Below, piece after piece: positions 1-46,742 of a stretch of DNA of 46,742 nucleotides. The notes below the pieces were generated by a model that did no database searches, was not told the DNA's origin, and saw only the letters and a list, made by a program, of their open reading frames with translations. The stretch is from Gelidibacter sp. (GTDB lineage Bacteria; Bacteroidota; Bacteroidia; Flavobacteriales; Flavobacteriaceae): NCBI GenBank assembly GCA_010906935.1, contig JAAFHC010000035.1, positions 1-46,742 of the forward strand, written 5' to 3'. The first letter of the stretch is position 1, and each line of letters starts with the position of its first letter. The position numbers were made by a program, and so were the translations under genes.

Positions 1-15
1 TTTAAAAAATAGAGT

Positions 16-333
16 ATGGCAATTGAAGTAACAGATGCAACTTTTGACGAAGTTGTATTAAAATCGGACAAACCAGTAATGGTTGATTTTTGGGCAGCTT
101 GGTGTGGACCTTGTAGAATGGTGGCGCCAATTATGGATCAATTAACTACAGAATATGCTGGAAAAGCAGTAATCGCTAAAGTGGATGTTGATGCAAATCA
201 GAAATTTGCTGCTGAATATGGCGTAAGAAATATTCCTACAGTATTGGTGTTTAAAAATGGCGAAGTTGTTGAAAAACAAGTGGGTGTTGCGCCAAAAGCA
301 ACCTATGCGCAAAAAATTGATGCGCATTTATAA
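16..333 (+). CDS. trxA: Thioredoxin
   Basis: This is a 105-residue cytoplasmic thioredoxin, a general disulfide reductase that is recharged by thioredoxin reductase. The redox motif WCGPC is at residues 29-33, within the usual FWAAWCGPCR context, and the cis-proline loop is seen in VRNIPTVLVF. The length is typical for a single-domain thioredoxin with no signal peptide. The ATG at 16 gives the standard short N-terminus. A strong hairpin terminator follows about 20 bases after the stop, so the gene ends its transcription unit and is separate from the DUF58 gene downstream. What lies upstream is outside the window. Confidence 0.97.
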   Translation: MAIEVTDATFDEVVLKSDKPVMVDFWAAWCGPCRMVAPIMDQLTTEYAGKAVIAKVDVDANQKFAAEYGVRNIPTVLVFKNGEVVEKQVGVAPKATYAQKIDAHL

Positions 334-352
334 GCGTTAATTTTCAAACAAT

Positions 353-394
353 AAAAAGAAAAAGCCCGACAAATTTGTCGGGCTTTTTCTTTTT
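353..394 (+). terminator. Rho-independent terminator after trxA
   Basis: GCCCGAC (364-370) and GTCGGGC (377-383) form a stem closed by a six-base loop. The A-rich and T-rich flanks extend it to an 18-bp perfect stem (353-370 with 377-394). Its symmetry makes it bidirectional in principle. It also overlaps the first possible start (375) of the next reading frame, which argues for the later ATG at 429. Confidence 0.9.
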
Positions 395-428
395 ATATAC
401 TATATTTACAAGAATCAAATTTAGAAAG

Positions 429-1352
429 ATGGCCGGTATTTCATTAGAAAATATTTCAGAATTACACCACCTTGAATTGTTGGCAAAACAAGTAGTGGAA
501 GGATTTATTACCGGCATGCACAAGAGTCCGTTTCACGGTTTTTCGGTGGAATTTGCCGAGCATATCAATTATAATCAGGGCGAAAGCACACGCCATATCG
601 ATTGGAAATTATACGCAAAAACCAAAAAGCTATTTGTAAAACGCTACGAAGAAGAAACCAATTTGCGTTGCCATTTAATTATAGACAATTCGGCTTCCAT
701 GCACTTCCCGGTTGTTAAAAATCCGTCACTGGAGAACCTGACAAAAATTGCATTTTCGGCCATTGCTTCGGCTGCTTTAATGGAGCTTTTAAAACGTCAG
801 AGGGACGCTGTCGGACTTAGTATTTACAGTGATATCAATGAGTATTACGCCCCGGCAAAAGGAAGTGAGCGCCATAGGAGAATGGTGATGGCTCATTTGG
901 AAGATTTGTTAAAGCAACCATCTAAAAAAACAACGGAAACCTATAAATTTTTGCACGAAATAGCGGAAAAAATAAGTAGAAGGTCGCTTGTTTTTTTGTT
1001 TACGGATATGTTTCAAACCAACAGAAGCGAGCAGGAGTTGTTTGAAGCCTTACGCCATTTAAAACACAACAAGCATGAAGTTGTTTTGTTTCACACCTAC
1101 GATGGAAAGCTAGAACTGGATTTTGATTTTGGAGATTCGCCCAAAAAATTTGTTGATGTGGAGACTGGAGAACAACTGAATTTATATGCCGCATCGGTAA
1201 AAAATAACTATAAAATGGCCATGGAAAACTATTTTAATGATTTGAAGCTGAAGTGTATGCAGTACAAAATAGATTATGTGCCCGTAGATATCCATAAAGG
1301 GTTTAACCAGATCCTAATTTCCTATTTAACAGGCAGAAAAAGATTTTTGTAA
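429..1352 (+). CDS. DUF58 domain protein (von Willebrand A-like)
   Basis: This is a 307-residue DUF58 family protein. The family has a vWA-like fold and commonly sits beside MoxR-type AAA+ ATPases and BatA/BatB proteins, but its biochemical role is not settled. The hallmark RHIDWKLYAKT region is near residues 57-67, and a MIDAS-like DNSAS motif follows in LIIDNSASMHF. There is no signal peptide or membrane segment, so it is probably cytoplasmic. I chose ATG 429 because the family normally starts close to this point and the upstream ATG at 375 lies inside the trxA terminator hairpin. No MoxR partner is in the window, so partner assignment is open. Confidence 0.85.
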   Translation: MAGISLENISELHHLELLAKQVVEGFITGMHKSPFHGFSVEFAEHINYNQGESTRHIDWKLYAKTKKLFVKRYEEETNLRCHLIIDNSASMHFPVVKNPSLENLTKIAFSAIASAALMELLKRQRDAVGLSIYSDINEYYAPAKGSERHRRMVMAHLEDLLKQPSKKTTETYKFLHEIAEKISRRSLVFLFTDMFQTNRSEQELFEALRHLKHNKHEVVLFHTYDGKLELDFDFGDSPKKFVDVETGEQLNLYAASVKNNYKMAMENYFNDLKLKCMQYKIDYVPVDIHKGFNQILISYLTGRKRFL

Positions 1353-1368
1353 ATTTATTGGAAAAACC

Positions 1369-1399
1369 TTTGCCAATACAAAAAACGCTGTTATATTTG
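1369..1399 (+). promoter_or_regulatory. Promoter of tRNA-Asp
   Basis: TTTG at 1369-1372 and TATATTTG at 1392-1399 fit the Bacteroidota -33 and TAnnTTTG -7 elements with a 19-base spacer. The box ends 17 bases before the tRNA 5' end. The promoter overlaps the end of the spacer after the DUF58 gene. Confidence 0.75.
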
Positions 1400-1416
1400 C
1401 ATCCGCTAAGAGCAAC

Positions 1417-1490
1417 GGTTTGGTAGTTCAGCTGGTTAGAATACCTGCCTGTCACGCAGGGGGTCGCGGGTTCGAGTCCCGTCCAGACCG
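1417..1490 (+). tRNA. tRNA-Asp (GTC)
   Basis: The 74-base sequence folds as a cloverleaf. The acceptor GGTTTGG (1417-1423) pairs with CCAGACC (1483-1489), with one G-U pair. The anticodon stem CCTGC/GCAGG closes the loop CTGTCAC, giving anticodon GTC, and the T arm contains GGTTCGAGTCC. The discriminator base is G, as expected for Asp. CCA is not encoded. A terminator follows closely. Confidence 0.97.
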
Positions 1491-1506
1491 CTTTTAAGAG
1501 TAAAAT

Positions 1507-1548
1507 AAAACCTTAACAATCTAATTATTAGAGAGTTAAGGTTTTTTT
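1507..1548 (+). terminator. Terminator after tRNA-Asp
   Basis: AAAACCTTAAC (1507-1517) pairs with GTTAAGGTTTT (1535-1545) and is followed by a T run. It lies 17 bases after the tRNA, so the tRNA is probably a single-gene transcript. Confidence 0.8.
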
Positions 1549-1732
1549 ATTTCTTATTTAGACAGTCATTAGATAGTAATTTTAAAAAGATGTTTTTTTT
1601 AAGCCTACAATTAATACATTATGGATATAGGTATTTAAAGATTTGAATACTTATCCAGTAAATATCCTATTCATAAAACCTCACATTTATATAAGATGGT
1701 AAGTTGGTTTTGGTACTAACTACATAGTTAAG

Positions 1733-2056
1733 TTAAATGTTAAATAAGAGGACTATCACAAAAATAACACTGATTGCTATTGAGACAATAAGATAATTCA
1801 CCAAGAACGCAGTGTTTTTTCTTGTTTTTTTTGTGTTATCTGCTATATCGTGTAAAATCCGAAGTTGTTCTTTGTTGACCTCTTCCGATGTCATTTCAGA
1901 TATATTTTTCATAATATCTGTGTTTATTTTATTGATTAATTGAATTTCATCAATGTTGTTATCTATTTTTCCATTTAATATATCTAACCTTTTTTCAAAT
2001 TCCTTCAAGGTAATATTTCCATTTTTTAATAGACTATTTAATTCATCTTTATTCAT
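1733..2056 (-). CDS. Small C-terminally anchored membrane protein, unknown function
   Basis: I do not recognise this 107-residue protein. Residues 1-75 are charged and predicted helical or coiled-coil, rich in K, E, N and I, with no cysteine. Residues about 83-105 are a single strongly hydrophobic segment (NYLIVSIAISVIFVIVLLF), so the protein looks like a tail-anchored or C-terminal single-pass membrane protein with its bulk in the cytoplasm. It stands alone between tRNA-Asp and the sugar transporter, separated by 288 bases from the latter. The composition is more AT-rich than the neighbouring genes. Nothing nearby suggests a function. Confidence 0.6.
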   Translation of the reverse strand: MNKDELNSLLKNGNITLKEFEKRLDILNGKIDNNIDEIQLINKINTDIMKNISEMTSEEVNKEQLRILHDIADNTKKTRKNTAFLVNYLIVSIAISVIFVIVLLFNI

Positions 2057-2344
2057 AACAAATTAGTTTTAATAAACATTAGATGTAAATATAATAAATA
2101 TAACAAGTATAATTTCAGTTATCAGGCTTTTTCATTTTTTAACTATCTTTCTGTCACGGGATTTGTGAATACAAACTTTATATACTTTATTTAATTCTTA
2201 TTCTGATTTATTAAAAATTGCTTTAAACATCATTGGATATGAAAGCCATTAGAAAATGTTTCGGAACTACTACAGGACAATAGCGCTGTTGTTATGGTAT
2301 TTGAAATAGAAAAAATTATTAAAAATAAAATTTGATAGCAATTA

Positions 2345-3670
2345 TTATTTCCAACTTTTTAATTTATGTCCCCAAAGAGCAAAGAATAATATAATTGCAT
2401 AACAAGGCAACAAAATCCAGTAACTGCTTGTTGCTGCGGTTGAGATAGCATCGGCTTCATTAAGTCCACTAGCAATGAGTTCATATTTATTTGAATCTAC
2501 CAATCTTCCATATAAAGGAGGGATAATGGCCCCTCCAGAAATAGCCATGATTAATAATGCGGATGCTGTTTTGGTGAATTTACCCAAACCTTGAAGCGAT
2601 AATGGCCATACTGCAGGCCATACCAAGGCGTTTGCGATGCCTAATGCCGCCACAAATAAAATGGAGGTGTAGCCAGTTGTTAGTAAGATGCAAATACTAA
2701 ATACAATTCCTAAAAAAGCACTAATTTTAAGCGCGGCTCCCTGTTTAAGGTACTTGGGAATTAAAAAAACACCCAATGCATAAGTTACCACCATGGCCAT
2801 TAAGGTAAATGTGGTGAAAAATTTAGCTTCATCGGCCGAAAAACCTAAAGAAATTCCGTAGGCAATAATAGTATCTCCTGCAATTACTTCCGCGCCAACA
2901 TATACAAATAAGGTTAAAACACCCAACCATAAGTGCGGAAATTGAAATATGCTTGTTTTTGCCGTTTCACCATTGTCGGTTTCTTCAATCGGCTGTGCTT
3001 CTACATGTGGAAGCGGTGCTTTTCTGATGAGCAATCCAAGCACAAACAATACTGCTGCCATAATGAGATATGGCATAAATACACTATCGGCCATGGTATC
3101 CAACAAAACTTCTTTTTCTGACACGGACACTGTGCCGATTTTCTCTTTTACTTCATCGATGCCCGACAATAATAAGGCACCGAAAATCAAGGAACCTAAA
3201 GCGCCTGCCACTTTATTTGCTATGCCCATAATGGCAATACGCTTTGCGCCACTTTCTAAGGGACCTAAAATAGTGATATACGGATTGGCGGCTGTTTGTA
3301 ATAAAGTCATGCCAATACCTTGTATAAATATTCCCGACAGAAATACCCAGTAAGTTCTTGCTTCTGCAGCAGGAATAAATACCAAGGCGCCAATAGCCAT
3401 AATGAATAATCCCAACGACATCCCTTTTCTGTACCCAATTTTATTTAAGATATAGGAAGCGGGCAATGCCATAACCACAAAAGAAATGTAAGAGGCTGAT
3501 GCCACAAAATAGGATTGCGTGTCGGTTAATTCGTTGATGGTTTTCATAAACGGAATTAAAGCTCCGTTAATCCACGTTACAAACCCGAAAATGAAAAACA
3601 ATCCGGCAATAATAAGGATTGGGATGAAGTTGTTATTTTGATTTTTTTGAGTGCTGTTTGTTGGTGACAT
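2345..3670 (-). CDS. FucP-type sugar MFS transporter
   Basis: This is a 441-residue, twelve-helix major facilitator of the FucP (fucose / glucose-galactose) family, a proton- or Na+-coupled sugar importer in the inner membrane. The N-terminal segment LFFIFGFVTWINGALIPFMK and the region LLQTAANPYITILGP are typical of the family. A cytoplasmic loop rich in acidic residues (about 220-240) separates the two six-helix halves. In Bacteroidota, members of this family import fucose, glucose/galactose, GlcNAc or sialic acid. Immediately upstream on the same strand is the wreck of a sialate O-acetylesterase, so an amino-sugar or sialic acid substrate is plausible but not shown. A perfect palindrome (3685-3696) lies just before the start. 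Confidence 0.9.
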   Translation of the reverse strand: MSPTNSTQKNQNNNFIPILIIAGLFFIFGFVTWINGALIPFMKTINELTDTQSYFVASASYISFVVMALPASYILNKIGYRKGMSLGLFIMAIGALVFIPAAEARTYWVFLSGIFIQGIGMTLLQTAANPYITILGPLESGAKRIAIMGIANKVAGALGSLIFGALLLSGIDEVKEKIGTVSVSEKEVLLDTMADSVFMPYLIMAAVLFVLGLLIRKAPLPHVEAQPIEETDNGETAKTSIFQFPHLWLGVLTLFVYVGAEVIAGDTIIAYGISLGFSADEAKFFTTFTLMAMVVTYALGVFLIPKYLKQGAALKISAFLGIVFSICILLTTGYTSILFVAALGIANALVWPAVWPLSLQGLGKFTKTASALLIMAISGGAIIPPLYGRLVDSNKYELIASGLNEADAISTAATSSYWILLPCYAIILFFALWGHKLKSWK

Positions 3671-3684
3671 ATTGCTTTGGTTGG

Positions 3685-3696
3685 TTGATTAATCAA
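3685..3696. promoter_or_regulatory. Palindrome upstream of the sugar transporter (possible operator)
   Basis: TTGATTAATCAA is a perfect 12-bp palindrome 15 bases before the transporter ATG on the minus strand. Its position in the probable 5' leader suits a repressor site. No cognate regulator is in the neighbourhood, so this is a positional inference only. Confidence 0.35.
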
Positions 3697-3766
3697 ATGG
3701 TTATTTTAAATTCACAGGTTGAAAAGTATTGAATTTTTTTATCATTTTTTATAAATGTTGTTTGGT

Positions 3767-4036
3767 ATTTTTTCCTGTGATGGCTAATTCATATAGTCCG
3801 CCAGCATTTTCGGCTTCCAATCATAAAATCCATTTTCCGTTTTTGTCGGCTTTGGTGTATTTTAACTGTTTTATAAATTGCATTTCAATTTTTTTATTGG
3901 CATCTGCCCATTCCAAAATGAGAATTAATTAACCTCTTTGCAACAGCATATCATCAGCAAAAATTTTTGACAATAAGATGTTGGCTTTTGAATAAATACT
4001 GAAAAGAACTGACAGAAATAATATAAATAGTCTCAT
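3767..4036 (-). pseudogene. Sialate O-acetylesterase, N-terminal remnant
   Basis: Read on the minus strand from the ATG at 4036, the sequence encodes a signal peptide-like start (MRLFILFLSVLF) and then KIFADDMLLQRG, which resembles the conserved N-terminus of secreted sialate O-acetylesterases (LP..FSDNMVLQR). It then hits TAA at 3931-3929. After the stop, recognisable family sequence resumes: TKADKNGKWIL, a second in-frame stop, then LEAENAGGLYELAITGKN, matching the family block TKADKNGKW...L...AGGPYEL.V.GKN. Similarity ends there, before the catalytic GQSNM motif, so most of the gene is deleted. Its order relative to the MFS transporter suggests a former sialoglycan-utilisation operon. Confidence 0.72.
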
Positions 4037-4283
4037 TTTTAATTTTTAAATTGGAGAAAAACGATTTTTTTATCATTGATGACCGTAAAATTAAAGCTTT
4101 TATTTTTTATAAAAAGAATTGATTTACGACTTATTTCTCTCATTTTGCACACTTACAATTTGATAGTAAATTTATTTTTGAAGGTATTTTAGGACGAGAA
4201 ATGACATAGGCAATAGTGCCTTCAGCAATAATGAAAAATTTAAGGAGTTAATTTAGAAGATAAAAATCCCGAATGGAAAAGAA

Positions 4284-4433
4284 TTAAACAGCGTAATTTT
4301 TTAGAAATTCATGAAACAACATCGGTTTTAATTTTCTGGCTTCACAATGCGCCACATAGGTATTGTAATTCTTTCTTGCAAAGCTTTTGACGGATTCAGG
4401 AGTGATTAACTCCATAATTGATACTGATTTCAT
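4284..4433 (-). CDS. Possible small protein (49 aa), unknown
   Basis: An open frame of 49 residues runs from ATG 4433 to the TAA at 4286-4284; a second in-frame ATG is at 4415. The peptide has balanced, non-repetitive composition with recognisable protein-like character (ITPESVKSFARKNYNTYVAH, then CEARKLKPMLFHEFLKNY) unlike the surrounding low-complexity AT spacer. I do not recognise a family. It could be a genuine small helical protein or the surviving piece of a larger decayed gene, since a pseudogene lies 250 bases downstream on the same strand. Confidence 0.35.
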   Translation of the reverse strand: MKSVSIMELITPESVKSFARKNYNTYVAHCEARKLKPMLFHEFLKNYAV

Positions 4434-4884
4434 AATCAAAGAATTTTAGTGGTTAGCTTACTTTTTTGATATTTAACAAGTGTTTTTTTTTATAAAAAAA
4501 TAAAAGTAAAAAAGACTTTTGAATAATCCAAGGTAAAACACCATTTATTTTATATAATTAACCATTTGTATTATAAAACTTACCATTTGTTTATAATTTT
4601 GTGTATTTGGCGTTGAAAATATTTATGGTTAAAAAGTGCTGCTTAAAACGATTATTTGAACATAGTGATTGGAGCTACAGCTATAACCAACGCCAAAATT
4701 GTAAAGGAATCGAATAAAATTCTGGTTCATTCTTGGGATTGTCTCTTTCCGTCTGAATGATTTTGCGGAAGCTGCCGAAATTTAACAATAAATAGTTAAT
4801 TTCGCATAACGTTTTAAATAGATGCGTTTAAGAAAGAGGAAAACAAATATTTGTATAAAAATACAGTAAATAAAACAGACAACT
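4434..4884. other. Spacer and leader before rfbA
   Basis: This 450-base AT-rich spacer contains no gene I can support. It holds a short direct repeat (TTACCATTTGT-like at about 4560 and 4582) and -7-like boxes on the plus strand at 4594-4601 (TAATTTTG) and, weaker, at about 4797-4804 (TAATTTCG). None has a well-placed -33 element, so the rfb promoter is not fixed. If the later box is used, the rfbA leader would be about 75 bases. Confidence 0.4.
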
Positions 4885-5763
4885 ATGAAGGGAATTATAT
4901 TGGCAGGCGGCTCCGGAACAAGATTGTATCCCATAACAAAGGGAACTTCCAAACAATTGTTGGCCATTTACGACAAGCCAATGATATACTATCCGCTTTC
5001 TATTTTGATGCTTGCGGGAATCACTGAGGTGCTCATCATTTCCACACCGCAAGATTTACCGAACTTTAAAAAACTGTTGGGAGACGGTTTGTCCATAGGA
5101 ATGAAATTTTCCTACAAAGAACAGCCTTCACCGGAAGGTTTGGCCCAGGCCTTTATTTTAGGTGCTGAATTTATTGGAAACGATGATGTTTGTTTAATTT
5201 TAGGCGATAATATTTTTTATGGAGCAGGCATTGACAAACTGCTCAGTGATGCGGTTCAAACGGTTTCTGAAGCGCATAAAGCCTCTATTTTCGGATATTA
5301 TGTGCAAGATCCGCAAAGATATGGCGTGGCCGAATTCGATAAAGCAGGAAATGTGCTCAGCATCGAGGAAAAACCAGCAAAGCCAAAAAGCAACTATGCT
5401 GTGGTAGGCTTGTATTTTTATCCGAACAGTGTGGTAGAAATTGCAAAGGGCATCAAGCCAAGCGCGAGAGGTGAATTGGAAATCACCACCGTAAATCAGG
5501 AGTATTTGAATCAAAATAAGTTAAAAACGGAGATTATGGGACGCGGTTATGCGTGGTTGGATACCGGCACGCAAGATTCGTTGCTGGAAGCTTCCAATTT
5601 TATTCAAACCATAGAAAAAAGACAAGGCTTAAAAGTGGCTTGTATTGAAGAAATTGCCTTCGAAAAAGGGTATATTTCTAAGGAACAATTACTTGTTTTG
5701 GCGACTCAATATAAAAATAATGAGTATGGAACCTATTTAACTCAAATAGCAAATCAAAAATAA
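4885..5763 (+). CDS. rfbA: Glucose-1-phosphate thymidylyltransferase
   Basis: RmlA/RfbA, 292 residues, couples dTTP with glucose-1-phosphate to make dTDP-glucose, the first step of dTDP-L-rhamnose synthesis. The nucleotidyltransferase signature [18 protein letters not shown] is at residues 8-25, and later signatures ([41 protein letters not shown]) are all intact. The length is normal. It begins the cluster rfbA-rfbC-rfbD-rfbB, and the next gene starts one base after its stop, so translational coupling is likely. The product feeds O-antigen, capsule or glycoprotein glycosylation in the cytoplasm. The ATG at 4885 gives the usual MKGIILAGG start. Confidence 0.98.
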
Positions 5764-5764
5764 A

Positions 5765-6328
5765 GTGGAGTTTATAAAAACTAAAATACAAGATTTAATT
5801 TTATGTAAACCCACAGTCTTTAACGACGAGCGCGGTTACTTTTTTGAATCCTTCAATCAAGAAGTTTTCGAAAAACACATGGGAAAATCAGTTCATTTTT
5901 GTCAGGATAACGAGGCAAAATCCACCAAGGGCGTTTTAAGGGGATTGCATTATCAGCTTCCACCTTTTGCACAATCAAAATTGGTGCGGGTCATTTCTGG
6001 GAAAGTGCTGGATATTGCGGTTGATATCAGAAAAGGTTCCGCCACTTTCGGCCAATATGTGGCTATTGAATTGAGCAATGAAAACAAACACCAGCTTTTT
6101 ATTCCGGCCGGATTTGCGCATGGCTATGTGGTGTTGAGCGATGAAGCTGTTTTTAGTTATAAAGTAGATAATTACTACCATAAAGCATCGGAAAGAGGCA
6201 TCATTTTTAATGATCAAGAGCTGCAAATCGATTGGAAATTAGCTCAAAATGAATTAATTATTTCTGAAAAAGACAAGATTCAGCCCGCTTTTGATAAGGC
6301 CGATTTATTTGAAATTAATTTTAAATAA
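5765..6328 (+). CDS. rfbC: dTDP-4-dehydrorhamnose 3,5-epimerase
   Basis: RmlC/RfbC, 187 residues, epimerises dTDP-4-keto-6-deoxyglucose at C3 and C5. It is a cupin with the conserved blocks FNDERGYFFESFN, NEAKSTKGVLRGLHYQ (catalytic His in GLHYQ), SGKVLDIAVDIRKGS, FIPAGFAHG and the Tyr-containing YKVDNYYHK. The start codon is GTG, one base after the rfbA stop. No ATG in frame would preserve the conserved N-terminal strand, so GTG is the best choice. Its stop shares a base with the start of rfbD, consistent with a tightly coupled operon. Confidence 0.97.
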   Translation: MEFIKTKIQDLILCKPTVFNDERGYFFESFNQEVFEKHMGKSVHFCQDNEAKSTKGVLRGLHYQLPPFAQSKLVRVISGKVLDIAVDIRKGSATFGQYVAIELSNENKHQLFIPAGFAHGYVVLSDEAVFSYKVDNYYHKASERGIIFNDQELQIDWKLAQNELIISEKDKIQPAFDKADLFEINFK

Positions 6329-7221
6329 TGATGAATGTATTAATTACAGGCGCAAAGGGTCAATTGGGATTGGAATTGGCAAGTTTAGAATCCAAGTTTC
6401 CGAACTTTATATTTTTCTTTGCTGATAAAAGCCTGCTAAATATTGCAGATTTTAAGGAAGTTGAAAGTTACATTTCAAAAAATAAGATTGATGTAATTGT
6501 TAATTGCGCTGCATATACCAATGTGGATAAAGCTGAGGATGAACCCGAAATGGCAAATGAAGTAAATCATTTGGCCGTTAAAAATTTGGGAGAAATAGCC
6601 AAAAAACACCACATAAAATTAATACACCTTTCAACCGATTATGTGTTCGACGGAAATTCGAGCATTCCTTATGCGGAAACAGATAACAGAAATCCGAAAA
6701 ACGCCTATGGAATAAGTAAATTAAAAGGAGAAAAAGCATTGTTGGAAATCAATCCGAAGAATTCAATTATTATCAGAACTTCTTGGCTATATTCAGAATT
6801 TGGCAATAATTTCGTAAAATCAATCCTTAAATTAAGCAAAGAAAAAGAAAGTATTTCGGTGGTTTCAGATCAGATAGGATCACCAACCTATGCGAAGGAT
6901 TTGGCAGCGGCCATTTTGAAAATGCTGCCTATGATAAAATGTGAAGGAGTTGAAATTTACCATTATGCGAACAAAGGCCAGTGCAGCTGGTTTCAGTTTG
7001 CATCGGCAATCATTGAAATCGTACAGCATAACTGTGAGGTGTTGCCCATCTCATCAGAATCATTTAAAAGCAAGGCAAAAAGACCGAAATACAGTTTGTT
7101 GAATACTGAAAAAATAGCGCAGGTGTTTAATTTGGAAATTCCTAATTGGGAAGATTCTTTGAAGGAATTTATTAAGCCCCCTAACCCCCAAAATCCCCCT
7201 AACCCCCAAAGGGGAAATTAA
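6328..7221 (+). CDS. rfbD: dTDP-4-dehydrorhamnose reductase
   Basis: RmlD/RfbD, 297 residues, reduces dTDP-4-keto-L-rhamnose to dTDP-L-rhamnose with NAD(P)H. It is a short-chain dehydrogenase with the nucleotide loop GAKGQLGLEL near residue 8, the block NCAAYTNVDKAEDE, STDYVFDG, and the catalytic YGISK. The conserved fold ends around WEDSLKEFIK. The last 15 or so residues (KPPNPQNPPNPQRGN) are encoded by a dispersed C-rich repeat rather than by family sequence, an oddity shared with rfbB. The start overlaps the rfbC stop by one base, and a second ATG follows directly. Confidence 0.97.
   Translation: MMNVLITGAKGQLGLELASLESKFPNFIFFFADKSLLNIADFKEVESYISKNKIDVIVNCAAYTNVDKAEDEPEMANEVNHLAVKNLGEIAKKHHIKLIHLSTDYVFDGNSSIPYAETDNRNPKNAYGISKLKGEKALLEINPKNSIIIRTSWLYSEFGNNFVKSILKLSKEKESISVVSDQIGSPTYAKDLAAAILKMLPMIKCEGVEIYHYANKGQCSWFQFASAIIEIVQHNCEVLPISSESFKSKAKRPKYSLLNTEKIAQVFNLEIPNWEDSLKEFIKPPNPQNPPNPQRGN
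7176..7219 (+). repeat. C-rich dispersed repeat (CCCCCTAACCCCCAAA type), two tandem units
   Basis: The sequence consists of two adjacent copies of CCCCCTAACCCCCAAA, the second followed by GGGGAAATT. It lies wholly within the 3' end of rfbD and encodes the tail PPNPQNPPNPQRGN. A third, partial copy is at the 3' end of rfbB. I associate this repeat with intergenic regions of flavobacterial genomes; no transposase is linked. Confidence 0.75.
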
Positions 7222-7287
7222 AAAGGTAAACAGCATATCAATATCCAATTACACAGTTAAACAGTTACACAGTAAAACAATAATCAA

Positions 7288-8319
7288 ATGAAATCACTTT
7301 TAATAACAGGCGGAGCCGGATTTATAGGATCAAATTTAGTGGAATACCTAATTGAAAAATATCCTGATTATCAAATTGTGGTACTCGATTTGCTTACGTA
7401 CGCCGGTGATGCCGACCATTTAAAATCGGTAAAAAACGCCAAAAACTTCACTTTTATCAAAGGAGATATTTGCGACAGGGCTTTGGTGGAGCGAATTTTT
7501 CAACACCATATCATTAAAGGTGTTTTCCATTTGGCAGCGGAATCTCATGTGGACAATTCAATCCTGCATCCCGATGTGTTTATTGAAACCAATGTAAAAG
7601 GAACTTTTACATTATTGGATGTGGCTTATAAATATTGGATGGAAAAACCGTTTGTTTTTAAAAGCGGACTTGAAAATAGCCGTTTTTTACATGTTTCTAC
7701 CGATGAGGTTTATGGAACCTTGGGCGAAACAGGCCTGTTTAGCGAACAAACCCCCTATGCACCGAATTCCCCATACAGCGCATCAAAAGCAGCCAGCGAT
7801 ATGATTGTGAGAAGTTACCATCACACCTACGGAATGAATACAATCATCACCAACTGTTCAAACAATTACGGACCTAAACAGCACGATGAAAAGTTAATTC
7901 CAACCGTCATCAGAAAAGCATTGGCAGGAGCACCTATTCCAATTTATGGCGAGGGAAAAAATATCCGTGACTGGTTGTATGTGCTAGACCATTGTAAAGG
8001 ACTAGACTTGGCGTTTCATAAGGGAAAATATGGAGAAGTCTACAATATTGGCGGAAAAAATGAACGGAATAATAAGAATATTGCCGAAAAAATTTGTCAA
8101 ATTTTGGATAACTTGGCACCGTTAAAAAACCAAAGCCATAAAAGCCTGATTACCTTTGTGGAAGATCGCGCCGGCCACGATTTCAGATATGCTATCGATG
8201 CCACTAAAATTGAAAAGGAATTGGGTTGGAAAGCCGACGAGAATTTTGAAACTGGTTTGCTGAAAACAGTGAAATGGTATTTGGAGAAGTATAGCTCTAA
8301 CCCCCAAAGAGGGAATTGA
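7288..8319 (+). CDS. rfbB: dTDP-glucose 4,6-dehydratase
   Basis: RmlB/RfbB, 343 residues, converts dTDP-glucose to dTDP-4-keto-6-deoxyglucose using bound NAD+. It is an extended SDR with TGGAGFIGSN at residues 7-16, HLAAESHVDNS, the catalytic STDEVYG block, and YSASKAASD carrying the YxxxK pair. NCSNNYGPKQ and YGEGKNIRDWLYV are also intact. The conserved sequence ends at about VKWYLEKY; the final residues SSNPQRGN come from a repeat copy. A 66-base spacer with short ACAGTTA-type repeats separates it from rfbD. Gene order A-C-D-B completes the dTDP-L-rhamnose pathway in one place. Confidence 0.98.
   Translation: MKSLLITGGAGFIGSNLVEYLIEKYPDYQIVVLDLLTYAGDADHLKSVKNAKNFTFIKGDICDRALVERIFQHHIIKGVFHLAAESHVDNSILHPDVFIETNVKGTFTLLDVAYKYWMEKPFVFKSGLENSRFLHVSTDEVYGTLGETGLFSEQTPYAPNSPYSASKAASDMIVRSYHHTYGMNTIITNCSNNYGPKQHDEKLIPTVIRKALAGAPIPIYGEGKNIRDWLYVLDHCKGLDLAFHKGKYGEVYNIGGKNERNNKNIAEKICQILDNLAPLKNQSHKSLITFVEDRAGHDFRYAIDATKIEKELGWKADENFETGLLKTVKWYLEKYSSNPQRGN
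8296..8319 (+). repeat. C-rich dispersed repeat, partial copy in rfbB end
   Basis: TCTAACCCCCAAAGAGGGAA matches the repeat at the end of rfbD and supplies the last codons of rfbB (NPQRGN) and its TGA stop. Confidence 0.7.
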
Positions 8320-8394
8320 TAGGTAGAAGAAAAAGCCTAGAGTTTAAAGGGTTTTCGATAAGCCAGACTAATAATAAAAGAGCGAAGCGCGACT

Positions 8395-8465
8395 GAAAGA
8401 CAGCAAGACCGCACGACAAAAAAAGAACCGCACAACTGTAAGACTGCAGGGCTGCAAGACAAAAA
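8395..8465 (+). repeat. Degenerate GCAAGACTGCA repeat tract
   Basis: This tract, just before the nucleotide-sugar dehydrogenase, is built from variants of GCAAGAC / GCACGAC / GTAAGACTGCA, for example CAGCAAGACCGCACGAC, then GTAAGACTGCAGGGCTGCAAGAC. A related tract lies before the next gene (about 9890-9920), so similar repeats precede both uronic-acid genes. Confidence 0.6.
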
Positions 8466-8469
8466 AACA

Positions 8470-9777
8470 ATGAAAATTAAAATAGCGATAATAGGTTTAG
8501 GGTACGTCGGACTCCCACTGGCACGATTATTCGGCACAAAATATCCCGTAGTTGGTTTCGACACCAACAAAAAACGCGTTGCAGCATTAAAAAGCGGTAT
8601 CGACAGCACATTGGAAGTTTCCGATGAATTATTAAAATCAGTTTTACGGAATGAAAACCCAATAAAAAGTGCTTTCAGCTCTGCTTCTTCTGATGGGGCT
8701 GGTTTATTCTGCACTTCAGCACTATCCGATATTGCTGATGCCAACATCTACATCGTCACTGTTCCGACGCCTGTCGATAAAAAAAATAAACCCGACTTTA
8801 CGCCATTGGTAAAAGCGAGTGAATCCGTAGCTAAAGTAATTAAAAAAGGAGATATTGTTATTTATGAATCTACAGTGTATCCCGGCGCTACGGAAGAAGT
8901 GTGCATTCCTATCATAGAGAAATTGTCAAAACTCACTTACAATAGCGATTTTTTCGCAGGTTATTCCCCTGAACGCATCAATCCGGGCGACAAAGAACAT
9001 ACCGTTGAAAAAATACTGAAAGTCACCTCGGGTTCCACGCCCGAAATTGGCATCAAAGTAAACGAATTGTACAAAAGCGTCATTACCGCAGGCACGCATT
9101 TGGCGCCTTCAATAAAAGTGGCCGAAGCCGCAAAAGTGATAGAAAATTCACAACGCGACATCAACATTGCTTTTGTAAATGAATTGGCCAAAATTTTCAA
9201 TTTGTTGCACATAGACACCCAGGCCGTATTGGAAGCTGCCGGAACAAAATGGAACTTTCTGCCTTTTAAACCCGGATTGGTGGGCGGACATTGCATAGGT
9301 GTTGATCCCTATTATTTGGCGCAAAAAGCCCAGGAAGTTGGATACCATCCCGAAATTATTCTGGCAGGAAGAAGGGTAAACGACAGTATGGGGCATTATG
9401 TGGCTTCAGAAGTGATTAAGCTTTTCGTGAAAAACGACAAAGAAATAAAAAATGCAAAAATTTTGGTATTGGGCATTACCTTTAAAGAAAACTGTCCGGA
9501 TGTGAGAAATACCAAAGTGGTGGATGTCATTAAAAATTTGGAGGATTTTGGCACGGAAGTTACCGTTTTTGATCCTTGGGCAAATCCTGTAGAAGTGCTT
9601 AAGGAATATGGTCTCACAACTACCAACCATCCACCGACAAATACTTTTGATGCCATCGTCTTAACCGTTTCTCACAAAGAATTTTTAACATTGGATCTAT
9701 ACAAATACCTGAACAAAAACGGCGTAATTTATGACGTTAAAGGAGTGCTTAGCTGTAAGGTTCATGGGAAGTTGTAA
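8470..9777 (+). CDS. UDP-N-acetylhexosamine 6-dehydrogenase (TviB/WbpA family)
   Basis: This 435-residue nucleotide-sugar dehydrogenase oxidises C6 of a UDP-HexNAc (probably UDP-GlcNAc) to the uronic acid with two NAD+. The Rossmann start GLGYVGLPLARLFG is at residues 9-22, the invariant TVPTPVDKKNKPD block follows, and the catalytic Cys275 lies in GGHCIGVDPYYL. The C-terminal block GITFKENCPDVRNTKVVD is intact. The sequence looks closer to the TviB/WbpO branch, but its neighbour is a WlbA/WbpB-type enzyme, which would use UDP-GlcNAcA. A Ser/Ala-rich segment of about ten residues (SAFSSASSDGAG, near residue 65) looks like a family-atypical insertion. Substrate is inferred. Confidence 0.92.
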   Translation: MKIKIAIIGLGYVGLPLARLFGTKYPVVGFDTNKKRVAALKSGIDSTLEVSDELLKSVLRNENPIKSAFSSASSDGAGLFCTSALSDIADANIYIVTVPTPVDKKNKPDFTPLVKASESVAKVIKKGDIVIYESTVYPGATEEVCIPIIEKLSKLTYNSDFFAGYSPERINPGDKEHTVEKILKVTSGSTPEIGIKVNELYKSVITAGTHLAPSIKVAEAAKVIENSQRDINIAFVNELAKIFNLLHIDTQAVLEAAGTKWNFLPFKPGLVGGHCIGVDPYYLAQKAQEVGYHPEIILAGRRVNDSMGHYVASEVIKLFVKNDKEIKNAKILVLGITFKENCPDVRNTKVVDVIKNLEDFGTEVTVFDPWANPVEVLKEYGLTTTNHPPTNTFDAIVLTVSHKEFLTLDLYKYLNKNGVIYDVKGVLSCKVHGKL

Positions 9778-9829
9778 AGCCGCCGTGGCAAATGGCTTAT
9801 GCAGTAGCAGTGTTACTATAATAACAAAC

Positions 9830-9872
9830 AGATTGCCGTAGCTTTTTTCAGAAGCCTTGCAATTACGAAATA
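9830..9872 (+). repeat. Degenerate spacer repeat (TTGCxGTxGCxTTxTTCxxAAGCCTTGCAATTACG)
   Basis: The stretch GATTGCCGTAGC...AGAAGCCTTGCAATTACG resembles a common Bacteroidota spacer repeat whose usual form reads roughly GATTGCTTCGTCG...CCTCGCAATGACG. Its ends (GATTGC / GCAATTAC) are inversely related, suggesting a hairpin. The assignment rests on my memory of that repeat, not on a search. Confidence 0.4.
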
Positions 9873-9883
9873 GAAAATAATAA

Positions 9884-10900
<1,017 letters not shown>

Positions 10901-10951
10901 AAAGTTAAAGTCTAAAAATTGCACAGTTTTAACCAATAACTTTTTCAAGAG

Positions 10952-11833
10952 CTAGGAGGCAAATTGTTTCCTCCTATAATCAGAAGGTGTAACGCCTTTT
11001 ATTGATTTAAATTTCCGATTAAAATTGGCCAAATTGTTAAATCCGGACTTGTAGGAAATTTCGGTAATGTTTAAATCGTTGTTTTTGGTCAGTAATTTAC
11101 AGGCATTTCCTATTCTGATATCAATTAAAAAATTCACAAAAGTTTTGTTGGTTCGCTGTTTAAAATACCTGCAAAAGGCATTGGGCGTCATATTCGCAAT
11201 ATCAGCAACATTATCTAAGGTAACTTCTTTATGAAAATTATTCATGGTATATTGAAAAATATCGCTCATTCGTTTTCCTTCATCGCCATCATATTTTTTT
11301 AAATTTATTAATGAAGACAATGTTTGTTTTTCTGCTTCAGAAATTAAAGACATAATGTTTAAAAAAGAGGTAAACTGTTTGTATTTTGAATCCGAATTAA
11401 TTTTTGTCAATAATGAGAAAAGTTCAGGTTTGTTGGAAAGTACCTCAAATCCTAAAACAGCATCATAAAAAAACGAATTGAAATGCTCAAATTCGGGCAT
11501 GGAAAAAAAATGTTCACCATATGAATTTTTTGAAAAAAACAAGGATATCATAACGGTTTCCTGTTCAAATGCAGTATCTCTTTTAAAAATATGCGGTAAA
11601 TTTTCGCCGATTACAAAAATGTCGTTTTTTTTAAATTCCCCCACACAATCTCCAATAATATAAGTGCCTTCACCTTCCGTAAAAATGCTTATTTGAATTT
11701 CCTGATGTTGGTGCAGTTTTTCATAAAAAGACTCTTCATCATATTTCTGAATGTATAAAGTTACATTTTCAGGTTTCGGAATTTTAAATGGCAATACCTT
11801 CATTTCAGTTAAATATGCGTCGAAATTAATCAT
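10952..11833 (-). CDS. AraC family regulator (probable hydroxyproline operon activator)
   Basis: This 293-residue regulator has an N-terminal cupin-like sensor domain (about 1-170; note the LHQHQEIQISIFTEGEGTYIIGD block) and a C-terminal AraC double helix-turn-helix (about 190-290). The latter contains NVADIANMTPNAFCRYFKQRTNKTF and the signature ITEISYKSGFNNLANFNRKFK..G.TPSDYRR. It is divergent from the hydroxyproline catabolic genes, with a 171-base shared intergenic region, which is the usual arrangement for a local activator. The intergenic region holds a GTTTCGAAAC palindrome that could be its site. The ligand is not known from sequence; a hydroxyproline or a pathway intermediate is the natural guess. 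Confidence 0.88.
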   Translation of the reverse strand: MINFDAYLTEMKVLPFKIPKPENVTLYIQKYDEESFYEKLHQHQEIQISIFTEGEGTYIIGDCVGEFKKNDIFVIGENLPHIFKRDTAFEQETVMISLFFSKNSYGEHFFSMPEFEHFNSFFYDAVLGFEVLSNKPELFSLLTKINSDSKYKQFTSFLNIMSLISEAEKQTLSSLINLKKYDGDEGKRMSDIFQYTMNNFHKEVTLDNVADIANMTPNAFCRYFKQRTNKTFVNFLIDIRIGNACKLLTKNNDLNITEISYKSGFNNLANFNRKFKSIKGVTPSDYRRKQFAS

Positions 11834-11896
11834 TTTTTTTGATTAAATAAGAAATATAAGGTAAAATACTATTATGAATAGATAAAAAAAAGGCTA

Positions 11897-11906
11897 GTTT
11901 CGAAAC
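11897..11906. promoter_or_regulatory. GTTTCGAAAC palindrome in araC-hyp intergenic region
   Basis: This perfect 10-bp palindrome, flanked by CTA and TTAG, lies between the divergent AraC gene and the deaminase gene, about 100 bases before the latter. Its half-site GTTTC is shared with the operator-like palindromes after the MarR gene, although there the spacer is four bases and here it is zero. Confidence 0.35.
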
Positions 11907-12004
11907 TTAGAAAGTATTATTTTGGTTTATTAGTTCAAAAGTTAAAAGCTATTGTTTACGACTTACAGCTCAAAACTTATTATACACAATTAAAATGACT
12001 GTTT

Positions 12005-12904
12005 ATGAACATACAATGGAACGGCGTAATGCCAGCGGTTACAACAAAATTTACTGATGAAGACACATTGGATTTGGTAAATTTTGAAATAAATATCAAC
12101 GCGCAATTAGCTGCAGACGTCAACGGAATTATTCTTGGAGGCACTTTAGGCGAAGCAAGCACGCTTACTGCGGATGAAAAAAAAATGCTGATCATAAAAA
12201 CGGTTGAAATTGTAAAAGGCAAAGTTCCGGTGATTATCAATATTGCAGAGCAATCAACCAATGGAGCCATTGAAGCGGTTCGCAAGGCTGAAGAATATGG
12301 GGCAAATGGATTGATGTTGTTGCCGCCGATGCGTTATAAAGCCGATGCCAGGGAAACGGTAACCTATTTTAAAAAAATTGCCAAAAGCACTTCGTTGCCA
12401 ATTATGATTTACAACAATCCGGTCGATTATGGCATTGAAGTTACTTTGGATATGTTTGAAGAATTGATGGAGTGTGAAAATATTCAGGCCGTAAAAGAAT
12501 CTACCCGCGATATTTCAAATGTGACGAGAATGAAAACGCGTTTTGGCGACCGTTTTAAAATTTTATGTGGTGTTGACACCTTGGCCTTAGAGAGTTTATT
12601 AATGGGCGCCGATGGTTGGGTCGCTGGTTTGGTTTGTGCTTTTCCGGTGGAAACTGTTGCCATTTATAAATTGGCAAAAGCAGGAAAAACAAAAGAAGCC
12701 ATCGCTATTTATCGTTGGTTTTTGCCCTTGTTGGAGTTGGATATAAACACTAAATTGGTACAAAATATTAAATTGGCAGAAGTGGCTACAGGAATAGGAA
12801 CCGAAAATGTTAGGGAACCGCGTTTGCCATTGGTAGGAGAAGAAAGAGTAAAAGTATTGGCAATTATTGAAAAAGCGTTGAAAAACAGACCCGTTATCAA
12901 TTAA
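12005..12904 (+). CDS. Pyrroline-4-hydroxy-2-carboxylate deaminase (DapA/NAL family)
   Basis: This 299-residue class I aldolase-fold protein belongs to the DapA / N-acetylneuraminate lyase family. The Schiff-base lysine is K164 in AVKEST, and Y136 in MIYNNP is the conserved proton-relay tyrosine. GGTLGEASTLTADEK is the substrate-loop block. Family membership alone cannot give the substrate. The neighbours (hydroxyproline epimerase, D-amino-acid dehydrogenase, semialdehyde dehydrogenase) indicate deamination of delta1-pyrroline-4-hydroxy-2-carboxylate to 2-oxoglutarate semialdehyde. A dihydrodipicolinate synthase is very unlikely here; a sialic acid lyase is less likely than the hydroxyproline role. 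It is the first gene of the operon. Confidence 0.87.
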   Translation: MNIQWNGVMPAVTTKFTDEDTLDLVNFEININAQLAADVNGIILGGTLGEASTLTADEKKMLIIKTVEIVKGKVPVIINIAEQSTNGAIEAVRKAEEYGANGLMLLPPMRYKADARETVTYFKKIAKSTSLPIMIYNNPVDYGIEVTLDMFEELMECENIQAVKESTRDISNVTRMKTRFGDRFKILCGVDTLALESLLMGADGWVAGLVCAFPVETVAIYKLAKAGKTKEAIAIYRWFLPLLELDINTKLVQNIKLAEVATGIGTENVREPRLPLVGEERVKVLAIIEKALKNRPVIN

Positions 12905-13011
12905 AACGACTCCAAGGCGGGAATTAATAAATGAAATTAAAAAATTGTTTTGAGGTGTTTTTGATTAACCTACTAATAATCTAAAATACCAAAATACTAA
13001 AAATACAGAAG

Positions 13012-14601
13012 ATGATAACAGGAAAAAATTACATTGGGAATTTGCTTTCATCAACAGGGAAAGTAACATTTAAAACATTCAATCCGTTAGCAAATAAGGA
13101 GAACGAAGTTGTTTTTTATGAAGCTTCTGGGGAAGAAATTGAGATGGCGGTTGAATTGGCTTCGGAAGCATTTAAATTATTCCGAAGTATTTCAGGAGTC
13201 AAGAAAAGCGAATTTTTAAATCAAATCGCCAATGAAATTGAATCGTTGGGTGACGAGCTGATAAAAACCTATTGTTCAGAATCTGGTTTGCCGGAAGGCA
13301 GGGCAATTGGTGAAAGAGGAAGAACCATTTTTCAATTGCGAACCTTTGCCAATTTGGTAAAAGAAGCCTCTTGGGTGGAAGCCACTATTGATACTGCCAA
13401 TCCATACCGACTCCCAATTCCGAAAGTTGACATTCGTAAAATGTTAATTCCAATAGGTCCAGTCGTTGTTTTTGGCGCGAGCAACTTTCCGCTAGCATAT
13501 TCTACCGCTGGTGGCGACACCGCTTCAGCTCTTGCTGCCGGTTGTCCGGTGATTGTAAAATCGCACCCAATGCATGCGGGAACAGGTGAACTGGTGGCAT
13601 CGGCAATAATAAAAGCTGCGGAAAAAACCGAAATGCCAAATGGCGTATTTTCAAATTTAAACAGCAGCGGCATTGAAGTTGGCGTTAAATTGGTGAAACA
13701 TCCGCAGGTGAAAGCTGTCGGTTTTACGGGAAGCATTGGCGGCGGAAGGGCTTTGTATAATATGGCTTCACAGCGCCCTGAACCCATTCCTGTTTTTGCG
13801 GAAATGGGAAGCGTAAATCCGGTGATTATTTTACCCAAAGCTGCAAAAAATGGAGGAAATGATTGGGCAATAATTTATGCGGGTTCTATTACTTTAAGTT
13901 CTGGACAATTTTGCACAAATCCCGGATTAATTTTAGGAATTAAAAATCCCGATTTAACGAATTTTATTCAGAAACTTTCAGAAGAAATAATCAAAATTGA
14001 ACCTAGTTGTATGTTGCATCCAAACATCATAGGAGCTTATGAAAGTAAAAAAGCCAAAATGCAAGAACAAAAAGGTTTACAAACTGTTGCAAGTTTTTCC
14101 AATGAAATTGCTACTAATTTTGGACGGCAAGCCATCACAACTGTTGAAGGAGCCACTTTTTTAGGAAACACCGCGTTGCATCAGGAAGTTTTTGGTCCAT
14201 TTTCAATGGTGGTTCAATGTGAAGATGCGCAACAATTAGAAGAGGTAATTGCGCATTTGGAAGGTCAGTTAACAGGAACGGTTTTGGCGGAAAACGGAGA
14301 GTTAAAAAAATATGAAAAGGTGATAAATGCACTTCAAAATAGGGTGGGGCGCATTATTTTTAACGGCGTTCCAACAGGTGTTGAGGTTTGTGCAGCGATG
14401 GTTCACGGCGGTCCTTATCCGGCGTCAACCGATAGCCGATTTACCGCGGTGGGAATCAATTCCATAAAACGTTGGGTTCGTCCGTTTAGTTTTCAAAGTT
14501 GGCCAGATGAATTATTACCTGATGAATTGAGAAATGAAAATCCGTTAGGGATTTCAAGAACAATTGACGGAAAAAGCACCATTGAACCTTTATCAAAATA
14601 A
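13012..14601 (+). CDS. 2-oxoglutarate semialdehyde dehydrogenase (aldehyde dehydrogenase, NADP+)
   Basis: This 529-residue aldehyde dehydrogenase has catalytic Cys301 in SSGQFCTNPG and Glu264 in FAEMGSVNP. The NAD(P)-binding part contains GPVVVFGASNFPLAYSTAGGD and FTGSIGGGRALY. The length and these blocks match the 2-oxoglutarate (2,5-dioxopentanoate) semialdehyde dehydrogenases found in hydroxyproline and pentose/uronate pathways. It would oxidise the deaminase product to 2-oxoglutarate, which enters the TCA cycle. It sits 107 bases after the deaminase gene and two bases before the epimerase gene. The role is assigned from family plus operon context. Confidence 0.92.
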   Translation: MITGKNYIGNLLSSTGKVTFKTFNPLANKENEVVFYEASGEEIEMAVELASEAFKLFRSISGVKKSEFLNQIANEIESLGDELIKTYCSESGLPEGRAIGERGRTIFQLRTFANLVKEASWVEATIDTANPYRLPIPKVDIRKMLIPIGPVVVFGASNFPLAYSTAGGDTASALAAGCPVIVKSHPMHAGTGELVASAIIKAAEKTEMPNGVFSNLNSSGIEVGVKLVKHPQVKAVGFTGSIGGGRALYNMASQRPEPIPVFAEMGSVNPVIILPKAAKNGGNDWAIIYAGSITLSSGQFCTNPGLILGIKNPDLTNFIQKLSEEIIKIEPSCMLHPNIIGAYESKKAKMQEQKGLQTVASFSNEIATNFGRQAITTVEGATFLGNTALHQEVFGPFSMVVQCEDAQQLEEVIAHLEGQLTGTVLAENGELKKYEKVINALQNRVGRIIFNGVPTGVEVCAAMVHGGPYPASTDSRFTAVGINSIKRWVRPFSFQSWPDELLPDELRNENPLGISRTIDGKSTIEPLSK

Positions 14602-14603
14602 TC

Positions 14604-15611
14604 ATGAGCAGAAAAACTTTTTTTTGCGTTGACGCCCACACTTGCGGAAACCCCGTTCGCGTAGTTGCCGGTGGTGGTCCAAATTTAAAGGGAGTTGATA
14701 TGAGCGAAAAGCGTCAACATTTTTTAAAGGAATTCGACTGGATTCGCAAAGGATTGATGTTTGAACCACGCGGACACGATATGATGAGCGGAAGCATTTT
14801 ATTTCCGCCGCATCACGAAGAAAATGATTTTTCAATTTTATTTATAGAAACTTCAGGCTGTTTGCCTATGTGCGGCCACGGAACAATTGGAACAGTAACC
14901 ATTGCCATTGAAGAAGGTTTGATAACCCCAAAAATTCCAGGCAAAATAAGGATGGAAGCGCCAGCCGGACTCGTACAAATTGAATACCAACAAACCGGTA
15001 AGAAAGTGGATTGGGTAAAATTAATCAACGTAAAATCGTATTTGGCAGCGGAAGGATTAACGGTTGAATGTCCTGAATTGGGCGAACTTTCTTTCGATGT
15101 TGCTTACGGTGGAAATTATTACGCCATTGTTGATCAACAAGAAAATTTTAGCGGCGTTCACAATTTTACAGCAAGTAAATTAATTCAATATTCTCAGGTT
15201 GTTCGTTCAAGAATAAATGAAAAATATCCCAATTTATTTGTGCATCCCGAAAATGAAACCATAAGAGATGTGAGTCATATCATGTGGACAGGAAATCCTA
15301 TTGATTCGATTTCCTCTGGAAGAAATGCTGTTTTTTATGGTGATAAAGCAATAGATCGCTCACCTTGCGGCACTGGAACATCGGCTCGAATGGCGCAATT
15401 GTATGCGAAAGGCAAACTGAAACCGGGAGACGAATATGTCCATGAAAGTATTATTGGCTCTAAATTTATTGGAAAAATAGTAGAAGAAACTATGTTGGAC
15501 GGAAAAAAAGCAATCATTCCCAGCATACAAGGCTGGGCAAAAGTGTACGGATACAATACCATTATTATTGATGATGACGATCCATATGCACACGGATTTC
15601 AAGTGTTGTAG
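14604..15611 (+). CDS. 4-hydroxyproline 2-epimerase
   Basis: This 335-residue member of the proline racemase superfamily interconverts trans-4-hydroxy-L-proline and cis-4-hydroxy-D-proline. Both catalytic cysteines are present: Cys90 in MCGHGTIG and Cys255 in DRSPCGTGTSARMA. This two-Cys pattern separates epimerases/racemases from the Thr-containing dehydratase branch. The N-terminus FFCVDAHTCGNPVRVVAGGGP is also characteristic of hydroxyproline epimerases. The gene follows the semialdehyde dehydrogenase by two bases, so coupling is likely. No N-terminal signal peptide is seen, so it acts on imported hydroxyproline in the cytoplasm. After its stop there is a palindromic repeat before the dehydrogenase gene. 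Confidence 0.94.
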   Translation: MSRKTFFCVDAHTCGNPVRVVAGGGPNLKGVDMSEKRQHFLKEFDWIRKGLMFEPRGHDMMSGSILFPPHHEENDFSILFIETSGCLPMCGHGTIGTVTIAIEEGLITPKIPGKIRMEAPAGLVQIEYQQTGKKVDWVKLINVKSYLAAEGLTVECPELGELSFDVAYGGNYYAIVDQQENFSGVHNFTASKLIQYSQVVRSRINEKYPNLFVHPENETIRDVSHIMWTGNPIDSISSGRNAVFYGDKAIDRSPCGTGTSARMAQLYAKGKLKPGDEYVHESIIGSKFIGKIVEETMLDGKKAIIPSIQGWAKVYGYNTIIIDDDDPYAHGFQVL

Positions 15612-15612
15612 A

Positions 15613-15630
15613 GACAGGTCACGACCTGTC
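15613..15630. repeat. GACAGGTC-AC-GACCTGTC palindromic dispersed repeat
   Basis: GACAGGTC (15613-15620) and GACCTGTC (15623-15630) are perfect 8-base arms with a two-base centre, between two genes of the same operon. A degenerate relative lies at about 28180-28199. I recall this type of element as dispersed in Bacteroidota genomes. It lies in an open frame that would falsely lengthen the next gene. Confidence 0.65.
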
Positions 15631-15663
15631 CGTACTGAAAAAAATAATCGAATAAACAATATT

Positions 15664-16902
15664 GTGAAAAAAGTAATTATCATCGGGGGTGGAATTGTTG
15701 GATTGTGTTCGGCTTATTATTTGGCAAAAGAGGGCGCTAAAGTAGCTGTTATTGACAAATCTGATATGTTGGACGGCTGTTCATACGGAAACGCGGGAAT
15801 GATTGTTCCCAGCCATATTATTCCTATGGCACAACCGGGCGTTATTCATCAGGGAATTAAATGGATGTTCAATGCAAAAAGTCCGTTTTACATAAAACCC
15901 GCTATAAGTGTGGATTTGTTGGCCTGGCTGATCCAGTTTTATAAGAATTCCAATCAAAATCATGTAGATAAATCAATGGTGCCTTTGCGAAATCTTTCTT
16001 TTTTCAGCAAAGAATTGTATCAGGAATTTGCAATTTTAAGCAAGGATTTTGGCTATGATGAAAAAGGACTTTTGAGGCTTTATAATACTGAAAAAGTTGG
16101 GGAGGAAGAAATAAAAATCGGAAAAATTGCTAAAGAATTGGGTATAGAAGTCGATTTTTTAAATCAGCGGGAAGTTAAGGAATTAGAAAAAGATATTAAT
16201 GTTGATGCATTGGGTGCTGTACATTATAAATCTGATGCGCATTTGTCTTCAAATCATTTTATGGCATTTTTAAAAGCTGAATTAAATAAAATGGGCGTGA
16301 AGATGATTTCTAATTGTCCCATTTTCGATTTTAGAGTTTCAGGAGGAAAAATTGATGAGGTATTGACCAAATTTGGAATTTTTAAAGCAGATGAGTTTGT
16401 GATAGCTGCAGGTTCTTGGAGCGTGGAAATTGCCCAAAAGCTTGGAGTTAAATTACATATTTTACCTGGTAAAGGTTATAGTTTTAATGTAGAAAATCTC
16501 TTATCAAAACCTACAATTCCATCTATTTTATGTGAGGGAAAAGTTGCCGTAACGCCTTTGGGAAATGAAGTTCGATTTGGCGGAACATTAGAAATCACCA
16601 ACAATAAAGATACTAAAATTAACATAAAACGATTGCAGGGAATTGTTGAAAAAGTGAATGAGTTTTATCCTGATATCAAAGTTGACCTTCCATATAAAGA
16701 AAAAGTTTGGCATGGTTTTAGGCCTTGCACACCAACCGGATTGCCAATTATAGAACAATCAAAGAAGTTTCAAAATTTAACCATTGCCACAGGTCATGCG
16801 ATGATGGGTTTGAGTTTGGCACCAGCTTCTGGCAAACTGGTTAGTGAATTGATATTGGGTAAAAAAACATCTGTAGATATTACCGAATTTAGGAGTTGTT
16901 AA
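15664..16902 (+). CDS. D-hydroxyproline dehydrogenase (FAD-dependent, DadA-like)
   Basis: This 412-residue FAD oxidoreductase of the DAO/DadA family starts with the dinucleotide-binding GGGIVGLCSAYYLAKEGAKVAVIDK. It ends with the family block FRPCTPTGLPII and GHAMMGLSLAPASGKLVSELI. In its operon it would oxidise cis-4-hydroxy-D-proline to delta1-pyrroline-4-hydroxy-2-carboxylate, probably delivering electrons to the respiratory chain. The start is GTG 15664, directly before the beta-strand of the FAD domain. The frame is open 32 codons further upstream, but that extension is translated repeat DNA (the palindrome at 15613), so I reject it. It is the last catabolic gene before the MarR gene. 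Confidence 0.9.
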   Translation: MKKVIIIGGGIVGLCSAYYLAKEGAKVAVIDKSDMLDGCSYGNAGMIVPSHIIPMAQPGVIHQGIKWMFNAKSPFYIKPAISVDLLAWLIQFYKNSNQNHVDKSMVPLRNLSFFSKELYQEFAILSKDFGYDEKGLLRLYNTEKVGEEEIKIGKIAKELGIEVDFLNQREVKELEKDINVDALGAVHYKSDAHLSSNHFMAFLKAELNKMGVKMISNCPIFDFRVSGGKIDEVLTKFGIFKADEFVIAAGSWSVEIAQKLGVKLHILPGKGYSFNVENLLSKPTIPSILCEGKVAVTPLGNEVRFGGTLEITNNKDTKINIKRLQGIVEKVNEFYPDIKVDLPYKEKVWHGFRPCTPTGLPIIEQSKKFQNLTIATGHAMMGLSLAPASGKLVSELILGKKTSVDITEFRSC

Positions 16903-16913
16903 TGTTTTTTGGT

Positions 16914-16921
16914 TACTTTTG
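16914..16921 (+). promoter_or_regulatory. -7 box of marR promoter
   Basis: TACTTTTG matches TAnnTTTG and ends four bases before the marR ATG at 16925. Transcription would start at or next to the ATG, so the message is probably leaderless. A TTG at 16896-16898 is the nearest -33 candidate but with a short 15-base spacer. Confidence 0.5.
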
Positions 16922-16924
16922 AAA

Positions 16925-17395
16925 ATGAATTCTATCGAAATTTTAATAAAACTCAGAAGAATTGTGCGTTCCATAAACTTGGAAAGCAAGCGTGTGGATA
17001 AAGAATTAGGCGTGAGTATTCCCCAATTATTATGCTTGCAATTTTTGGCGGAACAAGATGACTTTCGGGCAAATTCATCAAAATTAAAAAAATTTTTAAA
17101 TTTAAATGCCAGCACCATTACCGGGATTATTGCCAGACTAGAGAAAAAAAATCTGGTCGTAAAACTGCCCAAAGTTACCGATAAGCGAATCAATTTAATT
17201 TCTTTAACAGCTAAAGGAATGGCGCTTATCCAAAATGCGCCAATTACTTTTCAGCAAAAATTAAGTGGAAAATTGCAAGCGCTTCCGCCGGAAAAGCTTA
17301 AAACGATTATTGATGGCATGGATTTGTTAACTGAACTTATGGAAGTGGATGAAATTGATGCTTCACCCATTATTACTTCAGAAGAATTTATATAG
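16925..17395 (+). CDS. MarR family regulator
   Basis: This 156-residue winged-helix regulator has the MarR order of helices: an N-terminal dimerisation helix, a recognition region around SSKLKKFLNLNASTITGIIARLEKKNLV, and the wing KLPKVTDKRINLISLTAKG with the conserved DxR. Such proteins usually repress neighbouring transport or catabolic genes until a small ligand binds. I use ATG 16925, since the TTG at 16919 lies inside the -7 box. The 212-base gap to the bS21 gene holds palindromes, one of them inside a promoter, so control of the downstream operon is likely. Whether it also affects the hydroxyproline genes is unknown. Confidence 0.85.
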   Translation: MNSIEILIKLRRIVRSINLESKRVDKELGVSIPQLLCLQFLAEQDDFRANSSKLKKFLNLNASTITGIIARLEKKNLVVKLPKVTDKRINLISLTAKGMALIQNAPITFQQKLSGKLQALPPEKLKTIIDGMDLLTELMEVDEIDASPIITSEEFI

Positions 17396-17414
17396 CAATT
17401 TTCATCATTATTAC

Positions 17415-17448
17415 ATGGTTTTTAACCATAAATAGTTTCTGTAGAAAA
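17415..17448. promoter_or_regulatory. Palindromes after marR: ATGGTT-TTT-AACCAT and TTTC-TGTA-GAAA
   Basis: ATGGTT/AACCAT arms lie at 17415-17429. GTTTCTGTAGAAAA at 17435-17448 shows the same GTTTC-N4-GAAA design as the stronger site at 17547. It is also followed by the identical TTTTGCATAAT sequence (17456-17466), so part of the control region appears to be duplicated. Confidence 0.5.
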
Positions 17449-17546
17449 TATGAATTTTGCATAATTTTTGTTTGAAATAATCGACATTAATTGCGTTAAA
17501 AGCGTATTTTTTGCTTGCTTATTGAATTATATTAATTAAATATTAA

Positions 17547-17577
17547 TAGTTTCCATAGAAACTAATTCGTATTTTTG
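17547..17577 (+). promoter_or_regulatory. Promoter of the bS21-symporter operon with overlapping operator
   Basis: TAGTTTC-CATA-GAAACTA (17547-17564) is a perfect inverted repeat with 7-base arms. It lies directly upstream of TATTTTTG (17570-17577), a full match to the TAnnTTTG -7 element, so a protein bound there would cover the -33/-7 interval. Transcription would start near 17583, giving a leader of about 25 bases before the ATG at 17608. The adjacent MarR protein is the natural candidate ligand. Confidence 0.6.
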
Positions 17578-17607
17578 CATAATAACCAATAAATTAAAAC
17601 AAGAAAT

Positions 17608-17802
17608 ATGCTCATTATACAAGTAAAGGAAGGCGAAAACATTGACAGAGCGCTAAAGAGATACAAACAAAAAACAAGAAGAACAAAACTGATCAATAAT
17701 TTAAGAGACCAAAAACAATTTATCAAAAAATCGGTTAAAAACAGAAAGAAAAAAGGAAAAGCGATTTACGTACAGAATTTAAGAAATCAAGAAGAGAAAT
17801 AG
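17608..17802 (+). CDS. rpsU: bS21-like ribosomal protein (divergent paralogue?)
   Basis: This 64-residue, very basic protein has the bS21 signature at its start (MLII.VKEGENIDRALKRYK) and end (YVQNLRNQEE), and the family's usual length for Bacteroidota. bS21 binds the 30S platform near the 3' end of 16S rRNA. The middle differs from the usual Bacteroidota form: where most have a KFDKTGT..QLR segment, this has KTRRTKLINNLR, and the helix after it is unusually lysine-rich (KKSVKNRKKKGKA). It heads an operon with a GNAT enzyme, a Na+/solute symporter and a racemase, starting two bases before the next gene. There is no strong Shine-Dalgarno upstream. It could be a second, regulated bS21 or the only one in the genome. 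Confidence 0.85.
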   Translation: MLIIQVKEGENIDRALKRYKQKTRRTKLINNLRDQKQFIKKSVKNRKKKGKAIYVQNLRNQEEK

Positions 17803-17804
17803 AT

Positions 17805-18260
17805 ATGGAAACTTTTAAAATTTACAACAAAATCACAGAACCTTCAGCAGCAGAAAAGGAGGAAGTTATTTCATTTTTATATCAGCATTTGCAGGAATAC
17901 GGCGATAAAAAGGAAGACATTGGCAAATGTTTCGATTTCGCCATTAAGGATTCAGTAGAAGAACTTGGCGGATTTGTTTTGATTATTCTGGAAAACGATG
18001 AAATTCAAGGAGTTACAATAGTGAACAAAACCGGAATGGCAGGTTATATTCCTGAAAACATTCTTGTATACATTGCTGTTCACGAAAATGCCAGAGGCAA
18101 AGGCTACGGTAAAAAACTTATGAACAAAGCCATTGAATTGGCCGATGGAGATATCGCTTTGCACGTAGAACCTAACAATCCGGCAAAATTTTTATATGAA
18201 AAATTAGGTTTTGAAAACAAATACAAATACTTAGAAATGCGACTTAAGAAACAAAAATAA
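17805..18260 (+). CDS. GNAT N-acetyltransferase
   Basis: This 151-residue GNAT domain protein would transfer an acetyl group from acetyl-CoA to an amine. The acetyl-CoA loop is in YIAVHENARGKGYGKKLMNKA (R-G-K-G-Y-G pattern, about residues 85-105). The C-terminal NPAKFLYEKLGFE is the usual GNAT end. The substrate cannot be told. It begins two bases after the bS21-like gene and ends five bases before the symporter gene, so it is an integral part of the operon. A protein N-terminus, a small amine or an amino acid brought in by the symporter are all possible. Confidence 0.88.
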   Translation: METFKIYNKITEPSAAEKEEVISFLYQHLQEYGDKKEDIGKCFDFAIKDSVEELGGFVLIILENDEIQGVTIVNKTGMAGYIPENILVYIAVHENARGKGYGKKLMNKAIELADGDIALHVEPNNPAKFLYEKLGFENKYKYLEMRLKKQK

Positions 18261-18265
18261 CAAAT

Positions 18266-19669
18266 ATGGCTATTTTAGACATTGTTGTTTTTGTTGTTTA
18301 CATGGTCTTAGTTTTAGGAATTGGGTTTTATTTTTTTAATAAAAACAAAACCGTTAAGGACTATTACATTGGTGGAGGTGAAATGAGTAGTTTGCATGTT
18401 GGGCTTTCCGTTGTTGCAACAGATGTAGGCGGTGGGTTTTCTATTGGATTGGGTGGACTTGGTTTTGTTATGGGAATATCCGGTTCCTGGATGCTATTTA
18501 CCGGACTTATTGGCGCTTGGTTAAGCGCCGTTTTTTTGATTCCAAAGGTTGTAAAGCTTGGCAATTTGCATGGTTTTTTAACATTTCCAGAATTTTTGAA
18601 GCACAGTTACGGAACAACAGTAGCGCTGGTTGCAGGTATTATTTCCTTTATTGGCTATTTAGGTTTTACTTCATCTCAATTTCTTGCCGGAGCGAAGCTG
18701 GCTGTGGGCACATTTCCTTCTCTTGACTTAAATGAAGCTTTGCTGATAATGGGAGGTATAGCATTAGTTTATACTGCTTTTGGCGGAATGAAAGCTGTAA
18801 TTTACACAGACACTTTTCAGTGGTTAATTTTAATGGGAGGATTAATTTTTGTTGGAATCCCTATTGCCTACAACTACCTTGGAGGTTATGAAGCGATTGT
18901 TGAAGTGCTTCCTGACAAATACTTTTCATTACAAAATGTTTCTTGGGTTCAAATTGTAAATTGGTTTGTAATTATTGTACCAATTTGGTTTGTTGGAATG
19001 ACACTTTATCAAAGAATTTATGCGTGTAAAGATGAAAAGACAGCAAAGAAAGCATGGTTTATCGCAGGGCTTTTTGAATATCCCACAATGGCATTTATGG
19101 GTGTAATTCTTGGATTATTTGCAAGAGTTGCGGCTGCAAAAGGTATTTTTATTTCCGACGGATTTGAAAGTGAAATTGGCATGGATCCTGAAATGGGCAT
19201 GCCTTTGCTTTTAAAACATGTCTTGCCCGTTGGTTTAATGGGATTGATGTTATCAGCTTATTTTTCTGCAATAATGTCAACAGCCGATAGCTGTTTACTT
19301 GCAGCTTCCGGTAATTTTGTAACGGATATATTAGGGCTTAAAAACCTTAATAAAAAAACGATAAGAATTTCTCAAATTATCACCTTCTTTGTTGGAGGTG
19401 CAGCAATAATAATCGCCACTACTATGCAAAGTGTACTGGAATTGATGTTGCTATCCTATTCATTTATGGTTTCGGGATTATTGGTACCGGTGTTGGGAAT
19501 TCTATTATCAAAAAACAGAAAACCTTTAGCGGCTTTATATGCTATGCTTGTAGGAGGATCTTCTACGTTAATCTTAACTTTTCTTGAAATAAAAATTCCT
19601 TTTGGTTTCGACCCAATATTAATTGGAATTTCACTATCTTCCATCGTCTATTTAACAATTAAAAAATAA
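18266..19669 (+). CDS. Sodium:solute symporter (SSS family)
   Basis: This 467-residue inner-membrane Na+-coupled importer of the SSS family has about 13 hydrophobic segments. The opening block VKDYYIGGGEMSSLHVGLSVVATDVGGG is the family's typical first two helices, and SAYFSAIMSTADSCLLAASGNF is the Na+-site helix region. Within the SSS family it is nearer to proline/amino-acid or general organic-solute carriers than to the sugar branch represented at 31661-33313. Flanked by a racemase and followed by aminopeptidase P, an amino acid is the likely cargo (proline, hydroxyproline or ornithine are guesses). It lies five bases after the GNAT gene and four bases before the racemase. Confidence 0.9.
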   Translation: MAILDIVVFVVYMVLVLGIGFYFFNKNKTVKDYYIGGGEMSSLHVGLSVVATDVGGGFSIGLGGLGFVMGISGSWMLFTGLIGAWLSAVFLIPKVVKLGNLHGFLTFPEFLKHSYGTTVALVAGIISFIGYLGFTSSQFLAGAKLAVGTFPSLDLNEALLIMGGIALVYTAFGGMKAVIYTDTFQWLILMGGLIFVGIPIAYNYLGGYEAIVEVLPDKYFSLQNVSWVQIVNWFVIIVPIWFVGMTLYQRIYACKDEKTAKKAWFIAGLFEYPTMAFMGVILGLFARVAAAKGIFISDGFESEIGMDPEMGMPLLLKHVLPVGLMGLMLSAYFSAIMSTADSCLLAASGNFVTDILGLKNLNKKTIRISQIITFFVGGAAIIIATTMQSVLELMLLSYSFMVSGLLVPVLGILLSKNRKPLAALYAMLVGGSSTLILTFLEIKIPFGFDPILIGISLSSIVYLTIKK

Positions 19670-19673
19670 CGAA

Positions 19674-20747
19674 ATGGCATTTATAACACTTAATAAGAAA
19701 TCTTTAGCTCATAATTATTCATTTTTACAATCGTTATTTAAAAGGCATGATAAAGAATGGGCGCCTGTATTGAAGATGCTTTGCGGAAATAAAACCTTTC
19801 TGGAATATGTTTTATCTTTAGGTGATGAACAAGTTTGTGATGCCCGATTGACAAATTTAAAAAAAATTAAAGCCATAAACCCAAACAAAGAAACCATTTA
19901 CATAAAACCTCCTGCAAAGAGAAGCTTAGCCAATGTGGTAAAATACGCCGATGTTAGTTTTAATACAGAATTAACAACCATGAAATGGTTATCTTTAGAA
20001 GCCGTTAAACAAGAAAAAGTTCACCGAATTATAATTATGATTGAATTGGGCGATCTGCGTGAAGGCATTATGGGTGAGTATTTAATGGAATTTTACAAAA
20101 AAATATTTGAACTGCCCAATATTCAAGTGGCTGGAATTGGTGCAAATCTCAATTGTTTAAGTGGCGTAATGCCCAGCAAAGACAAACTCATTCAACTGAG
20201 TTTGTATGAGCAATTGATTGAAGCAAAGTTCGGCAAAAAAATAGATTATGTTTCGGGAGGATCTTCTGTGATGATACCACTTTTAATGAAAAAGCAAATT
20301 CCCAAAGGCGTAAATCATTTTAGAATTGGGGAAACCTTGTTTTTTGGCGTTGATTTGTTTACCAATAAAACAATTCCTAAAATGAAGAATGATATTTTTT
20401 TGCTTTATGCTGAAATCATTGAAATTACGGAAAAACCTATTGTTCCTTACGGTTATTTGGAGGAAAATCCATCAGGAGAAACCTTGGAGATTGACCCCGA
20501 GGATTACGGAAAAAACCATAGTCGAGGAATTTTGGACATAGGGCTTTTGGATATTTCCAAAACAGAATTTATTATGCCTGTTGATGAAAATATTTCTTTT
20601 ATTGGCGCAAGCTCTGATATGTTGGTAGTGGATTTAAGTAAAACCACAAAAAAATATAAAGTCGGTGATTTGGTTTCATTTAAAATGAAATATATGGGCG
20701 CGTTGCGCATCATGAATTCTGAATATATTGAAAAGAAACTTGTTTAA
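19674..20747 (+). CDS. PLP-dependent amino-acid racemase (ornithine racemase/YhfX-like)
   Basis: This 357-residue protein has a fold-III PLP barrel of the alanine racemase N-domain type. The PLP lysine is in PVLKMLCGN near residue 34. The blocks GIGANLNCLSGVMPSKDK, YVSGGSSVMIPLL and FRIGETLFFG are characteristic of the ornithine racemase / YhfX subgroup rather than of biosynthetic Alr. It would interconvert L and D forms of an amino acid, possibly one carried by the adjoining symporter. It is the last gene of the tight bS21-GNAT-symporter set; the next gene is 133 bases away. The substrate is unproven. Confidence 0.82.
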   Translation: MAFITLNKKSLAHNYSFLQSLFKRHDKEWAPVLKMLCGNKTFLEYVLSLGDEQVCDARLTNLKKIKAINPNKETIYIKPPAKRSLANVVKYADVSFNTELTTMKWLSLEAVKQEKVHRIIIMIELGDLREGIMGEYLMEFYKKIFELPNIQVAGIGANLNCLSGVMPSKDKLIQLSLYEQLIEAKFGKKIDYVSGGSSVMIPLLMKKQIPKGVNHFRIGETLFFGVDLFTNKTIPKMKNDIFLLYAEIIEITEKPIVPYGYLEENPSGETLEIDPEDYGKNHSRGILDIGLLDISKTEFIMPVDENISFIGASSDMLVVDLSKTTKKYKVGDLVSFKMKYMGALRIMNSEYIEKKLV

Positions 20748-20880
20748 TGTATTGTTTCATTTCCAGATTATTTCGGATTGCGTTTAATGGGATAAAATTT
20801 GCTTCAAAATTGATTTCAAAGAGAAAAAACTTCCTTAAATTTAGACTTTTTCAGCAGAGAATTTAACTAAATTAAACAAT

Positions 20881-22173
20881 ATGAGATACACACAAATTCC
20901 TTCCTCATTATTTATAAAAAATCGGCAAAATTTTACCGCAAAAATGGAACCGAATTCCATTGCTATATTAACTTCAAATGATGTAATGCCCAATAATGCA
21001 GATGATGAAATGGGGTTTTCCCAAAACAACGATTTGTTTTATTTAAGCGGCGCTGATCAGGAAGAATCTATTTTAGTATTGTATCCTGATGCTTCATTGC
21101 CTGCAAACAGGGAAATCTTGTTTGTGAAAGAAACAAGTGATCTCATTAAAATTTGGGAAGGCGACAAGTTAACTAAAGAAAAGGCTTTTGAAGTTTCGGG
21201 TGTTAAAAATATAAAATGGCTGCAAGATTTTGACTTGACATTGCAATATATGGCGTTTGAAGCAGACACTTTTTATTTGGGCCATAACGAACATAAAAAA
21301 ACATTGACTGCTGAAATGTTGACGCAACAAGACAGAATGATTGCCAAATGCAAAGAAAAATATCCATTGCATAATTATCAGCGTGCCGCAAAAATTACCC
21401 GAGAACTTCGTCAAATTAAATCAGAAGAAGAAATTGCATTAATGCAAAAAGCTGCAAATATAAGTGTTGGCGGTTTTAAAAGGGTTTTAAAAGCTGTGAA
21501 GCCGGAAATGATGGAATACGAATTGGAAGCGGAATTGACCTATGAATTAATCAGAAATGGTGCGAAACGTCACGCCTTTATGCCCATTGTGGCTTCAGGT
21601 GTAAATGCCTGCGCGTTGCATTACAACACAAATGATTCCATTTGTAAAGACGGCGATATGATATTAATGGATTTTGGCGTGTGTTATGCAAATTATAATT
21701 CTGATACTACTCGTTGTTTTCCTGTAAACGGGAAATTTTCTGTTCGTCAAAAAGAAGTTTACAATGCCGTATTGCACTGTTTAAAAGAAGGGTCTAAATT
21801 GCTAAAACCAGGAGCGGTTTCTGCCGAATACGAAAAACAAATGGCGGGTTTGGTTGAGCAGCAATTAATTAAATTGGGCGTGCTGGATGCCGAAAAAGTT
21901 AAAAATCAGGATCCGGAAATTCCGTTATATAAAAAATACTTTATGCACGGAACAGCCCATTTTATTGGTTTGGATGTGCATGACGTTGGTTTATATACCC
22001 GACCATTTGAAGCGGGAATGGTATTTACTTGTGAACCTGGAATTTATATTGCGGAAGAAGGAATCGGCTGCCGTTTGGAAAATGATTATTTAATCACCGA
22101 AAATGGTAATTTTAATTTAACGGCAGAAATGCCCATTGAAATTGACGAAATTGAAGCATTCATGAAGGTTTAG
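20881..22173 (+). CDS. Aminopeptidase P family protein (Xaa-Pro aminopeptidase, M24B)
   Basis: This 430-residue protein has an N-terminal creatinase/PepP domain (about 1-170) and a C-terminal pita-bread metallopeptidase domain. All five dinuclear-metal ligands are visible: D264 (MDFG), D275 (SDTTR), H360 (TAHFIG), E385 (CEPG) and E400 (RLEND). It removes the N-terminal residue from peptides whose second residue is proline. There is no signal peptide, so it is cytoplasmic. Its position after the symporter-racemase operon and near hydroxyproline catabolism fits use of proline-rich (collagen-like) peptides. It may have its own transcript, given the 133-base spacer. Confidence 0.95.
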   Translation: MRYTQIPSSLFIKNRQNFTAKMEPNSIAILTSNDVMPNNADDEMGFSQNNDLFYLSGADQEESILVLYPDASLPANREILFVKETSDLIKIWEGDKLTKEKAFEVSGVKNIKWLQDFDLTLQYMAFEADTFYLGHNEHKKTLTAEMLTQQDRMIAKCKEKYPLHNYQRAAKITRELRQIKSEEEIALMQKAANISVGGFKRVLKAVKPEMMEYELEAELTYELIRNGAKRHAFMPIVASGVNACALHYNTNDSICKDGDMILMDFGVCYANYNSDTTRCFPVNGKFSVRQKEVYNAVLHCLKEGSKLLKPGAVSAEYEKQMAGLVEQQLIKLGVLDAEKVKNQDPEIPLYKKYFMHGTAHFIGLDVHDVGLYTRPFEAGMVFTCEPGIYIAEEGIGCRLENDYLITENGNFNLTAEMPIEIDEIEAFMKV

Positions 22174-22550
22174 AATTCCAAACCAAAAGTTAGAAAACTT
22201 CAATTAATTAGTATAAAAAAACAGTTTCAATTTCTGCTTCTATCACAAAAAAGCTTAATTTAGTGACGAATTGGAAGTACACGTGTTTTATATTTTACAT
22301 GAGATTCTCCAATTCTTGGAAACTGGTAGGCATAATGATTGAATACTAAGCAATAGCGTAAGCATAAAAATATAAATTTATTGTTTTAAACTTACGTCCA
22401 TTGCTGTTTTAAGGTTTCTGAGTAACATTTAATTTACATACTTTTAATGCGAAGGAAAAAACAATTAAGGTCGCATTTAATAATATTGTGAACCATAGAA
22501 GGAATTAAAAAATCCTATTAATTGAAATATTTATCGTCAAATAATTGATA
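22174..22550. other. Spacer between aminopeptidase P and sensor kinase
   Basis: This 377-base AT-rich spacer carries no open frame or RNA that I can support. I saw no clear terminator hairpin and no full -33/-7 promoter for the kinase. Confidence 0.4.
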
Positions 22551-24380
22551 ATGAAGGAATCTATTCTAATAGGATTATTACAAAATGCAGCTTTATTGAT
22601 TGCTTTTTCAATGCTTTACCAAAATTTTTGGATTAAGCATGAAGGACCTAAGAATATTTTCGAAAAAATTATTGTCGGACTCGTTTTAAGCAGCATCGGT
22701 ATTATTTTGATGTCTACCCCTTGGATGATGGTTCCCGGAATTTCATTTGATATGCGTTCTGTATTGCTATCTGTCTCAGGATTATTTTTCGGACCAATTC
22801 CCACTGTAATTGCTATGTTGGCAACAGGATTTGTACGTTTATCCATTGGTGGAGTTGGTTTATGGATGGGTTTGGCAGTCATTCTTTTTTCAGGATCTAT
22901 CGGTTTGCTATGGAGAAAATTTAGGCCAAACTGGAAATCCAATAACTATTATATGGAATTGTTGGGCTTGGGATTGGTTGTGCACATATCAATGTCTGCT
23001 ACTACCATATTTCTGCCTACAGATATGATACTCCCTGCATTAAAGGTCATTGCAATTCCACTCATATTTATTTATTCTCCTGTGACCATGTTGCTGGGTA
23101 TTTTAATGGTTAATCAATATAAAAACTGGCAAAATGAATTGGCGCGACTGAAATTACAAGAATCTGAACGCCGATTTTCACAAATATTAGAAAGTGGAAA
23201 TGTGTTGTCACTGTTGTTGAATAATGATGGAACAATTAATTTTTGTAACGATTATTTATTGGAAATTACCGGCTATGAAAGGAGGGAAGTATTGGGGAAA
23301 AACTGGTTCGAGGGATTTGTTCCATTTGATGAAAGAGCAAAATTAAAACAGCTATTTTCTAATGGAATGATCAATAAGAAATTTTCAATAAATTTTGAAA
23401 ATAGAATATTGACAAAAGAAGGGGAGGAATTATATATTTTATGGTACAATATTGCATTAAAATCAGATACAGGAGAAGTATTGGGAACTGCCAGTATTGG
23501 GGTTAATGTCACAGACAGTAAAAGGCATGAAAAAAATCTTGAAGAAAAAAATGCAGAAATTGAAGCCCAAAATGAAGAGTACAGAAAAATAAATCAAGAA
23601 TTACTGAAAGCAAAAGAACATGCTGAAGAAAGCGACAGATTAAAATCGGCTTTTCTTGCCAATATGAGCCATGAAATTCGCACCCCAATGAACAGTATTC
23701 TTGGCTTCTCAGACTTGCTGAAAGAATCGAAATTAACAAGTGAAAAGCAGCATAGGTATATTGATGTTATTGAGCATAGCGGCAAACGAATGCTCAATAT
23801 TATTAACGATATTATCACAATCTCAGAAATAGAATCTGGGATTGTTGATATTCATAATTCAGAATTTAATATCAATGAGCAAATAGAAAGCATATATGCT
23901 TCATTTAAAGAAGAAATTGCACAAAATGGAATTAATTTCAGTTATTTAAACACCTTGCCGGATAGTGAAGCCATCATAAAATCGGATGGCGAAAAAATTT
24001 ATGCCGTTTTGGTCAATTTGGTTAAAAATGCCATAAAATTCACCAATCACGGTGCCATAGAATTTGGCTATAATCTAAAAAAAGATAGTGAGCCTGCCGA
24101 ACTCGAGTTTTTTGTAAAAGATACAGGCGAAGGTATTCGGCAGGAACAAAAGGAATTAATCTTTGAAAGATTTAGGCAGGGCAGCGAATCGCTTACCAGA
24201 AATTATGAAGGCGCAGGTTTGGGATTGGCTATTTCTAAAGCTTTTGTTGAAATGTTAGGTGGTAAAATTTGGGTTGAAAGCGATGAAGAAAATACAGCTT
24301 CAGGTAAGGATGGAAGCGCCACTTTTTACTTTACGATTCCCTATGATATAAAATTAAATAAAAAAAATAGTGATGAATAA
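22551..24380 (+). CDS. Sensor histidine kinase with LytS-like membrane domain and PAS
   Basis: This is a 609-residue inner-membrane sensor kinase. Residues about 1-185 hold five to six membrane helices resembling the 5TMR-LYT receptor module. A PAS domain (about 205-325) is followed by a short coiled coil and a HisKA domain with His374 in MSHEIRTPMNS. The HATPase part shows the N box (LVKNAIKF, near 495), G1 (DTGEGI, near 523) and G2 (GAGLGLAIS, near 553). I use ATG 22551, not the TTG six bases earlier. Its end overlaps the response regulator gene by eight bases, so the two are a coupled pair. The signal is unknown. Confidence 0.92.
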   Translation: MKESILIGLLQNAALLIAFSMLYQNFWIKHEGPKNIFEKIIVGLVLSSIGIILMSTPWMMVPGISFDMRSVLLSVSGLFFGPIPTVIAMLATGFVRLSIGGVGLWMGLAVILFSGSIGLLWRKFRPNWKSNNYYMELLGLGLVVHISMSATTIFLPTDMILPALKVIAIPLIFIYSPVTMLLGILMVNQYKNWQNELARLKLQESERRFSQILESGNVLSLLLNNDGTINFCNDYLLEITGYERREVLGKNWFEGFVPFDERAKLKQLFSNGMINKKFSINFENRILTKEGEELYILWYNIALKSDTGEVLGTASIGVNVTDSKRHEKNLEEKNAEIEAQNEEYRKINQELLKAKEHAEESDRLKSAFLANMSHEIRTPMNSILGFSDLLKESKLTSEKQHRYIDVIEHSGKRMLNIINDIITISEIESGIVDIHNSEFNINEQIESIYASFKEEIAQNGINFSYLNTLPDSEAIIKSDGEKIYAVLVNLVKNAIKFTNHGAIEFGYNLKKDSEPAELEFFVKDTGEGIRQEQKELIFERFRQGSESLTRNYEGAGLGLAISKAFVEMLGGKIWVESDEENTASGKDGSATFYFTIPYDIKLNKKNSDE

Positions 24381-24771
24381 TGAATTTAGAGGAAAACAAC
24401 AAATTAAAGATTTGAAAATTTTAATTGTTGAAGACGATCCAACATCAGTAATGATGCTGGTAATAATGATTGAAGATTATTGTAAATCGCCTTTAATTGC
24501 TCTTAACGGATTAGAAGCGGTTCAATTATGCAAAGAGAATCCAGACATAGATTTTGTGTTGATGGACATTAAAATGCACGAATTAAATGGCTATGAAGCA
24601 ACAAAGCAAATAAGGAAGTTTAATAAAGACCTTATTATTTTCGCACAAACAGCTTTTGCGCTTCCGGGAGACAAGGAAAAATCAATTGCAGCGGGATGCA
24701 ACGATTATATTTCAAAACCTTACAGTCAAAGTGAATTGACGGGGTTGATAAATAAATATATCAAGAAATAA
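24373..24771 (+). CDS. Single-domain response regulator (CheY-like)
   Basis: This 132-residue receiver has no output domain. The phosphoacceptor is D65 (VLMDIKM), the acidic pair is in VEDDPTS, and the switch Thr and Lys are in AQTAF and SKPYSQ. It overlaps the kinase gene by eight bases. With no DNA-binding domain it probably passes phosphate or a conformational signal to another protein, or acts as a phosphate sink. ATG 24373 is used in place of the adjacent GTG 24370. Confidence 0.93.
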
Positions 24772-24832
24772 ATATTTAAATTCAAAGCAATTATTAATAA
24801 AGCGGCAATTATTTTATCGCCAAATTCAAAAA

Positions 24833-25417
24833 ATGATAACAGTGAAAAAAATATTATTCTTAACAGGAGATTTCACGGAAGATTATGAAACAATGGTCCC
24901 TTTTCAAATGCTTGAAATGGTGGGTTATGAAGTTCATGCAGTTTGTCCGGGCAAAAAAAAGGGAGATTCTGTTAAAACAGCCATTCATGATTTTGAAGGT
25001 GACCAAACCTATTCTGAAAAACCCGGACATAATTTCACCTTAAATTACAGTTTTGACAAGGTAAATGTCAGTGATTATGCTGGCTTGGTTATTCCAGGAG
25101 GAAGAGCTCCCGAATACTTGCGACTAAACGAGAAAGTACTTAAAATGGTGCAGCATTTTTTTACCACCAATAAACCCGTTGCCGCAATTTGTCACGGTAT
25201 TCAAATTTTGACTGCCGCCAATGTTTTGAAAGGCAGGAAGTTAACCGCATATCCTGCTGTTGGTCCAGAAGTTAAAATTGCTGGAGGCGAATTTCAAAAT
25301 ATCCCTGCCGATGGAGTTTATGTTGACGGTAATTTGGTGACTTCACCTGCCTGGCCAGCACATGCAAATTTTATAAGGGAATTTTTAAAAATTTTGGGCG
25401 CAAAAATTAAGATTTAA
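24833..25417 (+). CDS. DJ-1/PfpI family protein
   Basis: This 194-residue protein of the DJ-1/PfpI (class I glutamine amidotransferase-like) superfamily has the nucleophile elbow AAICHGIQ with the conserved Cys, and the upstream Glu in [15 protein letters not shown]. Family members include glyoxalase-III-like deglycases, chaperones and intracellular peptidases, and the sequence does not decide among them. No signal peptide is present. It is 61 bases after the response regulator and may be transcribed with it. A hairpin-rich dispersed repeat follows. Confidence 0.9.
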
Positions 25418-25429
25418 TTTTGTTGGCAA

Positions 25430-25545
25430 TATTTGGGCATTCCCCGCCAGCTGGCGGGTCGGGCTTTTCACTATATCTTTTTTACTTCGCCGAAAAGGCG
25501 AATAAAAAAGGATATCGCTGCAATCCCTAACGCGGCTTTTCCTTA
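25430..25545 (+). repeat. Structured dispersed repeat (GGGCTTTTC / ATCCCTAACGC family), copy 1
   Basis: Order of parts: GGGCATTC, the palindrome CCCGCCAGCTGGCGGG (25443-25458), TCGGGCTTTTCACTATATC, a hairpin TTCGCCGAAAAGGCGAA, GGATATCGCTGCAATCCC, then TAACGCGG. The TATATCTTTTTT and AAAAAAGGATATC parts are also complementary, so the whole element can fold into one long stem with branches. Related copies are at about 28262-28395 (opposite strand) and 40560-40712. Confidence 0.65.
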
Positions 25546-25586
25546 ATTAATAACTATCTTCACATAATATTTTACCCAATCTTACT

Positions 25587-26906
25587 ATGAAGTTTTATAA
25601 ATCCCTGATTTTATTTGTTGTTTTAAGTTTTTCAATAGTCTCATGCAAAGTTGTTGCATTAGATCCTGTTGAAATTTTAACTTTTGAACAAAAACTTTCA
25701 ACCCTTTTCCCAACTGCTGAAATTACCGAAATGGAGGCCAAAGACCATTTTACAAAAGCGTATCAGATTGTATTGGATCAGCCGTTGGACCATAAAAATC
25801 CTGCCGCCGGAACCTTTAAACATTACGTTTATTTATCGCATACCGACACAAAAATGCCGACTGTTTTAATTACTGAAGGCTATAATGCGAATCCGAGCAC
25901 CTATGAGCTTAGTAAAATATTCAAAGGAAACCAGGTGCAGGTTGAATATCGTTTTTATGGAAAATCGCGCCCGGATACCATTCCGTGGCAATATTTAAAA
26001 AACGACCAAGCCATTGAAGATTATCACAAATTGGTCACCAAATTAAAAAGATTGTACACCGGAAAATGGATTTCTACCGGAATCAGCAAAGGCGGCGAAA
26101 CTGTATTAATTTATAAATCGAAATATCCTTGGGATGTTGAGGTTGCGGTGCCTTATGTGGCGCCATTGATAAACGGGCAAGAAGACATAAGAACTGAAGA
26201 CCATATAAAAACCATTGGAAGCGATGCTTGCAGGGCAAAAATTGTTGAATTTCAGCGAGCTGTATTAAAAAACAGAGAAACCGTTTTAAGTGAAATAGCA
26301 AACTATGCTGCAGCAAAGAATATGAGTTTTACGGAGCTTTCTGTGGATGAAGCCTTGGAATATGCCGTATTGGAATTTCCTTTTTCTTTTTGGCAATGGG
26401 GCGGTAATTGTGCCGAAATTCCTGAAGAAAATGCAACTGCCACAGCCATGTTCAATTATATTAATGATATTGTTGGCATTTCTTTTTATAATGATCAAAC
26501 ATATACCGAGTTGCTACCATCTTATTATCAGCATTTGACCGAATTGGGCTATTACGGATTTGACACCACGCCAGTGAAGGATTTGCTTAAAGTAGTTCAT
26601 AACCCAACAAACAAGCGTTTTGTGCCAAAAAATGTGGATTTAACTTACAATCCCAATTATATCAATGAAGTTCGCGATTTTGTGGAGAATAAAGGAAATA
26701 AGATTTTATATATTTATGGAGAATATGATACTTGGGGCGCTTGTGCACCAAATTTTAAACCTCATGTGAATGCTTTGAAAATGGTTTTAAAGGAAGGTTC
26801 ACACAAAACCAGAATCGCCGATTTTTCAAAAGAAGACCAGAAACTAATTTACGATAAATTGCAAAACTGGCTGGGATACAGTGTTATTATTTATCCGCTA
26901 GAATGA
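25587..26906 (+). CDS. S37 family peptidase lipoprotein (PS-10 type)
   Basis: This 439-residue protein has a lipoprotein signal ending in SIVSC (lipid Cys20). The remainder matches the S37/PS-10 peptidase family, alpha/beta-hydrolase serine peptidases that act as aminopeptidases on short peptides. The nucleophile is S167 in GISKGGET. A late Asp (GEYDTWGAC) and His (EGSHKTRI) are in the expected order for the triad, and the block QVEYRFYGKSRPDTIPWQYL is typical. It probably works in the periplasm or at the cell surface, supplying small peptides or amino acids. It converges with the DUF4407 gene after a 29-base gap, with no obvious terminator between them. Confidence 0.88.
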   Translation: MKFYKSLILFVVLSFSIVSCKVVALDPVEILTFEQKLSTLFPTAEITEMEAKDHFTKAYQIVLDQPLDHKNPAAGTFKHYVYLSHTDTKMPTVLITEGYNANPSTYELSKIFKGNQVQVEYRFYGKSRPDTIPWQYLKNDQAIEDYHKLVTKLKRLYTGKWISTGISKGGETVLIYKSKYPWDVEVAVPYVAPLINGQEDIRTEDHIKTIGSDACRAKIVEFQRAVLKNRETVLSEIANYAAAKNMSFTELSVDEALEYAVLEFPFSFWQWGGNCAEIPEENATATAMFNYINDIVGISFYNDQTYTELLPSYYQHLTELGYYGFDTTPVKDLLKVVHNPTNKRFVPKNVDLTYNPNYINEVRDFVENKGNKILYIYGEYDTWGACAPNFKPHVNALKMVLKEGSHKTRIADFSKEDQKLIYDKLQNWLGYSVIIYPLE

Positions 26907-26935
26907 TTTTATTTTTGCGGTGAAAACTTAAAATA

Positions 26936-28039
26936 TTAGCCAATAACTTTCTTTTGGGCTGCATGAAATGCATCTGCCTGAAATTGTAAAATTTCGCGTG
27001 CTTTTTGTTTTTTATAATTGTACAACTCTTTTTCATCGGCCAATTCGTTGTAAATGGCTTCATTGAGTGCGGTATCTGTACTTAATAGTTTTTCACGCTG
27101 ATTTTCCTTTTGTTGCACCCAATCTCTCACAGAATTTTCAACATCTTGCGTTTTGAAATCATATTCGCCTTTTGAGGCGATTAATTTTGCCAGAATGGGC
27201 GAAGTTTCAATGGCTAAAAACAATAAGAAAATAAAAAAGGATGGCAGCCAGGGCAATTCTTCCAAAGCATTTATTCTTGCCATCAATCCGTCGAAACCAT
27301 TTATTATGGGTTGTGTTGCGGTGATTTGCGTGGTTTGTTGATTGATTAAAGTGACAATTTGCGATTCCTTTTCAGTTATTTTAGCTTTGTTGTCTGTTTT
27401 TATTTGCTGCAATTCGACCAAAGCGGCATCGTGTTTTTCACGTTTTTCAGCATAAACCGGACCTTTACCAAGCAATTTGGTTCCTTTTCTGCCTTCAGCT
27501 TCCGCAATATAGGTTTCATATAAGGCATTTGTTTCAGTTTCTTTGGAGTCAATTTCTTGTTTTAAGTTGGTTATTTCATTTTGGATAGCAGAAATCTCGG
27601 GCGTAAACTGGTTGGCAATTTGCGCTTTGTTCGCCAGCGTTAATTCGTTTTTTTGCGTTAACAAAACCTGGTTGATTTCTTTTTCAAAAATCTTTATTTC
27701 CAAAGGTTTTGAAATAACCACAGCAATAATGACGGCCAATATAATTCGCGGTGTTGCCTGCCAAATTTCTTTCCATTTGGAATCGCTTTTTTTGATGGTG
27801 GAAACAATAAAGCGGTCTAAATTAAAAATGAGCAATCCCCAAATAAGTCCGAAAAAGATGGCCGTGTAGTAATTGTCGAAAACCGTAAATAGCGCATAAC
27901 TGGAGGCAATAAAAGCCATCACTGCCGTAAAAAATACGGTGCCGCCAATACCTGCGTATTTGAGTTGTTCGGCTTTTGAACTTGTTTTTAAAATATCGGT
28001 ATCTGCGCCTGAGCACATCCAAAAGAATTGATTAAGCAT
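26936..28039 (-). CDS. DUF4407 membrane protein
   Basis: This 367-residue protein matches DUF4407, a Bacteroidota- and actinobacteria-associated family of unknown function. It opens with FFWMCSGADTDIL, then two hydrophobic segments (about 33-75) followed by FNLDRFIVSTIKK, a typical family block, and a third at about 93-113. Residues about 125-235 are a long charged coiled coil (ISAIQNEITNLKQEIDSKETE and so on). A fourth membrane helix follows near 255-280, then a charged C-terminal tail. It stands alone with a repeat-filled region upstream. Confidence 0.85.
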   Translation of the reverse strand: MLNQFFWMCSGADTDILKTSSKAEQLKYAGIGGTVFFTAVMAFIASSYALFTVFDNYYTAIFFGLIWGLLIFNLDRFIVSTIKKSDSKWKEIWQATPRIILAVIIAVVISKPLEIKIFEKEINQVLLTQKNELTLANKAQIANQFTPEISAIQNEITNLKQEIDSKETETNALYETYIAEAEGRKGTKLLGKGPVYAEKREKHDAALVELQQIKTDNKAKITEKESQIVTLINQQTTQITATQPIINGFDGLMARINALEELPWLPSFFIFLLFLAIETSPILAKLIASKGEYDFKTQDVENSVRDWVQQKENQREKLLSTDTALNEAIYNELADEKELYNYKKQKAREILQFQADAFHAAQKKVIG

Positions 28040-28179
28040 AGCATAGTAGTTTGTTATGCAAATAACGTAAAAATTATTAAATTATTTTCTTAAAGAAGTA
28101 TTAAAAATAATTGTGGAATTAAAATAACATCGAAATTTAATTTTTATTGCTTTTTGTATGATGAAAAAGTTCAAAGCAG

Positions 28180-28199
28180 AGACAAGCCGTGACTTGTTC
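28180..28199. repeat. Degenerate GACAAG...CTTGTTC palindrome
   Basis: AGAGACAAGCCGTGACTTGTTC resembles the perfect GACAGGTCACGACCTGTC palindrome at 15613-15630 but with a wider, altered centre; the arms ACAAG/CTTGT still pair. Confidence 0.45.
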
Positions 28200-28261
28200 A
28201 TATTATAAATTAAAAAACGAGTTACTGATTATAAAAAATATATTTTTCTAATGATTAAATC

Positions 28262-28395
28262 AAACTCCCTTTCCTTCGGAAAGGTCTGGGGATAGGCTTT
28301 GCGTTAGCGATGGCAGTGAAAAGCCCGCAGTTTTTACGAGGACTTGCAACGTACAGCGCGACCGAAGGGAACGCCCTACAAAATGGCGGGCAGGC
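28262..28395 (-). repeat. Structured dispersed repeat, copy 2 (inverted)
   Basis: Read on the minus strand this contains GCCTGCCCGCC, GGGCGTTCCCTTCGGTCGC, GTTGCAAGTCCTCG, GCGGGCTTTTCACTGCCATC and GCTAACGC. It matches the same order of blocks as the elements at 25430 and 40560. It ends just upstream of the PhnA promoter. Confidence 0.6.
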
Positions 28396-28421
28396 CCAAA
28401 AACGTTGATTTATTGGTGCGG

Positions 28422-28452
28422 TTGTGATTGCTATTTATTAAACGTAGTTTTG
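28422..28452 (+). promoter_or_regulatory. Promoter of the PhnA-like gene
   Basis: TTG at 28422-28424 and TAGTTTTG at 28445-28452, with a 20-base spacer, fit the Bacteroidota promoter. The ATG at 28470 is 17 bases beyond the box, and an alternative upstream start (28428) would lie inside the promoter, supporting the shorter gene. Confidence 0.65.
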
Positions 28453-28469
28453 CGTTTTTAAAAACACTT

Positions 28470-29048
28470 ATGAGTATATCGAAAAAATTAGATGCACGCA
28501 GCGGATCAACATGTGAATTGTGCGGTTCAACGGAGGATTTAAGCGCTTGCGAAGTGCAACCTGCAAAAAATGGAAATGAGGATGACAGTGTGGTTGTTTG
28601 CGGAACGTGCAGCAATCAAATTGAAAATCTGGAAGCAGTTGAAGCAAATCATTGGCGTTGTTTAAACGACAGTATGTGGAGTGAAGTTCCGGCGGTTCAG
28701 GTAATGGCTTGGCGTATGTTAACACGCTTAAAAGCAGAAGGTTGGCCACAGGATTTATTGAATATGCTGTATTTGGATGAAGAAACTTTGGCGTGGGCAA
28801 AAGCTTTGGGTGTTATTGAAGAAAATACAACAGAAATTGTGCATAGAGATGTGAATGGTGTTATTTTGCAGGCTGGAGATTCTGTTGTGCTGATAAAAGA
28901 TTTAAAGGTAAAAGGGTCTAGTTTGATAGCGAAACAAGGAACTGCTGTTCGAAGAATCACCTTAGATCGTGAAAATGCCGAACATATTGAAGGTAAAGTT
29001 GGTCCTACGCAAATTGTGATTATTACGAAATATGTAAAGAAAATGTAA
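28470..29048 (+). CDS. PhnA domain protein (zinc ribbon)
   Basis: This 192-residue PhnA-family protein has an N-terminal zinc ribbon (CELCG near residues 16-20 and VCGTC near 42-46) and a C-terminal PhnA/YjdM domain. The last domain shows V.RDVNG..LQAGDSVVLIKDLKVKG and IEGKVGPTQIVI. Despite the historical name, the family is not established as phosphonate-degrading. The start ATG 28470 keeps the zinc ribbon close to the N-terminus and leaves room for the promoter. It is a monocistronic gene followed by a tandem repeat and a strong terminator. Confidence 0.92.
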   Translation: MSISKKLDARSGSTCELCGSTEDLSACEVQPAKNGNEDDSVVVCGTCSNQIENLEAVEANHWRCLNDSMWSEVPAVQVMAWRMLTRLKAEGWPQDLLNMLYLDEETLAWAKALGVIEENTTEIVHRDVNGVILQAGDSVVLIKDLKVKGSSLIAKQGTAVRRITLDRENAEHIEGKVGPTQIVIITKYVKKM

Positions 29049-29052
29049 GAAT

Positions 29053-29096
29053 AAGTTAAAAGTTAAAAAGTTAAAAGTTAAAAGTTAAAAGTTTTT
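29053..29096 (+). repeat. AAGTTAAA tandem repeat
   Basis: About six head-to-tail copies of a seven-base AGTTAAA unit (one with an extra A). This lies in the spacer between the PhnA gene and the shared terminator. It is a slippage-prone microsatellite without visible function. Confidence 0.85.
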
Positions 29097-29221
29097 TATT
29101 TTAAATACGATTATAATTTCAGATCAAATTAGCCAATTAAAGTAAAGAGAATAGAGACAAAATTTTATTGAAATAAGCAACCTTCAAACTTTTTAACAAA
29201 TAAACAAATAAACATTTAAAC

Positions 29222-29268
29222 AAAAAAAGAAGCTCAAATTTGCAACGCAAATTTGAGCTTCTTTTTTT
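29222..29268. terminator. Bidirectional terminator between PhnA and M20 genes
   Basis: A perfect 22-bp stem (29222-29243 with 29247-29268, core GAAGCTCAAATTTGC) with a three-base loop and A/T-rich ends. It reaches into the stop codon of the M20 gene on the minus strand and serves both convergent genes. Confidence 0.9.
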
Positions 29269-30652
29269 AAGACATTTCCGTGAAATATTTATAAAATAAC
29301 GGAATAGTTTCAATGCCTTTTAGGTAATTAAATATTCCAAAATGCTCATTTGGAGAGTGAATGGCATCACTGTCCAATCCAAATCCCATTAAAATAGTTT
29401 TGCTTTTCAGTTCTTTTTCGAACAGTGCAACAATAGGAATACTTCCTCCTGAACGTTGCGGAATTGGAGCAACTCCAAACGATTCCTGATATGCTTTGCT
29501 CGCCGCTTTATATCCAATAGTGTCAATTGGCGTCACATAACCTTGTCCGCCATGATGCGGTGTTACTTTTACTTTCACCGATTTTGGCGCTATATTTTCG
29601 AAGTGTTTTTTAAACAATTCGGTAATTTCCTGCCAATCTTGGTTTGGCACCAAACGCATTGAAATTTTTGCGTGTGCTTTGCTTGCAATCACTGTTTTTG
29701 CACCTTCACCGGTATAGCCTCCCCAAATTCCGTTGACATCCAATGTTGGGCGGATGGAATTTCGTTCGTTTGTGGTATAATCTTTTTCACCGTAAACTTC
29801 TGCAATGTCTAATGCTTTTTTATAGTCGTCCGATGAGAACGGTGCTTTAGCCATTTCTGCTCTTTCTTCTGTAGATAAATTTGCTACTTTATCGTAAAAA
29901 CCAGGAATGGTGACATGGTTATTTTCGTCGTGCAAAGAAGCAATCATTTTGGCTAAAATATTGATTGGATTTGCCACAGCGCCACCGTACAAGCCTGAAT
30001 GTAAATCTCTGTTAGGACCGGTAACTTCAACTTCAACATAGCTCAAGCCACGCAAACCCGTGGTTATTGAGGGTTGCGAGTTTGAAATCATCCCTGTATC
30101 GGAAATTAAAATAATATCGTTGGCCAATTTTTCCTGGTTGCGTTCAACAAACCAAGCCAGACTTACGGAACCAATTTCTTCTTCTCCTTCAATCATAAAC
30201 TTCACATTACAAGGAAGTTCATTGTTTTTAACCATATATTCCAACGCTTTCACATGCATATAAACCTGACCTTTATCGTCACAGGCTCCGCGGGCAAAAA
30301 TAGCGCCATCTGGATGAATTTCTGTTTTTTTGATTACCGGTTCAAAAGGTGGCGAATCCCAAAGCTCAATAGGATCTGCTGGTTGCACATCATAATGTCC
30401 GTAAACTAGGATGGTCGGCAATTTTTTGTCGATTATTTTTTCTCCATAAACAATTGGATTTCCTGGAGTTTTGCATATTTCAACTTTGTCGCAACCCGCT
30501 TTTTCAAGTGCGGATTTCACGGCGTCGGCAGTTTTTAAAATATCTTTGCTGAAAGCAGAATCGGCGCTGACTGAAGGTATTTTTAGCAGTTCAATTAATT
30601 CAGCAATAAATCGGTCTTTATGCTGATTTACGTATGATTTTATATTTTTCAT
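29267..30652 (-). CDS. M20 family dipeptidase/metallopeptidase
   Basis: This 461-residue M20 (ArgE/DapE/CPG2/CNDP-like) peptidase hydrolyses dipeptides or short peptides using two metal ions. Visible ligand motifs are YGHYDVQP (His), ARGACDDKGQ (Asp), EGEEEIGS (Glu pair), ISDTG (Asp) and the C-terminal HSPNEHF (His). The inserted dimerisation lid domain lies at about 200-350 and contains the conserved DLHSGLYGGAV. There is no signal peptide, so it is cytoplasmic. It fits with the POT and other peptide-use genes of this window. A -7 box (minus strand TAAATTTG) precedes the start by about 20 bases. Confidence 0.94.
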   Translation of the reverse strand: MKNIKSYVNQHKDRFIAELIELLKIPSVSADSAFSKDILKTADAVKSALEKAGCDKVEICKTPGNPIVYGEKIIDKKLPTILVYGHYDVQPADPIELWDSPPFEPVIKKTEIHPDGAIFARGACDDKGQVYMHVKALEYMVKNNELPCNVKFMIEGEEEIGSVSLAWFVERNQEKLANDIILISDTGMISNSQPSITTGLRGLSYVEVEVTGPNRDLHSGLYGGAVANPINILAKMIASLHDENNHVTIPGFYDKVANLSTEERAEMAKAPFSSDDYKKALDIAEVYGEKDYTTNERNSIRPTLDVNGIWGGYTGEGAKTVIASKAHAKISMRLVPNQDWQEITELFKKHFENIAPKSVKVKVTPHHGGQGYVTPIDTIGYKAASKAYQESFGVAPIPQRSGGSIPIVALFEKELKSKTILMGFGLDSDAIHSPNEHFGIFNYLKGIETIPLFYKYFTEMS

Positions 30653-30671
30653 GATAATATATTTATAAGTC

Positions 30672-30679
30672 CAAATTTA
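30672..30679 (-). promoter_or_regulatory. -7 box upstream of the M20 peptidase gene
   Basis: TAAATTTG on the minus strand matches TAnnTTTG and lies 19 bases before the ATG at 30652. I found no good -33 TTG at the right distance. Confidence 0.45.
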
Positions 30680-30726
30680 CGGAATTTTTATTTGATTGAA
30701 TTTATTGAAAAAAGATAAAGATGTAC

Positions 30727-30756
30727 TTTGCAATTTGCAAGTATTGTGTATATTTG
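30727..30756 (+). promoter_or_regulatory. Promoter of tRNA-Leu
   Basis: TTTG (30727-30730) and TATATTTG (30749-30756) with an 18-base spacer; the tRNA begins 14 bases after the box. The same TATATTTGCA sequence is used by the tRNA-Asp promoter. Confidence 0.75.
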
Positions 30757-30769
30757 CACCCACAATAAT

Positions 30770-30851
30770 GCGGGCGTGGTGAAATTGGTAGACACGCCAG
30801 ACTTAGGATCTGGTGCCGCGAGGTTTGAGAGTTCGAGTCTCTCCGCCCGCA
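30770..30851 (+). tRNA. tRNA-Leu (TAG)
   Basis: An 82-base class II tRNA. The acceptor GCGGGCG (30770-30776) pairs with CGCCCGC (30844-30850), with discriminator A. The anticodon stem CCAGA/TCTGG closes CTTAGGA, so the anticodon is TAG (reads CUA and other CUN codons). The variable arm is long, as in Leu tRNAs. CCA is not encoded. Its 3' end is repeated twice downstream as part of an array. Confidence 0.96.
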
Positions 30852-30853
30852 CA

Positions 30854-30883
30854 AAAGCTCTTCGGAAACGAGGGGCTTTTTTT
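30854..30883 (+). terminator. Terminator of tRNA-Leu (array copy 1)
   Basis: AAAGCTCTTCG / CGAGGGGCTTT forms an 11-bp stem (two G-U pairs) around a GAAA loop, followed by a T run. Confidence 0.88.
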
Positions 30884-31019
30884 ATGGAAAAAATTTTGAT
30901 CGAAACGCTAAGCGGAGAGACGAGAAGTTTATCCCGAGAAGCGGAGAGACGAGAAGTTTATCCCGAGCTAGCCTGTCCGTTAGGCAGGCGACGCCGAGGG
31001 AAGTCTCTCCGCCCGCACA

Positions 31020-31049
31020 AAAGCTCTTCGGAAACGAGGGGCTTTTTTT
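31020..31049 (+). terminator. Terminator, array copy 2
   Basis: This is identical in stem and GAAA loop to the first terminator, 166 bases downstream. Confidence 0.8.
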
Positions 31050-31156
31050 ATGGAAAAATTTTGATTGAAATCGAAAGCGGAGAGACGAGAAGTTTATCCC
31101 GAGTGGAGCCTGTCCGTTAGGCAGGCGACGCCTAGGGAAGGATTTTAGCCCGCACA

Positions 31157-31187
31157 AAAGCTTTTCAGAAATGAAGAGCTTTTTCTA
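31157..31187 (+). terminator. Terminator, array copy 3 (covarying stem)
   Basis: AAAGCTTTTCA / TGAAGAGCTTT again gives an 11-bp stem and a GAAA loop. Changes on both sides (for example TTCG/CGAG becoming TTCA/TGAA) keep the pairing, so the hairpin itself has been preserved while the sequence drifted. Confidence 0.8.
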
Positions 31188-31347
31188 TTTTTAACTTTGC
31201 AATTTCAAGCCATAAAACCTTTCACCGCCTGTCTTGTTCCCAAATATATTTTTACAAAATCCGCTAGTAATTAAGTCATTTGGTAACGATAAATTTAGTA
31301 AGTTAGCGTACTAATTAATAAAATGGCTAAATAATTTAGACCTTTTA

Positions 31348-31488
31348 ATGAAGCAAATTGATTTCATCAGCTCCGAAAACGTTGTAAATATAGAATCTCC
31401 AGAAAAGATTAACATAATTGGAGAAAATTCTTATTGTAAAAAGGATTCTGTTTTGATTACCGAAATCGAAGAAGATCGTTTAATTTAA
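31348..31488 (+). pseudogene. Galactokinase-like (GHMP kinase) N-terminal remnant
   Basis: A 46-codon frame (ATG 31348, TAA 31486-31488) encodes ESPEKINIIGENSYCKKDSV. This resembles the galactokinase signature SPGRINLIGEHTDYN..FV at the right distance from an N-terminus, but with the key residues altered (GEN for GEH, SYC for TDY). The same frame stays open after the stop for 51 more codons to 31644 without family similarity I can name. It lies directly upstream of a frameshifted Na+/sugar symporter, a usual partner of galK in flavobacteria. The match is short, so a chance resemblance or an unrelated small protein remains possible. Confidence 0.42.
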
Positions 31489-31660
31489 AAAAAAAAGAAG
31501 GCTGAAAATCATTATGGTGTTTTCAGCAAAAATTTTGAAGTTTTTGTTTTCTGTGTCTCAAACGCATATTTTAAAAAATTCAATAAAAAATCAATTATTT
31601 ATCAGGCTATGCCAAGAGAAATTTCAATAAGAATCAATAACTAAATACAAATAAAATATC

Positions 31661-33313
31661 ATGACTGCACATTTCGGATTTTGGGATTATTTCGTTTTTA
31701 TAGCGTATGCTGTATTAATTTTAGGCGTGGGTTTATGGGTTTCCAGAGACAAAAAGGGACATCAAAAAACTGCCGAAGATTATTTTTTGGCAAGTAAATC
31801 TTTGCCTTGGTGGGCTATTGGAGAGCTTCTTTAATTGCCGCAAACATTTCGGCAGAACAGTTTATTGGAATGTCGGGCTCCGGTTTTGCATTGGGATTGG
31901 CAATTGCCTCTTATGAATGGATGGCGGCGATTACTTTAATCATTGTCGGGAAATTCTTTTTGCCCATTTTTATTGAAAAAGGATTGTACACCATTCCCGA
32001 ATTTGTTGAAAAACGATTTTCTACCAATTTAAAAACCATTTTAGCCGTATTTTGGATTGCGCTTTATGTGTTTGTGAATTTAACTTCGGTATTGTATTTA
32101 GGATCTTTGGCATTAGAAACTATTATGGGAATTCCTATGGTTTACGGTGTTATAGGATTGGCGTTGTTTGCGGCTGCGTATTCTCTATATGGCGGACTTT
32201 CAGCAGTTGCCTGGACCGATGTAATTCAAGTAATATTTTTGGTTTTAGGCGGATTGGTTACAACCTACCTGGCTTTAAATATGGTTTCTGGAGGAGACGG
32301 GATGATATCTGGTTTAAAAATTATTTATGAAAAAGCTCCTGAAAGATTTGTAATGATTTTTGATGAAACAAGTCCTTATTATGATCGTTTACCTGGAATT
32401 GGTGTATTGATTGGCGGTATGTGGGTTGCGAATTTATACTATTGGGGTTTCAACCAATATATCATTCAAAGAACTTTGGCTGCTAAATCATTAAAAGAAG
32501 CGCAAAAGGGTATTTTATTAGCAGCCGGATTAAAATTAATAATTCCATTAATTGTGGTAGTTCCTGGAATTGCAGCTTATGTAATGGTAAATGATCCTGA
32601 AATTATGGCGAGGTTGGGTGAAGCTGGATTAAAGAATTTACCTACTTTAGAACAGGCAGATAAAGCGTATCCTTGGTTACTGCAATTTTTACCTACCGGA
32701 TTAAAAGGAGTTGCTTTTGCAGCTTTAGCCGCCGCGATAGTATCTTCTTTGGCTTCTATGTTGAATTCAACGTCAACCATTTTCACTATGGATATTTACA
32801 AACAGTACATCAACAAAACTGCAAGTGATAAAAGTAGTGAATATGGGAAGAATTTCAGCAGGCGTTGCTTTAGCTATTGCTTGTGTTATGGCACCTTTAT
32901 TGGGAGGCATTGATCAGGCTTTTCAATTTATTCAAGAATATACAGGCGTGGTAAGTCCGGGAATTTTAGCCATATTTATTTTGGGGTTGTTCTGGAAAAA
33001 AACGACGAACAAAGGCGCCATTGTTGGGGCTTTGGTTTCAATTCCAATCGCTATGTATTTTAAAGTGGCTCCTAAAGGATGGTCAACAAGTTCTTTATTT
33101 GTGAATATTCCTTTTTTGGATCAAATGGCATATACCGCGATACTTACGATGATTGTTATTGCGATTGTGAGCTGGACACAAAACAAAGGAAGAGATGATG
33201 AAAAAGGAATTACACTTTCGAAGCAATTGTTTAAAACAGGTCCTGTATTTAATATTGGTGCATTTGCCGTGATGATTGTTTTAGTGGCATTGTACGCTGC
33301 ATTCTGGAAATAG
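31661..33313 (+). pseudogene. Na+/sugar (galactose-type) symporter, two frameshifts
   Basis: The gene encodes an SSS-family sugar symporter close to vSGLT-type Na+/galactose transporters. Segment 1 (31661-31834) is MTAHFGFWDYFVF...SKSLPWWAIG, then a stop caused by an extra AG in GGAGAGCTT (31822-31826). Family sequence resumes in another frame (SLIAANISAEQFIGMSGSGF, from 31825) to about 32833. There one extra A in a run of four As shifts the frame again, and MGRISAGVALAIA through the last helices to 33313 lies in the third frame. Put together the product would be about 550 residues and otherwise complete. Either it is a recent pseudogene or there are two base-call errors; the decayed neighbour favours the former. 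Confidence 0.88.
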
Positions 33314-33325
33314 AATAATATACAT

Positions 33326-33370
33326 AAAAATAAAAAGGACTTCGTAATTTACGAAGTCCTTTTTATTTTT
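33326..33370. terminator. Bidirectional terminator after the symporter and the nuclease gene
   Basis: The arms (33326-33347 and 33349-33370, core AAAAAGGACTTCGTAA with its complement) form a long perfect stem with A and T tails. It serves the symporter gene on the plus strand and the minus-strand operon that ends at 33390. Confidence 0.9.
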
Positions 33371-33389
33371 TAATTATTTTTTTATGGTG

Positions 33390-34184
33390 TTACCTAAAAC
33401 TCCAACTTTTATAATTGCTCGATTTTTCCAATTCATTTTCCAGTTCATCAGGCAATTCAGGAAAAAAGTCAATGCCAGTTAATTTTTCAATTTCATCAAT
33501 ACTTGTCACAAATTGGTACAATCCTTTATCCGATTTTTCATGAGGCATTAAAAATGCAATGGCTTTAATTTCAGTACCATTATCATTCAAAATTATTTTG
33601 TAGAAATATTGAGGAATCGCAACTTTTTCGCTTCCAATGGTTTTTAAATTTGGCGTTAATATCCCACCTGTCACAATGTAGAGTTTTTGATATTTTTGTG
33701 CCCAATATCTTACTTTTTCTTCCAACCTGTTCCAAACACCACTGTTAAATTCATAAGTTTGCGGAGAAATATTGGAGGTAAAAAATGTTTCATTGTAAGC
33801 TTCCGTGGAAAATTTTCGATCGCCGGCCGGACATAAATGTCCTTTATTATAACCGGAATTTTTATAATTTCTATAATGTGCGCTTTGCGTTGTTACCTTT
33901 GGATCTTGTTCAAAATAAGGTCTTTTATTGGGGAGGCCTAAAAGCTGTTCTTTATTTAATTCATAAGCAATCCATTCTGCCTGTTCATATTTTTCATTAT
34001 AGGAAAGCGAATAAAATTGATGATGAATAACTTGTCCGGTCATTGAGGTAGGCAAGAAATCGAAACCAGAAATTTTTGTCGTTTTATTTGAAATGATATT
34101 TTCAAAAGCAAAACCGTCATAAAAATAAAATCCGATAGCGAATAGTAAGGATATAACGGTGTAAACGGCTTTTCTATTTTTCAC
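33390..34184 (-). CDS. DNA/RNA non-specific endonuclease (membrane-anchored or secreted)
   Basis: This 264-residue protein has an N-terminal hydrophobic segment (about 7-25) that could be an uncleaved anchor or a signal. It is followed by an Endonuclease_NS (NUC1-type) domain. The active-site block is NKGHLCPAGDRKF (His general base near residue 117; the family usually has DRGH, here NKGH). FFTSNISPQ and the metal-ligand Asn in FNSGVWNRLEEKVR are in place. It probably degrades extracellular nucleic acids. Its start overlaps the thioesterase gene by 11 bases, and it is last in a minus-strand row with tail-specific protease, permease and thioesterase. Confidence 0.9.
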   Translation of the reverse strand: MKNRKAVYTVISLLFAIGFYFYDGFAFENIISNKTTKISGFDFLPTSMTGQVIHHQFYSLSYNEKYEQAEWIAYELNKEQLLGLPNKRPYFEQDPKVTTQSAHYRNYKNSGYNKGHLCPAGDRKFSTEAYNETFFTSNISPQTYEFNSGVWNRLEEKVRYWAQKYQKLYIVTGGILTPNLKTIGSEKVAIPQYFYKIILNDNGTEIKAIAFLMPHEKSDKGLYQFVTSIDEIEKLTGIDFFPELPDELENELEKSSNYKSWSFR

Positions 34185-34623
34185 TTTTCAGCAAAATTTT
34201 CTGAAAATTTTCAGATTTAGGAAGGCCATCAAAAATGGTCACAAATTTTTGAGGAGGCGAAGTCAATTTGCGTTTTATCAAATCTATCCATGCGCCATAT
34301 ACTTTTATTTCGGCCGAAAGTTGTCCGGTTTCATTAAAAATTTGATGTTTAAAACGCCAGCGTTCTATTCCTTTTGAAACGCCTTCCAGCTCCATTTTTA
34401 CGGTAATATCTTCACCAATATGTATTTCTTTAAAATAGGAAGTTTCTTCTTTAAATAAAATCGGACCAATATTTAGTTTTGCAAATTCGTTGATGGAAAG
34501 CCCATGTTCCTGAAAAAATCTCACTCTTACTTCTGCAGCATAATCGTTGTAAGCCGTGTGACGCATATGTCTGTTTGGGTCAAAATCCGACCATTTTGTT
34601 TTGAAGGTAATTTCGAAATTCAT
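34174..34623 (-). CDS. Acyl-CoA thioesterase (hot-dog fold)
   Basis: This 149-residue 4HBT-type single hot-dog-domain protein has the active-site region KWSDFDPNRHMRHTAYNDYAAEVRVRFFQ near residues 10-38. There the Asp after the start of the first strand and the helix dipole are the usual catalytic elements. Its natural substrate is likely a fatty or aromatic acyl-CoA, but cannot be told. It overlaps the nuclease gene by 11 bases, indicating coupled expression, though the functions seem unrelated. Confidence 0.85.
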   Translation of the reverse strand: MNFEITFKTKWSDFDPNRHMRHTAYNDYAAEVRVRFFQEHGLSINEFAKLNIGPILFKEETSYFKEIHIGEDITVKMELEGVSKGIERWRFKHQIFNETGQLSAEIKVYGAWIDLIKRKLTSPPQKFVTIFDGLPKSENFQKILLKSEK

Positions 34624-34708
34624 GAATTACTTTTTGAGAGGCAAATTTAGACTTAACTTTTGTTTTAATAAACCGATTGAGAAAAAAGGTTGAAATTTTT
34701 AGGGGTTT

Positions 34709-35803
34709 TTAATTTTTCACATCCAAAGCATCACGTAAAGCGTTTCCAATCAACATAAAAGCCATCACCAAACTCATTATTGCCAAACCTGGAATAATGG
34801 CCAAATAGGCTTTTCCTAAAATAATGTAACTGTAATGGTCTTTAATCATGGCGCCCCAAGAAGGGATGGGAGGTTGTGCACCGATTCCCAAAAAACTCAA
34901 GCCGCTTTCCATCAAAATGGCTCCGGCAAAGTTGGCTGCTGAAATTACAATTACAGGTGCCATAATATTGGGTAAAATATGTTTAAAAATGATTCTGAAG
35001 TTGGAGAAACCCAACGCTTTTGCGGCTTCAACATATTGCATTTCCTTTGCACTGATGAGCTGTCCGCGCACAACCCGTGCAACTTCAACCCACATAGTTA
35101 ATCCAACGGCAATAAAAACTTGCCAAAATCCTTTTCCCAATGCCAAGGTGATGGCAATGACCAAAAGCAGTGTAGGAATAGACCAAGTAATATTGATGAG
35201 CCACATAATAAAAGCATCAATTTTTCCACCAAAATAACCCGCTATCGCACCAATAGAAAGTCCAATGACCAAGGATATGAACACGGCTATAAAACCAATG
35301 GAAAAAGAGATTCTTGTGCCAATCAGCATTCTGCTCAGTAAATCTCGTCCATACTTATCGGTTCCCAAATAGAATTTTTTTGTTTTAATAGAAGTTGAAA
35401 TGTCTTTTCCCTGAAATTTTGAAAGCGGATAGTTTTTTGTTAAACTGACAGCATTGTTTTCAGTATAGGTATGAATGGTCAATTCTGTTGCAGAAAGGCT
35501 GTATTTTGAAATCGGAATTTCAGTTTTCGGATTTTCCCCCCCAAATAAAACAGTGTTAAAAAAAGATTGATTGGTTGTTTTTTCTGAAGGAATGCTTAAC
35601 ATCAAAACCTCAAAACCCGGTTTTTTTGAATGGATTTCCAAATGCATTTGGTTGGCATTGCTGCTATTATCGGGTGCTAAAACGTAAGCAAAGATGGCTA
35701 CTAAAGCACATAAAATCACAAACCAAAAAGATAACACTCCAGCAGTATTTTTTTTAAACTTCTGGAGTGCTAGCGCTGATAATGAGTTTGCTTTGGTTTT
35801 CAA
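34709..35803 (-). CDS. ABC transporter permease (OppC/DppC type)
   Basis: This 364-residue inner-membrane permease of the peptide/nickel ABC class has an N-terminal OppC_N segment with one helix (about 18-42). A periplasmic region of about 95 residues follows, then the GTDKYGRDLLSRMLIGTR block and five more helices. The ATPase-coupling EAA loop is in VEAAKALGFSNFRIIFKHILPN. The C-terminal block GLSFLGIGAQPPIPSWG is typical. No binding protein, OppB or ATPase gene is adjacent, so it is an orphan in this window. It follows the tail-specific protease by 41 bases and probably shares its transcript. Confidence 0.92.
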   Translation of the reverse strand: MKTKANSLSALALQKFKKNTAGVLSFWFVILCALVAIFAYVLAPDNSSNANQMHLEIHSKKPGFEVLMLSIPSEKTTNQSFFNTVLFGGENPKTEIPISKYSLSATELTIHTYTENNAVSLTKNYPLSKFQGKDISTSIKTKKFYLGTDKYGRDLLSRMLIGTRISFSIGFIAVFISLVIGLSIGAIAGYFGGKIDAFIMWLINITWSIPTLLLVIAITLALGKGFWQVFIAVGLTMWVEVARVVRGQLISAKEMQYVEAAKALGFSNFRIIFKHILPNIMAPVIVISAANFAGAILMESGLSFLGIGAQPPIPSWGAMIKDHYSYIILGKAYLAIIPGLAIMSLVMAFMLIGNALRDALDVKN

Positions 35804-35844
35804 TAGTTATTGCTTTACAAGTGTAAAGTTACACTATTTTAAAA

Positions 35845-37956
35845 TTAATTTTTCACCAATTGAACTTGTGGTTTAATTTTTAATTCGCTGAGCACATTTA
35901 AAGCCTCTTCCACATAAATATCTTTTTTCAAATTGGTATGCCAAGCTTCGCGTTTTTCTGCCAAATCTTTATCAGCTTCAACCAAAGGCATTTCATAAAA
36001 TGGTGATGTATAGGTTAAATTGGAAGTATATTCTCCAAGTTCTTTATATTTTAATGATTCGTTTTTACGATTTTCCAAATCATTTTTATAAACTTCATAA
36101 TTTAAATACACCAAACTTTCATCCTGTGAACTTTTCAGCCACTTTGCATTCTCGTCTATTAATTTAAAATATTTATTATTTTCAATACGTTTTTTGCTGT
36201 TGTTGATTGCTAAATCATAATTTTCATAATTGTTCCAAATGGCATAATTGGCTGCAGGAACTTTGTCAAATTTTAAGGCGTTTTTCATATCTCGCTCACC
36301 AATTTCCATATAACTGTATCTGCTTGGCAGCATAATATCAGAGTGCACGCCTTCCATTTGTGTAGAGCCACCGTTAATTCTATAGAATTTTTGAATGGTA
36401 ATTTTTAGGCCGCCCAAATCTTCTTTTAAATTATGGTATTTATTTAAGTCTAACACACTTTGAACCGTTCCTTTTCCAAAAGTTTGTTTTCCGCCAATAA
36501 TAACTGCTCTATGATAATCTTGCATAGCCGCCGCAAATATCTCTGAGGCAGATGCTGAAAGTTCATTCACTAAAACCACTAACGGGCCGCTCCACTGAAT
36601 TTTTGGGTCATTGTCGTTTTTAATATCGGGTTTAGCGTCTCGATATTTAACTTGAACTATCGGTCCTTTATTGATGAATAATCCGCTAATTTCAATCGCT
36701 GTTTGCAATGATCCGCCGCCATTATTTCTTAAATCCAACAAAATTCCTTCAACATTTTCTTTTTTTAAACGCTCAATTTCTTGGGCCATATCTGTAGTGG
36801 AGTTTCTGAAGTTTTTCTCGTCAAAATCAATATAAAATTTAGGTAAATTAATAACGCCAAAAGTTCTGCCGTCTTTTTTAATGATGCTCGATTTTACAAA
36901 AGTTTCTTCCAATTCAACGATGTCTCTGATAATGGAAACGACTTTAATGGTGCCATCTATTTTTTTAACGGTCAATCTAACCTCGGTACCTTTTTTTCCT
37001 TTGATGAATTCAATGGCGTGGTCTAAACGCATTCCAACAATATCTAAAGGTTCTTGATTTCCCTGAGCTACTTTTAAAATGATGTCGCCAACTTCCAATT
37101 CACCCGATTTCCAGGCCGGACCGCCAGAGATCAATTCATCAATCCTTGTATAATCATTTTTCTTTTGAAGTCGTGCTCCAATACCTTCCAATTTGCCAGC
37201 CATGCTTTCGTCAAACTGTTTTTTTACGTTTGGATCAAAATAACTGGTATGCGGGTCAAAAGCTTCAGTAATGCAATTCACGTAAGTTGAAAACCAATCG
37301 GAATAAGTGAGCTCGTCAATTCGTTCATAAAGATCATTCATGCTGGTTAATGTTGCTTCACGCACTTCAATTTCAAGTGAATCTATAGGTTTTTTAACGT
37401 AAGTGCTGTCGGCTTTATATTTATCGTCTTCGTCATCTATTTTGTCGTATAAACGCGTAAGGGCATTATATTTTAATTGCTTATTCCAAATGTTTGCCAA
37501 ATCGTTTTTAGTTTTAGGATAAGGCAATTTTTCCGGGTCTAATTCTAAGGTTTCTTTAGCTTCAAAATTAAATTTATTCGCTAAAATTTCTTTATAATAG
37601 ATTTTCGATTCATCGGTTCGTTGCATAAAACGATTATAAACCAAAAAGAAGAATGACAAATCCTCATTATTGATTTGGTCATCAATTTTTGTTCTGAAAG
37701 CCGAAAATTCATCAATATCCGATTGCAGGAAATACCTTTTTGAAGGGTCCAGTCTTTCTAAAAATTCATCATAAACTTTTATGGAAAAAGCATCATCAAT
37801 TTGCTGGGGCTCATAATGGCCTTGAACCAACACATGTTTTAAAATAGTCAATAAAACTTTATCTTTCGGGTCGTTGTTTACTTTTGTTTGAAAGCTTGTA
37901 AGCAAACTGAAAACAAAGAATAAAGGCAATATGAATTTGAATTTTCTAATCATCAT
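35845..37956 (-). CDS. Tail-specific (C-terminal processing) protease, S41A
   Basis: This 703-residue periplasmic protease has an N-terminal signal segment (IRKFKFILPLFFVFSLLTSF). A helical N-domain, a PDZ domain (about 240-330, with GIGARLQ..DYTRIDELISGGPAW) and the S41 catalytic domain follow. The Ser-Lys dyad lies in NELSASASEIFAAAMQDY (near 465) and GGKQTFGKGTVQ (near 490). The C-terminal DUF3340-like extension is present, so it is Prc-like rather than the shorter CtpA. Such proteases trim or degrade periplasmic proteins. I start at ATG 37956 instead of the TTG 12 bases earlier; ATG 37953 is equally possible. Confidence 0.94.
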   Translation of the reverse strand: MMIRKFKFILPLFFVFSLLTSFQTKVNNDPKDKVLLTILKHVLVQGHYEPQQIDDAFSIKVYDEFLERLDPSKRYFLQSDIDEFSAFRTKIDDQINNEDLSFFFLVYNRFMQRTDESKIYYKEILANKFNFEAKETLELDPEKLPYPKTKNDLANIWNKQLKYNALTRLYDKIDDEDDKYKADSTYVKKPIDSLEIEVREATLTSMNDLYERIDELTYSDWFSTYVNCITEAFDPHTSYFDPNVKKQFDESMAGKLEGIGARLQKKNDYTRIDELISGGPAWKSGELEVGDIILKVAQGNQEPLDIVGMRLDHAIEFIKGKKGTEVRLTVKKIDGTIKVVSIIRDIVELEETFVKSSIIKKDGRTFGVINLPKFYIDFDEKNFRNSTTDMAQEIERLKKENVEGILLDLRNNGGGSLQTAIEISGLFINKGPIVQVKYRDAKPDIKNDNDPKIQWSGPLVVLVNELSASASEIFAAAMQDYHRAVIIGGKQTFGKGTVQSVLDLNKYHNLKEDLGGLKITIQKFYRINGGSTQMEGVHSDIMLPSRYSYMEIGERDMKNALKFDKVPAANYAIWNNYENYDLAINNSKKRIENNKYFKLIDENAKWLKSSQDESLVYLNYEVYKNDLENRKNESLKYKELGEYTSNLTYTSPFYEMPLVEADKDLAEKREAWHTNLKKDIYVEEALNVLSELKIKPQVQLVKN

Positions 37957-38210
37957 CTGTCGAATCAATATTTGTTAATATGTTTTTGCAGCTACTAAAA
38001 TAGTGCCATTTATTAGTTAGACGCCTAAATTAACCTTTTTTTATAAATTTCTCGGAAGTCTTCTAAGGTTTTATCACTATTTTAACTAAAATTTTCCGAT
38101 TTCACAATTAACTTGTTTTGTTTATTTTTTAGATAATTTTTCTTTGGTGAACACAATATTAATGAAATAATAACATGATTTTACTTTAAAAAATGTTAAA
38201 TTTTAATTTA

Positions 38211-38239
38211 TTGTAAGCAAATAAAATAGCCTAAATTTG
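38211..38239 (+). promoter_or_regulatory. Promoter of the surE-lpxB operon
   Basis: TTG (38211-38213) and TAAATTTG (38232-38239) with an 18-base spacer. Transcription would begin about 38245, giving a leader of only about 5-15 bases before either possible surE ATG (38249 or 38258). Confidence 0.7.
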
Positions 38240-38257
38240 TGGCTTAATATGAGTATA

Positions 38258-39022
38258 ATGAATAAAAGACCTTTGATTTTAGTCACCAATGATGATGGCA
38301 TTACGGCACCGGGAATTAGAACCTTAATTTCTGTGATGAATGAAATTGGTGATGTGGTGGTGATTGCACCCGATAGTCCGCAAAGCGGTATGGGACATGC
38401 AATTACCATTAATGAAACTTTGTATTGTGATTTGATAAAAATTGATGACGGTCCCCAAGAAGAGTACCAATCTTCCGGAACGCCGGCAGATTGCGTAAAA
38501 TTAGCAGTTAGTGAAATTTTAGACAGAAGACCGGATTTGTGTGTTTCCGGGATAAATCACGGGTCAAATTCTTCCATCAACGTTATTTATTCCGGCACCA
38601 TGAGCGCCGCAGTGGAAGCAGGCGTGGAAGGAATTCCCGCCATCGGATTTTCTTTGCTCGATTATTCTTGGAATGCCAATTTTGAACCTTTAAAAAAATA
38701 CATTAAAAAAATAGCACTGAATGTGTTGGAAAACGGATTGCCCGATGGCGTTGTGCTCAATGTGAACTTTCCTAAAAGTGAATCATTTAACGGCATTAAA
38801 ATCAGCCGTCAGGCGCGTGCAAATTGGGTGGAGGAATTTGACAAACGAACCAATCCGCAAGGAAAAACGTACTATTGGCTTACTGGGAAATTTGTGAATA
38901 TGGATAAGGGTGAAGATACTGATGAGTGGGCGCTGGCAAACAATTACGTTTCGGTTGTTCCAGTACAATTCGATTTAACTGCGCACCATTTTTTGCCAAA
39001 ATTAAACAGTTGGAATTTGTAA
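38258..39022 (+). CDS. surE: 5'/3'-nucleotidase SurE
   Basis: SurE, about 254 residues, is a metal-dependent nucleoside monophosphatase linked to stationary-phase survival. The metal site LVTNDDGITAPG is at residues 6-17. SPQSGMGHAIT, SSGTPADCVKLA and VSGINHGSNSSINVIYSGTMSAA are all intact, as is the C-terminal dimerisation hairpin region. The frame extends upstream to a TTG inside the -7 promoter box, so that start is rejected; ATG 38249 (three residues longer) cannot be excluded. It begins an operon-like series surE, small membrane protein, lpxB. Confidence 0.96.
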   Translation: MNKRPLILVTNDDGITAPGIRTLISVMNEIGDVVVIAPDSPQSGMGHAITINETLYCDLIKIDDGPQEEYQSSGTPADCVKLAVSEILDRRPDLCVSGINHGSNSSINVIYSGTMSAAVEAGVEGIPAIGFSLLDYSWNANFEPLKKYIKKIALNVLENGLPDGVVLNVNFPKSESFNGIKISRQARANWVEEFDKRTNPQGKTYYWLTGKFVNMDKGEDTDEWALANNYVSVVPVQFDLTAHHFLPKLNSWNL

Positions 39023-39134
39023 TTTGGTAACTTAAAATTTAAATAAATGAAACGAGCATTATAAATTTTGACACAAAAAAAATGATTAATGGCGAACAGC
39101 ATCTGTTCCCGCTAAAAAAATAAAATTTAAACAG

Positions 39135-39419
39135 ATGAAAAAGGAAATACTCATAGGTTTTTTGGTCGCTTTGTTGGCAACTTCATTTGGTTGTTTTCTG
39201 TTTATTGAATTCTTTTCTCCTGTAGGTTTTGAAGAAAGTTTAGCACTCATAAAAGAAGGCAATTTGGAGGGAAAAATTTTGGTATTGGGCGCCATTGCAA
39301 ACTTTTTTGTATTTTTTGTATTTTTGAAAAAGAAACAAATTTATAGGGCCAGAGGCGTTGTAATGGAAACTTTTTTAATAGCATTTATTGTTTTATTGTT
39401 AACATTATTTTCAAAGTAA
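39135..39419 (+). CDS. Small three-helix membrane protein between surE and lpxB
   Basis: This 94-residue protein has hydrophobic segments at about 6-27, 47-63 and 76-91. The loop SPVGFEESLALIKEGNLEGKI lies between the first two. I do not recognise a named family, but the position between surE and lpxB is one I have seen for such small proteins in flavobacteria. It ends seven bases before lpxB. A function tied to the envelope or lipid A is a guess from context. Confidence 0.75.
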   Translation: MKKEILIGFLVALLATSFGCFLFIEFFSPVGFEESLALIKEGNLEGKILVLGAIANFFVFFVFLKKKQIYRARGVVMETFLIAFIVLLLTLFSK

Positions 39420-39426
39420 ACACAAC

Positions 39427-40548
39427 ATGAAGTATTACATTATCGCCGGCGAGGCTTCGGGGGATTTGCATGGATCCAATTTAATGAAAGCATTGATGGA
39501 GAATGATCCATTGGCTGAAATTAGATTTTGGGGAGGCGATTTGATGCAGGAAGTTGGTGGTACTTTGGTAAAACATTATCGCGACTTGGCGTTTATGGGT
39601 TTTGCCGAAGTTTTTATGAATTTACGAGAAATTTTTAAAAATATAAGTGTTTGCAAAAGCGATCTGTTAAATTTTAAACCCGATGTTTTAATCCTGATTG
39701 ATTATCCCGGATTTAATATGCGAATTGCTGAATTTGCCAAAAAAGCCGGCATCAAAGTGCATTACTATATTTCACCGCAAATTTGGGCATGGAAAGAAAA
39801 TCGCATTAAAATAATCAAACGCGATGTGGATGAGATGTACGTTATTTTGCCTTTTGAAAAGGATTTTTACGAAAAAAAACACCATTTTCCAGTCCATTTT
39901 GTGGGCCACCCATTAATTGACGCCATTGCCGACAGGACCCAAATGGATGAAAATACGTTTAGGGAAATTCACCAACTCAATAGCAAGCCAATTGTTGCCT
40001 TATTGCCGGGAAGCAGAAAGCAGGAAATAAAAAAAATGCTTTCCATAATGTTAAATATCGTTAATAAATTTCCCGATTTCCAGTTTGTGATTGCCGGTGC
40101 GCCAAGTCAGGATTTTGAATTTTACCAGCAGTTTATCACCAAAGATAATGTGAAATTTGTGCCCAACAAAACCTACGATTTGTTGTCTGTTTCCTATGCG
40201 GCCATCGTAACTTCAGGAACGGCAACCTTAGAAACCGCTTTGTTTAAAATCCCGCAAATTGTTTGTTATAAAACCAGCAATATATCCTACCAAATTGGCA
40301 AACGTTTGGTGAAATTGAAATTTATTTCGCTGGTAAATCTAATTATGGACAAAGAAGTGGTGAAAGAATTGATTCAGGACGAATTTAACGAACAAAATTT
40401 AGAGAAGGAACTTCATAAAATTATTGACGGTTACCAACGTGCGCTCATGTTTATAGATTATTACGATTTAGAGAAAAAACTTGGAGGCAAAGGCGCTTCA
40501 AAAAAAGTGGCGGAGCTGATAATTAATAATAATCAAAAGGCAATTTAA
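39427..40548 (+). CDS. lpxB: Lipid-A-disaccharide synthase
   Basis: LpxB, 373 residues, is a GT19 glycosyltransferase that joins UDP-2,3-diacylglucosamine and lipid X to form the lipid A disaccharide at the inner face of the cytoplasmic membrane. The N-terminus YYIIAGEASGDLHGSNLMKAL, the block DYPGFNMRIAEFAKK, YYISPQIWAWKENRI, FVGHPLID and LLPGSRKQEIKKML are the standard landmarks. The donor-binding TSGTATLETALF is present. The length is normal. Only seven bases separate it from the small membrane protein gene, so the three genes form one unit; a repeat and a terminator for the opposite gene follow. Confidence 0.97.
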   Translation: MKYYIIAGEASGDLHGSNLMKALMENDPLAEIRFWGGDLMQEVGGTLVKHYRDLAFMGFAEVFMNLREIFKNISVCKSDLLNFKPDVLILIDYPGFNMRIAEFAKKAGIKVHYYISPQIWAWKENRIKIIKRDVDEMYVILPFEKDFYEKKHHFPVHFVGHPLIDAIADRTQMDENTFREIHQLNSKPIVALLPGSRKQEIKKMLSIMLNIVNKFPDFQFVIAGAPSQDFEFYQQFITKDNVKFVPNKTYDLLSVSYAAIVTSGTATLETALFKIPQIVCYKTSNISYQIGKRLVKLKFISLVNLIMDKEVVKELIQDEFNEQNLEKELHKIIDGYQRALMFIDYYDLEKKLGGKGASKKVAELIINNNQKAI

Positions 40549-40559
40549 TTAAAGTATGT

Positions 40560-40712
40560 TTTGAGCCTGCCGACCTTTTCGGTTGGCGTTCCCCTTAGGG
40601 TCGGGCTTTTCGTTGCAAGTCCTCGCTATCGCTGTGGGCTTTCCACTTCAAACAAGGTTCACTGAACACCAAGACAAAATAATAAAAAAGTGAAGTAATC
40701 CCTAACGTTTAA
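40560..40712 (+). repeat. Structured dispersed repeat, copy 3
   Basis: GAGCCTGCCGACC, GGTTGGCGTTCCCCTTAGGG, TCGGGCTTTTCGTTGCAAG, TCCTCGC, then GGGCTTTCCACTTC and ATCCCTAACG share block order with the copies at 25430 and 28262. A CACTGAACACCAAGAC stretch sits inside. The remainder of the spacer to 40800 includes CTTTGCGACCCTTGCGGTTAAA, which resembles another spacer repeat common in Bacteroidota. Confidence 0.6.
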
Positions 40713-40819
40713 ATTAACAATTGATAATTTATTTAGCGTTCTTATCGAATTTTTCTTTGCGACCCTTGCGGTTAAATGCCGCTTCCATTCGAATTTCATC
40801 TTAAAACATAGCAAAGAAA

Positions 40820-40856
40820 ATAGGGTTTAAAATTTTATTAAAATCCTAAACCCTAT
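40820..40856 (-). terminator. Terminator of the secreted-protein gene
   Basis: ATAGGGTTTA (40820-40829) pairs with TAAACCCTAT (40847-40856). On the minus strand it lies 23 bases after the stop of the gene at 40879-41766, and T-rich stretches flank it. Confidence 0.6.
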
Positions 40857-40878
40857 CAAAAATTTTTAATTAAAATTA

Positions 40879-41766
40879 CTACTTACAAACAGCTTCCAAA
40901 GTATCTTCAATATCTCCAGGAGTACTCATAATTTTCATAAAAGTTCCCATACTTAATTCAGGCCAACTTACCGCCAACCTGTATTTTCCAGGAAGCATCG
41001 TTACTTTTTTTCCTTGTAAAATAATTTCATAAGGCATTGCGGCTATATTGTCATCTCCAATAATTGGCAAAAAATGAGATTCTCCTTTTGCTTTGTTTTG
41101 CAAACCAATACCAAATACCGCCACGTTTTCTTTTTCATAAATCAGTTTATAAACCAAAACCGTTTCTCCCTTTTTAGCTTTTAAATTGGCTTCTATTATT
41201 TTCACGCCTTCTTCAAACGACGAAAATTCATTAAGCGTAACAGGATCTGTAAAATAAGGCATCATCATTTTATAATGATATTTTTTTAAATTTTCGGCTT
41301 TCACAGTTCCGCCAAACGGACTAAATTCTTGACCAATGGTTGAAAATGTAGTTTTTAAATCGGCGTTAACTTTTTGAAGTGTGCTTTTATAGGTATTGTA
41401 ATTGTCGCCTAAATAAGCTCTTAAAATATATTCCGGATTGGTATACGACATGGTAACTTTTCCGTTTTTTGAAACCAAACCAACTTTAAATACCGCTGCA
41501 AGCGCGCCTCTGTCGGTCACTTTTACAACCGTGTTTTTTAAATCTGTTCTGGTGAAAGCAATCACTTTTAAGGTGCTTTTGTTCGACGGATTGTAAGTCC
41601 CTAATATTGTAAAGGAATTGTTTTGTAACGCTTCGGTGATTTTTTCAGATGCCTGTTGCATGGTTTCGGTTGTTTCGCCAATTTTAATGTAAGGCGATAA
41701 ATTTTGTCCGAAAGAACCGGTGCTAAAAATTAAAATAAAAATAAGGCTGATAAAGATGTTTTTCAT
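40879..41766 (-). CDS. Secreted protein, possible DUF302-like domain
   Basis: This 295-residue protein starts with a clear Sec signal peptide (MKNIFISLIFILIFSTGSFGQ, cleavage near residue 21). The mature part contains two regions with a similar look: an early MQQASEKITEALQNNSFTILGTYNPSN, which recalls DUF302 (helix, then F.ILG.Y.P), and a later FEEGVKIIEANLKAKKGETVLVYKL. The block MPYEIILQGKKVTMLPGKYRLAVSWPEL near the C-terminus includes a YRLAVSWP motif that recalls DUF302-type proteins. Function unknown; periplasmic location likely. It is divergent from comEC with a palindrome in between. Confidence 0.65.
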   Translation of the reverse strand: MKNIFISLIFILIFSTGSFGQNLSPYIKIGETTETMQQASEKITEALQNNSFTILGTYNPSNKSTLKVIAFTRTDLKNTVVKVTDRGALAAVFKVGLVSKNGKVTMSYTNPEYILRAYLGDNYNTYKSTLQKVNADLKTTFSTIGQEFSPFGGTVKAENLKKYHYKMMMPYFTDPVTLNEFSSFEEGVKIIEANLKAKKGETVLVYKLIYEKENVAVFGIGLQNKAKGESHFLPIIGDDNIAAMPYEIILQGKKVTMLPGKYRLAVSWPELSMGTFMKIMSTPGDIEDTLEAVCK

Positions 41767-41788
41767 AATATAAATTTTATAAATCGAT

Positions 41789-41816
41789 CAAAATTACCTT
41801 TAAAGGAAGTGGTCAA
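41789..41816 (-). promoter_or_regulatory. Promoter of the secreted-protein gene
   Basis: On the minus strand, TTG (41816-41814) and TAATTTTG (41796-41789) with a 17-base spacer resemble the Bacteroidota consensus, 22 bases before the ATG. Confidence 0.5.
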
Positions 41817-41835
41817 TAGTGATAAAAATCAGTCT

Positions 41836-41849
41836 GTAACAATTGTTAC
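41836..41849. promoter_or_regulatory. GTAACAATTGTTAC palindrome (possible operator)
   Basis: This perfect 14-bp palindrome lies between the divergent secreted-protein gene and comEC, about 40 bases upstream of the former's -7 box. This is a typical place for an activator or repressor. No regulator gene is adjacent. Confidence 0.4.
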
Positions 41850-41921
41850 CGGTATTTTGATTTAAAAATGATATGCTGTAATTTAAATTTCTGTTGTTTT
41901 TTTATTTAACTTTATCCTGCT

Positions 41922-43967
41922 ATGATAAAATTTCTAAAATTTATACCTGCTCAACTTACCTTCTTTTTGATAGTCGGTATTATTTTTGGAAATTATTTTA
42001 CCATTCAACCTATTCAATTGATTGCAGTTTTTGGTTCATTAATACTACTATTTACCACAGTTTATTTTTATGCCATCAAACAATTTCAAACGCCATTTAT
42101 TTTTCCGGCATTGGCTTTTTTGCTTTCCTTTTTCATTGGTTTTGGCGCCATTACATTTAAAAATCAATTAAACAGTAAAAAGCATTATTCAAAACAACTT
42201 CAATTTTCAACAAATGAGCCAGTTTCAGCTTTAATTATAATTGAAAGCATCCTAAAATCTACCAACTATTACAACAAATATGAAGCTGAGGTATTTGAGC
42301 TGAACGGTAAAAAAACCATAGGCAAAATATTGGTCAACATAAAAAAAGACAGCACCATTAGCCAACTTCAGGTCGATGATTATTTGGCGGTTAAAATGGT
42401 TTTCAATCCCATCGCAGAACCTTTAAATCCTTATGGTTTTAGTTATAAAAAATATTTGCGACTGCAACAAATTCACCATCAAATTTATGGCGACAATTCA
42501 CAATTTTTAAGGTTACCTAAGAGAAATCAAACGGTAAAAGGAATTGCGGCTAACATTAGGGGAAAGATAAATGTTGCCTTAATTCAATACAGATTTAAAA
42601 ACGATGAGCTAGCAGTGGTGAACGCTTTGCTTTTGGGTCAGCGGCAACACTTAACCAGTGAACTACAACAAAGTTATATAGGTGCCGGAGCCATTCATAT
42701 TTTGGCGATTTCCGGATTGCATATCGGGATTATATTGCTCATTTTAACGGCAGCTTTTAAGCCGCTGCATTATTTTAAACATGGAAAAATGACGGCTACC
42801 GCACTCATCATCATTATTTTGTGGATGTACGCCATCATTGCCGGTTTGTCTGCGTCTGTGGTTAGGGCGGTGGCGATGTTTACCGCAATTGCGTTTGGAA
42901 TGTACGTAAACCGACAGTCAAATGTGTACAGAAATTTGGTGATTTCTATGTTTTTTCTGCTGCTGTTTAATCCGTATTATTTGTTTGAAGTCGGATTTCA
43001 ATTAAGTTATTTGGCTGTTTTTTCCATTGTGTGGATTCAGCCAAAACTGTACAATTTATGGAAGCCGAAATTTTGGATTTTAGATAAATTATGGCAATTA
43101 TTAACGGTTTCATCGGCAGCACAAATGGGAGTTTTGCCTTTAAGTTTGTATTATTTTCATCAATTTCCTGGTTTGTTTTTTGTGTCTAATTTGGTGATTA
43201 TTCCTTTTTTGGGTATTATTTTAACTGTAGGAATTGTTATAATGGCGCTGGCTGTTTTACAAATTGCGCCCCAGTTTTTGGTAGATGCATATATTTTTGT
43301 GATTCAGCAAATGAATAAATTTATCGAGTGGATTGCTCATCAGGAATATTTTATTATTCAGCAAATTTCTATGTCTTTTTTGCTGATGATGGCACTTTAT
43401 GCGCTCATGTTTTTTGGGCTAAAATGGACAGAGAAAAAAGTTTTTTACCGATTTGGACTCGTTTTAATTGCAATTGTTTTGCTTCAAACTGTCTTTATTT
43501 TTGAAAAATACAAGCGACAAATTACCAATGAATTTATTGTTTTTAATGAAAGTAAGTCTAGCACAGTTGGAAAAAGGAATGGAAATATGATTCAATTTTT
43601 CACTTCATCAGATACATTGAAGAGAGATGCGAATTTTAAAATTGCCTATTTGGTTGGTGCGAAATTGGATGAAATCCTTCCTTCAGAAAAAATAAAAAAT
43701 TTGTATTCATTTAACAACGAAACTATTTTAATTGTTGACAGTTTGGGACTTTACAAGTTTACTTCAGTGAAACCAACAATGATAATTTTAAGGCAATCAC
43801 CTAAAATAAATCTGGAAAGATTACTTGAACACTTGAATCCAAAAATAATTATTGCAGATGGCACAAACTATAAAAGTTATTTGAAAGATTGGGAACAAAT
43901 ATGTGTAAAAAATAAAACTCCTTTTCACAACACGTTGCAAAAAGGAGCTTTTGTACTCAATAAATAA
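41922..43967 (+). CDS. comEC: ComEC/Rec2-type DNA uptake channel
   Basis: This 681-residue polytopic protein has an N-terminal DUF4131-like region with several helices and an OB-like soluble part (about 1-190). The Competence domain (about 200-500) follows, containing the hallmark GAGAIHILAISGLHIGIILLIL, then AIIAGLSASVVRAVAMF and LFNPYYLFEVGFQLSYLAVFSIV. The C-terminal 160 residues (after about 525) lack the HxHxDH metallo-beta-lactamase motif found in longer ComEC proteins. In natural transformation ComEC moves single-stranded DNA across the inner membrane. The gene is monocistronic here. Confidence 0.93.
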   Translation: MIKFLKFIPAQLTFFLIVGIIFGNYFTIQPIQLIAVFGSLILLFTTVYFYAIKQFQTPFIFPALAFLLSFFIGFGAITFKNQLNSKKHYSKQLQFSTNEPVSALIIIESILKSTNYYNKYEAEVFELNGKKTIGKILVNIKKDSTISQLQVDDYLAVKMVFNPIAEPLNPYGFSYKKYLRLQQIHHQIYGDNSQFLRLPKRNQTVKGIAANIRGKINVALIQYRFKNDELAVVNALLLGQRQHLTSELQQSYIGAGAIHILAISGLHIGIILLILTAAFKPLHYFKHGKMTATALIIIILWMYAIIAGLSASVVRAVAMFTAIAFGMYVNRQSNVYRNLVISMFFLLLFNPYYLFEVGFQLSYLAVFSIVWIQPKLYNLWKPKFWILDKLWQLLTVSSAAQMGVLPLSLYYFHQFPGLFFVSNLVIIPFLGIILTVGIVIMALAVLQIAPQFLVDAYIFVIQQMNKFIEWIAHQEYFIIQQISMSFLLMMALYALMFFGLKWTEKKVFYRFGLVLIAIVLLQTVFIFEKYKRQITNEFIVFNESKSSTVGKRNGNMIQFFTSSDTLKRDANFKIAYLVGAKLDEILPSEKIKNLYSFNNETILIVDSLGLYKFTSVKPTMIILRQSPKINLERLLEHLNPKIIIADGTNYKSYLKDWEQICVKNKTPFHNTLQKGAFVLNK

Positions 43968-43978
43968 TTTGTCCAAAA

Positions 43979-44100
43979 CAGTTCTTAAAGTGCCTAAAGT
44001 TTGAAGTACTTAGAGTTAAAATAAAAATTGTTCTGTTTAAAAGTAAAGTTTAGAGAACTTAACTTTAGGCATTTTAGGCACTCTAAACTCTAGGCACTTA
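43979..44100. repeat. Inverted AGTGCCTAAAGTT repeat between convergent genes
   Basis: The left arm CTTAAAGTGCCTAAAGTTTG (43982-44001) and a right region with CTTTAGGCATTTTAGGCACT and CTCTAGGCACTT are imperfect inverted copies of an AGTGCCTAAA motif. It lies in the spacer between the convergent comEC and thioredoxin-fold genes and may act as a terminator for either. I associate such GTGCCTAAA repeats with flavobacterial spacers. Confidence 0.6.
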
Positions 44101-44101
44101 T

Positions 44102-44647
44102 TTATTCTTTAAACTCAAATTTAAAATTGGAGGAATAGGCGTTAAATTCTTCCTGTGTTTTTAAATTTTTATAATCGTCATTTCTAAACATTTTTAAATA
44201 AAGTTCTAGTTGTGATGGTGTTCTGTAACCTGTTAAAGGCGTAATAAAATTTGCTTCCTCGTCTAAAAATAACAATGTTGGATAAGCCCTTACACCAAAA
44301 AAGGCCGACAATTCATGCGAACTGTTTCTGCCATTTGAATTTGGGTTAAAACCGGGATTGGTATATTTTTTACCTTTAAAAGTAATAGTTTCATTGCCTT
44401 CAGCATTAAATTTAACCGAATAATAATTTTTGTTCATATAGGCAATCAAATCCGGATTGGAAAAGGTATTTTTATCTAACAATTTACACGGACCGCACCA
44501 AACAGTATACGCATCAACAAATATTTTTTTAGGCGTAACTTTCTGGGCTTCAACTGCTTCTTCAAAACTTATCCACTTAATTCCTTGTGCGGAAATTGAA
44601 AGGCTAAATAATGCAATTGTTAAAATAAGTATTTTTTTCATCTTCAT
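44102..44647 (-). CDS. Secreted thioredoxin-fold protein (thioredoxin_7 / DUF255-like)
   Basis: This 181-residue protein has a signal peptide (MKMKKILILTIALFSLSISAQG). A thioredoxin fold follows with the CxxC motif in YTVWCGPCKLLDK (near residues 48-58). An insertion typical of periplasmic thioredoxin_7 proteins (GFNPNSNGRNSSHELSAFFG) leads to the cis-Pro loop RAYPTLLFLD. It is likely a periplasmic disulfide reductase or isomerase. A second in-frame ATG two codons later is also usable. It lies downstream of the POT transporter on the same strand. Confidence 0.9.
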   Translation of the reverse strand: MKMKKILILTIALFSLSISAQGIKWISFEEAVEAQKVTPKKIFVDAYTVWCGPCKLLDKNTFSNPDLIAYMNKNYYSVKFNAEGNETITFKGKKYTNPGFNPNSNGRNSSHELSAFFGVRAYPTLLFLDEEANFITPLTGYRTPSQLELYLKMFRNDDYKNLKTQEEFNAYSSNFKFEFKE

Positions 44648-44711
44648 CTATTTTTATGTTGCTTTAAACGTTTGACGCAATAATGTTGCCAAATTTACAA
44701 AGTTTTTAAAT

Positions 44712-46742
44712 TTACTTTACACCGTGCATTAATTTCTTCAATACCGGATTTAACGATAGCGCGATAAAGCCAATAATTATGGGCACAAAAGTGAATATCA
44801 AAAAGAAAGTTGAAATGTCATATTTCTCCGTAATAACGTCAATCATAGCACCCATTTGTCCCGATGTTTTGTTACCGATGGCCAATGCCAAATACCAAAC
44901 GCCAAACATAAAAGCAATCATTCTTGCCGGCACCAATTTACTCACGTATGAAAGTCCGACCGGCGACACGCAAAGTTCACCCAATGTATGAAACAGATAA
45001 GCGAGTATGAGCCAAACAATACTTACCGAAGCTGTTTTGGCACCTTGCGGAATTCCAGCTGCACCATAAGCCAAGAAGGCAAAACCAATTCCCAAGAAAA
45101 ATAGGCCAATGGCGTATTTATTGGCGGGTTTCGGATTGTATTTGCTTTCCCACCATTTAGAAAATAACGGCGCGAATGCAATGATAAACAAAGAGTTTAG
45201 AATTAAAAACCAGGTGGCCGGAATTTGAATTTCATTGTCTTTTTTTGCCACAACGGTAGCCGCAATATTTGTATTGATTAAATCGGCCTGTTGGGTGGTT
45301 AAATATTTATAATTTGCTCCTTTTTTATCGATATCAATAATGGCTATTTTATCATTTTTAACAAAATCGCTGGCAACTCTAATTACGGTTGTATTGTCGA
45401 CCAAAACCGCATTTTCCGGAATAACAGTTTCTGCGGTTATCGGAAAATCTTTTATAGTTGCTTCGCCTTTGTCATTGGTTTCGGTAATGCGATAGGTTTG
45501 ATAGGTTATTTCATAAGAATAGGTGCTGAAGTTTGTGTTTACTTTCCAAATAATCAATCCCCAAATAATGATAAAACTAAATCCCAATACCAAATTTGAC
45601 CATAAATATTTTTTAAAGGTTTGTTTAAACAGTAAAAACAACACCCAGGTAATAATGGCAACAGGCACAACGGTGATGATCACATCAACAATATTGAAAA
45701 TCATGGCTGAATTTCCCGACAAGATTCTGCTGGTATAATCTTTTGCAAAAATACTCATAGATCCGCCAGCTTGTTCAAAAGAAGCCCAGAAGAAAATAAT
45801 GAAAAATGCAAAAATTACCACTGCAAACATTTTATCTCTGGTAACGGCGCTGTACCTCACAATTCTGGACCCCAACAGGTAAATAAATATCAGGAGCGTA
45901 ATAATAATGGTGGGATTTGAATAATCTGTTCCGCCAAATTCCAAAAAGTTAACTGCCCCAATTTTAGACAATGGATCATTGATAACCCAAGTTAAACCGG
46001 CAACGGCAATGATCACAATAAGGATTCTGTCTATTAAAGTAAACGGATTTAATTGGTCTTCAACTTCCGTTTTTTCGTCTATTTTAATGGTATTGTCTTC
46101 TTTGTTCGGTTTTTTCCCAACATCGCCAAAAATGCCTTGAGCCAACGTAAATTGCAGCAAGCCCAACAGCATAAAAATACCTGCCAAACCAAAACCCCAA
46201 CTCCAGCCCAGCATTTCGCCCATATAACCGCAAAGCATTATTCCTAAGAAGGCTCCTGCATTTACGCCCATATAAAAAATGGTGTAAGCACCATCTTTTT
46301 TCTCTGGAAAATCTTTGTATAGAACGGAAATGAAAGAAGTCATATTTGGTTTAAAAAATCCGGTTCCAATAATCAATAAAGCCAAGCCTGTATATAAAAA
46401 GAATGGATTGGATTCAATAGCCATACTCGCGTGACCCAATGTCATAATAACTGCGCCAATAATTATGGCACGTCTGTTTCCTAAGTATTTGTCGGCTAAA
46501 ATTCCGCCGATTATGGGTGTTAAATATAACATCGCCAAATACGTTCCGTACAAAGCCAACGCATTTTCACGTGGCCAATCCCAACCGCCAATGCCTAAAG
46601 CGCTTACTAAAAATAATACCAATAAGGCGCGCATTCCATAAAATGAAAAGCGTTCCCACATTTCAGTAAAAAATAACACAAAAAGTCCGGCCGGATGACC
46701 TAAAACCTGTGTTTTAAAAAAATCGTTTCTTGATTTGTCCAT
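44712..46742 (-). CDS. POT-family proton-coupled peptide transporter
   Basis: This is a 676-residue di/tripeptide importer of the proton-dependent oligopeptide transporter (PTR2) family. The signature FTEMWERFSFYGMRALLVLFL lies at residues 26-46 (the E..ERF.YYG proton-coupling motif), and FYMGVNAGAFLGIMLCGYMGE and the late GELCVSPVGLSYVSKL block are present. It is longer than the usual 450-550 residues because of about 100 mainly hydrophilic residues near 410-515, probably a periplasmic loop between two C-half helices. The ATG is at the very edge of the window, so an upstream in-frame start cannot be excluded, but the N-terminus looks natural. Confidence 0.95.
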   Translation of the reverse strand: MDKSRNDFFKTQVLGHPAGLFVLFFTEMWERFSFYGMRALLVLFLVSALGIGGWDWPRENALALYGTYLAMLYLTPIIGGILADKYLGNRRAIIIGAVIMTLGHASMAIESNPFFLYTGLALLIIGTGFFKPNMTSFISVLYKDFPEKKDGAYTIFYMGVNAGAFLGIMLCGYMGEMLGWSWGFGLAGIFMLLGLLQFTLAQGIFGDVGKKPNKEDNTIKIDEKTEVEDQLNPFTLIDRILIVIIAVAGLTWVINDPLSKIGAVNFLEFGGTDYSNPTIIITLLIFIYLLGSRIVRYSAVTRDKMFAVVIFAFFIIFFWASFEQAGGSMSIFAKDYTSRILSGNSAMIFNIVDVIITVVPVAIITWVLFLLFKQTFKKYLWSNLVLGFSFIIIWGLIIWKVNTNFSTYSYEITYQTYRITETNDKGEATIKDFPITAETVIPENAVLVDNTTVIRVASDFVKNDKIAIIDIDKKGANYKYLTTQQADLINTNIAATVVAKKDNEIQIPATWFLILNSLFIIAFAPLFSKWWESKYNPKPANKYAIGLFFLGIGFAFLAYGAAGIPQGAKTASVSIVWLILAYLFHTLGELCVSPVGLSYVSKLVPARMIAFMFGVWYLALAIGNKTSGQMGAMIDVITEKYDISTFFLIFTFVPIIIGFIALSLNPVLKKLMHGVK

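Follow-up and report, generated by a model that had tools for sequence, protein, structure and literature searches.

A second bS21 class of Flavobacteriaceae, probably outside the autoregulatory loop of rpsU: a putative switched alternative ribosomal protein

Background

Why would a gene for ribosomal protein bS21 head what looks like an amino-acid uptake operon behind a MarR-type regulator, and is it the only rpsU of its genome or an alternative one? The question was raised by a stretch of 46,742 nucleotides (the window), for which the initial annotation had suggested that uptake of an amino acid and translation preference are switched together, or else that the sole rpsU had been moved to a new operon.

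Results

The rpsU2 operon and the ordinary rpsU

The gene (rpsU2; 17608..17802, + strand) is not preceded by a Shine-Dalgarno (SD) sequence and encodes a protein of 64 residues with Arg24 and Tyr54. Its bS21-like character was confirmed: the product scores above cut-off in both the Pfam (PF01165: 51.4 bits, cut-off 27, model positions 2-53 of 55) and the NCBIfam bS21 model (TIGR00030: 45.1 bits, cut-off 28.95, positions 2-51 of 58). Downstream on the same strand follow genes predicted to encode: a GNAT-family N-acetyltransferase (17805..18260; PF00583), a sodium:solute symporter (SSF; 18266..19669; PF00474, 145 bits) and a PLP racemase of the Ala_racemase_N family (19674..20747). The intergenic gaps of 2, 5 and 4 bases follow from the coordinates, and the same gene order was found again in relatives. 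The NCBIfam model closest to the racemase is that of the ornithine racemase Orr (NF040742), of which the cut-off of 480 bits is reached neither by the window protein (312 bits) nor by the racemases of relatives (309.5 and 312 bits). A PDB sequence search with the GNAT protein and the racemase gave no match (thresholds 0.001 and 1e-5). All 10 window genes that were scanned with profiles are metabolic, regulatory or bS21. A scan for E. coli-type promoters was uninformative (19 sites, 17.3 expected). Terminator-like sites numbered 6 (2.1 expected), 5 of them within the operon or MarR genes; one, at 18511..18530 inside the symporter gene, has a strong stem and a T run.

The same genome contains a second, ordinary rpsU on contig C159 in the order rpsU-xerC-hpf, which is the further copy beside a tyrosine recombinase gene that had been predicted, and which refutes the alternative of a sole, relocated rpsU. 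Of 38 Lutibacter genomes, 24 have rpsU2 together with the racemase gene, whereas neither gene was found in the other 14. An assembly or contamination artefact was rejected because the locus recurs in these 24 genomes; the locus-bearing contigs moreover match L. oceani 325-5, L. flavus DSM 27993, L. litoralis JCM 13034 and L. maritimus DSM 24450.

A second bS21 class in the Flavobacteriaceae

The rpsU2 of the window belongs to a second class of bS21 proteins in the Flavobacteriaceae (bS21B, the ordinary protein being bS21A), which is present in 26 of the 52 other genera sampled. One syntenic chromosomal place holds bS21B in 22 of these 26 genera, and this shared place is ancient.

The two classes were compared on 126 rows found by motif, each a different pair of a protein with its upstream sequence; the motif missed two copies (L006 and L011), which were read separately and have Asp24 and a strong SD. 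Of one set of 24 loci, 22 were read. When 13 order-level rows are omitted, the pairs comprise 60 ordinary copies with an extended SD (pairing energies of -16.9 to -21.6 kcal/mol) and 53 second copies without one (all -6.8 kcal/mol or weaker), energies that were computed with the 16S tail of sister genera instead of that of Lutibacter because the tail pattern matched 6 of 11 genomes and 0 of 4 Lutibacter genomes. The pairing of the window rpsU2 (-2.3) falls short of the criterion of about -13 kcal/mol for autoregulated Bacteroidota rpsU. A strict rule of a strong SD on every ordinary copy is broken by the single-copy small genomes G041 (-2.2) and G088 (-9.9). In Flavobacterium johnsoniae, the extended SD of the ordinary rpsU serves bS21 autoregulation, and ribosomes without bS21 prefer the SD-bearing rpsU mRNA (PMC9976891).

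With the classes set by SD alone, residue 24 is basic in 53 of 53 second copies versus 0 of 60 ordinary ones; this comparison replaces an earlier residue table that relied on a motif requiring Arg24 and was therefore circular. Asp24 was found in 19 of 19 ordinary-type copies read afterwards, from 20 stretches of which one (L357) yielded no protein and among which G040 and G089 were not included. Tyr54 is retained in all 60 ordinary copies and in 50 of the 53 second ones, the other 3 having His. The bS21 of F. johnsoniae touches the 3' tail of the 16S rRNA with its C-terminal part, Tyr54 stacking on A1534 (PMC9976891), and the window bS21B has this residue of the anti-SD-hiding bS21. The C-terminal positions 47 and 53 are altered as well, so that anti-SD hiding by bS21B could be weaker. 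Among 26 aligned second copies (nine divergent ones excluded: L157, L158, L161, L162, L168, L173, L175, L177 and L185) 16 positions are invariant, of which 15 show little or no variation in bS21A. Within Lutibacter, bS21B has a median dN/dS of 0.127, from the 142 usable pairs among 253, and bS21A one of 0.085, from 150 of 171 pairs. bS21B is a conserved class under purifying selection; its somewhat faster evolution relative to bS21A would also fit a relaxed backup copy.

An operator-like palindrome in front of rpsU2

The initial annotation had placed a palindrome at the promoter, next to a MarR gene. It was recovered as a perfect, operator-like palindrome TAGTTTCCATAGAAACTA (TAGTTTC-CATA-GAAACTA; 17547..17564, no strand assigned), recognized by its genome-wide rarity and its conservation in Lutibacter. 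The palindrome lies directly upstream of TATTTTTG (17570..17577, + strand), a candidate for the Bacteroidota -7 promoter element (consensus TTGNTANNTTTG, as quoted in PMC3587595), and is kept in all 24 rpsU2-bearing Lutibacter genomes (17 without any mismatch, 4 with a single one and 3 with two), where it begins 51 to 62 bases ahead of the start codon. TATTT stands beside it in nearly all 24 regions and the full TAnnTTTG in 13. A distal, weaker copy with 1 mismatch (17433..17450, no strand assigned) was found by pattern search of the draft genome; 16 of the 24 regions have such a copy (≤ 3 mismatches), 167 to 176 bases ahead of the start codon. The occurrence in front of rpsU2 exceeds chance: when a single mismatch is allowed, the draft genome has only 3 places with the palindrome, two upstream of rpsU2 (17433 and 17547) and the third within an ORF. 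With at most 2 mismatches it was not enriched in the draft genome (22 places versus 44 for a control pattern), and therefore no wider regulon is visible. Further places with the core GTTTCTNNAGAAAC number 0 to 4 per genome, and 9 of the 14 genomes that lack rpsU2 have such places too.

The MarR-family gene (16925..17395, + strand; PF01047, 46.9 bits versus 24.6) ends upstream of both copies, and a nearby MarR-family gene and a conserved promoter palindrome are found together at this operon. At E ≤ 1e-40 the gene is present in 23 of 24 Lutibacter genomes with rpsU2 and in 0 of the 14 others. Since MarR and rpsU2 lie on separate contigs in G002 and G003 and the MarR gene is split into two frames in G027, MarR is only the candidate repressor, predicted to bind the palindrome and to be released by a ligand. 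For the rpsU2 genes outside Lutibacter, no common upstream element could be made out in 20 aligned regions, three of which contain perfect inverted repeats of at least 7.

Genomic contexts of bS21B and the link with ornithine

In many genera bS21B is encoded alone or in other operons. A second RpoD gene adjoins it in 9 of 26 genera (rpoD first in 8 of 9), with no dnaG seen between the two genes of these pairs. A GNAT gene adjoins rpsU2 in 5 of the 26 other genera too and a LysE-like gene is another neighbour outside Lutibacter; those neighbours in relatives that were named have housekeeping or metabolic functions (the unnamed ones were not all scanned). As a general marker of bS21B a second RpoD was rejected, since genomes with a single above-cut-off rpsU have extra RpoD copies too (G001, G038, G048, G049, G055, G063, G064, G069, G076, G078, G086 and G089). 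Two type strains have added arg genes, which point to ornithine, and the predicted operon cargo likewise suggests ornithine and not uptake in general.

Because bS21B is widespread and often found outside this operon, amino-acid uptake is only one of several contexts, and because it is solitary or in other operons in many genera, a link with amino-acid sensing is not general. The proposed uptake switch survives in part: the ordinary rpsU, the conserved class, the recurring gene order and the operator-like palindrome speak for it, but bS21B is not peculiar to this operon and the cargo suggests ornithine.

Discussion

The reading that we favour, and to which we give about an even chance, is that bS21B serves as an alternative bS21 that is switched at the level of transcription and stands apart from the autoregulatory loop, replacement in the ribosome and altered initiation included. 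MarR would repress the rpsU2 operon until a ligand arrives, which may be ornithine or a similar amino acid, and bS21B would then be produced independently of the loop in which bS21-lacking ribosomes translate the ordinary rpsU. It would take the place of bS21A in 30S subunits, and its altered segment 22-35 may change initiation on some SD-less mRNAs; both the entry into ribosomes and the effect on mRNA choice are what we infer. As Tyr54 is kept, we propose that bS21B still hides the anti-SD, by which bS21A production would fall and the replacement would reinforce itself. A more far-reaching version, which we regard as speculative and unlikely, has bS21B, as a takeover protein encoded by the host, fill bS21-free ribosomes once its promoter opens, hide their anti-SD, silence the ordinary rpsU and flip the initiation preference of all ribosomes, with a tie to a second RpoD in nine genera and to MarR and an ornithine-type signal in Lutibacter. 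If true, bS21B and the second RpoD would exchange transcription and translation specificity jointly in these nine sampled genera.

The data also bear on other roles. A functionally equal backup that supplies bS21 as demand or conditions shift, its SD loss merely freeing it from autoregulation, agrees with Tyr54 and the 15 of 16 shared invariant positions, with the slightly higher dN/dS and with the fact that 14 of 38 Lutibacter genomes and half of the genera sampled tolerate its absence; however, the charge class of residue 24 is switched in all 53 copies across genera, and a plain spare needs neither such a class-wide substitution nor its own conserved operator-like site, so that we consider this role rather improbable. 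That bS21B would act off the ribosome on its own operon, as a small, basic regulator that binds RNA, has a precedent in the bS21 that an excerpt of PMC12054373 reports in the OLE ribonucleoprotein complex of Halalkalibacterium, but the conserved positions of bS21B are common to bS21A, including the anti-SD contact Tyr54, and make this very improbable.

A role in a contest with phages, as a captured phage bS21 or as a host version that keeps ribosomes functional once bS21A has been replaced or degraded by a phage, has to be weighed because phage bS21 genes likewise lack a strong SD (0 of 46 below -13) and likewise have an altered segment. The significant divergence given for phage bS21, at Arg21, Phe23, Asp25 and Thr28 (PMC9723584, in part), falls in the same stretch as the altered segment of bS21B, and one phage copy reads KVRRTKQINKLREGKQF where the window protein has KTRRTKLINNLRDQKQF. 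In a joint tree, a split with support 100/96 separates bS21A, the order-level copies and 2 phage rows from bS21B and the other 45 phage rows, but this tree is built on 64 columns with long branches, its bootstrap had not settled, most of its phage sample was drawn with a bS21B query, and of at least 424 viral relatives 80 were kept. Against a phage role it also speaks that 22 of 26 genera have the gene at one syntenic place of the chromosome and that the named neighbours are of a housekeeping or metabolic nature; no phage or prophage location was apparent from the ten window genes and these neighbours. We consider this role quite unlikely.

Under the favoured reading of a switched alternative bS21, a spare protein without the self-control signal and with its own switch, which this Lutibacter bacterium shares with many relatives, means that the cell may change which ribosomes are made. 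Whether bacteria have specialised ribosomes is an open question, and Bacteroidota bS21 is among the few ribosomal proteins for which a relative amenable to genetics has revealed how they influence the choice of mRNAs. With its class-wide charge change and its own operator-like site, a second bS21 that is widespread and outside the loop offers a clean test by protein exchange with translation as the readout, and the segment overlap with phage bS21s ties host and phage use of one ribosomal site.

Comparison with known systems

Escherichia coli has an rpsU-dnaG-rpoD operon. The likeness to it is that a bS21 gene lies beside an RpoD-type sigma gene in the 9 genera, but these cases pair paralogues of both genes and no rpoD adjoins the copy in the window. 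An operon of this name is also given for Francisella in the excerpt of PMC9578407 that we draw on; there, as here, several bS21 genes occur per genome, and for F. tularensis more than one bS21 is shown in ribosomes and the loss of one alters the proteome, although that species belongs to another phylum and the C-terminal region of its bS21 is unlike the F. johnsoniae type (PMC9578407). With the F. johnsoniae protein itself (PDB 7jil chain z; PMC9976891) bS21B shares family, length and Tyr54, and the phylum-specific anti-SD pocket is expected to be the same, whereas the ordinary rpsU has an extended SD, autoregulation and Asp24, and bS21B lacks the extended SD, has Arg24 and is served by another promoter. 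The phage-encoded bS21, proposed as a substitute for the host protein, resembles bS21B in lacking a strong SD, in an aromatic residue 54 and in its divergence in the same N-terminal segment (PMC9723584 and PMC6375957, both in part); bS21B, in contrast, is chromosomal, syntenic across genera and accompanied by metabolic or sigma-factor genes.

Two rpsU genes in the host genome and their spread

The second bS21 is real, conserved and present in more genomes than the initial annotation saw. A search with PF01165 of the whole draft genome of the host, a member of the Flavobacteriaceae (3.3 Mb, 296 contigs, estimated 95% complete), recovered two places, both above the cut-off: one in the window, which lies on contig C29, and one at C159:26694. 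The gene on C159 is the ordinary rpsU, followed by a tyrosine recombinase gene and then hpf (judging from the translations, we take these two to be xerC and hpf). A second rpsU near a tyrosine recombinase gene had been proposed as a check and is thus found; the alternative that the window gene is simply the only rpsU, moved into a new operon, fails, as the ordinary gene is also present.

At least two rpsU genes occur in 23 of the 38 Lutibacter genomes (host included), and the paralogue alone was found in G015 (62% complete), 1.9 kb before the racemase gene, which raises the paralogue count to 24/38. The racemase is present in the same 24 genomes, and neither gene was found in the remaining 14. 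Elsewhere in the family, sampled as one genome for each of 52 genera, at least two rpsU above the cut-off were found in 25 genera; the second type alone was found in G059 (88% complete), giving 26/52 overall, and two further genera (G064, G078) had, beside one rpsU above the cut-off, only sub-threshold scraps. None of 59 genomes from other families of the order had two rpsU, and in a phylum-wide sample at least two matches, counted without class assignment, occurred in 10/48 family members versus 7/344 others.

Loss of the extended Shine-Dalgarno and class-marking residues

The rpsU of F. johnsoniae carries an extended Shine-Dalgarno (SD) sequence that is favoured by ribosomes lacking bS21 (McNutt et al. 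2023, PMC9976891, accessible text). We computed the pairing energy of a 16S tail taken from sister genera with the 25 bases upstream of each start codon. The family copies formed two groups with an empty gap between them: 60 ordinary copies (-16.9 to -21.6 kcal/mol, a strength that is partly by construction because they were picked by an energy below -15) and 53 second copies (strongest -6.8 kcal/mol, median -2.0). This grouping agrees with the presence of a xerC neighbour in all copies except L066, where the SD is present and xerC was not seen. Among 19 copies read later, none of the second type, 17 had a strong SD; the exceptions were two single-copy small genomes (-2.2 and -9.9).

With classes set by SD alone, residue 24 was basic in all 53 second copies (Arg 50, Lys 3), whereas each of the 60 ordinary copies had Asp, Val, Thr or Ile at this position; these and the following counts are of rows related by descent and not of independent events. 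Phe23 occurred in 60/60 ordinary versus 1/53 second copies, Arg35 in 59/60 versus 4/53 and Tyr54 in 60/60 versus 50/53, and the 19 later ordinary-type copies all had Asp24. In an alignment of 26 bS21B proteins that leaves out nine divergent copies, 16 positions were invariant, of which Arg24 alone is foreign to the ordinary class. The results show that bS21B forms a second class of bS21 that has left the SD loop and carries a class-wide charge change. Two second-type genes beside the ordinary one were observed in three genomes (L157 and L158 in G046, L161 and L162 in G052, L173 and L175 in G067). L157, L158 and L161 combine Lys24 with His54 and possibly constitute a third class.

The promoter palindrome and the gene row of the window

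In the window, rpsU2 (17608..17802) encodes a bS21 of 64 residues and heads a row of genes for a GNAT acetyltransferase, a sodium:solute symporter and an alanine-racemase-type PLP protein; the ORF positions confirm the noted joins of 2, 5 and 4 bases. The noted palindrome (17547..17564) at the promoter, next to the upstream MarR gene, was equally borne out. All 24 Lutibacter genomes with rpsU2 carry this palindrome, intact in 17, with a single mismatch in 4 and with two in 3. In every one it begins 51 to 62 bases upstream of the start codon and forms, together with the TATTT run behind it, a conserved island in a drifting leader; a weaker distal copy occurs in 16 of the 24 regions. The MarR gene was recovered (E ≤ 1e-40) in 23 of these 24 genomes, in two pieces in G027, and in none of the 14 Lutibacter genomes without rpsU2. 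The Lutibacter rpsU2 thus has a conserved operator-like site, to which MarR may bind. The core GTTTCTNNAGAAAC also occurs elsewhere, and nine of the 14 genomes that lack rpsU2 have it too, which counts against exclusiveness.

Five terminator-like stems lie within the MarR-to-racemase stretch, the best of which, with its T run, is inside the symporter gene (18511-18530), and co-transcription through to the racemase is therefore putative. Directly upstream of the MarR gene (12005-16902) are genes for a DHDPS family protein, an aldehyde dehydrogenase, a 4-hydroxyproline epimerase (594 bits; profile cut-off 376) and a D-amino-acid-dehydrogenase-like protein, which we read jointly as a putative hydroxyproline breakdown set; no copy of the promoter palindrome with up to three mismatches precedes these genes in the window. 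The racemase scored 312 bits with the ornithine racemase (Orr) model, below its cut-off of 480, so that ornithine is at most a putative substrate.

Chromosomal place, cargo and the adjoining sigma factor

In 22 of the 26 genera rpsU2 precedes a DUF2797-GH3 gene pair, with an AsmA gene upstream in 16 of those 22; the four genera without this placement are G046, G052, G070 and G074. Locus L146 (G065) has the order AsmA-rpoD2-rpsU2-GNAT-symporter-M20-Alr-racemase-DUF2797-GH3, an ancestral-looking union. Judging from this order, the Lutibacter operon appears to be this cassette moved to another place, and the lone rpsU2 copies appear to be its remnants. Just before the lone rpsU2 of L166 (G056) lies a 15-residue scrap resembling the RpoD2 C-terminus (12/15 identical, E 0.003).

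The cargo differs among Lutibacter: some lack the symporter (e.g. L124, L128), and others have M20 and Alr in addition. In G032 (L. flavus DSM 27993; L138:299-10817) argB, argD, argC and argJ, each above a model cut-off, lie between the Alr and Orr-like PLP racemase genes, and the gene order is the same in G035 (L. maritimus DSM 24450; L143:6386-16913), where argJ and the racemase were scored and the other three genes were placed by similar lengths and N-termini. The cargo of these two type strains therefore points to ornithine and may form a module for this amino acid, perhaps for D-ornithine. In six genera (L163, L166, L182, L190, L192, L196) rpsU2 has a gene for a small membrane protein next to it; the protein of L163, which the other five match, is LysE-like below the Pfam cut-off (23.4 versus 25.6 bits), perhaps another hint of amino-acid transport.

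An RpoD-type gene adjoins rpsU2 in 9 of the 26 genera (L146, L159, L170, L180, L187, L192, L194, L185, L158), upstream in eight and downstream in G046; each of these genomes has two or three RpoD-type genes in all. Judged by gene order, a sigma-factor paralogue is here paired with a ribosomal-protein paralogue. Extra RpoD copies also occur in genomes without a second rpsU, and Dokdonia is reported to have a second RpoD whose promoter is unknown (PMC3587595, accessible text).

Comparison with known bS21 proteins

No description of a second bS21 class in the Flavobacteriaceae was found in the searchable literature (titles and abstract starts, with most subscription papers and preprints outside this scope), and the list of multi-copy bS21 in the accessible text of PMC9976891 is confined to other phyla. 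With bS21B as query, a viral scan kept 80 loci among at least 424 matches listed (32 distinct proteins); with an ordinary-class query it yielded 24 loci, and the 22 used of these brought in 15 more proteins. The uncultured viral bS21 of L235, L243 and L247 share the segment VRRTKQ[IL]N[KQ]LRE..KQ, which closely resembles TRRTKLINNLRDQKQ of the window protein. Among the 46 phage bS21 genes with enough upstream sequence, none had an SD pairing below -13 (strongest -12.0). In the tree, a split with support 100/96 separates the ordinary class from bS21B, and 45 of 47 phage rows lie on the side of the latter; this placement is weak, given an alignment of 64 columns, the long branches and the bias from the queries. 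According to the accessible text of PMC9723584, phage bS21 diverges at Arg21, Phe23, Asp25 and Thr28 and keeps an aromatic residue 54.
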